A DNA stretch of 37,630 nt from Eubacteriales bacterium (lineage in GTDB: Bacteria > Bacillota > Clostridia > Oscillospirales > Oscillospiraceae): assembly GCA_030529655.1 (NCBI GenBank), contig JAUMWJ010000020.1:1-37630 (forward strand). Reading direction: 5' to 3'. Position numbers and translations under genes: made by a program. The notes beneath the pieces were generated by a model that made no database searches, was not told where the DNA came from, and worked only from the letters and a program-made list of their open reading frames with translations. This document shows positions 1 through 37,630 of the stretch, piece by piece (positions within the stretch are counted from its first letter, which is position 1; each line of letters starts with the position of its first letter).

Positions 1-650
1 GGCAGGTAGTAGTTCATCATGGAGAACATACCCTTCTTCATCTCGCCGCCGTACCAGGTGTTGATGATGACCTGCTCACGGGAGGTGATGTTGAAGGCCA
101 CGCAGGTCTCGGAGTTCAGACCCAGTTCCTTGTAGTTCTCGACCTTGGCCTTGGAAGCATTGTAAACCACGAAATCGGGCTCGAAGTCCTTCAGCTCGTC
201 CTCGGAGGGCTGGATGAACATATTCTTAATGAAGTGTGCCTGCCATGCCACTTCCACGATGAAGCGAACGGCCATACGAGTGTCCTTGTTGGCGCCGCAG
301 AAGGCATCCACAACGAACAAACGCTTGTTGCACAGCTCCTTCACAGCCAGATCCTTCACGGTGGCCCAAACGGACTCATCCATAGGATGGTTATCGTTCT
401 TGTACTCATCGGAAGTCCACCATACGGTGTTCTTGGAGTTCTCGTCCATGACAATGTACTTGTCCTTAGGAGAGCGGCCGGTGTAGATACCGGTCATGAC
501 ATTCACAGCACCCAACTCGGTGACCTGACCGACTTCGTAGCCGGAAAGACCGGCCTTGGTCTCTTCTGCAAACAGAACCTCATAAGAGGGGTTGTAGACG
601 ATCTCGGTAGTGCCGGAGATGCCGTACTTGTTCAGATCGATCATACTCAT
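1..650 (-). CDS. pckA: Phosphoenolpyruvate carboxykinase (ATP), N-terminal part, cut by window edge
   Basis: The reverse complement encodes about 216 residues starting [13 protein letters not shown] and running off the left edge. It contains [11 protein letters not shown], the substrate-binding segment of ATP-dependent PEP carboxykinases, followed by an [16 protein letters not shown] segment also typical of that family. The enzyme interconverts oxaloacetate plus ATP with PEP, CO2 and ADP. In anaerobic gut Clostridia it often works in the carboxylating direction, but that is family knowledge and not visible here. The start at 650 has an AGAGG Shine-Dalgarno about 10 bases upstream and a good promoter at 693-721. 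A nearer in-frame ATG two codons in is possible. It is transcribed divergently from the T-box operon. The C-terminal nucleotide-binding half lies outside the window. Confidence 0.95.
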
Positions 651-692
651 GTAAATATTACCTCTTTCTTTTCAAAAATCTAAGCAGTATAT

Positions 693-721
693 AATATAGC
701 TAAAATAACTCAAAAAGTCAA
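693..721 (-). promoter_or_regulatory. Promoter of pckA
   Basis: On the minus strand TTGACT (716-721) is separated by 17 bases from TATATT (693-698), a near-consensus sigma-A promoter about 43 bases from the pckA start codon. The surroundings are AT-rich. Confidence 0.7.
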
Positions 722-772
722 TGATAAATTTTAAGAATTTGTACAATGGTGTGAATAAAGTTATTTCATGTG

Positions 773-800
773 TTGACAACGGGATGATTTGTGATAGAAT
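773..800 (+). promoter_or_regulatory. Promoter of the T-box/alaS operon
   Basis: TTGACA (773-778), a 16-base spacer and TAGAAT (795-800) form a near-consensus sigma-A promoter. It would start transcription around 807, just before the T-box leader. Confidence 0.75.
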
Positions 801-807
801 ATGTGAT

Positions 808-1044
808 AACATGAAAATGCGCTGATGAAGCCAGTTTGCTTTTACGCAGTCGTAAGCGAGATGGGGATAGTGCAAGCCCATTGGCCAAGCGGAGCAGACA
901 GCCACTTCGGAGCAGACGACGATGAGCCGTCCGTCCCATCCCCGATATCGGATGAACTAAGATGCCCTCTAAAGGGGGGATAATTAGGGTGGTACCGTGA
1001 AGTTTACGCTTCGCCCCTAACTGTGGGGCGGAGCGTCTTTTTTT
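808..1044 (+). promoter_or_regulatory. T-box leader (probably alanine) with intrinsic terminator
   Basis: The leader contains the T-box core AGGGTGGTACCGTG at 986-999, which pairs with the uncharged tRNA acceptor end. A strong terminator follows: arms 1006-1017 and 1025-1036 (ACGCT-TCGCCCC against GGGGCGG-AGCGT, with a wobble) and a T run to 1044. The antiterminator made with the T-box core would compete with it. Alanine specificity is inferred from alaS downstream. A GCC triplet in the 3' part of stem I (near 901-903) is a candidate specifier codon, but I could not fold the stem with certainty. Uncharged tRNA should promote readthrough into the acetyltransferase and alaS. Confidence 0.88.
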
Positions 1045-1057
1045 GAAGGAGAGAAAA

Positions 1058-1708
1058 ATGCCATACCACGAAATTGATATGTCGATGGATCCACGGAGCG
1101 GGCAGTTTCAGTATTTTCGGTATATGACAGATCCCTATGCCTCGGTGACGGTGTCGGTGGATGTGACACAGCTGCTGGAAACTGCCGGATCTGCACATTT
1201 CTTTCAGACGATGCTGTATCTTGTGACGCTTGCGGCCAATAGGGTACCCCAGCTGCGGCAGCGGTTTATGGGAGGTAAAGTGGTGGAATACGATTTTTGT
1301 CCGCCATCCTACACCTGTATGAAGCCGGACGGTGTATATGTATATTGCACGCCTACGGAAATGAAACCTTACCGTGAATACATCGACTATTGCCGTGAGT
1401 GTCAGGCCCGGGTGATCGCCCGCGGCACGCTGACAGAGGACGGCGATCCGCTGGGTCACTTGTTTGTGTCCTGCCTTCCGTGGCTTCATTACACATCGTT
1501 GAAGCCGCCCACGGAATCCTGTGAGGACAGCCATCCGATAATCCACTGGGGAAAATATGAAACATACGGCGACGGGCACACCCGAATGCCGGTCACACTG
1601 TCGGTAAATCATGCGCTGGCAGACGGATTTCATATTTCCTGCTTTTTTCAGAACATCCAAGAGGAAATGGCAAAGCTATGCCGCGAAATCAATCAGTCAT
1701 CCAATTAA
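1058..1708 (+). CDS. CatA-like (chloramphenicol acetyltransferase family) O-acetyltransferase
   Basis: This 216-residue protein has the length and layout of type A chloramphenicol acetyltransferases. The catalytic motif HALADGFH (HxxxDG) lies near the C-terminus, and the segment SCLPWLHYTSL matches the CAT active-site strand. The family uses acetyl-CoA to acetylate a hydroxyl, and the catalytic histidine is present. The N-terminal W-x-R of classical CATs is P-x-R here (MDPRSGQFQYF), so drug resistance should not be assumed and the natural acceptor is unknown. The ATG at 1058 is preferred over the in-frame TTG at 1043 because GAAGGAGAG sits just upstream of it. It is the first gene after the T-box and lies 26 bases before alaS with no terminator, so it should be induced by the same tRNA signal. 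Confidence 0.85.
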   Translation: MPYHEIDMSMDPRSGQFQYFRYMTDPYASVTVSVDVTQLLETAGSAHFFQTMLYLVTLAANRVPQLRQRFMGGKVVEYDFCPPSYTCMKPDGVYVYCTPTEMKPYREYIDYCRECQARVIARGTLTEDGDPLGHLFVSCLPWLHYTSLKPPTESCEDSHPIIHWGKYETYGDGHTRMPVTLSVNHALADGFHISCFFQNIQEEMAKLCREINQSSN

Positions 1709-1734
1709 ACTTACAATAAAAGGAGCAAACAACT

Positions 1735-4383
1735 ATGCCACATCCCTATCATGGCTTGAACGAACTGCGTGAGATGTTCCTCAAGTTCTTTGAGACCAAA
1801 GACCATCTGCGTCTGCCCAGTTTCTCGCTGGTGCCCCAGAACGATAAATCCATTCTGCTCATCAATGCAGGTATGACTCCCATGAAGCCCTGGTTCAAGG
1901 GCGAGGAGGAGCCTCCCCGTAAGCGCGTATGTACCTGCCAGAAGTGCATTCGTACCGGCGATATTGAAAACGTGGGTAAGACCGCACGCCACGGTACCTA
2001 TTTTGAAATGCTGGGTAACTTCTCTTTCGGCGATTACTTCAAGCACGAGGCCATTGCCTGGTCCTGGGAATTCCTGACCAGTCCCGAGTGGGTGGGCTTG
2101 GAGGCCGACCGCCTCTATCCCAGCGTTTATCAGGACGATGACGAGGCATGGAACATCTGGCACGATGAGATCGGCATTCCTGCCGAGAAGATCTTCCGCT
2201 TCGGCAAGGAAGATAACTTCTGGGAGCACGGTTCCGGCCCCTGCGGCCCCTGCTCCGAGATCTATTACGACCGCGGCGAGGAGTATGGCTGCGGTAAGCC
2301 CGGTTGCACCGTGGGCTGCGACTGCGACCGCTACATCGAGATCTGGAACAACGTGTTCTCCCAGTTCGATAACGACGGCCACAACAACTACACCGAGCTG
2401 AAGCAGAAGAATATCGACACCGGTATGGGTCTGGAGCGCCTGGCCTGCGTGTGCCAGAACGTGATGAGCCTCTTTGATGTGGATACCGTGATGAACATCA
2501 CCAACAAGGTGTCGGAGCTGACCGGCGCCCACTATGGCGAGAGCCAGAAGCGCGACGTGTCCCTGCGCGTGATCACCGATCATATCCGCAGTGCCACCTT
2601 CATGATCTGTGACGGTATCCTGCCTTCCAATGAGGGTCGTGGTTACGTGCTGCGCCGCCTGCTGCGCCGCGCTGCCCGTCACGGTAAGCTGTTGGGCGTG
2701 AACGATCCGTTCCTCTATGAAGTGGTGGATACCGTTGTCCACGAGAACGAGTGCCAGTATGCCGACCTGCGCGAAAAGCAGGCCTATATCACCAAGGTGA
2801 TCCGCACCGAGGAGGAGAACTTCGCCCGCACTATCGATGGCGGTATGAAGATCTTCGGCGAGCTGCTTCAAGAGCACAAGGCAAAGGGCGAGCAGGTGTT
2901 CTCCGGTGCCGATGCCTTCAAACTGTACGATACCTTTGGTTTCCCCATTGACCTGACCATTGAAATGGCCGCCGATGAGGGCCTGACCGTAGACGAGGAG
3001 GCCTTCCAGTCCCTGATGCAGGAGCAGAAGGTCCGTGCCCGTGAGGCGCGCAAGGCCTTGGGCGATCTGGGCTGGGCAGGTGTGGATCTGGGCAAGGAGA
3101 TTCCCGCCACCGAGTTCGTGGGTTATGATAAGAGCGTCACTGAGGGCAAGATCGTTGCCATCGTGGCCGAGGGCGAAGTCCGTGACGCTATCGTTGCCGG
3201 TGCTGACGCCATCGTAGTGCTGGATCAGACCACCATGTACGCCGAGATGGGCGGTCAGGTGGCCGACCACGGTACCATTAAGTGCGGTGATGCCGTGTTC
3301 ACTGTTAATGACGTGCAGAAGAATAAGGGCGGCAAGTACCTGCATTACGGTAAGCTGACAAGTGGCGAAATGAAGGTGGGCGATGTAGCCGCTGTGGCCA
3401 TTGACGATAGCCGCCGCGACGCGATCCGCCGCGCCCATACCGCTACCCATCTGCTGCAGAGTGCACTGGAAAAGGTGCTGGGCGATCATGTCCATCAGGC
3501 AGGTTCTCTGGTAGAGCCCGATCATCTGCGCTTTGACTTCACCCATTTCTCCGCTGTGACCGCAGAGGAAATGGCAAAGATCAACGAACTGTTTGAGGAA
3601 TATACGCTGTCCGGCGAAACCGTGGAAACGCTGGTGCTGCCCATTGAAGAGGCCAAGAAGCTGGGCGCAACCGCCCTGTTCGGCGAGAAGTACGGCGACA
3701 CCGTTCGTGTGGTGAAGATGGGCGATGTTTCTATGGAGTTCTGCGGCGGTACTCATTTGAACAACACTGCAAAAGTGGGTGCGTTCCGTATCACCGGTGA
3801 GTCCTCCGTAGCTTCCGGCGTGCGCCGTATCGAAATGATCACCGGCAGTGCCGTGCGTCAGATGATGGACGACACCGACATGACCATGGCACAGGTGGCT
3901 GAGACCATTAAGGCTGCCAGCACAGCCGATATTCTGCGCCGTGCCCAGCAGCTCATGGACGAGCTGAAGGAAGAAAAGCGTGTCATCGAGCAGTACAAGG
4001 CCAAGGAATCTGCCGGCGGTGCTGATGATATGATCCGCAGCGCCAAGGAAATCGGCGGTGTGAAGGTAGTCACCAAGAAGCTGGGCGAGTGCGATGCCAA
4101 TGCGCTGCGTCAGTTGGGCGATGTGCTGCGCGATAAGGATGATTCCATCGTGGCTGCCATGGTGGCGACCAACGGCGCCAAGATCACCATTCAGGTAGTC
4201 TGCGGTAAGAATGCTGTGGGCAAGGGCATCAAGGCCGGAGACATTATCAAGTCCGTGGCTCCCATTATGGGCGGCAAGGGCGGCGGCAAGCCCGACAGCG
4301 CCATGGGCGGCGGCAGCGATGCCTCCAAGATCGATGAAGCTCTCTCCGCTGTGGAAACCTTCGTGGCGGAGAAGCTGAACTGA
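1735..4383 (+). CDS. alaS: Alanyl-tRNA synthetase
   Basis: This is a full-length 882-residue AlaRS that charges tRNA-Ala in the cytoplasm. The N-terminal class II aminoacylation domain has FFETKDHLRLPSFSLVP and INAGMTPMKPWF. The editing domain carries the zinc-binding HTATHLL and the later CGGTH motif. The C-terminal DHHA1 domain is glycine-rich (MGGKGGGKPDSAMGGG). AAAGGAG precedes the ATG. It is the second gene of the T-box operon, which explains its regulation by uncharged tRNA. The stop codon is separated by one base from the start of the DUF4250 gene. Nothing is missing. Confidence 0.98.
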   Translation: MPHPYHGLNELREMFLKFFETKDHLRLPSFSLVPQNDKSILLINAGMTPMKPWFKGEEEPPRKRVCTCQKCIRTGDIENVGKTARHGTYFEMLGNFSFGDYFKHEAIAWSWEFLTSPEWVGLEADRLYPSVYQDDDEAWNIWHDEIGIPAEKIFRFGKEDNFWEHGSGPCGPCSEIYYDRGEEYGCGKPGCTVGCDCDRYIEIWNNVFSQFDNDGHNNYTELKQKNIDTGMGLERLACVCQNVMSLFDVDTVMNITNKVSELTGAHYGESQKRDVSLRVITDHIRSATFMICDGILPSNEGRGYVLRRLLRRAARHGKLLGVNDPFLYEVVDTVVHENECQYADLREKQAYITKVIRTEEENFARTIDGGMKIFGELLQEHKAKGEQVFSGADAFKLYDTFGFPIDLTIEMAADEGLTVDEEAFQSLMQEQKVRAREARKALGDLGWAGVDLGKEIPATEFVGYDKSVTEGKIVAIVAEGEVRDAIVAGADAIVVLDQTTMYAEMGGQVADHGTIKCGDAVFTVNDVQKNKGGKYLHYGKLTSGEMKVGDVAAVAIDDSRRDAIRRAHTATHLLQSALEKVLGDHVHQAGSLVEPDHLRFDFTHFSAVTAEEMAKINELFEEYTLSGETVETLVLPIEEAKKLGATALFGEKYGDTVRVVKMGDVSMEFCGGTHLNNTAKVGAFRITGESSVASGVRRIEMITGSAVRQMMDDTDMTMAQVAETIKAASTADILRRAQQLMDELKEEKRVIEQYKAKESAGGADDMIRSAKEIGGVKVVTKKLGECDANALRQLGDVLRDKDDSIVAAMVATNGAKITIQVVCGKNAVGKGIKAGDIIKSVAPIMGGKGGGKPDSAMGGGSDASKIDEALSAVETFVAEKLN

Positions 4384-4384
4384 T

Positions 4385-4558
4385 ATGCTGCCTCAAGATC
4401 CTGTGATGCTTTTGAGCGTCATCAATACGAAATTACGGGACGAATTTGATAGTCTTGACGAACTCTGCGCCGTGATGGATGCCGACCGCAACGACATCTG
4501 TGAGCGTATCGCCGCCGTGGGCTATCAGTACGATCCGACACAAAATCAATTTATTTGA
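4385..4558 (+). CDS. DUF4250 family small protein
   Basis: This is a 57-residue ORF starting MLPQDPVMLLSVINTKLRD and ending QYDPTQNQFI. The opening MLPxDPxxLLSxxNTKLRD and the GYxYDxxxNQF ending are the hallmarks of the DUF4250 family, small soluble proteins of Firmicutes of unknown function. It begins one base after the alaS stop codon, so it is probably translationally coupled, and it lies 15 bases before the HIT gene. Charged residues and a short helix-turn-helix-like middle (LDELCAVMDADRNDICERI) suggest a small helical protein; that last point is inference only. Confidence 0.85.
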   Translation: MLPQDPVMLLSVINTKLRDEFDSLDELCAVMDADRNDICERIAAVGYQYDPTQNQFI

Positions 4559-4573
4559 AAGGAGCGTACAAGC

Positions 4574-4915
4574 ATGAAAAATGATTGTTTGTTCTGTGCC
4601 ATCGCTGCAGGTGAAATCCCTTCCAACAAGGTCTATGAGGATGATCTGTGCTACGGGTTTTATGACATCGATCCCCAGGCACCCACGCACTTCCTCGTGA
4701 TCCCCAAGGAGCATATCTCCTCTGTGGCAGCCGTCAGCGCGGAAAACAGCGCCGTGGTGGCGCACATCTTCGAGGTGATTGCCAAGGTGACCAAGGAGTT
4801 GGGCCTTGAAAGCTATCGCGTGGTGTCCAACATCGGTGAACAGGCAGGCCAGAGCGTGTTCCATCTGCACTTCCATGTGCTTAGCGGCCGCGACATGACC
4901 TGGCCTCCGGGCTAA
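4574..4915 (+). CDS. HIT family nucleotide-binding protein (HinT-like)
   Basis: This 113-residue protein has the histidine-triad motif HLHFHVLSG near the C-terminus and the N-terminal CLFCAIAAGEIPS typical of HinT/Hit-family purine nucleoside phosphoramidases. These hydrolyse AMP-linked phosphoramidates such as aminoacyl-adenylate-type compounds. Its place in the alaS operon fits the known tendency of HinT to act on aminoacyl-AMP by-products of tRNA synthetases, but that link is inference. The start has GAAAGGAG upstream. It is the last gene of the operon, followed by a terminator at 4932-4966. Confidence 0.93.
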   Translation: MKNDCLFCAIAAGEIPSNKVYEDDLCYGFYDIDPQAPTHFLVIPKEHISSVAAVSAENSAVVAHIFEVIAKVTKELGLESYRVVSNIGEQAGQSVFHLHFHVLSGRDMTWPPG

Positions 4916-4931
4916 AAGCTTATAATACGAT

Positions 4932-4966
4932 AAAAAATTGGGAGGGCATTTTGCTCTCCCGATTTT
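4932..4966. terminator. Bidirectional intrinsic terminator
   Basis: An 8-bp stem, 4940-4947 with 4953-4960 (one G-T wobble), has a 5-base loop. It is flanked by AAAAAA on the left and GATTTT on the right, so it can end both the HIT operon and the convergent minus-strand membrane protein gene. Confidence 0.8.
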
Positions 4967-4985
4967 CTATCATACACGAATTTAT

Positions 4986-6092
4986 TTACAAATCCAGCTT
5001 CAGATCGTCTTCTTTGATCCATCCCCATTTACGCAGCGGTATAGCAAACAACCAAGTCAGTACAGCAGGCAGCACAAGTGAGATCAACACCAGCCCCAAC
5101 CAGTCCATGCCGGTAATGGCAGTCTTCGCGCCGGAGGCGATGTCGGATACCCAACCGGTGTAAACGCCGATCTGCCCTACGAAACCGCAGGTGCCCATAC
5201 CGGAGGATACTGCGGCACCGTTCATTTCCAGATGGAACAGGCAAGTGGCAATGGGGCCTGTCACGGCGGCGGCCAGTGTAGGCGGAATCCAAATACGCAC
5301 ATTGCGAACAATATTGCCCATTTGCAGCATACTTGTACCGATACCCTGTGCCACCAGACCACCCCAACGGTTTTCGCGGAAGCTCATTACGGCAAAACCT
5401 ATCATTTGGGCGCAACATCCTGCCACAGCAGCACCGCCTGCCAGTCCGGTCAAACCGAGAGCCGCACAAATAGCAGCCGAGGAGATAGGGAGAGTTAGAG
5501 CCATACCGATAACAACAGACACCACAATGCCCATGAAAAACGGCTGCAGATCGGTGGCCCACATAATTGCTTTGCCTACGGCACTGGCGGCCGCGCCAAT
5601 GGGGGATGCTACCAGAGCAGCAAATCCGATACCGCAGAGGATGGTGACAACAGGCGTTACCAGCAGATCGATTTTTGTTTCCTTGCTGATTGCTTTACCG
5701 ATTTCGGAAGCGACGATCGCAACAAAGAACACAGCCAACGGGCCACCGGCACCACCCAAAGCGTTGGTGGCAAAACCTACGGGGATCAGGGAAAACAGGA
5801 CCATCGGAGGACATTCTAAGGCACGACCGATAGCCACTGCCATGCCCGGCCCCACCAACAGCGAGCAAAGACCTCCGATGGTATAGGCAAGAACTTGGTC
5901 GCCCAGCTTAACGGTCAAAAATGCATTGGTCAGAAAGCCGATGTGAAACTGTGTGCCGATGGTGTTCAGAATTGTACCAACCAACAGCGTGCAGAACAGA
6001 CCCTGTGCCATGGCACTCATGGCATCGATAAAATACCGCTTGGCGGAGAATACGATATTCTTCCTCTTCAAAAATGCGCGAATCTTTTCCAT
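4986..6092 (-). CDS. PTS_EIIC_2-type membrane transporter, candidate NiaR-controlled transporter
   Basis: This 368-residue, very hydrophobic protein has roughly ten membrane segments. It resembles the PF13303 (PTS_EIIC_2) family, with segments such as GMAVAIGRALECPP, GGAGGPLAVFFV and GMGTCGFVGQIG. No EIIA or EIIB domain is attached and no PTS partner gene is nearby, so sugar phosphotransfer is doubtful. Family members may be plain transporters. The gene directly follows a NiaR-type repressor on the same strand. Its promoter is overlapped downstream by a near-perfect inverted repeat, making a niacin or NAD-precursor uptake role a reasonable inference, but the substrate is unproven. The ATG at 6092 has GAGGGT upstream. 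Confidence 0.8.
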   Translation of the reverse strand: MEKIRAFLKRKNIVFSAKRYFIDAMSAMAQGLFCTLLVGTILNTIGTQFHIGFLTNAFLTVKLGDQVLAYTIGGLCSLLVGPGMAVAIGRALECPPMVLFSLIPVGFATNALGGAGGPLAVFFVAIVASEIGKAISKETKIDLLVTPVVTILCGIGFAALVASPIGAAASAVGKAIMWATDLQPFFMGIVVSVVIGMALTLPISSAAICAALGLTGLAGGAAVAGCCAQMIGFAVMSFRENRWGGLVAQGIGTSMLQMGNIVRNVRIWIPPTLAAAVTGPIATCLFHLEMNGAAVSSGMGTCGFVGQIGVYTGWVSDIASGAKTAITGMDWLGLVLISLVLPAVLTWLFAIPLRKWGWIKEDDLKLDL

Positions 6093-6114
6093 AGTGACCC
6101 TCGTTGTAATAGAG

Positions 6115-6146
6115 AAGTAGACAGGTGTCTTGACACCTGTCTACTT
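6115..6146. promoter_or_regulatory. Operator-like inverted repeat, probable NiaR box
   Basis: Arms AAGTAGACAGGTGTC (6115-6129) and its exact reverse complement (6132-6146) are separated by two bases. The repeat begins two bases downstream of the -10 box of the membrane protein promoter, where a bound repressor would block initiation. The adjacent niaR-like gene makes NiaR the obvious ligand. It has no T tract, so it is not a terminator. Confidence 0.8.
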
Positions 6147-6147
6147 C

Positions 6148-6175
6148 ATTATAGGCAATATACAATGTTTGTCAA
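6148..6175 (-). promoter_or_regulatory. Consensus promoter for the PTS_EIIC_2-type gene
   Basis: On the minus strand TTGACA (6170-6175), a 16-base spacer and TATAAT (6148-6153) are both perfect sigma-A boxes. The promoter sits three bases after the niaR stop codon, so the transporter can be transcribed separately from niaR. Confidence 0.85.
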
Positions 6176-6178
6176 TAG

Positions 6179-6700
6179 TTAATCCGCCTGATCCGGTAAA
6201 AGAACGCCCAATTTGCGTAGTTGATCCTTTACATGAGTAAATGCTTCTTCACTGGGACAGGAAAGCGAATGCAAGTGGATACCTTCTGTCAACGCTGACA
6301 GGGGAGAGGCGCTGCTGCTTTGCATTTTCGCAATAAACTGCTCCACATCATAGCGGCTGCTTAGTTGCAGAGAAGCGGTCAACTGTCCGTAAACGGGATG
6401 CTCGACAATCACATCCAGTACGGTGCAGCCGCAGTCCACCATAGCGTTAAGCTCCTCGCGTGTTCCTGCCGGCGAGTGGCAGCAGGCAACGCAGCGAATC
6501 AAACCTTTCCTTTCGGCGGGGATAATATATCCGCGTGGTGTGGCGGTAATATTGCGGCCTTCCGCGCGCAGCAGGGCGATGTCGCCAACAATAACCTGTC
6601 TTGTGACAGCGCATTGACCGGCCAGGACAGTCGCGCTGATTGGCTCTTTGGCCGCGCGCAACAGCTTATAGATTCGCTGTCGTCTTTCCGCAGATGTCAT
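6179..6700 (-). CDS. niaR: NiaR-type niacin-responsive transcriptional repressor
   Basis: This 173-residue protein has an N-terminal helix-turn-helix (RRQRIYKLLRAAKEPIS...AVTRQVIVGDIALLRAEG) and a C-terminal 3H domain with conserved histidines (CACCHSPAGT, VIVEHPVYGQL, IHLHSLSCPSEEAF). This is the architecture of B. subtilis YrxA/NiaR, which represses niacin salvage and transport or NAD synthesis genes when bound to nicotinic acid. The ATG at 6700 is chosen because AAGGGAG lies 10 bases upstream; the longer start at 6721 has no ribosome site. A likely promoter is TTGTCA (6757-6762), 18 bases, TATGAT (6733-6738). The divergent yfmF promoter lies just beyond. Confidence 0.88.
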   Translation of the reverse strand: MTSAERRQRIYKLLRAAKEPISATVLAGQCAVTRQVIVGDIALLRAEGRNITATPRGYIIPAERKGLIRCVACCHSPAGTREELNAMVDCGCTVLDVIVEHPVYGQLTASLQLSSRYDVEQFIAKMQSSSASPLSALTEGIHLHSLSCPSEEAFTHVKDQLRKLGVLLPDQAD

Positions 6701-6771
6701 GGATTGCAGCTCCCTTCTCATTCATATTTCGTATCATACACCACTGCTGCATTATCTGACAAGAGGATTTC

Positions 6772-6800
6772 TTGCAATTTTTGCCTGATTGAGATATAAT
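6772..6800 (+). promoter_or_regulatory. Promoter of the yfmF-yfmH-lgt-folD operon
   Basis: TTGCAA (6772-6777), a 17-base spacer and TATAAT (6795-6800) lie 37 bases before the yfmF start codon. Confidence 0.75.
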
Positions 6801-6837
6801 ATATCCTGTATAGTTATAGAAACAGGAGGTACCTGTG

Positions 6838-8103
6838 ATGAATGAGATTCGTAAGGAAATCATGCAGAACGTCTACTTGACCTATCTGCCTGCGAAAAAA
6901 TTTAAAACAAGTTGTTTTTCCGCGCATTTGGTGACACCGCTGCGAAAAGATACGGCAAGCTATAATGCGTTGTTTCCGGCAGTACTGCACCGGGGTACCG
7001 TGCGTTGTCCGGATATGGAGCAGCTCTCTGCGGCGATGGACCGACTTTACGGCGCACAGATCAGCCCTACGGTTCGCAAGCGTGGTGAAACACAGTGCAT
7101 CGGGTTTGTAGGAACGGTGGTAGATGATCACTTTGCGCTGGGTGGTGAGCGTTTGCTGGAACCGGCGACTCAGTTAATGGGCGAGCTGTTTTTGGATCCT
7201 GTGACTCGCGGCGGCCGCTTTTTGCCTGCATATGTAGAAAGCGAAAAGACCAACCTGATAGATGCGATCCGTTCCATTCGTAACGACAAGCGCGATTGGG
7301 CAGATTTGCGACTGTTGCAGGAGATGTGTGCAGACGAGCCGTACGGAATCAGCCGTTGGGGTGATGAGGAAACCGTTAAGAAGATCAATAATCAGAAACT
7401 CTATCAGCATTATCAAAGTATATTGCCTCAAAGCCGCATGGAATTGTTCTATTGCGGCAGTGCGGAGGAACGCCGTGTGGTGGATGCCTTGACGGAAGCG
7501 TTCGCCGCTCTTTGCCGAGGTAAGGCGGTGGAAATGGAGTCGATTCAACGCTATGCAGCACCGTCTGAGCCGCGCTATGTCACAGAAACGATGGATGTGA
7601 CGCAGGGCAAGCTGTCGATGGGCTTTCGCTGCGGCAGTAATGATGTACCGGCGCTGATTATGGCCAACCTGATGTTTGGCGGCAGCAGTAACTCAAAGCT
7701 GTTTTTGAATGTCCGTGAAAAGCTGTCGCTGTGCTATTACGCTTCGTCGTCTTACGCACGCTCTAAGGGGATCTTGACCGTATCCTCCGGCATTGAAACC
7801 AAGGATTATGACCGCGCCTATGAGGAGATCATGAAACAGCTTGCTGCCGTACAAAACGGCGACTGGGAGGATTGGGAACTGGACGGCGCACGCAGTACAA
7901 TGCTCAGCGCATTGCAATCGATGGATGATTCCCAGAGTGCTTTGGAAAACTTTTATCTTGGTCAGGTTGCCACCGGACAAAGTGAAACACCGGAGGAGCT
8001 GGCAGAGCAAATTCGCGCAGTAACGCCGGAGCGTATTTGTGCCGCGGCACAGAGTATTGCGCTGGATACGGTGTACTTCCTGAAAGGAAAGGAGGGCGAG
8101 TAA
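6838..8103 (+). CDS. yfmF: M16-family YfmF-like protein (catalytically incomplete partner)
   Basis: This 421-residue M16 peptidase-like protein is of the YfmF type. It has the LYGAQISPTVRKRGETQ segment and the second M16 half (MFGGSSNSKLFLNVREKLSLCYYASSSY). The zinc motif HxxEH of active M16 enzymes is absent from the N-terminal half, so it is expected to be the non-catalytic subunit of a pair with YfmH, as in other two-subunit M16 peptidases. In B. subtilis YfmF and YfmH are associated with EF-P 5-aminopentanol modification; whether that applies here is unknown. The ATG at 6838 is 7 bases after AGGAGGT, better than the GTG at 6835. It is followed after one base by yfmH. Confidence 0.88.
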   Translation: MNEIRKEIMQNVYLTYLPAKKFKTSCFSAHLVTPLRKDTASYNALFPAVLHRGTVRCPDMEQLSAAMDRLYGAQISPTVRKRGETQCIGFVGTVVDDHFALGGERLLEPATQLMGELFLDPVTRGGRFLPAYVESEKTNLIDAIRSIRNDKRDWADLRLLQEMCADEPYGISRWGDEETVKKINNQKLYQHYQSILPQSRMELFYCGSAEERRVVDALTEAFAALCRGKAVEMESIQRYAAPSEPRYVTETMDVTQGKLSMGFRCGSNDVPALIMANLMFGGSSNSKLFLNVREKLSLCYYASSSYARSKGILTVSSGIETKDYDRAYEEIMKQLAAVQNGDWEDWELDGARSTMLSALQSMDDSQSALENFYLGQVATGQSETPEELAEQIRAVTPERICAAAQSIALDTVYFLKGKEGE

Positions 8104-8104
8104 G

Positions 8105-9382
8105 TTGAATACGGTTCATTATCCTCGTCTTGGCGATCAGGCGATCTGGCATACGCTGTCTAACGGATTGCCGGTCTGCGTGATTCCCAAGCAAGGTTAC
8201 AGTCGTAAATATGCCATGTTTGCCACGCGCTACGGTGGCATGGATATGCGCTTTGAAAAGGACGGTGAGTGGCTGGATACACCGGCAGGCATCGCCCATT
8301 ATCTGGAGCATAAGATGTTTGACACGGCGGAAGGGAATGCCCTGCAGGAGCTGGCAAAAAACGGCGCAGAGCCCAACGCGTTTACCTCCAATGCCATGAC
8401 GGCGTACTACTATGATTCTACGGAACATTTTTTTGAGAATCTGAAGATACTGCTATCCTTTGTGTCCGTTCCGTATTTCACCGATGAAAGCGTCGCCAAG
8501 GAGCAAGGAATCATCGGTCAGGAAATCGGCATGATCGAGGATAATCCCGAATGGCAGGTCTATAAAAATCTGATGCAGTGTCTGTATGAAAAAAGTCCTG
8601 CCCGTGTACCGGTGGCCGGCTCGGTGGAGAGCATTTCTCATATTACCGCACAAACGCTGTATGATTGTCATAAGGTGTTTTATACGCCGTCTAATATGTG
8701 CCTTGTAGTCGTTGGGGATGTGGAGGCAGAGGAAGTTTATCGTCTGGCGGAGGAAGTTCTGCCGAAGGAAAGGGGCAGTGAGATCTGCCGTGATTACGGC
8801 GAGGATGAGGTGCCTGTCCCCAGACACAAGGAATATTGTGAGGAAATGGAAGTATCCATGCCCACATTTTTGGTGGGCTTCAAATGTCCCAATGCGCCGC
8901 AAGGTATGGAGCGTATGCGTAATAATGTGATCGGCGATCTGGCGTGTGATATATTGATGGGCGATTCCAGTCCGCTGTTTGCCAGACTGTATAGCGAGGG
9001 ATTGGTGAACGGCTCTTTCGGATGCGCTTATGATTTGTTGCCGGGCGTGGCCTATGTTTATGCCGGCGGCGACAGTAACGACCCTGTGGCGGTGAAAGAA
9101 GCGATTCTGGCAGAGGCACAGCGTCTGGTGAAAGAGGGCATTGAGGAGGACTATTATCAGCGTGTGCGTCGTGCTGTGTTCGGTACAAGCATCAAGAGTC
9201 TGAATTCCTTTGAGTCGATTGCCGTTTCCATGGTGGAGGGCTGCTTCAACGGCTTTGACGCCTATCGTTTCCCCGAGGTATTCGATTCCATTAGCAAACA
9301 GGATCTGATTGACTTTATCCGGGATCATATTTGCGAGGAAAGTGCGGCGCTGTCCGTGATCAAACCCAAGGAGGCAGAGTAA
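8105..9382 (+). CDS. yfmH: M16-family zinc metallopeptidase YfmH-like
   Basis: This 425-residue protein has the inverted zinc-binding motif HYLEH (residues 65-69) within GIAHYLEHKMF, and a downstream glutamate in GQEIGMIEDNP as third ligand. The second half carries the M16 LFARLYSEGLVNGSFG segment. It is the active subunit that would pair with YfmF. The start is TTG at 8105 with GGAGGG eight bases upstream. It lies one base after the yfmF stop and one base before lgt, so it is tightly translationally coupled. Confidence 0.9.
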   Translation: MNTVHYPRLGDQAIWHTLSNGLPVCVIPKQGYSRKYAMFATRYGGMDMRFEKDGEWLDTPAGIAHYLEHKMFDTAEGNALQELAKNGAEPNAFTSNAMTAYYYDSTEHFFENLKILLSFVSVPYFTDESVAKEQGIIGQEIGMIEDNPEWQVYKNLMQCLYEKSPARVPVAGSVESISHITAQTLYDCHKVFYTPSNMCLVVVGDVEAEEVYRLAEEVLPKERGSEICRDYGEDEVPVPRHKEYCEEMEVSMPTFLVGFKCPNAPQGMERMRNNVIGDLACDILMGDSSPLFARLYSEGLVNGSFGCAYDLLPGVAYVYAGGDSNDPVAVKEAILAEAQRLVKEGIEEDYYQRVRRAVFGTSIKSLNSFESIAVSMVEGCFNGFDAYRFPEVFDSISKQDLIDFIRDHICEESAALSVIKPKEAE

Positions 9383-9383
9383 T

Positions 9384-10283
9384 ATGAAAATCATGACAGA
9401 CAGCCCGATCCGATTTCCGGGATTATTCGGCGATTGGGCGATTACTGCCAGCTCCAAGGCACTTGATATCGGCAAGGGTGTCTATTGGTACGGTATTATC
9501 ATTGCCTTTGGCCTTCTTATGGCACTGCTTTTTTGCCTGAAGCAACGCAAAAAGTATGGCATCAGCGAGGATGACTTATATGACGGCCTGCTTTGGGGCA
9601 TTCCGTTTGGCATTCTCGGCGCGCGGCTTTACTATGTGATTTTCTATCTGGACCTCTACCGTAATAGTGACGGCTCCCTTAACTGGGGTGAGGTGGTCGC
9701 GATTTGGGACGGTGGTCTGGCGATTTACGGCTGTGTCATTGCCGTTGTCATTGTGGCGTTTCTTGTCAGCCGCCGCCGTCACTTCAAATTTGCAGCTATG
9801 CTTGATCTGGTGGTTATGGGCCTGCTCATCGGGCAGACTTTCGGGCGATGGGGCAATTTTATGAACCGGGAGGCCTTCGGCGCAGAAACCGCGCTGCCTT
9901 GGCGTATGCAGCTTACCACGACCACCGGTGCGCTGATCGAGGTGCATCCCACTTTTCTCTATGAGAGTCTGTGGAATCTGATCGGTCTGCTGCTGATCGT
10001 CTTTGTGGTGTCTAAAGCGCGGCGATTTGACGGCGAAAATACGTGGTTCTATTTCCTGTGGTACGGCATCGGCCGCTTTTGGATCGAGGGACTGCGTACC
10101 GACAGTTTGTATCTGTTTGACTGGACGATTGCCGGTCAACCCATTCGTGTCAGTCAGGCGTTGTCACTTGTGATGGTATTGGTATCCGCATTTATGTTGC
10201 TTTACCATCTCAAAATCAAGCCCCATGATCCGTGCGAACTGTATGTCAATCAGGCAGCAGCGCGACAGGAGGAATCGAAATGA
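9384..10283 (+). CDS. lgt: Prolipoprotein diacylglyceryl transferase
   Basis: This 299-residue polytopic membrane protein carries the Lgt signature GRWGNFMNREAFG and the HPTFLYESLWN segment. Lgt transfers a diacylglyceryl group from phosphatidylglycerol to the lipobox cysteine of prolipoproteins, such as the lipoprotein encoded at 17944 in this window. About seven hydrophobic segments are visible. GGAGG precedes the ATG. The stop codon TGA overlaps the folD start in an ATGA junction. Confidence 0.96.
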   Translation: MKIMTDSPIRFPGLFGDWAITASSKALDIGKGVYWYGIIIAFGLLMALLFCLKQRKKYGISEDDLYDGLLWGIPFGILGARLYYVIFYLDLYRNSDGSLNWGEVVAIWDGGLAIYGCVIAVVIVAFLVSRRRHFKFAAMLDLVVMGLLIGQTFGRWGNFMNREAFGAETALPWRMQLTTTTGALIEVHPTFLYESLWNLIGLLLIVFVVSKARRFDGENTWFYFLWYGIGRFWIEGLRTDSLYLFDWTIAGQPIRVSQALSLVMVLVSAFMLLYHLKIKPHDPCELYVNQAAARQEESK

Positions 10284-11125
10284 GTGCCGTGGTAATGGAT
10301 GGCAAGGGCCTTGCTGAAAAAGTGAAAGCACAGATTCGGGAAAAGGTGTCAAAAATGCGCCGTCAGCCGGGATTAGCGGTGATTCTGGTGGGGGCGGATC
10401 CTGCATCGCAGGTCTATGTACGAAACAAGGAAAAAGACTGCGAGGAGTGCGGCATTCAGTGCTATGATTATCGTCTGCCGCAGGATACTACCCAGGAAGA
10501 AGTACTGGCACTGGTTACAAAAATGAATAACTGTGACGCTGTGGATGGGATTTTGGTACAGTTGCCGCTTCCGTCGCAGATCAATGAGCGAGTAGTGTTG
10601 GAAGCGATTGCGCCGGAAAAGGATGTGGACGCTTTCCATCCGGAGAATGTGGGTCGTATCATGCAGGGACAGGCATATTATAAACCTTGTACTCCTGCCG
10701 GCGTAATGGAAATGTTGCATGAGTACGGGATTGATCCTGCCGGTAAGCATTGTGTGGTCGTGGGCCGCAGTAATATTGTCGGCAAGCCCACGGCCATGCT
10801 GCTTCTTCACGAAAACGCCACGGTGACGATCTGCCACAGCAAGACGCCCGATTTGAAAGCACATTGTTGTCAGGCAGATATTCTGGTGTGCGCTGTGGGC
10901 AAGCAAGGTCTGATTACCGCTGATATGGTGAAACCCGGTGCGGTAGTCGTCGATGTGGCGATGAATCGCAATGAGATGGGGAAGCTGTGCGGTGATGTGG
11001 AATTTGCCCCTGTCTGCGAAGTGGCTTCGTATATCACGCCGGTACCCGGCGGTGTGGGTCCCATGACCCGCGCTATGCTGATGGAAAATACGTATCAAGC
11101 GTCCCAAAGGCGTAACTCCAAATAA
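10280..11125 (+). CDS. folD: Bifunctional methylenetetrahydrofolate dehydrogenase/cyclohydrolase
   Basis: This 281-residue FolD has VGADPASQVYVRNKEK, ILVQLPLPSQI, the NADP-binding VVGRSNIVGKP and the terminal PVPGGVGPMT signature. It interconverts 5,10-methylene-, methenyl- and 10-formyl-tetrahydrofolate. The ATG at 10280 is chosen because AGGAGG is just upstream and it overlaps the lgt stop. A longer in-frame start at 10232 would lie inside lgt and add a non-homologous extension. It is the last gene of the operon, with a terminator over its stop codon. Confidence 0.96.
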   Translation: MSAVVMDGKGLAEKVKAQIREKVSKMRRQPGLAVILVGADPASQVYVRNKEKDCEECGIQCYDYRLPQDTTQEEVLALVTKMNNCDAVDGILVQLPLPSQINERVVLEAIAPEKDVDAFHPENVGRIMQGQAYYKPCTPAGVMEMLHEYGIDPAGKHCVVVGRSNIVGKPTAMLLLHENATVTICHSKTPDLKAHCCQADILVCAVGKQGLITADMVKPGAVVVDVAMNRNEMGKLCGDVEFAPVCEVASYITPVPGGVGPMTRAMLMENTYQASQRRNSK

Positions 11126-11158
11126 AAAATCGTCGGTTCTTTGAACCGACGATTTTTT
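11125..11158. terminator. Bidirectional intrinsic terminator between folD and the permease
   Basis: The 9-bp GC-rich arms 11131-11139 and 11143-11151 have a 3-base loop. They are flanked by A and T runs that extend the pairing, so it works in both directions. The stop codons of both convergent genes lie at its edges. Confidence 0.88.
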
Positions 11159-12263
11159 ACAGAGAATTGAGCAGCATCTGAGCGACAAGCAAAATAAAGA
11201 GAAAGGCGAAGTTAACTACGGAGAAAAGGGCGATAAACCTGCCGCGCTTGTGTGGCTCATGCCGTATATATTCTTGAAAAGTAATAAGACTTGCCAGTGA
11301 CGCGATCAGTGTGCCTGCACCACCTATATTAACGCCTTGCAGAAGCGGAGCATAATCATTGGTGAACTGGCTGAGCAAGATAGCCGCAGGAACATTGCTG
11401 ATCACTTGGCAGGACAGCGCGGAGAATAGCAGCGTGTTTTTTTGCAGCAGGGCTGAAAACAAGGACTGAACGCTTTCCATACGCGCCATATTTCCGGAAA
11501 AGGTGAAGAAAGCGGCAAAGGTAAGCAGCAGGGGATAGTCTATCATTTTCAGCGCCTTGCAATCAAGGAAAAAGAGAGTAAGAGGAATCACGATTAAACC
11601 GATCCAGTAGGGCAGAGCACGCAGTACAATGGCCACAGCCAGTACGAACAGCAAGCCGTATATCACAGTGCGTTTGGGATCGGAGTGTGTGGGCTGATCG
11701 GGAATCGTCAACGGCTCCGGCTTGACGAACAGACAGCAGAGTGTTATGAGCAGCACGGAGATCAAAAACGGCGGCAACATGATAGAAAGAAACGTATGGT
11801 TGGGTATCCGGAACTTTGTATATAGGTATAAGTTCTGAGGATTGCCGAACGGCGTCAGCATACCGCCAAGATTAGCAGCGCAATTCTGCATAATAAATGT
11901 AAAGGATAAATACTTGTCATTCTTTGTGTTGTGCAGAACAAAATAGCTTAAAGGTAAAAAAGTCAGCAGGGCTGTGTCGTTGGTGATCAGCATGGAACCG
12001 ATAAGGGTAATATACACCAAAACCAGAACAGCAAGACGGGTATTGCGGAAATGCTGCACCAATTTTTGCGCCAGAATATAGAAGAAGTCGATACGGCGAA
12101 ACGCACAGATAACAGCCAAAACGCAAAACAGACAAGTTAAGGTTTTTATGTCGTAATAATCAAGATATGTCCGATCCGGCTTGACGATCAGCGCTGTTGC
12201 AAAAGCCGCGCAAAGAGAGATCGTCAGAACGATGTTGTTTTTGAAGAATCGCAAAACCCGCAT
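11157..12263 (-). CDS. Ion-transporter-superfamily permease (SLC13/ArsB/CitM type)
   Basis: This 368-residue protein has about ten to eleven hydrophobic segments. Three signatures of the ArsB/NhaD/citrate permease superfamily are visible: TNDTALLTFLPLS, ANLGGMLTPFGNPQNLYLY and SNVPAAILLSQF. It is most like YbiR-type or generic SLC13-type anion permeases. The substrate (dicarboxylate, citrate, arsenite or other anion) cannot be told. The ATG at 12263 is preferred over the upstream in-frame start at 12305, because AAGGAGG is 9 bases before it and the upstream codons lie in the inverted repeat. Its control region is a perfect palindrome, described separately. Confidence 0.85.
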   Translation of the reverse strand: MRVLRFFKNNIVLTISLCAAFATALIVKPDRTYLDYYDIKTLTCLFCVLAVICAFRRIDFFYILAQKLVQHFRNTRLAVLVLVYITLIGSMLITNDTALLTFLPLSYFVLHNTKNDKYLSFTFIMQNCAANLGGMLTPFGNPQNLYLYTKFRIPNHTFLSIMLPPFLISVLLITLCCLFVKPEPLTIPDQPTHSDPKRTVIYGLLFVLAVAIVLRALPYWIGLIVIPLTLFFLDCKALKMIDYPLLLTFAAFFTFSGNMARMESVQSLFSALLQKNTLLFSALSCQVISNVPAAILLSQFTNDYAPLLQGVNIGGAGTLIASLASLITFQEYIRHEPHKRGRFIALFSVVNFAFLFILLVAQMLLNSL

Positions 12264-12268
12264 GAATA

Positions 12269-12306
12269 AATGCCTCCTTGTCGAAATCACTCGACAAGGA
12301 GGCATT
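12269..12306. repeat. Perfect 16-bp inverted repeat over promoter and ribosome site of the permease gene
   Basis: Arms 12269-12284 and 12291-12306 are exact reverse complements with a 6-base loop. The repeat includes the AAGGAGG Shine-Dalgarno of the permease and overlaps its likely -10 box (TATAAT on the minus strand, 12304-12309, with a TTTACG-like -35 17 bases upstream). It may act as an operator, or, if transcription starts further upstream, as an RNA hairpin hiding the ribosome site. No T tract follows on the minus strand. Confidence 0.75.
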
Positions 12307-12335
12307 ATAGCACAGATGATGCGCGCCGTAAAGTG

Positions 12336-12632
12336 TTACTTACCGGCCAGAGCGCGTTCAAGCCAAATAGCACCCACATCCATAGCGGCATAAAGGCTGT
12401 CTTTCTCGGATTTTTTTACAACGCGGTCACGGGATTTGATGTCCGGATCGGTCAGCTGCAGCTGCACGCTGACACGAGTAGCCACTTCCAGATCGTTTTC
12501 CTTCTTGGTTTCAAGGATCTGGAACATGACAATATATTTATCCGCCATACTGCCGTAATAAATCAGATTGTCAATGCGGCGCAGAGGGTGATTTTTATAA
12601 ACAAGACCTTCGGCCTTTTTGGATTCTGCCAT
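12336..12632 (-). CDS. Small conserved-looking protein of unknown function
   Basis: This 98-residue soluble protein starts MAESKKAEGLVYKNHPLRR. I do not recognise the family. It has an alternating strand pattern (NLIYYGSMADKYIVMFQIL, EVATRVSVQLQLTD) and a highly charged middle (KSRDRVVKKSEKDSL). The ATG at 12632 has AAAGGAG upstream and beats the longer start at 12686. It has a strong promoter of its own (12677-12705). Codon use is like that of the neighbours. Co-transcription into the permease is possible because no T-tract terminator separates them. Confidence 0.7.
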   Translation of the reverse strand: MAESKKAEGLVYKNHPLRRIDNLIYYGSMADKYIVMFQILETKKENDLEVATRVSVQLQLTDPDIKSRDRVVKKSEKDSLYAAMDVGAIWLERALAGK

Positions 12633-12676
12633 ATCGAATTCTCCTTTTCTGATCAATGACTCTAAATCGTAATGCG

Positions 12677-12705
12677 ATTTTAACACGAAGCGTTCATTCT
12701 GTCAA
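12677..12705 (-). promoter_or_regulatory. Promoter of the small unknown gene
   Basis: On the minus strand TTGACA (12700-12705), 17 bases and TAAAAT (12677-12682) form a near-consensus promoter 44 bases upstream of the ATG. Confidence 0.75.
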
Positions 12706-12731
12706 TTCTGTGGCGGCTAAAATATAGAAAA

Positions 12732-12765
12732 GAAAAAAGGAACCGCGATAAATCGCGGTCCCTTT
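12732..12765 (-). terminator. Intrinsic terminator of the ireB transcript
   Basis: A GC-rich stem around ACCGCGA/TCGCGGT (about 12737-12765) has a short AT loop. On the minus strand it is followed by a T-rich run (CCTTTTTTCTTTT). Confidence 0.82.
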
Positions 12766-12784
12766 GTCATGAGCAATGAGCAAA

Positions 12785-13030
12785 TCACAACTCCAAATAG
12801 CTTTTTACCAAAACCTGCAACAGTTCGTCACGATCAATTTTGCAAATTAAGGTACGGGCATGATTGTGGTTAGTGATATAGGTGGGGTCTTCTGAAAGAA
12901 TATAACCAACGATCTGGTTAATGGGGTCGTATCCTTTTTCACGCAAAGCCTCATAAACCGAGGTAAGAATGTGATGAATTTGCTCATCCTTTTCCTCTGC
13001 CGTGTTGAATTTTCTGGTATATTCGTCCAC
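12785..13030 (-). CDS. ireB: IreB family regulatory phosphoprotein
   Basis: This 81-residue protein matches the IreB/YrzL (formerly DUF965) family over its whole length. It has the hallmark [26 protein letters not shown] and the [15 protein letters not shown] end. In Enterococcus, IreB is a small substrate of the IreK Ser/Thr kinase that modulates cephalosporin tolerance. The equivalent threonines here would be in the N-terminal region ([11 protein letters not shown]). The start appears to be GTG at 13030 with a weak AGGCGG ribosome site; no better ATG is in frame. It has its own promoter (13061-13089). The alaS-ireB association common in Firmicutes is not kept here, as it follows pheT instead. 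Confidence 0.9.
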
Positions 13031-13060
13031 GCAGACACCGCCTTTCTGTCAATTTTCTTT

Positions 13061-13089
13061 ATTATACCCTGTTTTTGCGCCTGTGTAAA
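13061..13089 (-). promoter_or_regulatory. Promoter of ireB
   Basis: On the minus strand TTTACA (13084-13089), 17 bases and TATAAT (13061-13066). It starts 15 bases after the pheT stop codon. Confidence 0.75.
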
Positions 13090-13104
13090 GAGGGAAATAT
13101 CTGC

Positions 13105-15549
13105 TTACTTGGTACGCAGCGCAGCGCCGAAACGCTTACTCAGACGCTTCAGCACAGCGTTGGCGCAGTTCTCAATCTCCTCGGAGGTCAATGTCTTTTC
13201 CAAAGAGCCGATAGCCAGACGCATAGTGACGGATTTCATGCCGGCAGGGATCTGCTTGCCGCGGTATTCGTCCACAAAAGACGCACCGTGCAGCAGATTA
13301 TCATGGCTGCTGAGAATTGTGCGGCTGATGTCCTCCCACTTGACGCTGTCCTCAAACAGCATGGAGGCATCGTATTCCGTCATGGGGAATTCAGGCAAAT
13401 GTTCGAAGCGGTTGGTGCGGGAACGATAGGGAACCAGCGCATCCATATCCAGCTCAAAGAGCATCACATTCAGATTCTTGATGCCGCAAGCCATGGAGGC
13501 CTTCTTGTTCAGCAGTGCCAGATTACCGACCTTTTCCTCACCCAAGAAGATGTTCAGCCATACCACATTGTCAGCCCATACCGGCTTTTCTGCCTGCTTG
13601 AGGGTCAGCTCTTCCATGTGGGTATAGCGAGCCATTTCCTCAATAATGCCCTTGGATTTACGGAACAGGGGCGTAATATCCTTGGCACTGTCCACAAAGG
13701 CACCGGCAATATGACGGCACTGAGAGGGCAGCTTTTCGTTCTCGTCATAAGGTGTGGTGTAATCGGCATCACGGAATACCTGCGCGTTTTCAAAGATGGA
13801 AAACTCGGAGAAGTAGCGTTCGTTCTTGGCCACGGCTTTGCACAGATTGGGCAGCAGAGAGGAACGGATATACTTTTCAGAGGGGGAAGGAGGTGTTGCC
13901 AGAGCCAGAATGCCGTTGGTATCCTGCAAAATGGCCTCCACAAAGGTGTCCTCCATCCAAGGATAAGTGAAGATCTCCTGCATACCGCAGCGAATGGCCA
14001 GATATTCCTTGATGCGGCGGCACAGATCTTTATCCAACTGATTGATAGCGCCCTCAAAGGAGGTGGTAATGGGAGCGGCCTCGAAGTTTTCGTAGCCGTA
14101 CATACGAGCCACTTCTTCCATGATGTCGGCCTTAATGGATACATCGCCGGTGGAACGCCAGGTAGGAACCACCACATGCATCATATCGCCGTTGAAGGAG
14201 ACCTCATAACCCATTTCACCCATCTTCTTGGCAATATCCTCGTTGGCAATACGCTTGCCCAGGCGACGCTCCAGCCAGCTCAGCTCTACGTCGATTTCAG
14301 CGCGCTGCAGCTTGTTGGGATAGTTGTCGAAAAAGCCGGTGACCTTCATCTCGGGATACAGCTCACCGAACAGCTCCATGGCAAGACTCAGCGCCTGAGC
14401 GCAGCGCTCGGGATCAATGGCCTTTTCATAGCGGGAAGATGCCTCGGTACGGTTATCGTAGCGCAGGGCGGTCTTACGGATGCCTTTGGCGTTGAAGTTG
14501 GCAATCTCCAACAGGACGGATTGCGTCTTGGGCAGGATAGAATCTTTGGCACCACCCATGATGCCTGCCAGACCCACAGCACCCTCGTCATCAGAGATGA
14601 CCAGATCTGTGGGATCCATGGCCAGTTCCTTGCCGTTAAGCAGCAACAGCTTTTCGTTTTCAGCCGCATGGCGCACGGTAATATGACCGGCAATATTATC
14701 GGAATCGTAAGCGTGGCAGGGCTGACCGGTAGCCAGCATGACATAGTTGGTAATATCCACCAACGCATTGATGGGACGCATACCTACGCGCCAGATACGG
14801 CTTTGCATCAGGAAGGGGGAGGGCCTCACGCACAGACCGTCGATCTCGGTGGTAATAATACGGGGGCAGGCCTTGGTATCTTCCACGTCGGTATTAACAT
14901 GGTCAGTGACAGATGCATCAGTCACGAAGGGTTTGAACTCCTTCAAGGGCAGATCGAACAGAGCGGCGATCTCACGGGCGATACCGTAGTGACCCCACAG
15001 ATCGGGGCGGTTGGTCATGGACTTATTGTCGATCTCCAGAATGATATCGTTCAGATCCAGTGCATCGGCGATAGGCGTACCGGCGGGAACATCGAAGTCA
15101 CTCAGATCGAGGATAGTGGCCTCTTCTTCGAAGGGGAAGAGGTCAAACAGGCCAATTTCGGAGGAGGCGCAGATCATGCCGTAGCTCTCCACACCGCGCA
15201 GCTTGCTCTTTTTGATCTCCACGGGTTCACCCTCACCGTGCCAGCGGCAGAAAGCGCCGGGCAGAGCAACGGCCACACGCTGGCCCTCGCGCAGGTTGGA
15301 GCCACCGCAGACGATGTCCTGAATGTTGCCGCCGCCGATATCGGTCTTGCAGACACGCAGTTTATCGGCGTTGGGATGCTGCTCGATGGTCTGAATGACA
15401 CCCACGACCATGTTGTCAAACTGCTTGGAAAGGTCAATGGCATCTTCTACTTCCACGGTGGACATGGTCAGATCGTAAGCCAAACGCTTGAGATCCATGT
15501 CCTTGGGCAAATCAATATAATCTCTGATCCAAGAAAGTGATAATTTCAT
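13105..15549 (-). CDS. pheT: Phenylalanyl-tRNA synthetase beta subunit
   Basis: This is a full-length 814-residue PheT. It begins MKLSLSWIRDYIDLP and carries the EMAP/tRNA-binding segment QHPNADKLRVCKTDIG, the B3/B4 editing region, the B5 domain, and a C-terminal ferredoxin-fold anticodon-binding domain (YRSRTNRFEHLPEFP...). With PheS it forms the alpha2-beta2 enzyme that charges tRNA-Phe, and the beta subunit edits mischarged tyrosine. GGGAGG precedes the ATG. It lies 14 bases after pheS in a T-box operon. No clear terminator follows before the ireB promoter. Confidence 0.98.
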   Translation of the reverse strand: MKLSLSWIRDYIDLPKDMDLKRLAYDLTMSTVEVEDAIDLSKQFDNMVVGVIQTIEQHPNADKLRVCKTDIGGGNIQDIVCGGSNLREGQRVAVALPGAFCRWHGEGEPVEIKKSKLRGVESYGMICASSEIGLFDLFPFEEEATILDLSDFDVPAGTPIADALDLNDIILEIDNKSMTNRPDLWGHYGIAREIAALFDLPLKEFKPFVTDASVTDHVNTDVEDTKACPRIITTEIDGLCVRPSPFLMQSRIWRVGMRPINALVDITNYVMLATGQPCHAYDSDNIAGHITVRHAAENEKLLLLNGKELAMDPTDLVISDDEGAVGLAGIMGGAKDSILPKTQSVLLEIANFNAKGIRKTALRYDNRTEASSRYEKAIDPERCAQALSLAMELFGELYPEMKVTGFFDNYPNKLQRAEIDVELSWLERRLGKRIANEDIAKKMGEMGYEVSFNGDMMHVVVPTWRSTGDVSIKADIMEEVARMYGYENFEAAPITTSFEGAINQLDKDLCRRIKEYLAIRCGMQEIFTYPWMEDTFVEAILQDTNGILALATPPSPSEKYIRSSLLPNLCKAVAKNERYFSEFSIFENAQVFRDADYTTPYDENEKLPSQCRHIAGAFVDSAKDITPLFRKSKGIIEEMARYTHMEELTLKQAEKPVWADNVVWLNIFLGEEKVGNLALLNKKASMACGIKNLNVMLFELDMDALVPYRSRTNRFEHLPEFPMTEYDASMLFEDSVKWEDISRTILSSHDNLLHGASFVDEYRGKQIPAGMKSVTMRLAIGSLEKTLTSEEIENCANAVLKRLSKRFGAALRTK

Positions 15550-15563
15550 GTGTAGTACCTCCC

Positions 15564-16601
15564 TTAACGGAACTGATTGAGGAAACGCAGGTCAGCGCTG
15601 TGGAACAGGCGGACATCGTCCACACCGTAGCGCATCATGACCAAGCGGTCAAGACCGATGTTGACATAGAAGCCGGTGTATTCATCGGGATCCAGACCTG
15701 CTGCACGCAAAACATTGGGGTGGGGCGTACCACCGGGCATGACTTCGATCCAACCCACGTTCTTGCACACGCTGCAGCCCTTACCGCCGCAGACGAGGCA
15801 GCCCATGTCGATTTCAAAGCCGGGCTCAACGAAGGGGAAGAAGCCGGCACGCATACGCACCGGAACATCACGGCCGAACACCTTGCTCAGAATGCTCTTG
15901 ATCATGACCTTGCCGGAGGCGAAGGTGAAGTCCTTATCCACGATCAGTGCCTCATACTGGAAGAAAGCGCGCTCGTGACGGGCATCAGTGGTTTCGTTGC
16001 GGTACACATGACCGGGATAGACAAAGCGATAGGGGGGCTTGTGAGTCTGCAGATAGCGGACGGATCCGCCGGTCAGATGGGGACGCAGGCACAGACGGTC
16101 GCCGCCGTGGCCATTCTCGTGACCCTCGATCCAGTAGGTGTCCATGCTCTCGCGGGCAGGATGATCGGGAGGGAAGTTCAGCTTATCAAAGCCGTACAGC
16201 TCGCTGGTGATATCGTCTTCTTCAAAGACCTCAAAGCCCATGGAGCGGAAAGCGTCGTTCAGATCGTAGCACATCTGGGTAATGGGGTGCAGGCCGCCAC
16301 TGAGGGGACGGATACCCGGCACGGAAATATCAAAGTCGGCGGATACTTCGCTGGCTTTCATCTTCAGTTCGCTGCGGCGCTCGTCGATCAGGGCGGTCAG
16401 CTGGCTCTTGACCTGATTGACGGCCTTACCCATTTCAGGACGAAGAGATACGTCCAGCTTGGGCAGTTCCTTGAGCATTTCGGTCAGCGGACTCTGCTTG
16501 CCCAGCAGAAGGGCTTTTACATCCTGCAATTCGACCTCGTTCTTCACGGACGCGATCTTCTCTTTGCCCTCAAGGAGCAATGCGTTCAGTTTTTCTTTCA
16601 T
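15564..16601 (-). CDS. pheS: Phenylalanyl-tRNA synthetase alpha subunit
   Basis: This 345-residue PheS has the class II motif 2 region (FRNETTDARHERAFFQYEAL-like) and the phenylalanine-site GGKGCSVC / WIEVMPGG segments. An N-terminal coiled coil binds tRNA. Four cysteines (CLVCGGKGCSVC) are noticeable, as in other clostridial PheS proteins. It is the catalytic subunit that forms Phe-AMP. The ATG at 16601 has TGGAGGAAC upstream. It is the first gene after the T-box. Confidence 0.98.
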   Translation of the reverse strand: MKEKLNALLLEGKEKIASVKNEVELQDVKALLLGKQSPLTEMLKELPKLDVSLRPEMGKAVNQVKSQLTALIDERRSELKMKASEVSADFDISVPGIRPLSGGLHPITQMCYDLNDAFRSMGFEVFEEDDITSELYGFDKLNFPPDHPARESMDTYWIEGHENGHGGDRLCLRPHLTGGSVRYLQTHKPPYRFVYPGHVYRNETTDARHERAFFQYEALIVDKDFTFASGKVMIKSILSKVFGRDVPVRMRAGFFPFVEPGFEIDMGCLVCGGKGCSVCKNVGWIEVMPGGTPHPNVLRAAGLDPDEYTGFYVNIGLDRLVMMRYGVDDVRLFHSADLRFLNQFR

Positions 16602-16657
16602 CTACCGTTCCTCCAAAATAAGAATAGGATTATTAAGATAGTTTTTCGTTTTGGAAT

Positions 16658-16908
16658 AAAAAAAGACCTTTCATCCCAAAACAAGGGACGAAAGGTTTCA
16701 AAGTTCTTCCGTGGTACCACCCAAATTCGCAGCAAAATAACTGCGCACTCGTTTCCCTGTAACGGAGGATGACCCGTCCGCGCATTTCCTCGCGGCAGCT
16801 CCCGGGCGAACACAGCAACACACTTCAAGTCGGCTTTCAGCCGGTGACCGACTCTCTCTGCTAAGTGACATCTCACTGCACTTCCCATTCGTAGCTTTTG
16901 AATGATTC
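16658..16908 (-). promoter_or_regulatory. T-box leader (phenylalanine) with terminator
   Basis: On the minus strand the T-box core GGGTGGTACCAC (16710-16721) is followed by a terminator. The stem is 16666-16677 with 16685-16696 (one mismatch or wobble) and the T run is 16658-16664. Upstream about 190 bases contain stem I to III sequence. A TTC triplet in the 5' half is a candidate phenylalanine specifier. Starvation for charged tRNA-Phe should allow pheST transcription. Confidence 0.9.
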
Positions 16909-16914
16909 CCATTA

Positions 16915-16943
16915 TTTATACCACACTGACCAAAGAGTTGCAA
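16915..16943 (-). promoter_or_regulatory. Promoter of the pheST T-box operon
   Basis: On the minus strand TTGCAA (16938-16943), 17 bases and TATAAA (16915-16920) place transcription start near 16908, at the start of the T-box leader. Confidence 0.75.
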
Positions 16944-16997
16944 GTAGTAATTTTCTTTTTTTTCGGCAAAAAATCCTCGCTTCATAGGTCAGAAATA

Positions 16998-17006
16998 TGC
17001 TATACT
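16998..17006 (+). promoter_or_regulatory. Extended -10 promoter of nnrD
   Basis: TGC-TATACT at 16998-17006 fits an extended -10 element 31 bases upstream of nnrD. No convincing -35 box is seen. Confidence 0.5.
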
Positions 17007-17037
17007 ATGAGAAAATGACCGAAAAGGCGGCGATACG

Positions 17038-17889
17038 ATGATAGAAATTTCGGCAAGCATGGTGAAGAAATGGCTTCCTGCTCGCGATCCGTGGGGCCAC
17101 AAGGGGACGTTCGGCAAGGTGTATTGCCTTTGCGGCAGCGTGGGATTTACCGGTGCGCCTGTTTTTGCCAGCCGTGCCGCAGTGCGAACCGGTTCGGGAC
17201 TGGTGTACATAGGTGTGCCGTCAGCTATCTGGCAGGTGATTGCCGCCAAATCGGATGAGGCGATGCCTTTTCCGCTGCCGGACAGGAACGGCAAGCTGTC
17301 GCTGGCAGCAGAAAGCGACATCCGAGAGCGGATAGCGACCTGCGATGCCCTGCTTATTGGCTGCGGTGTGGGTCGAAGCGATGACAGCGATAAACTGGTG
17401 CGCCGCTTATTAGACTCTGAAAAACCACTGATTTTGGATGCAGACGGCATAAATGCGCTGAGTGGGCATATAAATGAACTGTCTGTCCGCCATAATGCTA
17501 TCACGATATTGACACCCCATGAGGGAGAGTTTGTCCGCTTGGGTGGTGACCTTTCTCTGGGTCGAGAACAAGCGGCAAGGGATTTTGCTTTACAGCATGG
17601 CGTATATATTGTGCTGAAGGGACATCACACCATTGTAGCGGCACCGGACGGACGCATGGCTGTCAATACTACCGGTAATTCCGGTATGGCAAAGGGCGGC
17701 AGCGGCGATGTGCTGTCGGGTATGATTCTGTCACTGCTGGGACAGGGAATGTCACCGTTTGAGGCCTGCTGCGCTGCGGTATGGCTGCATGGTCGGGCCG
17801 GTGATCTGGCGGCAGAGGATAAGGGAGAGCGCGGCATGACGCCATGCGATTTGCTGGGACAGATCCCCTATGCAATGAAAAAGCTATAA
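17038..17889 (+). CDS. nnrD: ADP-dependent NAD(P)H-hydrate dehydratase
   Basis: This 283-residue protein has the ribokinase-like fold of YjeF C-terminal domains. Motifs are GHKGTFGKVYCLCGS, ILDADGINALSGH, TPHEGEFVRL and NSGMAKGGSGDVLSG, the last with the catalytic aspartate. It repairs damaged NADHX and NADPHX. The N-terminal epimerase domain (NnrE) is not fused and not in the window. The ribosome site is weak (AGGCGG). A lipoprotein and a MazF-type gene follow, an order reminiscent of B. subtilis ydcC-alr-ndoAI-ndoA surroundings. Confidence 0.92.
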   Translation: MIEISASMVKKWLPARDPWGHKGTFGKVYCLCGSVGFTGAPVFASRAAVRTGSGLVYIGVPSAIWQVIAAKSDEAMPFPLPDRNGKLSLAAESDIRERIATCDALLIGCGVGRSDDSDKLVRRLLDSEKPLILDADGINALSGHINELSVRHNAITILTPHEGEFVRLGGDLSLGREQAARDFALQHGVYIVLKGHHTIVAAPDGRMAVNTTGNSGMAKGGSGDVLSGMILSLLGQGMSPFEACCAAVWLHGRAGDLAAEDKGERGMTPCDLLGQIPYAMKKL

Positions 17890-17943
17890 ATATCATAAGG
17901 GATACGGAAGACCTTCCGAAACTGATGATACGGAGGGATTACC

Positions 17944-18507
17944 GTGAAGAAAACAGGACTGATCGGCATGGTTTTTTTGCTGCTGCTATGCGGATGCGGG
18001 AAAGATACGCGAATGGAAGATTTACAGCAGCAGTACCGAACGATTTCCACCGCGCAGTTAAGTGCGGAAGTGGTATGCCACTTGGCATCGGAAAACCGCT
18101 CCTTTACTGTGGAGTGCAGTTATGACAAAGAGAAAGGGGCCACTACCAGCATAACAGCGCCGGAAGAAGTGAAGGGCATCTCAGCAACGGTATCTGATGA
18201 CCAACTGACCGTTATCTATGACGGAGCCATTCTTTCAGCAGGCGAATTGACAGATATTTGCCCTGCCGACTGCCTGCCTTACTTACTGAAAGCGGTTTCT
18301 GACGGATATGTGGCAGAATGGGGATCGGAAACGCTGGAGGACAGGGAATGCTTGCGTGTTGCTTTCGATACCACTGCCAAAAGCGGCGAGAAATTGCTTT
18401 GTACGGTGTGGTTTAATGAAGAAAATTTACAGCCTGCTTATGCGGAATTTACGCAGAACGATCATGTGATATTGACAGCGCGTATTCTTTTGTTTCAATG
18501 TGAGTGA
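17944..18507 (+). CDS. Lipoprotein, YdcC/LolA-like by context
   Basis: The 187-residue product has a signal peptide with KK, a hydrophobic stretch GLIGMVFLLLL and the lipobox LCGC with the lipidated cysteine at residue 18. The mature part has alternating strand segments (LSAEVVCHLASENRSFTVECSYD, ISATVSDDQLTVIYDGAIL), like the beta-sheet lipoprotein-carrier fold. A role as membrane-anchored sensor or carrier is inference only. B. subtilis YdcC, a similar lipoprotein, also lies upstream of the ndoA toxin gene. The start is GTG at 17944 with GGAGGG six bases upstream. Confidence 0.78.
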   Translation: MKKTGLIGMVFLLLLCGCGKDTRMEDLQQQYRTISTAQLSAEVVCHLASENRSFTVECSYDKEKGATTSITAPEEVKGISATVSDDQLTVIYDGAILSAGELTDICPADCLPYLLKAVSDGYVAEWGSETLEDRECLRVAFDTTAKSGEKLLCTVWFNEENLQPAYAEFTQNDHVILTARILLFQCE

Positions 18508-18657
18508 CGCTTTTGTGCTGTAGGCGTATACTGATAAGGGGTGGATGAAAACAGGGAGAATTTTTCCTGTTGGAAAGTATAAATTTCACGGCTGCGTGGG
18601 AGAATACAAGTGACCTGATGAGAGTCGGGTACTTCTTCCGCTCGGAGTGTGAACATT
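18508..18657 (+). other. Lipoprotein-endoA spacer with two tiny ORFs and a hairpin
   Basis: No antitoxin gene is present in this 150-base gap. A hairpin (AACAGG with CCTGTT) lies at 18549-18571. Two tiny ORFs are readable. One is 18545-18613 (22 codons, MKTGRIFPVGKYKFHGCVGEYK, AAGGGG nearby). The other is 18618-18698 (26 codons) with a cysteine-rich CEHCGYNCK that overlaps the toxin start. Neither is convincing as a gene. Confidence 0.3.
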
Positions 18658-19023
18658 GTGGATACAACTGTAAAACGCGGCGAAATATACTATGCTGATC
18701 TCAGTCCGGTGGTAGGCAGCGAGCAAGGCGGTGTGCGACCGGTTTTGATCGTACAGAACGATACCGGCAATCGACACAGCCCCACGGTGATCGCAGCGGC
18801 GATCACTTCGCAGTTGGGAAAGGCGAAACTGCCCACACATATTGAGTTGGCAGCGCAAAGCTACGGCTTACCCAAGGAATCCGTGGTCTTGTTGGAACAG
18901 ATCCGCACGCTGGACAAACGACGACTGCGTGAGAGAATGGGGCGTGTGGACAGCGAAGTGATGGAAAAAGTAGACGCTGCCATAGCGGTGAGCTTCGGCC
19001 TGCCGCAGAGTCGACTGATATAG
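18658..19023 (+). CDS. ndoA: EndoA/MazF-family endoribonuclease toxin
   Basis: This 121-residue protein has the MazF/PemK signature [20 protein letters not shown] with RPVLIVQND, followed by [18 protein letters not shown] and [13 protein letters not shown]. It is close to B. subtilis EndoA over the whole length. The family cleaves single-stranded mRNA at short sequences. The GTG at 18658 is favoured because GGAG lies 10 bases upstream, though GTG at 18649 is possible. The antitoxin (EndoAI/ribbon-helix-helix) that usually precedes it is absent. A terminator follows at 19075. Confidence 0.92.
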
Positions 19024-19074
19024 CCGCTTCGTCGAAGGGCTACATACCTTTCGGCGCAGCATGGATAGCATAAT

Positions 19075-19113
19075 AAAAATTGCCTGTGCATATGGATGCA
19101 CAGGCAATTTTTT
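19075..19113 (+). terminator. Intrinsic terminator after endoA
   Basis: Perfect 10-bp arms (19081-19090 with 19097-19106), extended by AATT pairs, have a 6-base loop and the run AATTTTTTG. The ribosome site of the next gene lies only a few bases further on. Confidence 0.85.
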
Positions 19114-19130
19114 GTTAGGAGGCGCTGCCT

Positions 19131-19610
19131 TTGGAATATCCGATTTATTGGAACGGAAAGCAGAGCGGCTTATTGCGTGTAAGCCATATCGGAGAAGATA
19201 CCTGTTACGAATTATCAGGAAATCAGAGCGGTTTATATCGCGCATGGGTGGAAGGAGAACAGGGAGAATTATTACTTGGCATCATGGAAAACGGGCGGTT
19301 AAAACGACGATTCTCGCCGCATATGACGCAATCCGTTGGCAGAACCGTTTGTGCGCGACTGGAATGCTTATCGCAGACATCCCAGCAATGGCGCGGTATC
19401 AGATCAGGAGAATTTTCCAAGTGGCAATTACCAAGCACAGCACGCTGCCGAAAAAACGGTGCGTATTATGAATTGGCTCTGCCCTATGAAGAAAATGGTT
19501 GTTTTCCGCTTTTGCCTCTGTTTTGCTTTGCAAAAATATACCAAAAGGAGGGGAAGCAGTGGGCTGTATTCGTTTTTAATGAGGCATGGGAGCCAATTAT
19601 GGTAGAATAA
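19131..19610 (+). CDS. Conserved-looking protein of unknown function
   Basis: This 159-residue soluble protein starts at TTG 19131, with AGGAGG eight bases upstream. I do not recognise a named family. The N-terminal part has short beta repeats, such as WNGKQSGLLRVSHIGEDTCY and GLYRAWVEGEQGELLLGIM. These resemble unnamed clostridial proteins with a GLYRLxxxGxxxxxLLGVM-like pattern. It has no signal peptide or membrane segment. Transcription must pass the strong terminator that ends endoA, or use an unseen promoter, so expression may be low. Confidence 0.7.
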   Translation: MEYPIYWNGKQSGLLRVSHIGEDTCYELSGNQSGLYRAWVEGEQGELLLGIMENGRLKRRFSPHMTQSVGRTVCARLECLSQTSQQWRGIRSGEFSKWQLPSTARCRKNGAYYELALPYEENGCFPLLPLFCFAKIYQKEGKQWAVFVFNEAWEPIMVE

Positions 19611-19651
19611 TGAAAAAAATTGAAATGGGACTACCATATCTTGTAGAACTG

Positions 19652-19660
19652 TGATATAAT
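19652..19660 (+). promoter_or_regulatory. Extended -10 promoter of nrdR
   Basis: TGA-TATAAT at 19652-19660, an extended -10 element 49 bases upstream of nrdR. A second TATAAT-like run near 19677-19683 (GTATAATAC) could also serve, or be part of an operator. Confidence 0.6.
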
Positions 19661-19708
19661 GCAAACAATACTGGCGTATAATACGCTGAAAAAACGGAGG
19701 GTACAGAG

Positions 19709-20164
19709 ATGAGATGTCCCTATTGCGGTTACAAAGAGAGTAAAGTGGTTGATTCCCGTCCGGCGGACGAGGGCAGCAGTATTCGTCGTCGGCGTGAATG
19801 TCTGTCCTGCGAAAAACGCTTTACCACTTATGAAACGGTAGAGAGTCTGCCGATGGTTGTCATCAAAAAAGATGGTAGCCGTCAGAGCTTTGACCGTAAT
19901 AAAGTGCTGCGCGGTATCCAGCGTTCCTGTGAGAAACGCCCGGTGCCTGTTGCGGATATGGAGCGCATGGCGCAGGAAATTGAGCAGGAGATCCAGAATT
20001 CTCTGGAGCGCGAGGTGGGCACGGAGATCATCGGCGAAAAGGTCATGGAAAAGCTGAAAGATGCTGACGAGGTTGCCTATGTGCGTTTCGCGTCTGTCTA
20101 TCGTCAGTTTAAGGACATCAACACCTTTATGAGTGAGCTGAATAAGCTGTTGAGCGAGAAGTAA
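19709..20164 (+). CDS. nrdR: Transcriptional repressor NrdR
   Basis: This 151-residue NrdR has its zinc ribbon (cysteines 3, 6, 31, 34) with the RRRREC segment, followed by an ATP-cone domain ([20 protein letters not shown]). It represses ribonucleotide reductase genes in response to dATP/ATP. No nrd gene is in the window. CGGAGG lies before the ATG. Its stop TAA directly abuts the stop of the convergent DUF4363 gene, with no visible terminator between. Confidence 0.97.
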
Positions 20165-20545
20165 TTACATAATATTTTTAATGCTGACGCGCTCCATCTC
20201 ATCAAGCAAATTGAACTGCGAGCGAAGATCGGCCAGCGTAGCACGGAACTCTACATCGTCTTGCTCCTGACATAGTACGCGACAACGCTGCAATAAGCAT
20301 TCAGCCATGTCAATTTCCTCGTGTTCAATGACAATATGAAACCATGTTTGGCAGGAATCCCATCCTTGATAAAGTGTCTCCAACTCATCAGCGGCTTCGG
20401 ACCATTGCTCTGTATCGGCATTTTGATCGATCCTGTCGATTTGCAATGTCCAATCGTGGCATCGTCTGGATACGGCGTTGCTGTTGAAAAGGCAAAATAC
20501 CAGCAACAGCAGTAATATAAAGCAGGGAATGCGAAAGACTTTCAT
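20165..20545 (-). CDS. DUF4363 family protein, membrane-anchored
   Basis: This 126-residue protein starts MKVFRIPCFILLLLLVFCLF, a single N-terminal hydrophobic segment that is probably a membrane anchor or uncleaved signal. A helical region with WSEAADELETLYQGWDS and HIVIEHEEIDMAECLLQRC follows, as in the DUF4363 family. The function is unknown. DUF4363 genes commonly lie next to DUF421 genes in Clostridia, as here. The ATG at 20545 overlaps the DUF421 stop in an ATGA junction, and AAAGGAG lies upstream. Confidence 0.82.
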   Translation of the reverse strand: MKVFRIPCFILLLLLVFCLFNSNAVSRRCHDWTLQIDRIDQNADTEQWSEAADELETLYQGWDSCQTWFHIVIEHEEIDMAECLLQRCRVLCQEQDDVEFRATLADLRSQFNLLDEMERVSIKNIM

Positions 20546-21225
20546 TCTTCGTTCTCCTTTGGAAGACATATGACCTTGCCGGATGAATCAACGGAAAGCA
20601 GAAATACTTCGTGAGTGTCGCGGATGTTTTGTTTTTGTAACTGCTGCTGTAGCCATTTTTCGTCCAGTCCCCGTTGCTTGAGATTGCTGCGCATTAAGCG
20701 GCCGTCGTTGATAATGATGGTAGGCAGGAAGACATCATCTTCCACCTGACGCTCTAATTGCCGTGCTGTGATGGGCTGACAGTCAGAACGCAGAAGTACC
20801 GATAGCTGACCGCTGGTTTCCAATATGGCATATTTCACATCGTCTATATTGCTGATACTCTGACCACGCAATTCCTCCAGCAGCTCATCCAGCGTCAATC
20901 GGTTGTGCCGCATGACATTTTGCAGCAATTTTCCGTCACGGATGATGATGGCGGGCTCGCCGCAAACCAGCGAACGAAAACGCACGCTGCGTAAGCTGAA
21001 ATAACTGAATAGCGTGGATAAGGATAGAAGCGTTAAGATCGGCACTACGCCGTTTAGAAGCGGGATGCCGAAGTCTTGCATGGGGACGGAGGCCAGATCG
21101 GACAGAAGCAAGGTCAGCACCAACTCGATTGGCTCCAATTCGCCGATTTGCCGTTTGCCGGTCAAACGCAAACCAACGATCAAGATGAGATAAAGTATAA
21201 TTGTGCGAATCAACGCAGTTACCAT
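20542..21225 (-). CDS. DUF421 (YetF/YdfR-like) membrane protein
   Basis: This 227-residue protein has three N-terminal hydrophobic segments (RTIILYLILIVGLRLTGKR, PIELVLTLLLSDLASVP, GVVPILTLLSLSTLFSYFSL) and a cytoplasmic domain with GEPAIIIRDGKLLQ and LDELLEELRGQSISN, the DUF421 pattern. B. subtilis YetF/YdfR are of this class. The molecular function is uncertain. GGAGG lies 7 bases before the ATG. It is co-transcribed with DUF4363, and divergent from glmS. Confidence 0.88.
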   Translation of the reverse strand: MVTALIRTIILYLILIVGLRLTGKRQIGELEPIELVLTLLLSDLASVPMQDFGIPLLNGVVPILTLLSLSTLFSYFSLRSVRFRSLVCGEPAIIIRDGKLLQNVMRHNRLTLDELLEELRGQSISNIDDVKYAILETSGQLSVLLRSDCQPITARQLERQVEDDVFLPTIIINDGRLMRSNLKQRGLDEKWLQQQLQKQNIRDTHEVFLLSVDSSGKVICLPKENEE

Positions 21226-21344
21226 GTCGCATGCCTCCTTTGAGGCAAGTATTTCCCGTTTTGGGGAAATTTATCATGTGTTGAATGCTTTTGCATTAAC
21301 AATAGAAATCGCAGAAACAGGAAAGGAGGATTATGGGATCACCC

Positions 21345-21500
21345 CAACACAAGCGCCATGCGCCTATCTAAAAAATAGGATAACGAGGAGGAGAGAGAAT
21401 CGAACATTCGGCGGATGCTCTCCCGTGTGGTCCGGACGCGATACGCAGCCAATAAATATGCAGGTAACTGCAAAACAAAGGGGCTGTGACCGGAGATAAA
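21345..21500 (+). ncRNA. glmS self-cleaving ribozyme (GlcN6P-responsive)
   Basis: The region carries the glmS ribozyme core. AAGCGCC marks the cleavage site (before G at 21353). ACGAGGAGGAGAG and the CGGCGGATGCTCTCCCG stretch fit the P2/P2.1/P3 core, and GGGGCTGTGACCGGAG follows. Glucosamine-6-phosphate acts as coenzyme for self-cleavage, after which the mRNA is degraded. It lies immediately upstream of glmS, as expected. A 7-bp inverted repeat (21251-21270) and a weak promoter (TTGAAT, 16 bases, TAGAAA, 21281-21308) precede it. Confidence 0.93.
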
Positions 21501-21559
21501 AAGGCAAATGATCTGCGTGTTTGTCCTTTTGATCGAAATCATCAGGAGGAAATATCAAT

Positions 21560-23395
21560 ATGTGTGGAATCGTAGGATTTGTAGGTAAGGAACAGGCGGC
21601 ACCCATCTTGTTAGATGGTCTGCGTCGCTTGGAATATCGCGGTTATGACTCAGCCGGCATCGCCGTATGCGGCGAGGACGGTCTGCGTGTGAAAAAGGCA
21701 CGGGGCAGACTGCAGGTACTGAGTGATCTGACCCATGCAGGTGCAGATCTGCCCGGTGTGCTGGGTATTGGGCATACCCGTTGGGCTACCCACGGTGAGC
21801 CCAACGATGTCAATGCCCATCCCCATGTGAGCCAGAGTGGCAAGATTGCCGTGGTACATAACGGTATCATTGAAAACTATGCCGAATTGAAGGCGCAACT
21901 GATAGAAAAGGGATATACCTTCCAATCCGAAACGGATACGGAAGTGGTGGCACAACTGTTGGACTATTATTATACTGACTGTAATGACTTCTTTGAAGCC
22001 ATGACCCGTGTGCTGAATGCGGTAGAAGGTGCTTATGCGCTGGGTATCGTGTGTGCTGATTATCCCGACCGTATGATTGCTGCCCGTAAGGACGCACCGC
22101 TGCTGTTGGGCTATAGTGAAAACGGCAATTTCATCGCATCCGATGTGACGGCGCTGATTCGCCATACCCGTGATATCGCCTACATGGACGATGGCGAAAT
22201 GGCGATATTGAGCGTAAACGGTATTCGTGTGTATGACCGTCAGATGCGCCCGGTGGAAAAAGAGCATCATCATATCGATTGGGATGTTGATGCCGCCGAA
22301 AAGGGCGGCTACGACCACTTCATGCTCAAGGAGATCATGGAGCAGCCCGAGGCGATTCGTAAGGCCACTGCCGCCCGTATTCAGGAAGGCCGTGTGGTGT
22401 TGAGTGACCTGAATATGACGGAGGATGAGATCCGCAATATCGGCAAGATCTATATCATTGCCTGTGGCTCATCCTACCATGTAGGCATGGTGGGCAAGTA
22501 TAATTTGGAGCGTATGCTGCGCCGCACGGTGGAAGTGTGTCTGGCATCCGAGTTCCGTTACAGTGATCCCATTGTGGGGGAGGGCGATCTGGTCATCGTC
22601 ATCAGTCAGTCCGGCGAAACGCTGGATACTATGGCGGCTCTGCGCGAGGCAAAGAAGCGCGGCGCACGGATTCTGTCCATCGTCAATGTGGTGGGATCGT
22701 CTATTGCCCGTGAATCAGACGATGTGCTGTATACATGGGCAGGTCCCGAAATCGCTGTTGCTACCACCAAGGCATACAGCACGCAGATGGCGGTGCTGAA
22801 CCTGCTGGGGCTGTATTTTGGCGATATTATGGGTACTGTCAGCCACGAAACCTATACGGCGATGGTGCGTGATATGCTTCGCCTGCCGGAGTTGATGGAA
22901 GAAACGCTGAAGGGCGCAGAATCCATTCATGAGCTGGCCAAGGAATGTGCCGATAAGGAAGATGTGTTCTTTATCGGCCGTAATCTGGATTATGCGCTGT
23001 CTTTGGAAGGCAGCTTGAAGCTGAAGGAAATCAGCTATATCCACTCTGAGGCATATGCTTCCGGCGAACTGAAGCACGGCACGATCTCTCTGATCGTGGA
23101 CGACACGCTGGTGATCGCGCTCGGTACCTATGAGCCGCTGTTTGACAAGGCCATGAGCAACGTGGTGGAAGTGCAGGCCCGTGGAGCTAAGGTGCTGGCT
23201 CTGACCACCGAGAAGCATCTTGCTGACCTTAAGCAGCGTGTGCCGATGGTGCTGAGCGTGCCGGAAGTGCATCAGATGCTGCTGCCGCAGTTGGGGGTGC
23301 TGCCGCTGCAGCTATTGGCTTACTACATTGCCCTGGAGCGCGGCTGCGACATTGATAAGCCCCGCAATCTGGCCAAGAGCGTAACAGTCGAATAA
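21560..23395 (+). CDS. glmS: Glutamine-fructose-6-phosphate aminotransferase (isomerizing)
   Basis: This 611-residue enzyme has N-terminal MCGIVGFVG (catalytic Cys2) and LRRLEYRGYDSAGIAV, followed by two SIS domains (CGSSYHVGMVGKYNLE, VISQSGETLDTMAALREAK), ending DKPRNLAKSVTVE. It makes glucosamine-6-phosphate for peptidoglycan. The upstream ribozyme explains feedback control by its product. AGGAGG precedes the ATG, and a terminator follows at 23424. Confidence 0.99.
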   Translation: MCGIVGFVGKEQAAPILLDGLRRLEYRGYDSAGIAVCGEDGLRVKKARGRLQVLSDLTHAGADLPGVLGIGHTRWATHGEPNDVNAHPHVSQSGKIAVVHNGIIENYAELKAQLIEKGYTFQSETDTEVVAQLLDYYYTDCNDFFEAMTRVLNAVEGAYALGIVCADYPDRMIAARKDAPLLLGYSENGNFIASDVTALIRHTRDIAYMDDGEMAILSVNGIRVYDRQMRPVEKEHHHIDWDVDAAEKGGYDHFMLKEIMEQPEAIRKATAARIQEGRVVLSDLNMTEDEIRNIGKIYIIACGSSYHVGMVGKYNLERMLRRTVEVCLASEFRYSDPIVGEGDLVIVISQSGETLDTMAALREAKKRGARILSIVNVVGSSIARESDDVLYTWAGPEIAVATTKAYSTQMAVLNLLGLYFGDIMGTVSHETYTAMVRDMLRLPELMEETLKGAESIHELAKECADKEDVFFIGRNLDYALSLEGSLKLKEISYIHSEAYASGELKHGTISLIVDDTLVIALGTYEPLFDKAMSNVVEVQARGAKVLALTTEKHLADLKQRVPMVLSVPEVHQMLLPQLGVLPLQLLAYYIALERGCDIDKPRNLAKSVTVE

Positions 23396-23423
23396 GGAAA
23401 CATTGTTTTGACACAATTTACAA

Positions 23424-23465
23424 CAAAGCGCTTTCGCTGATAGCTGAAAGCGCTTTGCTTTTTGT
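23424..23465 (+). terminator. Intrinsic terminator after glmS
   Basis: The 12-bp perfect stem 23424-23435 with 23446-23457 (CAAAGCGCTTTC arms), a 10-base loop and the run CTTTTTG. Confidence 0.88.
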
Positions 23466-23555
23466 TAATAATGGCATAAAAAATGCCTTTCTTTTTCTGA
23501 TACGATACGATATAATGATAAATTAGTATGAAATCATTTGAGAGGAGTACAAGCA

Positions 23556-24488
23556 ATGCACGGTGAGCTGGACCGACTGCTTCGACAGGTGAAGACCATG
23601 TCGATTGTCGGTATGTGTAAAAATGCAGGTAAGACGACGGTGTTGAATTGGATTTTGGCCAACAGTCGGCGTGACCGCATACTGGGTCTGACTTCTATTG
23701 GCCGCGATGGCGAGTCCACGGACGTTGTCACGGGAACGGAGAAACCCAGCATTTATGTGCCGGAAGGCACCATGCTGGCTACGGCCAAGGATATGCTTCG
23801 CCTTTGCGATATAACCAAGGAAATACTGATCACTACCGGCATTCCCACGCCGTTGGGTGAAGTCATTATTTTACGCGCCAAAAGTGACGGTTATGTGCAG
23901 TTGGCAGGACCGTCTATTACAGCGCAGCTTAAGGGCGTATCTCGGCAGTTCTTTGATTTAGGCGCCGATCAGTCGATTATTGACGGCGCGTTGGGACGCA
24001 AGAGCTTAGGTGCTCGTGCAGTAGCAGAGGGCGTGATTCTCTGCACCGGCGCCAGTTACCATATGAGCATGGAAAAGGTGATTGCAGATACCGCCAATAT
24101 CTATCGCATTATGAATATCCCTAAGGCGGATTCGCTGCCGGAGGAAATGACTGAGAGTTTGGAAAAGACGCTGAAAGAGCGCGGAGAGGCGTTGGTCGGC
24201 GGTGCGCTGACCGATACGATGGTGCTGCCGCTGCTGCGAAGCGGTGTGCTGCGCGGCGGACGGTTGGTGGTGAAGGATCCCAGCAAGGTGTTGCTGACAA
24301 CAGATACGTTGGACAAGCTGCAAATGCGTGATGTGAAGCTGGAAACCGCCGAAGCGGCGCGCACTTTGTGTGTCACCATCAACCCTGTTTCTGCTTACGG
24401 CTGGAAGTTTGACAAAGAGGAGTTCATGGCGAAAATGCGCGAAGCTGTAGATTGTCCTGTGATCAATGTAAAGGAGGAACTGGCATGA
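23556..24488 (+). CDS. kamB: Putative lysine 5,6-aminomutase reactivase subunit KamB (P-loop)
   Basis: This 310-residue protein has a Walker A motif GMCKNAGKT (residues 19-27) and a GLTSIGRDGEST segment, of the kind seen in P-loop ATPases of kam clusters. In Clostridium sticklandii-type clusters KamB and the MutS-like KamC are annotated as the reactivase of the B12-dependent 5,6-aminomutase, which is inactivated when its cobalamin is lost. The ATG at 23556 has GAGAGGAG nine bases upstream and is preferred over TTG at 23538. Its stop overlaps the kamC start in ATGA. A -10-like TATAAT (23511-23516) lies upstream, but no clear -35. It is not under the riboswitch, which lies further downstream. 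Confidence 0.85.
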   Translation: MHGELDRLLRQVKTMSIVGMCKNAGKTTVLNWILANSRRDRILGLTSIGRDGESTDVVTGTEKPSIYVPEGTMLATAKDMLRLCDITKEILITTGIPTPLGEVIILRAKSDGYVQLAGPSITAQLKGVSRQFFDLGADQSIIDGALGRKSLGARAVAEGVILCTGASYHMSMEKVIADTANIYRIMNIPKADSLPEEMTESLEKTLKERGEALVGGALTDTMVLPLLRSGVLRGGRLVVKDPSKVLLTTDTLDKLQMRDVKLETAEAARTLCVTINPVSAYGWKFDKEEFMAKMREAVDCPVINVKEELA

Positions 24489-25945
24489 TCAGTATCCGTT
24501 TTGAAGAAAGAGAAAAAATCGGCTTGCAATTTGTGCTGGAATCTCTGCACGGCTGCAGCCCCTTTGGCTTAGAGCGTATTCGCCGTCTGCGTTTTTACGC
24601 ACCGGAGGAGCGTGAGGAGCTGGAAACCGAACTATATAATGTCTATCAGGCAAAGCAAGCGGCAGAGGAACTGAAGGATGTATACAACAAGATCATGACC
24701 GTCCTGTGCCAGATGAAAGATATTCGTCACTCTCTGCGCCGCTGTCAGGCCGGAGAATGTCCTGATCATGTGGAGCTGTTTGAGATCAAGGGATATTTGC
24801 AGCGACTGGAAAGTTTGATTCCTTTGTTTGATGAAGCGCAGACAGTGGCACAATTTCGCAACCTTGCCTTCCATGATCCGTCCTGTGCTTTGGCTGTTCT
24901 TGATCCGGAAAATACCCGTTCCCGAGGTTTCTATATTCCCGACAGCTCCACAGTTCGCCTAAAGGAGATCCGTCAGGCAAAAAAACAGATTGAGGAACAG
25001 CTTTATCACGCACAGACGGATGCGGAAAAGGATGGTCTGCGCCAAAAGCGCACCCGAATCTGTGCAGAAGAAGAGAGCGAAGAGATGAAAGTCCGCAAGG
25101 CCATGGGCGCAGCACTTGCCCCGATGGTGGACGATCTTCTTTGCGATGCCGATACCGCCGGCAGGCTGGACTTTATCATCCAAAAAGCCCTTTTTGCTGT
25201 CCGTTTTGGCGGCGTATTGCCTGAGATCACAGAAACGGAACTGGAACTGACAGATATGGTGAATCCTGAGCTGGTGGATCTGCTGCAGGAAAAGGGGAGA
25301 TCCTTTGTTCCTGTGTCCATAGCGTTGGATCACGGTGCCACCGTTATCACCGGCGCTAATATGGGCGGTAAGTCCGTGGCAATGAAGACAGTGGCGCTGA
25401 ATGTGTTGCTGCTGCAGGCCGGCTTTCTTGTCTGCGCCAAAAAGGCAAGAATGCCGCTGTTTAACAGCGTAAAAATGCTCTTTGACGATCTGCAGTCCAT
25501 TCAAAGTGGCCTGAGCGGTTTTGGTTCGGAGATCGTGGAATTCCAGAAGGCTTTGAAGGAAGTGGAGCAGGGCTATGCGCTGTTTTTGCTGGATGAATTT
25601 GCCCGTGGCACCAACCCCGATGAGGGTGCGGTGATCGTGCAGGCGGTGACGAAATATCTCAGCGAAGTCAACGCCATTTCTTTGCTGACAACCCATTATG
25701 ACAAGGTGGCAGAGCATGCCGATGCCCATTATCAGATCATCGGTCTGCGTGATGTGGATCCCGAGCAGATCCGCATGGAACTGGCGGCTACCGGGGAAGA
25801 TGGCGTGGCGGTGATCGCCCGTCATATGAACTACGGTCTTTACCGCGTGGAGGGCAAGTCCGACTGTCCCCGTGATGCGCTGAATATCTGTCGTATGCTG
25901 TCACTGAAGCCGGAAATCCTGCGGAAGATAGAAGAGGCTTATTGA
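24485..25945 (+). CDS. kamC: MutS-like ATPase KamC (lysine 5,6-aminomutase reactivase)
   Basis: This 486-residue protein's C-terminal half is a MutS-type ATPase: Walker A TGANMGGKS (about residues 289-297), a Q-loop/D-loop-like LQSIQSGLSGFGSEIVE, Walker B YALFLLDEFARGTNPDEGA, and the switch LLTTHYDKVAEH. The N-terminal MutS mismatch and connector domains are lacking; instead a helical lever-like part (ELETELYNVYQAKQAAEEL) is present. DNA mismatch repair is therefore unlikely. Together with KamB it is expected to use ATP to remove damaged cobalamin from KamDE. AAGGAGG precedes the ATG at 24485. Confidence 0.87.
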   Translation: MISIRFEEREKIGLQFVLESLHGCSPFGLERIRRLRFYAPEEREELETELYNVYQAKQAAEELKDVYNKIMTVLCQMKDIRHSLRRCQAGECPDHVELFEIKGYLQRLESLIPLFDEAQTVAQFRNLAFHDPSCALAVLDPENTRSRGFYIPDSSTVRLKEIRQAKKQIEEQLYHAQTDAEKDGLRQKRTRICAEEESEEMKVRKAMGAALAPMVDDLLCDADTAGRLDFIIQKALFAVRFGGVLPEITETELELTDMVNPELVDLLQEKGRSFVPVSIALDHGATVITGANMGGKSVAMKTVALNVLLLQAGFLVCAKKARMPLFNSVKMLFDDLQSIQSGLSGFGSEIVEFQKALKEVEQGYALFLLDEFARGTNPDEGAVIVQAVTKYLSEVNAISLLTTHYDKVAEHADAHYQIIGLRDVDPEQIRMELAATGEDGVAVIARHMNYGLYRVEGKSDCPRDALNICRMLSLKPEILRKIEEAY

Positions 25946-26001
25946 TAATAAAAAAATTCAAATACAGTAAAAAGTTATTGTGATTTTCATCACAAACTCT
26001 C

Positions 26002-26029
26002 TTGACAAATGTGACGAAAAGGATATAAT
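26002..26029 (+). promoter_or_regulatory. Strong promoter of the lysine operon
   Basis: TTGACA (26002-26007), 16 bases and TATAAT (26024-26029) are perfect sigma-A boxes. They lie 21 bases before the riboswitch P1 5' strand (26050). Confidence 0.85.
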
Positions 26030-26049
26030 TTAAGTATCGGATTCCATAT

Positions 26050-26223
26050 ATAGTCAATAGAGGCGCGAGCGACAGGGTACTTTTTTGCATGGGACAGGCA
26101 CCGGCAGCAAAGAAGGAAGGGGTTGTTCGCCGAAAGAATAAAGCTCGCCTGCGTTTTGTTCTTGGTATTGTCGCGTAAACGGCAATACTGTCATGTTGTT
26201 CAACATGGAGCGCTATTGGTCAA
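26050..26223 (+). promoter_or_regulatory. Lysine riboswitch (L box), predicted ON switch
   Basis: The RNA contains lysine-aptamer hallmarks: AGAGGCGCGA after P1, GAAGGAAGGGGTTGTTCGCCGAA in the middle, and ACTGTCATG...GGAGCGCTAT at the 3' end. P1 can form between 26053-26060 (GTCAATAG) and 26213-26220. The same 3' strand lies inside the 5' arm of the following terminator (26209-26223). Lysine-stabilised P1 would thus stop the terminator forming and allow transcription. Classical lysine riboswitches of biosynthesis genes do the reverse. It precedes the catabolic operon kal to kamE, for which induction by lysine makes sense. Confidence 0.9.
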
Positions 26224-26248
26224 CACCCTTGACCGATAGCGCTTTTTT
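26209..26248 (+). terminator. Terminator of the lysine riboswitch
   Basis: A 15-bp stem 26209-26223 with 26229-26243 (one G-T wobble), 5-base loop CACCC, then a T run to 26248. Its 5' arm shares sequence with the aptamer P1 3' strand, so the two are mutually exclusive. Confidence 0.9.
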
Positions 26249-26323
26249 CATGCCCAAGTGCTAAAGGCCGGACAAAAGGAATGCTGAAAAGAAGATACCA
26301 AATTTTGAAGGAGGAAAAATCTT

Positions 26324-26722
26324 ATGGAAAAGATGACATCTCTGCTCCGCCTGCGTATGAGTGCTAAGGACGCACATTACGGCGGAAACCTGGTTGACGG
26401 CGCACACATGGTGCACCTGTTTGGTGACGTGGCTACCGAGCTGCTGATCAAGTGCGACGGTGACGAAGGTCTGTTCTGTGCATACGACAACATTGAGTTC
26501 CTGGCTCCTGTTTATGCCGGTGACTACATCGAAGCTTACGGCGAGATCGAGAAGATCGGCAACACCTCTCGTACCATGAAGTTCGAAGCCCGCAAGGTTA
26601 TCGTTTCCCGTGGCGACATCAGCGCTTCCGCTGCCGATGTTCTGGCTGAGCCCATCGTGGTTTGCCGTGCACACGGTACCTGCGTCACTCCTAAGGATTG
26701 CCAGCGTATTGAGCGCAAGTAA
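26324..26722 (+). CDS. kal: 3-aminobutyryl-CoA ammonia lyase
   Basis: This 132-residue small hotdog-fold protein starts [27 protein letters not shown], with the [18 protein letters not shown] segment. It matches Kal of the lysine fermentation pathway, which removes ammonia from (S)-3-aminobutyryl-CoA to give crotonyl-CoA. AAGGAGG is before the ATG. It is the first gene after the riboswitch. Confidence 0.93.
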
Positions 26723-26736
26723 GAGAGGGATACGTA

Positions 26737-27564
26737 ATGGAAAAGCTGATTATCACCGCTGCTATCTGCGGCGCCGAAGTTACGAAGGCTTCCAACCCCG
26801 CTGTTCCTTATACCGTTGAAGAGATGGTGCGTGAGGCAAAGTCCGCTTACGAAGCAGGCGCTGCCATTCTGCACATCCATGTCCGTGAGGACGACGGTAC
26901 TCCCACTCAGGATCGTGAACGCTTCCGCGTTATCATGGACGCTATCCGCAAGGAGCTGCCCGATGTCATCATGATCCCCTCTACCGGTGGTGCCACCGGT
27001 ATGAGCCCCGAAGAGCGTCTGCAGCCCACCGAGCTGTTCCCTGAAATGGCTACATTGGACTGCGGTACCTGCAACTTCGGCGATGAGATTTTCGATAACA
27101 CCATGCCCACCATGCGTGCTTTCGGTAAGCGTATGCTGGAAAATGACATTAAGCCCGAGTATGAGTGCTTTGAGATCGGCCATCTGGATACCATCCTGAC
27201 CATGGCTAAGAAGGGTGAAGTGCCTGCTCACCCCATGCAGTTCAACTTCGTGCTGGGTGTCAACGGCTGCACTCCCGCCACTGTCCCCAATCTGTGCCAC
27301 CTGGTGAGCCAGATTCCTGCCGGTTCCACCTGGACCGTTACCGGTGTCGGTAAGTCCGCCTGGACCATGGCTGCTGCCGGTATCGCTATGGGCGGTAACG
27401 TCCGCGTCGGCTTTGAGGACAATGTCTATCTGGGCAAGGGCCACAAGGCCGCATCCAATGGCGAGTTGGTTGCTAAGGTCGTCCGCATGGCGAAGGAGTT
27501 GGGTCGTGAGATCGCCACTCCTGCTGAGGCTCGTGAGATCCTGAGTCTCAAGCCCCTGAAGTAA
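26737..27564 (+). CDS. kce: 3-keto-5-aminohexanoate cleavage enzyme
   Basis: This 275-residue BKACE-family protein has Glu14, the zinc-binding HIH motif (His46, His48 in ILHIHVRED), the STGG segment and GFEDN near residue 226. Kce condenses 3-keto-5-aminohexanoate with acetyl-CoA to give acetoacetate and 3-aminobutyryl-CoA. The GAGAGGG-type ribosome site is weak, but the gene lies just 14 bases after kal. Codon usage is strongly biased, as in highly expressed genes. Confidence 0.96.
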   Translation: MEKLIITAAICGAEVTKASNPAVPYTVEEMVREAKSAYEAGAAILHIHVREDDGTPTQDRERFRVIMDAIRKELPDVIMIPSTGGATGMSPEERLQPTELFPEMATLDCGTCNFGDEIFDNTMPTMRAFGKRMLENDIKPEYECFEIGHLDTILTMAKKGEVPAHPMQFNFVLGVNGCTPATVPNLCHLVSQIPAGSTWTVTGVGKSAWTMAAAGIAMGGNVRVGFEDNVYLGKGHKAASNGELVAKVVRMAKELGREIATPAEAREILSLKPLK

Positions 27565-27608
27565 GTAAATTCTTTTAAGTTAAAAATTATTTTTAGGAGG
27601 AAATTATT

Positions 27609-28661
27609 ATGGCACAGCTGAAAGGCAACAAGTACGGTACCCACCGCGTGATCGAGCCCAAGGGCGTTCTGACTCAGGCCGCTTGGAAGATCGACAACGA
27701 CATGGACAAGAAGTATTCCAACGAGATCATCTGCGATGTTATCTCCCTGAACGTTGACTCGGCTTCTTTCACTCAGATTTCTGAGGCTTGCGGCGGCGAT
27801 GAGAAGAAGATCGGCGAAATGATCATGGGTATTGTCGCTGAGCGCGGCAAGCAGCAGAACCCCGTGACCGGTTCCGGCGGTATGTTCATCGGTAAGGTCG
27901 CTTTCATCGGCGAAGACCTGCTGGCAAAGCCCGATTTCGACCTGAAGGTCGGCGATAAGATCGCTTCCCTGGTGTCCCTGTCCATGACTCCCCTGAAGAT
28001 CAAGGAGATCAAGGCCATCCACAAGGAAATCGACCGCGTTGACATCGTTGGTCAGGCTGTTCTGTTTGAGTCTGCTCTGTACGCAAAGCTGCCCGAGGAT
28101 ATGTCTGAGCCTCTGGCCCTGGCCGCTCTGGACGTTGCCGGTGCTCCCGCACAGGCACGCAAGCTGCCCAAGGAAGGCGACAGCGTTCTGATCCTGGGTG
28201 CTAATGGTAAGTCCGCCGTTCTGTGCGGCTACGAAGCCATGAAGAAGGTCGGCCCCAAGGGTAAGGTCGTTGGTGTTGTCCGCAAGGCTTCTCAGGTTCC
28301 TTTCCTGAAGGAACTGGGCGTTTACACTGATGTTGTTGTCGCCGACTGCACCAAGCCCGTTGAGGTTATGGAAGCTGCTCTGGCCGCTAACGATGGCAAG
28401 GAGTACGATATCTCCATTTGCTGCGTGAACATCGAGTCCTGCGAGATGTCCGCTATCCTGCCCGTACACGATGACGGTCTGGTATACTTCTTCTCCATGG
28501 CTACTTCCTTCACCAAGGCTGCTCTGGGCGCTGAGGGTATCGGCAAGGATGTCACTATGATCGTTGGTAACGGCTACACCAAGAACCACGCCAAGATCAC
28601 TCTGGACGTACTGCGTGAGAACGAGAAGCTGCGCAAGCTGTTCGATTCCAAGTACTGCTAA
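27609..28661 (+). CDS. kdd: L-erythro-3,5-diaminohexanoate dehydrogenase
   Basis: This 350-residue protein opens MAQLKGNKYGTHRVIEPKGVLTQAAWKIDND, characteristic of Kdd, and has a Rossmann-like LILGANGKSAVLCGYEAMKK nucleotide-binding turn. It oxidises 3,5-diaminohexanoate to 3-keto-5-aminohexanoate with NAD+. AGGAGG precedes the ATG. An 86-base gap to kamA holds a hairpin. Confidence 0.96.
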   Translation: MAQLKGNKYGTHRVIEPKGVLTQAAWKIDNDMDKKYSNEIICDVISLNVDSASFTQISEACGGDEKKIGEMIMGIVAERGKQQNPVTGSGGMFIGKVAFIGEDLLAKPDFDLKVGDKIASLVSLSMTPLKIKEIKAIHKEIDRVDIVGQAVLFESALYAKLPEDMSEPLALAALDVAGAPAQARKLPKEGDSVLILGANGKSAVLCGYEAMKKVGPKGKVVGVVRKASQVPFLKELGVYTDVVVADCTKPVEVMEAALAANDGKEYDISICCVNIESCEMSAILPVHDDGLVYFFSMATSFTKAALGAEGIGKDVTMIVGNGYTKNHAKITLDVLRENEKLRKLFDSKYC

Positions 28662-28677
28662 TTGATATTGTCCCGGA

Positions 28678-28702
28678 GGCAGGGGGGATTTTCCTCCCTG
28701 CC
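28678..28702 (+). repeat. Intra-operon hairpin between kdd and kamA
   Basis: A 10-bp G-rich stem (28678-28687 with 28693-28702, one wobble) with loop ATTTT. No T tract follows directly (ACCGCGCTATCC), so it is not a good terminator. It may stabilise or process the mRNA between kdd and kamA, or attenuate it slightly. Confidence 0.6.
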
Positions 28703-28747
28703 ACCGCGCTATCCGTCAATTTTAATTATTGAAAAGGAGAAACAATT

Positions 28748-29998
28748 ATGAAGACTCGTAATGGTCTGTTCGCTAATGTTCCCGAAGAACAGTGGAACGA
28801 TTGGCATTGGCAGGTTGATAACCGCGCTGAAACCGTCGAAGATCTGAAGCGTTACATGACCCTGACTCCCGATGAGGAAGAAGGCGTTCGCAAGACTCTG
28901 GGCAAGCTGCGTATGGCTATCACTCCGTACTATCTGTCCCTGATCGATCTGGACGATCCCTTTGATCCTATCCGCAAGATGGCTATTCCCCGCGCTGAGG
29001 AGCTGGAGTATGCCGATTACGAAGACGCCGATCCTCTGCACGAGGATACCGACTCTCCCGTTCCCGGCCTGACTCACCGTTATCCCGACCGCGTGCTGCT
29101 GCTGATCACTGACCAGTGCTCCATGTACTGCCGTCACTGCACTCGTCGTCGTTTCGCCGGTCAGAATGACTGCGAAGTGGCTACCGCTCAGATCGACAAG
29201 TGCATCGAATACGTTGCCAACCATCCTGAGGTTCGCGACGTCCTGCTGTCCGGCGGTGACTCTCTGATGGTCTCCGACGAGATGCTCGAGTACATCATCT
29301 CCAAGGTTCGCGCTATTCCTCACGTGGAAATCGTTCGCCTGGGTTCCCGTACTCCCGTTGTCTGCCCCCAGCGTATCACTCCCGAGCTGTGCAACATGCT
29401 GAAGAAGTATCATCCCGTGTGGCTGAACACTCACTTCAACACCCCCAAGGAGTTCACTCCCGAAGCTGCCAAGGCTTGCGCTATGCTGGCTGACGCTGGT
29501 ATCCCTCTGGGCAACCAGTCCGTGCTGCTGGCCGGTGTCAATGACTGCTCTCACGTGATGATGGAGCTGGTTCATGGCCTGGTCAAGATGCGTGTACGTC
29601 CTTACTACATCTATGCTTGCGATCCTTCCCTGGGTCTGAGCCACTTCCGTACCCCTGTTTCCAAGGGTATCGAAATCATGGAAGCTCTGCGCGGTCATAC
29701 CTCCGGTTACTGCATCCCCACCTTCGTGGTCGACGCACCGGGCGGTGGCGGCAAGACTCCCGTTATGCCCAACTACCTGATTTCCCAGACTCCTCGCAAG
29801 GTGATCCTGCGTAACTTCGAGGGCGTCATCACTTCCTACACCGAGCCCGAGCACTATGTCCAGAATTGCCACTGCGACGTCTGCACCGGCAAGAAGGTGG
29901 CAGAGAAGACCGGCGTGGCATGGGTTGCTCAGGGTACTCCTCAGCGTTATCTGGAGCCCACCAAGCTGCTGCGTAACGAGCGTCACGTGAAGAAATAA
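28748..29998 (+). CDS. kamA: Lysine 2,3-aminomutase (radical SAM, PLP)
   Basis: This 416-residue enzyme has the same length as the Clostridium subterminale enzyme. The radical SAM cluster motif is CSMYCRHC (Cys124, Cys128, Cys131). The PLP lysine is Lys336 in PGGGGKTPVMPN. The acidic residues that bind the lysine side chain are Asp292 (YACDPSLG) and Asp329 (VVDAPGG), so the substrate is indeed lysine. It makes L-beta-lysine. AAAAGGAG precedes the ATG. A second cysteine cluster (CHCDVC) lies near the C-terminus. Confidence 0.98.
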   Translation: MKTRNGLFANVPEEQWNDWHWQVDNRAETVEDLKRYMTLTPDEEEGVRKTLGKLRMAITPYYLSLIDLDDPFDPIRKMAIPRAEELEYADYEDADPLHEDTDSPVPGLTHRYPDRVLLLITDQCSMYCRHCTRRRFAGQNDCEVATAQIDKCIEYVANHPEVRDVLLSGGDSLMVSDEMLEYIISKVRAIPHVEIVRLGSRTPVVCPQRITPELCNMLKKYHPVWLNTHFNTPKEFTPEAAKACAMLADAGIPLGNQSVLLAGVNDCSHVMMELVHGLVKMRVRPYYIYACDPSLGLSHFRTPVSKGIEIMEALRGHTSGYCIPTFVVDAPGGGGKTPVMPNYLISQTPRKVILRNFEGVITSYTEPEHYVQNCHCDVCTGKKVAEKTGVAWVAQGTPQRYLEPTKLLRNERHVKK

Positions 29999-30009
29999 GA
30001 GGTATCATA

Positions 30010-31572
30010 ATGGAAAGCAAACTCGGCTTAAATTTTGAATTAGTCGATAAAGCTCGTCAGTCCGCTGCACGCGTTGCAGCGGACACCCAGAGCTTCATCG
30101 ATCAGCACACCACGGTCACCGTGGAGCGTGCTGTCTGCCGCCTGCTGGGTATCGATGGCGTCAATGAGATGGACGTCCCCATGCCCAACGTTGTGGTTGA
30201 CTATCTGATGGAGAACAGCCTGCTGCCCGTTGGCGCTGCCTGGAACATTGGTAACGCTATGCTGGAAACCGGTTTGGATCCTCAGGGCGTGGCAGAGAAG
30301 CTGGACAAGGGCGAAATCGACCTTTGTAAGCTGCCCGCACACACTGACAGCGAGATCCGTGCCGTCATCGCTCCCATCGTGGCAAAGACCATCGAGCGCA
30401 TCAATAAGAATGTTGCCCAGCGTAACGCTTATCTGAACAAGTTCGGTGATAAGGAAGGCCCCTACCTGTATATCATCGTGGCTACCGGTAATATCTATGA
30501 GGATATTATTCAGGCAAAGGCCGGTGCCAAGCAGGGTGCTGACATCATCGCCGTGATCCGTACCACCGGTCAGTCCCTGCTGGACTACGTGCCTTACGGC
30601 GCTACCACCGAGGGCTTTGGCGGTACCTATGCAACCCAGGAGAACTTCCGCCTGATGCGTGCCGCATTGGACGAAGTGGGTGAGGAGCAGCATCGCTACA
30701 TCCGCCTGTGCAACTATTGCTCCGGCTTGTGCATGCCCGAAATCGCCGCTATGGGCGCTCTGGAGCGTCTGGATGTCATGCTGAACGATGCTCTGTACGG
30801 CATTCTGTTCCGCGACATCAATATGCAGCGTACCATCGTTGACCAGTACTTCTCCCGTATTATCAACGGTTATGCCGGCGTTATCATCAACACCGGTGAG
30901 GATAACTATCTGACCACCGATGACGCTATCACCTCCGCTCATACCGTTCTGGCATCTCAGTTCCTCAACGAGGCATTTGCCAAGACCGCAGGTATGCGTG
31001 AGGAGCAGATGGGTCTGGGTCACGCTTTCGAGATGGATCCCGATGTGGAGAACACCTTCCTGTATGAGCTGGCACAGGCACAGATGGCTCGCGAAATCTT
31101 CCCCAATGCACCTTTGAAGTATATGCCTCCCACGAAGTTCATGACCGGTAACATCTTCCGTGGCCATATCCAGGACTCCCTGTTTAACATGGTGACCATC
31201 CTGACCGGCCAGAAGCTGCATCTGCTGGGCATGCTGACCGAGGCAATTCACACGCCCTTTATGTCTGACCGTGCTCTGTCCATCGAGAATGCGCAGTATA
31301 TCTTCCGCACCATGAAGGATCTGGGCAGCGAACTGACCTATAAAGAGGGCGGCATCATCCGTACCCGTGCTAACGAGGTTCTGACCAAGGCAACCGATCT
31401 GCTCTCTGAGATCGAGAAGCTGGGTCTGTTCACCACCATTGAGAAGGGTATCTTCGCCGATGTTAAGCGTCCTAAGGACGGCGGCAAGGGCCTGGCCGGT
31501 GTCGTTGTGAAGGATGACAAGTACTTCAATCCGTTCATTGAAGAGATGAAAGGTAAGGTGGCAGCAGAATGA
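30010..31572 (+). CDS. kamD: Lysine 5,6-aminomutase alpha subunit
   Basis: This 520-residue TIM-barrel subunit (large alpha subunit) has the KamD-typical EDNYLTTDDAITSAHTVLASQ and FGGTYATQENFRLMRAAL. With KamE it binds adenosylcobalamin and PLP and converts beta-lysine to 3,5-diaminohexanoate. The ribosome site is GAGGTA. The stop overlaps the kamE start by four bases (ATGA), keeping the subunits in step. Confidence 0.97.
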   Translation: MESKLGLNFELVDKARQSAARVAADTQSFIDQHTTVTVERAVCRLLGIDGVNEMDVPMPNVVVDYLMENSLLPVGAAWNIGNAMLETGLDPQGVAEKLDKGEIDLCKLPAHTDSEIRAVIAPIVAKTIERINKNVAQRNAYLNKFGDKEGPYLYIIVATGNIYEDIIQAKAGAKQGADIIAVIRTTGQSLLDYVPYGATTEGFGGTYATQENFRLMRAALDEVGEEQHRYIRLCNYCSGLCMPEIAAMGALERLDVMLNDALYGILFRDINMQRTIVDQYFSRIINGYAGVIINTGEDNYLTTDDAITSAHTVLASQFLNEAFAKTAGMREEQMGLGHAFEMDPDVENTFLYELAQAQMAREIFPNAPLKYMPPTKFMTGNIFRGHIQDSLFNMVTILTGQKLHLLGMLTEAIHTPFMSDRALSIENAQYIFRTMKDLGSELTYKEGGIIRTRANEVLTKATDLLSEIEKLGLFTTIEKGIFADVKRPKDGGKGLAGVVVKDDKYFNPFIEEMKGKVAAE

Positions 31573-32357
31573 GTAGCGGACTGTATAATACCCATAAAAT
31601 CGATTTCGATACCACGCTGGACCTGACTCGTCTGAAGCCCTACGGCGATACCATGAACGATGGTAAGGTGCAGACCAGCTTTACGCTGCCCGTTAAGGAT
31701 GACGAGCGCGGTGAAGAGGCTGCCCGCCAGATCGCAAAGAAGATGGGTTTGGAAGAGCCCAATGTTGCCTATCATAAGGCGCTGGATAAGGAGTTCACTT
31801 TCTATGTCGTATACGGCAGCTGCGTGCACTCTGTGAACTATGAGGACATTCATGTCGTTACCGTGGAATCCGATGTGATGAGCATGGAAGAGACCAACGA
31901 TTATATCCGCGAGAATATCGGCCGCAAGGTCGTCATCGTGGGTGCCTCCACCGGTACCGATGCCCATACCGTGGGTATCGATGCCATCATGAACCGTAAG
32001 GGCTTCGCCGGTCACTATGGCCTGGAGCGCTACGACATGATCGAGGCTTACAATCTGGGTTCTCAGGTTCCCAATGAGGAATTCATCAAGAAGGCTGTGG
32101 AACTGAAGGCAGATGCTCTGTTGGTTTCCCAGACCGTTACCCAGAAGGATGTCCATATCCAGAACCTGACCAACCTCATCGAGCTGTTGGAGGCCGAAGG
32201 TCTGCGCGACAAGTTTGTTGTCTGCTGCGGCGGTCCCCGTATCACTCATGAGCTGGCTAAGGAGCTGGGCTATGACGCTGGTTTCGGTGCCGGCAAGTAT
32301 GCTGACGATAACGCCAGCTTCATTGTGACCGAAATGGTCAAGCGCGGCATGAAATAA
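31569..32357 (+). CDS. kamE: Lysine 5,6-aminomutase beta subunit
   Basis: This 262-residue B12-binding subunit has DAHTVG with His133, the lower cobalt ligand, in DxHxxG. Lys144 (MNRK) is at the position of the PLP-binding lysine known in the C. sticklandii enzyme. The Rossmann-like end has FVVCCGGPRITHELAKEL. All key residues are present. It is the last gene before a hairpin and the promoter of the CoA transferase genes. Confidence 0.97.
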   Translation: MSSGLYNTHKIDFDTTLDLTRLKPYGDTMNDGKVQTSFTLPVKDDERGEEAARQIAKKMGLEEPNVAYHKALDKEFTFYVVYGSCVHSVNYEDIHVVTVESDVMSMEETNDYIRENIGRKVVIVGASTGTDAHTVGIDAIMNRKGFAGHYGLERYDMIEAYNLGSQVPNEEFIKKAVELKADALLVSQTVTQKDVHIQNLTNLIELLEAEGLRDKFVVCCGGPRITHELAKELGYDAGFGAGKYADDNASFIVTEMVKRGMK

Positions 32358-32376
32358 GATACCAATACCGTTCAAT

Positions 32377-32410
32377 CAAACGGCCATGGAGATGCCTTCA
32401 TGGCCGTTTG
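32377..32410 (+). repeat. Hairpin after kamE (weak terminator)
   Basis: The 12-bp perfect arms 32377-32388 and 32399-32410 have a 10-base loop, but are followed by GAATGTAACA, not a T tract. It may be an mRNA 3'-end stabiliser, and readthrough into atoD is possible. Confidence 0.6.
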
Positions 32411-32448
32411 GAATGTAACAGAAAATAGGTTAAACAAGTGCTGTTTAC

Positions 32449-32477
32449 TTGCAATCTGCAAGGAAAAGTGCTATGAT
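32449..32477 (+). promoter_or_regulatory. Promoter of atoD-atoA
   Basis: TTGCAA (32449-32454), 17 bases and TATGAT (32472-32477). Downstream an AT-rich 8-bp hairpin (32489-32496 with 32503-32510) sits just before the ribosome site. This gives a source of atoDA mRNA that does not depend on the riboswitch. Confidence 0.65.
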
Positions 32478-32541
32478 AAGACCGTTAAAAAAATAGCGAA
32501 TACTATTTTTGGGAGACCGAAAAAAACAAGGAGGAACAGAA

Positions 32542-33234
32542 ATGGCAAAGAAACCTGTGCTCACTGCCGCTGAGGCAGCGAAGATGATTCCCGATGGTGC
32601 TACCATTATGTGCGGTGGCTTCCTGGCTTGCGGTCAGGCTCGTGCAATCGTGAAGGAACTGGTCAAACTGGGTACCAAGGATCTGACCCTGATCGCTAAC
32701 GATATGGGTCGTGCAACCGGCCCCAAGGGTGAGGAGTTCTTCGGCATCGCTGAGCTGATCCACAATCATCAGGTCAAGCGCGTTATCGCAACTCACGTTG
32801 GTATGACTCCCGAAGTCGGCGCTCAGAACACTGAGGGCACTTTGGAAGTTAACCTGCTGCCCCAGGGCACTCTGGCTGAGTGCATCCGCGCTGACGGCGC
32901 TGGTCTGGGCGGCGTGCTGACGCCCGTTGGCGTTGACACCCTGATCGAGGATAGTCCCTTCTGCATGGGTAAGCAGACCATCGATGGTAAGGAGTACCTG
33001 CTGATGAAGCCCGTTCATGCTGATTTCGCTCTGCTGGGCGCTTACAAGTGCGATGAAATGGGTAACTGCTGGTACAAGGGCACCATGCGTAACTTCAACA
33101 CCGTGATGGCTACCGCCGCTGACGTTGTCATTGCTGAGTGCGAGTACATCGTCCCCGTTGGCGAGATCGAGCCCGAGAATGTTCATACCTACGGTATGTG
33201 CGTTGACTACATCGTGGAAGGAGACAGAAAGTAA
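32542..33234 (+). CDS. atoD: Butyryl-CoA:acetoacetate CoA-transferase alpha subunit (AtoD-type)
   Basis: This 230-residue 3-oxoacid CoA-transferase alpha subunit has IPDGATIMCGGFLACGQ near the N-terminus and PVGVDTLIEDSPF. The ATG at 32542 has AAGGAGG eight bases upstream and is preferred over the longer start at 32509, which falls in the leader hairpin. It works with AtoA to move CoA from butyryl-CoA to acetoacetate, releasing butyrate. The stop overlaps the atoA ATG by one base. Confidence 0.93.
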   Translation: MAKKPVLTAAEAAKMIPDGATIMCGGFLACGQARAIVKELVKLGTKDLTLIANDMGRATGPKGEEFFGIAELIHNHQVKRVIATHVGMTPEVGAQNTEGTLEVNLLPQGTLAECIRADGAGLGGVLTPVGVDTLIEDSPFCMGKQTIDGKEYLLMKPVHADFALLGAYKCDEMGNCWYKGTMRNFNTVMATAADVVIAECEYIVPVGEIEPENVHTYGMCVDYIVEGDRK

Positions 33235-33902
33235 TGGAAAAGTCCGAAATCAAAGGCTTTATTGCTAAGCGCTGCGCCAAGGAACTGAAGAATGGCGACG
33301 TCGTTAACCTGGGTATTGGCCTGCCCACTCTGATCCCCGGCTACCTGCCTGAGGGCGTTGAGCTGATCATCCACGCTGAGCTGGGTATCGTCAGCGCCGG
33401 CACCTCCCCCAAAGAGGGCGATGCTAACTATGATCCCTACCACGTTGTTGACGCCGGTGGCGCACCTTCTTCCGTGGCATTCGGTGGCGGCTTCATCGAT
33501 TCCGCTTCCAACTTCGGTCTGATCCGTGGCGGTCACGTCGATGCTTGCTTCCTGGGCGCTCTGGAAGTTGACGCACAGGGCAACCTGGCCAACTGGATCA
33601 TCCCCGGCAAGAAGATGCCCGGTATGGGTGGCGCTATGGACCTGTGCGTCGGTGCTCGTAACTGCATCGTCTGCATGGAGCATACCGCTAAGGGTAACCC
33701 CAAGATCTTTGAAAAGTGCCGTCTGCCTCTGACCGCATCTCATTGTGTGAATAAGATCATCACTGAGATGTGCGTTCTGGAAGTCACTGAGAACGGCCTG
33801 GTCATGACTGAGATCAACCCCGAGTTCACCGTCGAGCAGGTGAAGGAAGCTACGGCAGCTCCTATCACTGTCGCTGAGAACCTGAAGTCCATGATCGACT
33901 GA
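33234..33902 (+). CDS. atoA: Butyryl-CoA:acetoacetate CoA-transferase beta subunit (AtoA-type)
   Basis: This 222-residue beta subunit has GDVVNLGIGLPTLIP and HAELGIVSAG, where the glutamate corresponds to the catalytic CoA-carrying residue, then GGAMDLCVGARNCIVCMEHTAKGNPKI. It regenerates acetoacetyl-CoA from the acetoacetate made by Kce, so the cycle is closed by thiolase elsewhere. A strong terminator follows. Confidence 0.93.
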   Translation: MEKSEIKGFIAKRCAKELKNGDVVNLGIGLPTLIPGYLPEGVELIIHAELGIVSAGTSPKEGDANYDPYHVVDAGGAPSSVAFGGGFIDSASNFGLIRGGHVDACFLGALEVDAQGNLANWIIPGKKMPGMGGAMDLCVGARNCIVCMEHTAKGNPKIFEKCRLPLTASHCVNKIITEMCVLEVTENGLVMTEINPEFTVEQVKEATAAPITVAENLKSMID

Positions 33903-33912
33903 TGAAAGAATC

Positions 33913-33948
33913 AAAAAATTCCGACTCGCAAGAGTCGGAATTTTTTTT
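33913..33948 (+). terminator. Intrinsic terminator after atoA
   Basis: Arms around TTCCGACTC (33919-33927) and GAGTCGGAA (33932-33940) with loop GCAA, preceded by AAAAAA and followed by eight T residues (33941-33948). Confidence 0.92.
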
Positions 33949-33976
33949 AACAGAATAATTCCTGCCGGCATAGAAT
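33947..33976 (+). promoter_or_regulatory. Possible promoter of the DAACS symporter gene
   Basis: TTAACA (33947-33952), 18 bases and TAGAAT (33971-33976), starting at the end of the terminator T run, 31 bases from the start codon. Confidence 0.5.
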
Positions 33977-34006
33977 AGAAGGTCAATAATATGAGGAGGA
34001 ATTCCT

Positions 34007-35251
34007 ATGAAAACCTTTCTGAGAAGCAATCGCTTCATTCTGCTCATGCTATCAGGCATTGTTTTGGGCTGTGTTTTTGGAGCATTGTGGCCCACCTTTG
34101 CCGGCAATCTATCATTTCTCGGCACCATTTTTATCAACATGATGTTCTGCGTCGTGGTTCCCATGGTATTTTTTTCCATCGCCTCTGCCATAGCAAACAT
34201 GAAAAGCGCAAAGCGTGCCGGCAAAGTGATGGGCTGTACGGTAATAACATTTTTGATTACGGCCGCCATTGCAGGTGTTCTTATGTACATAGTCTGTCGC
34301 ATAATCCCACTGGTCAATGGACAGTATGTAGTGGCTGCCGGCGAGATGGGGGAAACGCTGGGTGTAAGTGAGATGATCGTCAATTTCTTTACCAAACCCG
34401 ATTTCACAGAACTGTTCAGTCGTCGTGCGATTTTGCCTCTGATCGTCGCAGCCGTTTTGTTTGGCTTCGGCGTGCAAATGTCAGGCGGTCCGGAAACCAA
34501 AACGGGAGTATGGATGAATGACATGACAAATTGCATTATGAAAACTGTAAAAATCATTACATATTATGCCCCTGTCGGATTTTTTGGGTTCTTTGCTTCG
34601 TTGGTGGCGACATACGGACCGGAGCTTATCGGGGATTACAGTCGCACGCTGATCATCTACTATGTAATGAGCCTTGCCTATCTGTTTATCTTCTTTCCCA
34701 TTTACGCGCGATTTGGGGGAGGAAAAGGAGCCGCAAAATTGATGTTCAGCAAGCTGTTTCGTCCGGCAGCCATGTCTTTCGGTAGTTGCTCCAGCGTGGC
34801 AACGATTCCTACTAATATGGACGTTTCTCAAGAATCCGGTATCAGCAAAGATGTCAGTGACATCGTGCTTCCGTTAGGTGCTACTATGCACATGGACGGC
34901 TCTGCCATGTCAGCAATTATCAAGGTGGCATTCCTGTTTGGTATCTTCGGTCAGGATTTTAGTACCGGAAAAGCCATTCTTGCTATCATTGTGGCAGTAT
35001 TCTCCTCGGTGGCGATGTCCGGCATACCGGGCGGAGGCGGTACAGGCGAATTGGTTATTTGCACCATATTTTTCCCGGATCAACTGGCGATCGCTTATCC
35101 TATTGCCATTGCATTGGGCAATTTAGTCGATCCGCCGGCTACCATGGTAAATGCAGCAGGGGACTATGTGGTTTCGTTTATTGTCAGTCGGTTTGCAGAC
35201 GGTAAGAATTGGCTGCAAGAACAACTTGTGAAAAATATTGAAAAGGACTGA
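34007..35251 (+). CDS. DAACS-family cation:amino acid/dicarboxylate symporter with altered substrate site
   Basis: This 414-residue protein has about eight membrane segments and two re-entrant loops of the DAACS fold: GSCSSVATIPTNM (HP1), TMHMDGSAM (TM7 Na+ site; NMDGT in GltPh) and LVDPPATMVNAAGD (TM8). In GltPh, D394 binds the substrate amino group and R397 the side-chain carboxylate. Here D375 is kept but the R397 position is Ala378, so a glutamate/aspartate substrate is unlikely. It follows the lysine cluster after a terminator, and uptake of lysine or another amino acid is a guess from context. AGGAGG precedes the ATG. Confidence 0.85.
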   Translation: MKTFLRSNRFILLMLSGIVLGCVFGALWPTFAGNLSFLGTIFINMMFCVVVPMVFFSIASAIANMKSAKRAGKVMGCTVITFLITAAIAGVLMYIVCRIIPLVNGQYVVAAGEMGETLGVSEMIVNFFTKPDFTELFSRRAILPLIVAAVLFGFGVQMSGGPETKTGVWMNDMTNCIMKTVKIITYYAPVGFFGFFASLVATYGPELIGDYSRTLIIYYVMSLAYLFIFFPIYARFGGGKGAAKLMFSKLFRPAAMSFGSCSSVATIPTNMDVSQESGISKDVSDIVLPLGATMHMDGSAMSAIIKVAFLFGIFGQDFSTGKAILAIIVAVFSSVAMSGIPGGGGTGELVICTIFFPDQLAIAYPIAIALGNLVDPPATMVNAAGDYVVSFIVSRFADGKNWLQEQLVKNIEKD

Positions 35252-35272
35252 TCAAAAGATCAGTCCTTTTTC
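35241..35272. terminator. Bidirectional terminator between the symporter and MATE genes
   Basis: The stem AAAAGGACTGATC (35241-35253) with its complement (35258-35270), loop AAAA, then T residues. It overlaps the stop codon region of both convergent genes. Confidence 0.88.
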
Positions 35273-36576
35273 TTATGATTACTGCCCAAAAAAATCAACG
35301 CAAACACAAGGCAAATAGCTTCGGAAATGACAGGAGCAAACCAAATACTGTCGCCGCCAAAGATGGCAGCCAAAATAAGCAGGCAACAACTCTGCACCAA
35401 CAGTCCCCGTCCGATAGAAATGGCAATAGCGGGTTTGGGGCGTTCCACGGCCGTCATAAAACCGCCAATCATGATGTTAAAGCCAACCAATAGATAGCAA
35501 AGACTGTAACGATGAAACGCATTCACAGAGTATGCGTTCAGCGCAGGATTTTCATTACCCAAAAACGCATGTACTAACTGCGGAGCAAACAGGTAGAATA
35601 AACTAAAACCGACAACAGCGACGCAGGCGGCCGTTATCAAACCATAACGCAGCAAGCTTATATTATTTTTTTTGTTGCCCTTACCGTACTGATAACTGAT
35701 CAGGGGCTGTGCGCCTTGGGAAACACCCAACATGATATTGATAATCAGCGTGTTAACATAGGCAATAATCGTGTAGCTGACCAAGCCGTCTTGTCCAATA
35801 CAGCGCAGAATCGTGCGGTTAAACAGGAAAATCATTAAGCCGTTACAAAGCTCTGTTACACCGTCTGAAACACCAATGGGAATTAAACGGCGGTAAATGT
35901 TCCAATCCATACGGAATCGAACCGGATGGAAGGTGGTCTTTGACCCTGTGAAATGAATCAAATAGATGATACAGGTTAACAGTTGTGAAAGACCGGTGGC
36001 AAAAGCAGCACCCCAGGTACCCCATTGCCAAACAAAGATCATCAGATAGTCCAATACGCAGTTTGTGATACATCCTGTCACAACTGTTATAATAGCTATC
36101 TGAGGATAACCGTCTGTCTTAACCAGAATTTCCAGATTGTAAGAGACCATAAAGCAAACAGTGAATGGTGCAAGACCTTGCAGATATTTCGTAGCATAGG
36201 GGAGCGTCACATCTTTGGCACCCAGCAACGCAGCGAATTGCTGAGGGAAGAGCAGGACGATTGCCGTTATGACTAAGCCGATGGCAAGGAGCAATGCTAA
36301 ATTCTGTGAAAACAGGGAATTAGCATTTTCGTGTTTTCCTTGACCTAAGTAGATGGCAATTATTGTGGATGTGCCAACAGCAAAAAGCACGGCAACTGAA
36401 AATAGCAAGTTAATAAACGGCACCGCCAGGTTTACTGCGCTCATGGCGTATTCACCGATTCCGCGAGCTACAAATAAGCCGTCTATAATGGAGTATAGGG
36501 AAAAAACCAATAGCGATGCAATGGTAGCAGATGTAAATTTGAAAAACTGTGCAAGCAAACTGCGGCTTTCCAGCAT
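35260..36576 (-). CDS. MATE family efflux protein (MepA-like)
   Basis: This 438-residue protein has twelve predicted membrane segments. The N-terminal SLYSIIDGLFVARGIGEYAMSAVNLAVPF and the later GVSQGAQPLISYQYGKG are typical of Na+/H+-coupled MATE exporters of the MepA type. The substrate is unknown. It starts at ATG 36576, with GGAAAGGA about a dozen bases upstream, a longer spacing than usual. It has a perfect consensus promoter (36606-36634). It is divergent from phzF. Confidence 0.9.
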   Translation of the reverse strand: MLESRSLLAQFFKFTSATIASLLVFSLYSIIDGLFVARGIGEYAMSAVNLAVPFINLLFSVAVLFAVGTSTIIAIYLGQGKHENANSLFSQNLALLLAIGLVITAIVLLFPQQFAALLGAKDVTLPYATKYLQGLAPFTVCFMVSYNLEILVKTDGYPQIAIITVVTGCITNCVLDYLMIFVWQWGTWGAAFATGLSQLLTCIIYLIHFTGSKTTFHPVRFRMDWNIYRRLIPIGVSDGVTELCNGLMIFLFNRTILRCIGQDGLVSYTIIAYVNTLIINIMLGVSQGAQPLISYQYGKGNKKNNISLLRYGLITAACVAVVGFSLFYLFAPQLVHAFLGNENPALNAYSVNAFHRYSLCYLLVGFNIMIGGFMTAVERPKPAIAISIGRGLLVQSCCLLILAAIFGGDSIWFAPVISEAICLVFALIFLGSNHKKKD

Positions 36577-36605
36577 TTTGAATAAAAATCCTTTCCTTTT
36601 TTACC

Positions 36606-36634
36606 ATTATAACCCACTTAAAATAGCCTGTCAA
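36606..36634 (-). promoter_or_regulatory. Consensus promoter of the MATE gene
   Basis: On the minus strand TTGACA (36629-36634), 17 bases and TATAAT (36606-36611), both perfect. Confidence 0.85.
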
Positions 36635-36642
36635 ATGACCTA

Positions 36643-36671
36643 TTGATTAAAGTACACCAATACGGTATAAT
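36643..36671 (+). promoter_or_regulatory. Promoter of the PhzF gene
   Basis: TTGATT (36643-36648), 17 bases and TATAAT (36666-36671). The -35 box is eight bases from that of the divergent MATE promoter, so a regulator could act on both. Confidence 0.75.
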
Positions 36672-36695
36672 AAAAACAGCAAAGGAGGGCATTGC

Positions 36696-37550
36696 ATGGA
36701 AGCTTATGTAATGGACGCATTCTCTGCGCAGATTTTTGGTGGTAATCAGGCCGGTGTTGTTTTGCCGGATCGCGCATTGAGCGATGAGATCATGCAGCAG
36801 ATCGCAGCAGAGTTCAAACACTCGGAAACGGCTTTTGTTTGTGTAGAAAAAGACGGAAGTGTGACGTTGCGCTATTTCACGCCTGCAGGGGAAGTAGATC
36901 TGTGCGGTCATGCAACGATAGCCAGTTTTGCGCTGCTGCGCCAGCTTAACAAAATCGGCGATGGTATTCATATCGCCCATACCAAGGCGGCAGAGCTTTC
37001 CATTGAAGTATCCGGCGATACTGTGTGGATGGAAATGGCGCCGCCCAAAGTGCTTCGTACGCTGAAAGACTGTGAGGTGAATGAGCTTTACAGTGCTTAT
37101 GGACTGAGCATTTCAGATAAGCCGGAGGGATTAGAGCCCCAAATAGTATCCACTGGCTTGGCAGACATCATGATGCCCGTCAACGACCACGATGTATTGA
37201 TGAAAGCTGTACAAAATGAGCAGCTTGTTACGGAAATATCTCGCAGATATGATTGTACCGGCGTTCATATGTTCTGCCTTGGCGATACCTGCACCGCTTA
37301 TTGCAGCAACTACGCGCCGCTATATGACATTCCCGAGGAATGTGCTACCGGCACCAGCAATGGCGCACTGACCTATTATCTTTCCCGATGTGGTGTTGTA
37401 AAAGAAGAGGAGGAAAACATTTTCATACAAGGCGAGCATATGCGTCGTCCGTCCGAAATACGCAGCCGACTGACATTGAAGAATGGAGAGCCGATGGTGT
37501 TGATCGGCGGCCGTGCGGTTATGAGTCTTTCCTGCGACCTGAGGATTTAA
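36696..37550 (+). CDS. PhzF family isomerase
   Basis: This 284-residue protein has the diaminopimelate-epimerase-like fold of PhzF proteins: DAFSAQIFGGNQAGVVLP, HSETAFV with the catalytic Glu44, and RYFTPAGEVDLCGHATIAS; CATGTSNGALTYYL comes later. No phenazine pathway is present, so the substrate is unknown. AAAGGAGG is before the ATG. An inverted repeat follows the stop codon. Confidence 0.92.
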   Translation: MEAYVMDAFSAQIFGGNQAGVVLPDRALSDEIMQQIAAEFKHSETAFVCVEKDGSVTLRYFTPAGEVDLCGHATIASFALLRQLNKIGDGIHIAHTKAAELSIEVSGDTVWMEMAPPKVLRTLKDCEVNELYSAYGLSISDKPEGLEPQIVSTGLADIMMPVNDHDVLMKAVQNEQLVTEISRRYDCTGVHMFCLGDTCTAYCSNYAPLYDIPEECATGTSNGALTYYLSRCGVVKEEEENIFIQGEHMRRPSEIRSRLTLKNGEPMVLIGGRAVMSLSCDLRI

Positions 37551-37586
37551 TATGTATACAAAAAATCGGGAAACAGAAGTGATATG

Positions 37587-37624
37587 TACCCCCAATACTG
37601 GACACCCAGTATTGGGGGTATTTT
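37587..37624 (+). terminator. Inverted repeat after phzF: terminator or insertion-sequence end
   Basis: Perfect 15-bp arms 37587-37601 and 37606-37620 with a 4-base loop, then TTTT. This could terminate phzF. The sequence GTACCCCCAATACTGGACA also looks like the end of an IS3/IS150-type element, and an ATGAA follows at the window edge. It cannot be settled here. Confidence 0.6.
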
Positions 37625-37630
37625 CATGAA

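Follow-up and report, generated by a model that had tools for sequence, protein, structure and literature searches.

A lysine riboswitch predicted to turn on a lysine fermentation operon in an Oscillospiraceae bacterium

To our knowledge, characterized lysine riboswitches repress the genes that they control. Those of biosynthesis and transport genes are OFF switches, of which the Bacillus subtilis lysC riboswitch is the type. The window studied here, a whole 37,630-nucleotide stretch of DNA from an Eubacteriales bacterium of the Oscillospiraceae, has a lysine riboswitch upstream of genes for lysine degradation. Would lysine turn such genes off or on? An earlier note on this DNA proposed that they are turned on, by a P1 helix that keeps a terminator from forming. 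We examined the leader, its folding, and its counterparts in other genomes.

The aptamer, the terminator, and the genes downstream

A lysine aptamer had been recognized by its core motifs, and cmscan agreed. RF00168 matched positions 26050 to 26223 of the plus strand at 106.8 bits (E value of 1.1e-27; the gathering score is 30 bits), and the match covered the full length of the model (positions 1 to 182). It was the single lysine riboswitch found in the organism's genome, a 1.6-Mb draft that is 97% complete. The aptamer lies 5′ of kal, kce, kdd, and kamADE, all of which scored over their family cut-offs. We infer that its ligand is L-lysine. There is only the faintest chance that the leader responds to another ligand, or that control is by mRNA processing with the terminator being secondary. 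The aptamer core was judged from the Rfam alignment alone, but a match of this score located 5′ of lysine degradation genes argues against something else being sensed.

P1 is made by positions 26053 to 26060 (GTCAATAG) and 26213 to 26220 (CTATTGGT), which form 8 base pairs, 2 of them G-U. The terminator has its 5′ arm at 26209 to 26223 (AGCGCTATTGGTCAA) and its 3′ arm at 26229 to 26243 (TTGACCGATAGCGCT), separated by a 5-base loop. Its stem has 15 base pairs, one of them U-G, and folding of the isolated hairpin gave −23.4 kcal/mol. The T run is at 26243 to 26248, with its first T doubling as the last base of the stem. All of these plus-strand positions were re-read from the sequence and were as first described. 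The whole P1 3′ strand is inside the terminator 5′ arm. Therefore, P1 and the terminator are mutually exclusive, as had been claimed, and this is the geometry of an ON switch that works by P1-terminator exclusion. Elsewhere in the 37.6-kb window, 15 unbroken pairs with a 3- to 8-base loop and a T-rich tail had three other starts, one on the plus strand and two on the minus strand. A simple terminator scan missed the 15-bp terminator, picking a hairpin at 26163 to 26190 instead, and was not used.

A promoter-like site, TTGACA-16-TATAAT, is present upstream of the aptamer (26002 to 26029, plus strand) and matches the consensus at 12 of 12 positions. Transcription would be expected to start near 26036. 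At a 9-of-12 threshold, the promoter scan found two sites in the region versus a shuffle mean of 1.0, and TTGACA and TATAAT were visible by eye in the 25 genus-like leaders that we viewed. A ribosome-binding region with GGAGG precedes kal (26310 to 26323, plus strand) and is outside the terminator. A leader peptide 3′ of the terminator (ATGCCCAAGTGCTAA in the window) was considered and rejected by eye; it is not kept in the genus alignment.

The genes that follow on the plus strand are predicted to make up a lysine fermentation route. They are kal, encoding 3-aminobutyryl-CoA ammonia lyase (26324 to 26722; NF052388, 192.6 bits, cut-off of 160); kce, encoding 3-keto-5-aminohexanoate cleavage enzyme (KCE) (26737 to 27564; NF052387, 417.2 bits, cut-off of 382); kdd, encoding 3,5-diaminohexanoate dehydrogenase (27609 to 28661; NF052381, 256.6 bits, cut-off of 200); kamA, encoding lysine 2,3-aminomutase (28748 to 29998; TIGR03820, 601.6 bits, cut-off of 525.4); and kamD and kamE, encoding the alpha and beta subunits of lysine 5,6-aminomutase (30010 to 31572; NF052384, 911.2 bits, cut-off of 600; and 31569 to 32357; NF052385, 413.9 bits, cut-off of 280). 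Next are genes for the A and B subunits of a CoA transferase (32509 to 33902, with the subunits at 32509 to 33234 and 33234 to 33902; TIGR02429 and TIGR02428, both over cut-off) and a sodium:dicarboxylate symporter family protein (34007 to 35251; PF00375, 272.5 bits). The symporter gene is possibly the last of the operon. The gene for the aminomutase reactivase ATPase, kamC (24452 to 25945, plus strand; NF052383, 502.8 bits, cut-off of 300), is upstream of the riboswitch and therefore outside its direct control.

There was no match to lysA or dapA in the organism's own genome (the 97%-complete draft). As a positive control, the same search of 14 control genomes found matches in 13 and in 14, respectively. 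With the caution that a draft genome calls for, this suggests that the organism probably imports its lysine, consistent with a lysine consumer. Metagenome assemblies labeled Oscillospiraceae, Ruminococcaceae, or Clostridia are its nearest named records, and several of these come from ruminant guts.

The window also contains a T-box leader (16681 to 16901, minus strand; RF00230, 96.1 bits), with open reading frames 3′ of it that resemble pheS and pheT by length and order only. Also present is a glmS ribozyme (21341 to 21498, plus strand; RF00234, 72.4 bits), followed by a 611-amino-acid open reading frame that is likely glmS.

Folding and the direction of control

We think it very probable that this leader is a transcriptional ON lysine riboswitch for kal-kce-kdd-kamADE. 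The sequence itself shows the aptamer, P1, the terminator that overlaps P1, and the operon; ON as the direction and a choice made during transcription are predictions. RNA polymerase would start near 26036 and make the aptamer. Bound lysine would hold P1 closed, which would make the P1 3′ strand unavailable and block the terminator until polymerase had left the T run, so that kal-kce-kdd-kamADE would be transcribed. Without lysine, P1 would open, its 3′ strand would pair with 26229 to 26243, and transcription would stop at about 26248.

We folded growing transcripts of the leader. P1, with its outermost G shifted by one base to pair with 26221, belonged to the free minimum (−62.8 kcal/mol) of the transcripts with 3′ ends at 26223 and 26228. 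At 26236, the minimum was −67.3 kcal/mol, with the top of the terminator formed, versus −65.0 kcal/mol when P1 was forced. At 26250, the terminator state was at −82.6 kcal/mol versus −66.5 kcal/mol with P1 forced. A P1 minimum early and a terminator minimum at 26250 fit, in this model, a choice made in time. In transcripts ending at 26208 or 26236, the P1 5′ strand paired with the P5 region instead.

The earlier note held that no separate antiterminator is needed, and folding bore this out. When the P1 5′ strand was barred from pairing, the terminator still formed (−80.2 kcal/mol). Therefore, no separate antiterminator is hidden in the ligand-free state, in which, by folding, the terminator forms unaided as in the ON class. 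A lower-energy antiterminator that used other sequence would have told against the proposal. Folding of the window leader found no strong competitor of this kind; in shorter transcripts, GGCGC of the aptamer paired weakly with part of the terminator arm.

The terminator's advantage over P1 at 26250 is about 16 kcal/mol in this ligand-free energy model. Therefore, lysine must win by timing. An advantage of this size would also suit an aptamer that no longer switches, with the terminator acting as a constant attenuator. There is a case of that kind in the two-terminator c-di-GMP riboswitch Bc1, which is described as binding its ligand while expression is unchanged (PMC11218506). However, the lysine aptamer is kept in all of the genomes of the genus that have KCE over cut-off (22 of 22), and the overlap has been maintained despite sequence changes in both terminator arms. 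These observations make a constant attenuator very unlikely and favor a leader that still switches ON with lysine.

Conservation and comparison with other lysine riboswitch leaders

KCE was over cut-off in 22 of the 32 genomes of the genus that we examined (the window's own included), and a lysine riboswitch was found in all 22. Two more (G302 and G313) have a truncated kce beside a lysine riboswitch. Among the other eight, three have a riboswitch: before kal at a contig end (G295), before an aspartokinase-like gene (G296), and before transport-type genes (G303).

A covariance check on kal/kce leaders, which had been proposed in the earlier note, came out differently for the two helices. The terminator arms change together, but P1 shows little covariation. 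We compared 40 distinct arm sets from a smaller set of leaders. Pairing was kept in 33 to 40 of them at terminator positions 4 to 10 but in 27 at position 2. Up to six pair types occurred at one position with pairing kept. In a swap test covering 15 distinct arm types, no swapped terminator arm paired better than the leader's own for 12 of them. The same test on P1 gave 6.6 of 8 pairs for own arms versus 6.2 for swapped arms, and P1 by itself says little beyond shared sequence.

Across wider groups, the scans covered the flank that was fetched with each KCE locus (about 1.5 kb, and up to 4 kb for named loci). Among the 36 loci scanned of 80 named ones, a riboswitch was near KCE in 28 of 31 from Firmicutes and in none of 5 from Bacteroidales. 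The contigs of L157 and L177 end too near kal to hold a leader; at L161, the space before kal is sufficient, and no riboswitch was found in it. Riboswitches were present at 1 of 20 class-level KCE loci (20 of 30 were scanned), at 9 of 11 family-level loci, and at order-level loci in 13 of 15 over the KCE cut-off versus 0 of 5 below it. The lysine riboswitch is not universal on the lysine fermentation pathway.

Flavonifractor-like loci such as L149 have the riboswitch directly before kce, and tblastn found no kal near these kce genes in the fetched stretch. At a kce locus of another family (L053), there is a cobalamin riboswitch nearby (3095 to 3300). Lysine 5,6-aminomutase needs B12.

If lysine turns these operons on, their leaders might be built differently from those of other lysine riboswitches. 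We collected 170 riboswitch leaders from relatives, from the class, and from KCE loci. Their sources were all 49 places found by one search, 70 places from a second search (30 in the best-scoring genomes and 40 hand-picked from plus-strand rows among the matches listed), and leaders beside KCE loci. Dropping 11 duplicates, defined by the same 120 bases around the aptamer end, left 159. These comprised 65 before kal/kce, referred to here as catabolic, and 94 before other genes, which served as controls. The 65 catabolic leaders are not independent, and 23 are from the window's genus. The control genes were asd-like (43), dapA-like (20), antiporter (11), solute-binding protein (10), permease (6), and amino-acid kinase (2) genes, with one amidohydrolase-like gene and one leader without an open reading frame at a contig end. 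For the first six clusters, the names come from a Pfam search with one representative each (aspartate-semialdehyde dehydrogenase, dihydrodipicolinate synthase, amino-acid kinase, Na+/H+ antiporter, solute-binding protein, and amino acid permease).

Leaders were scored by a fixed rule: a hairpin had to have a U tract and to include 4 or more bases of the P1 3′ core among its paired bases. This rule replaced a first, looser hairpin search, which had mixed long weak hairpins with terminators. At −8 kcal/mol, such a hairpin was found in 63 of 65 catabolic leaders versus 6 of 94 controls, and at −15 kcal/mol, the counts were 62 of 65 versus 1 of 94. We also shuffled the bases downstream of each leader, keeping T runs. 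One shuffle per leader at −8 kcal/mol gave 14 of 65 for catabolic leaders and 6 of 94 for controls. With three shuffles per leader, the catabolic and control counts were 29 of 195 and 16 of 282, respectively, at −8 kcal/mol and fell to 1 of 195 and 2 of 282, respectively, at −15 kcal/mol. Therefore, the controls are at chance level, whereas the catabolic leaders are far above it. An earlier, smaller set scored by the same rule gave 45 of 47 versus 6 of 94. Allowing longer hairpins gave 63 of 65 versus 17 of 94, and so the control count depends on the rule. The controls share the aptamer and P1 with the catabolic leaders, and these counts suggest that P1-terminator geometry follows gene function. 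They also support the ON direction proposed in the earlier note, which we still regard as a prediction.

The two catabolic leaders that failed the rule were L032 and L155. L032 (from genome G096) is a kal leader with another layout. By eye, its P1 3′ strand can pair downstream, and a separate terminator follows; it may be ON through the extra helix. Among the six rule-positive controls, four (L225, L231, L239, and L250) have a hairpin that, judged by eye, resembles an antiterminator and overlaps a canonical terminator downstream.

The controls also show what the usual OFF switch would require, in which lysine promotes termination and an antiterminator, so far unseen in the window, forms without it. 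Control leaders look to be built in this way. We found a downstream terminator in 91 of 94. For 41 of these, pairing of the P1 3′ strand with the terminator's 5′ side was good enough that at most 2 of 50 shuffles equaled it. The window leader differs from this layout. Its terminator itself contains the P1 3′ strand, and the hairpin rule gives no P1-independent terminator between 26223 and kal. The sole other downstream candidate is a −7.1-kcal/mol hairpin inside kal, and folding shows no strong helix by which the operon could escape the terminator if P1 were absent. Also, it would make little sense to shut down lysine degradation just when lysine is abundant. Therefore, we consider an OFF switch very unlikely here, and an ON switch remains our reading of the window leader.

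Doubled leaders in relatives, and precedents

Twenty of the 65 catabolic leaders have a second terminator whose 5′ arm is made by another copy of the aptamer 3′ end. (The second-copy rule had given 21, from which L032 was dropped by eye.) This second copy lies 3′ of the first terminator and spans the aptamer from the P5 3′ arm through the junction to the P1 3′ strand. These leaders are from Flavonifractor or similar bacteria (L149, L150, L154, L155, L158, L162, L266, L267, and L269) and from others (L156, L153, L166, L260, L261, L263, L272, L273, L291, L293, and L295). L148, L292, and L294 resemble further doubled leaders by eye and were not counted by the rule. Among the 94 controls, the rule listed one (L085), within an apparent asd coding sequence.

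The copy tends to vary along with P5. There are seven P5 types, six of them testable; the seventh comprises nine leaders whose arm was cut off by the search pattern. For four types (L153, L166, L263, and L295), the best partner of the P5 5′ arm is its own copy. For the L156 type, its own copy ties with others, and for the L260 type, two other copies are better partners. A direct repeat of 51 bases with 90% identity is present in L156. Forcing P1 onto the second copy placed the hairpin of the first terminator inside P5 (structures of L150 and L263). P1 on the second copy was more stable than on the first in four of seven leaders tried (L150, L263, L295, and L166) and less stable in three (L156, L272, and L153). 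The unforced minimum was below both forced states in all seven.

We tentatively raise the possibility of a two-checkpoint design among the ON riboswitches of lysine fermenters, in which one aptamer would be read twice in succession for a sharper response or lower leak. The second copy would emerge as an arm of the second terminator after the first terminator, and the same aptamer 5′ part would re-close on it, while P5 took in the hairpin of the first terminator. In that case, the window's genus would be single-checkpoint, perhaps after losing the second. The rule found no second copy in the window leader (L001). Just after its T run, at 26249 to 26267, CATGCCCAAGTGCTAAAGG (look-alike CATGCCCAAGTGCTA) resembles a decayed second copy. 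An ATGCCC-like stretch is kept at this site in many leaders of the genus, and the rule finds no second terminator there.

The adenine pbuE ON riboswitch withholds its P1 strand from a terminator, and its ligand induces a gene that removes the ligand. The mechanism proposed for the window has the same logic, but the aptamer and ligand differ. The glycine gcv riboswitch is also described as having ON logic (PMC11477304). Glycine induces genes for its own degradation, as we propose for lysine in the window, again with a different aptamer and ligand. A lysine-ON riboswitch in Corynebacterium glutamicum (Zhou and Zeng 2015, as cited in PMC5584792) is reported to turn expression on with lysine, but it was engineered, not natural.

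The earlier note presented the window leader as an example of reversed logic. The geometry supports ON, but the idea is not new. Mukherjee, Barash, and Sengupta (2017; PMC5584792), citing Serganov and Patel (2009), called lysine riboswitches before kal/kce positively regulated in Clostridium sticklandii, Fusobacterium nucleatum, Thermoanaerobacter tengcongensis, and T. wiegelii. As in the window, this aptamer class precedes these genes, in Thermoanaerobacter behind a regulator gene. The words "terminator" and "antiterminator" are absent from the paper's main text, as are the Oscillospiraceae-type names that we searched for, so no P1-terminator mechanism is given there. Therefore, ON logic was already in print as a prediction for other bacteria. 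What is new here is a further member in another bacterial group, with a P1-terminator mechanism and a comparative test, and the doubled version in relatives adds new detail.

The nearest precedent that we met for doubled leaders is Bc1, which also has one aptamer and two terminators. Its second terminator is reported to stay intact and mask the response (PMC11218506). Unlike Bc1, the doubled leaders carry a copy of the aptamer 3′ end in the second terminator, but by analogy its lack of response may be a warning. Tandem lysine riboswitches, with 14 double arrangements with terminator stems described (PMC9481103), also have two lysine-linked terminators per leader. However, these are two whole riboswitches, whereas a doubled leader is one aptamer with a copied 3′ end. 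In the open-licence literature, we found no experiment on a natural ON lysine riboswitch or on a doubled lysine leader, and such work may exist elsewhere.

A large and consistent ON set would show an aptamer class switching the sign of its control by moving the terminator onto the P1 strand, and the set provides natural leaders for testing that sign change. It also offers a natural part inducible by lysine. If the doubled leaders do work in the proposed way, they would represent a new route to a sharper response from one aptamer. For the bacteria themselves, the ON reading predicts a control point for lysine fermentation in the gut.
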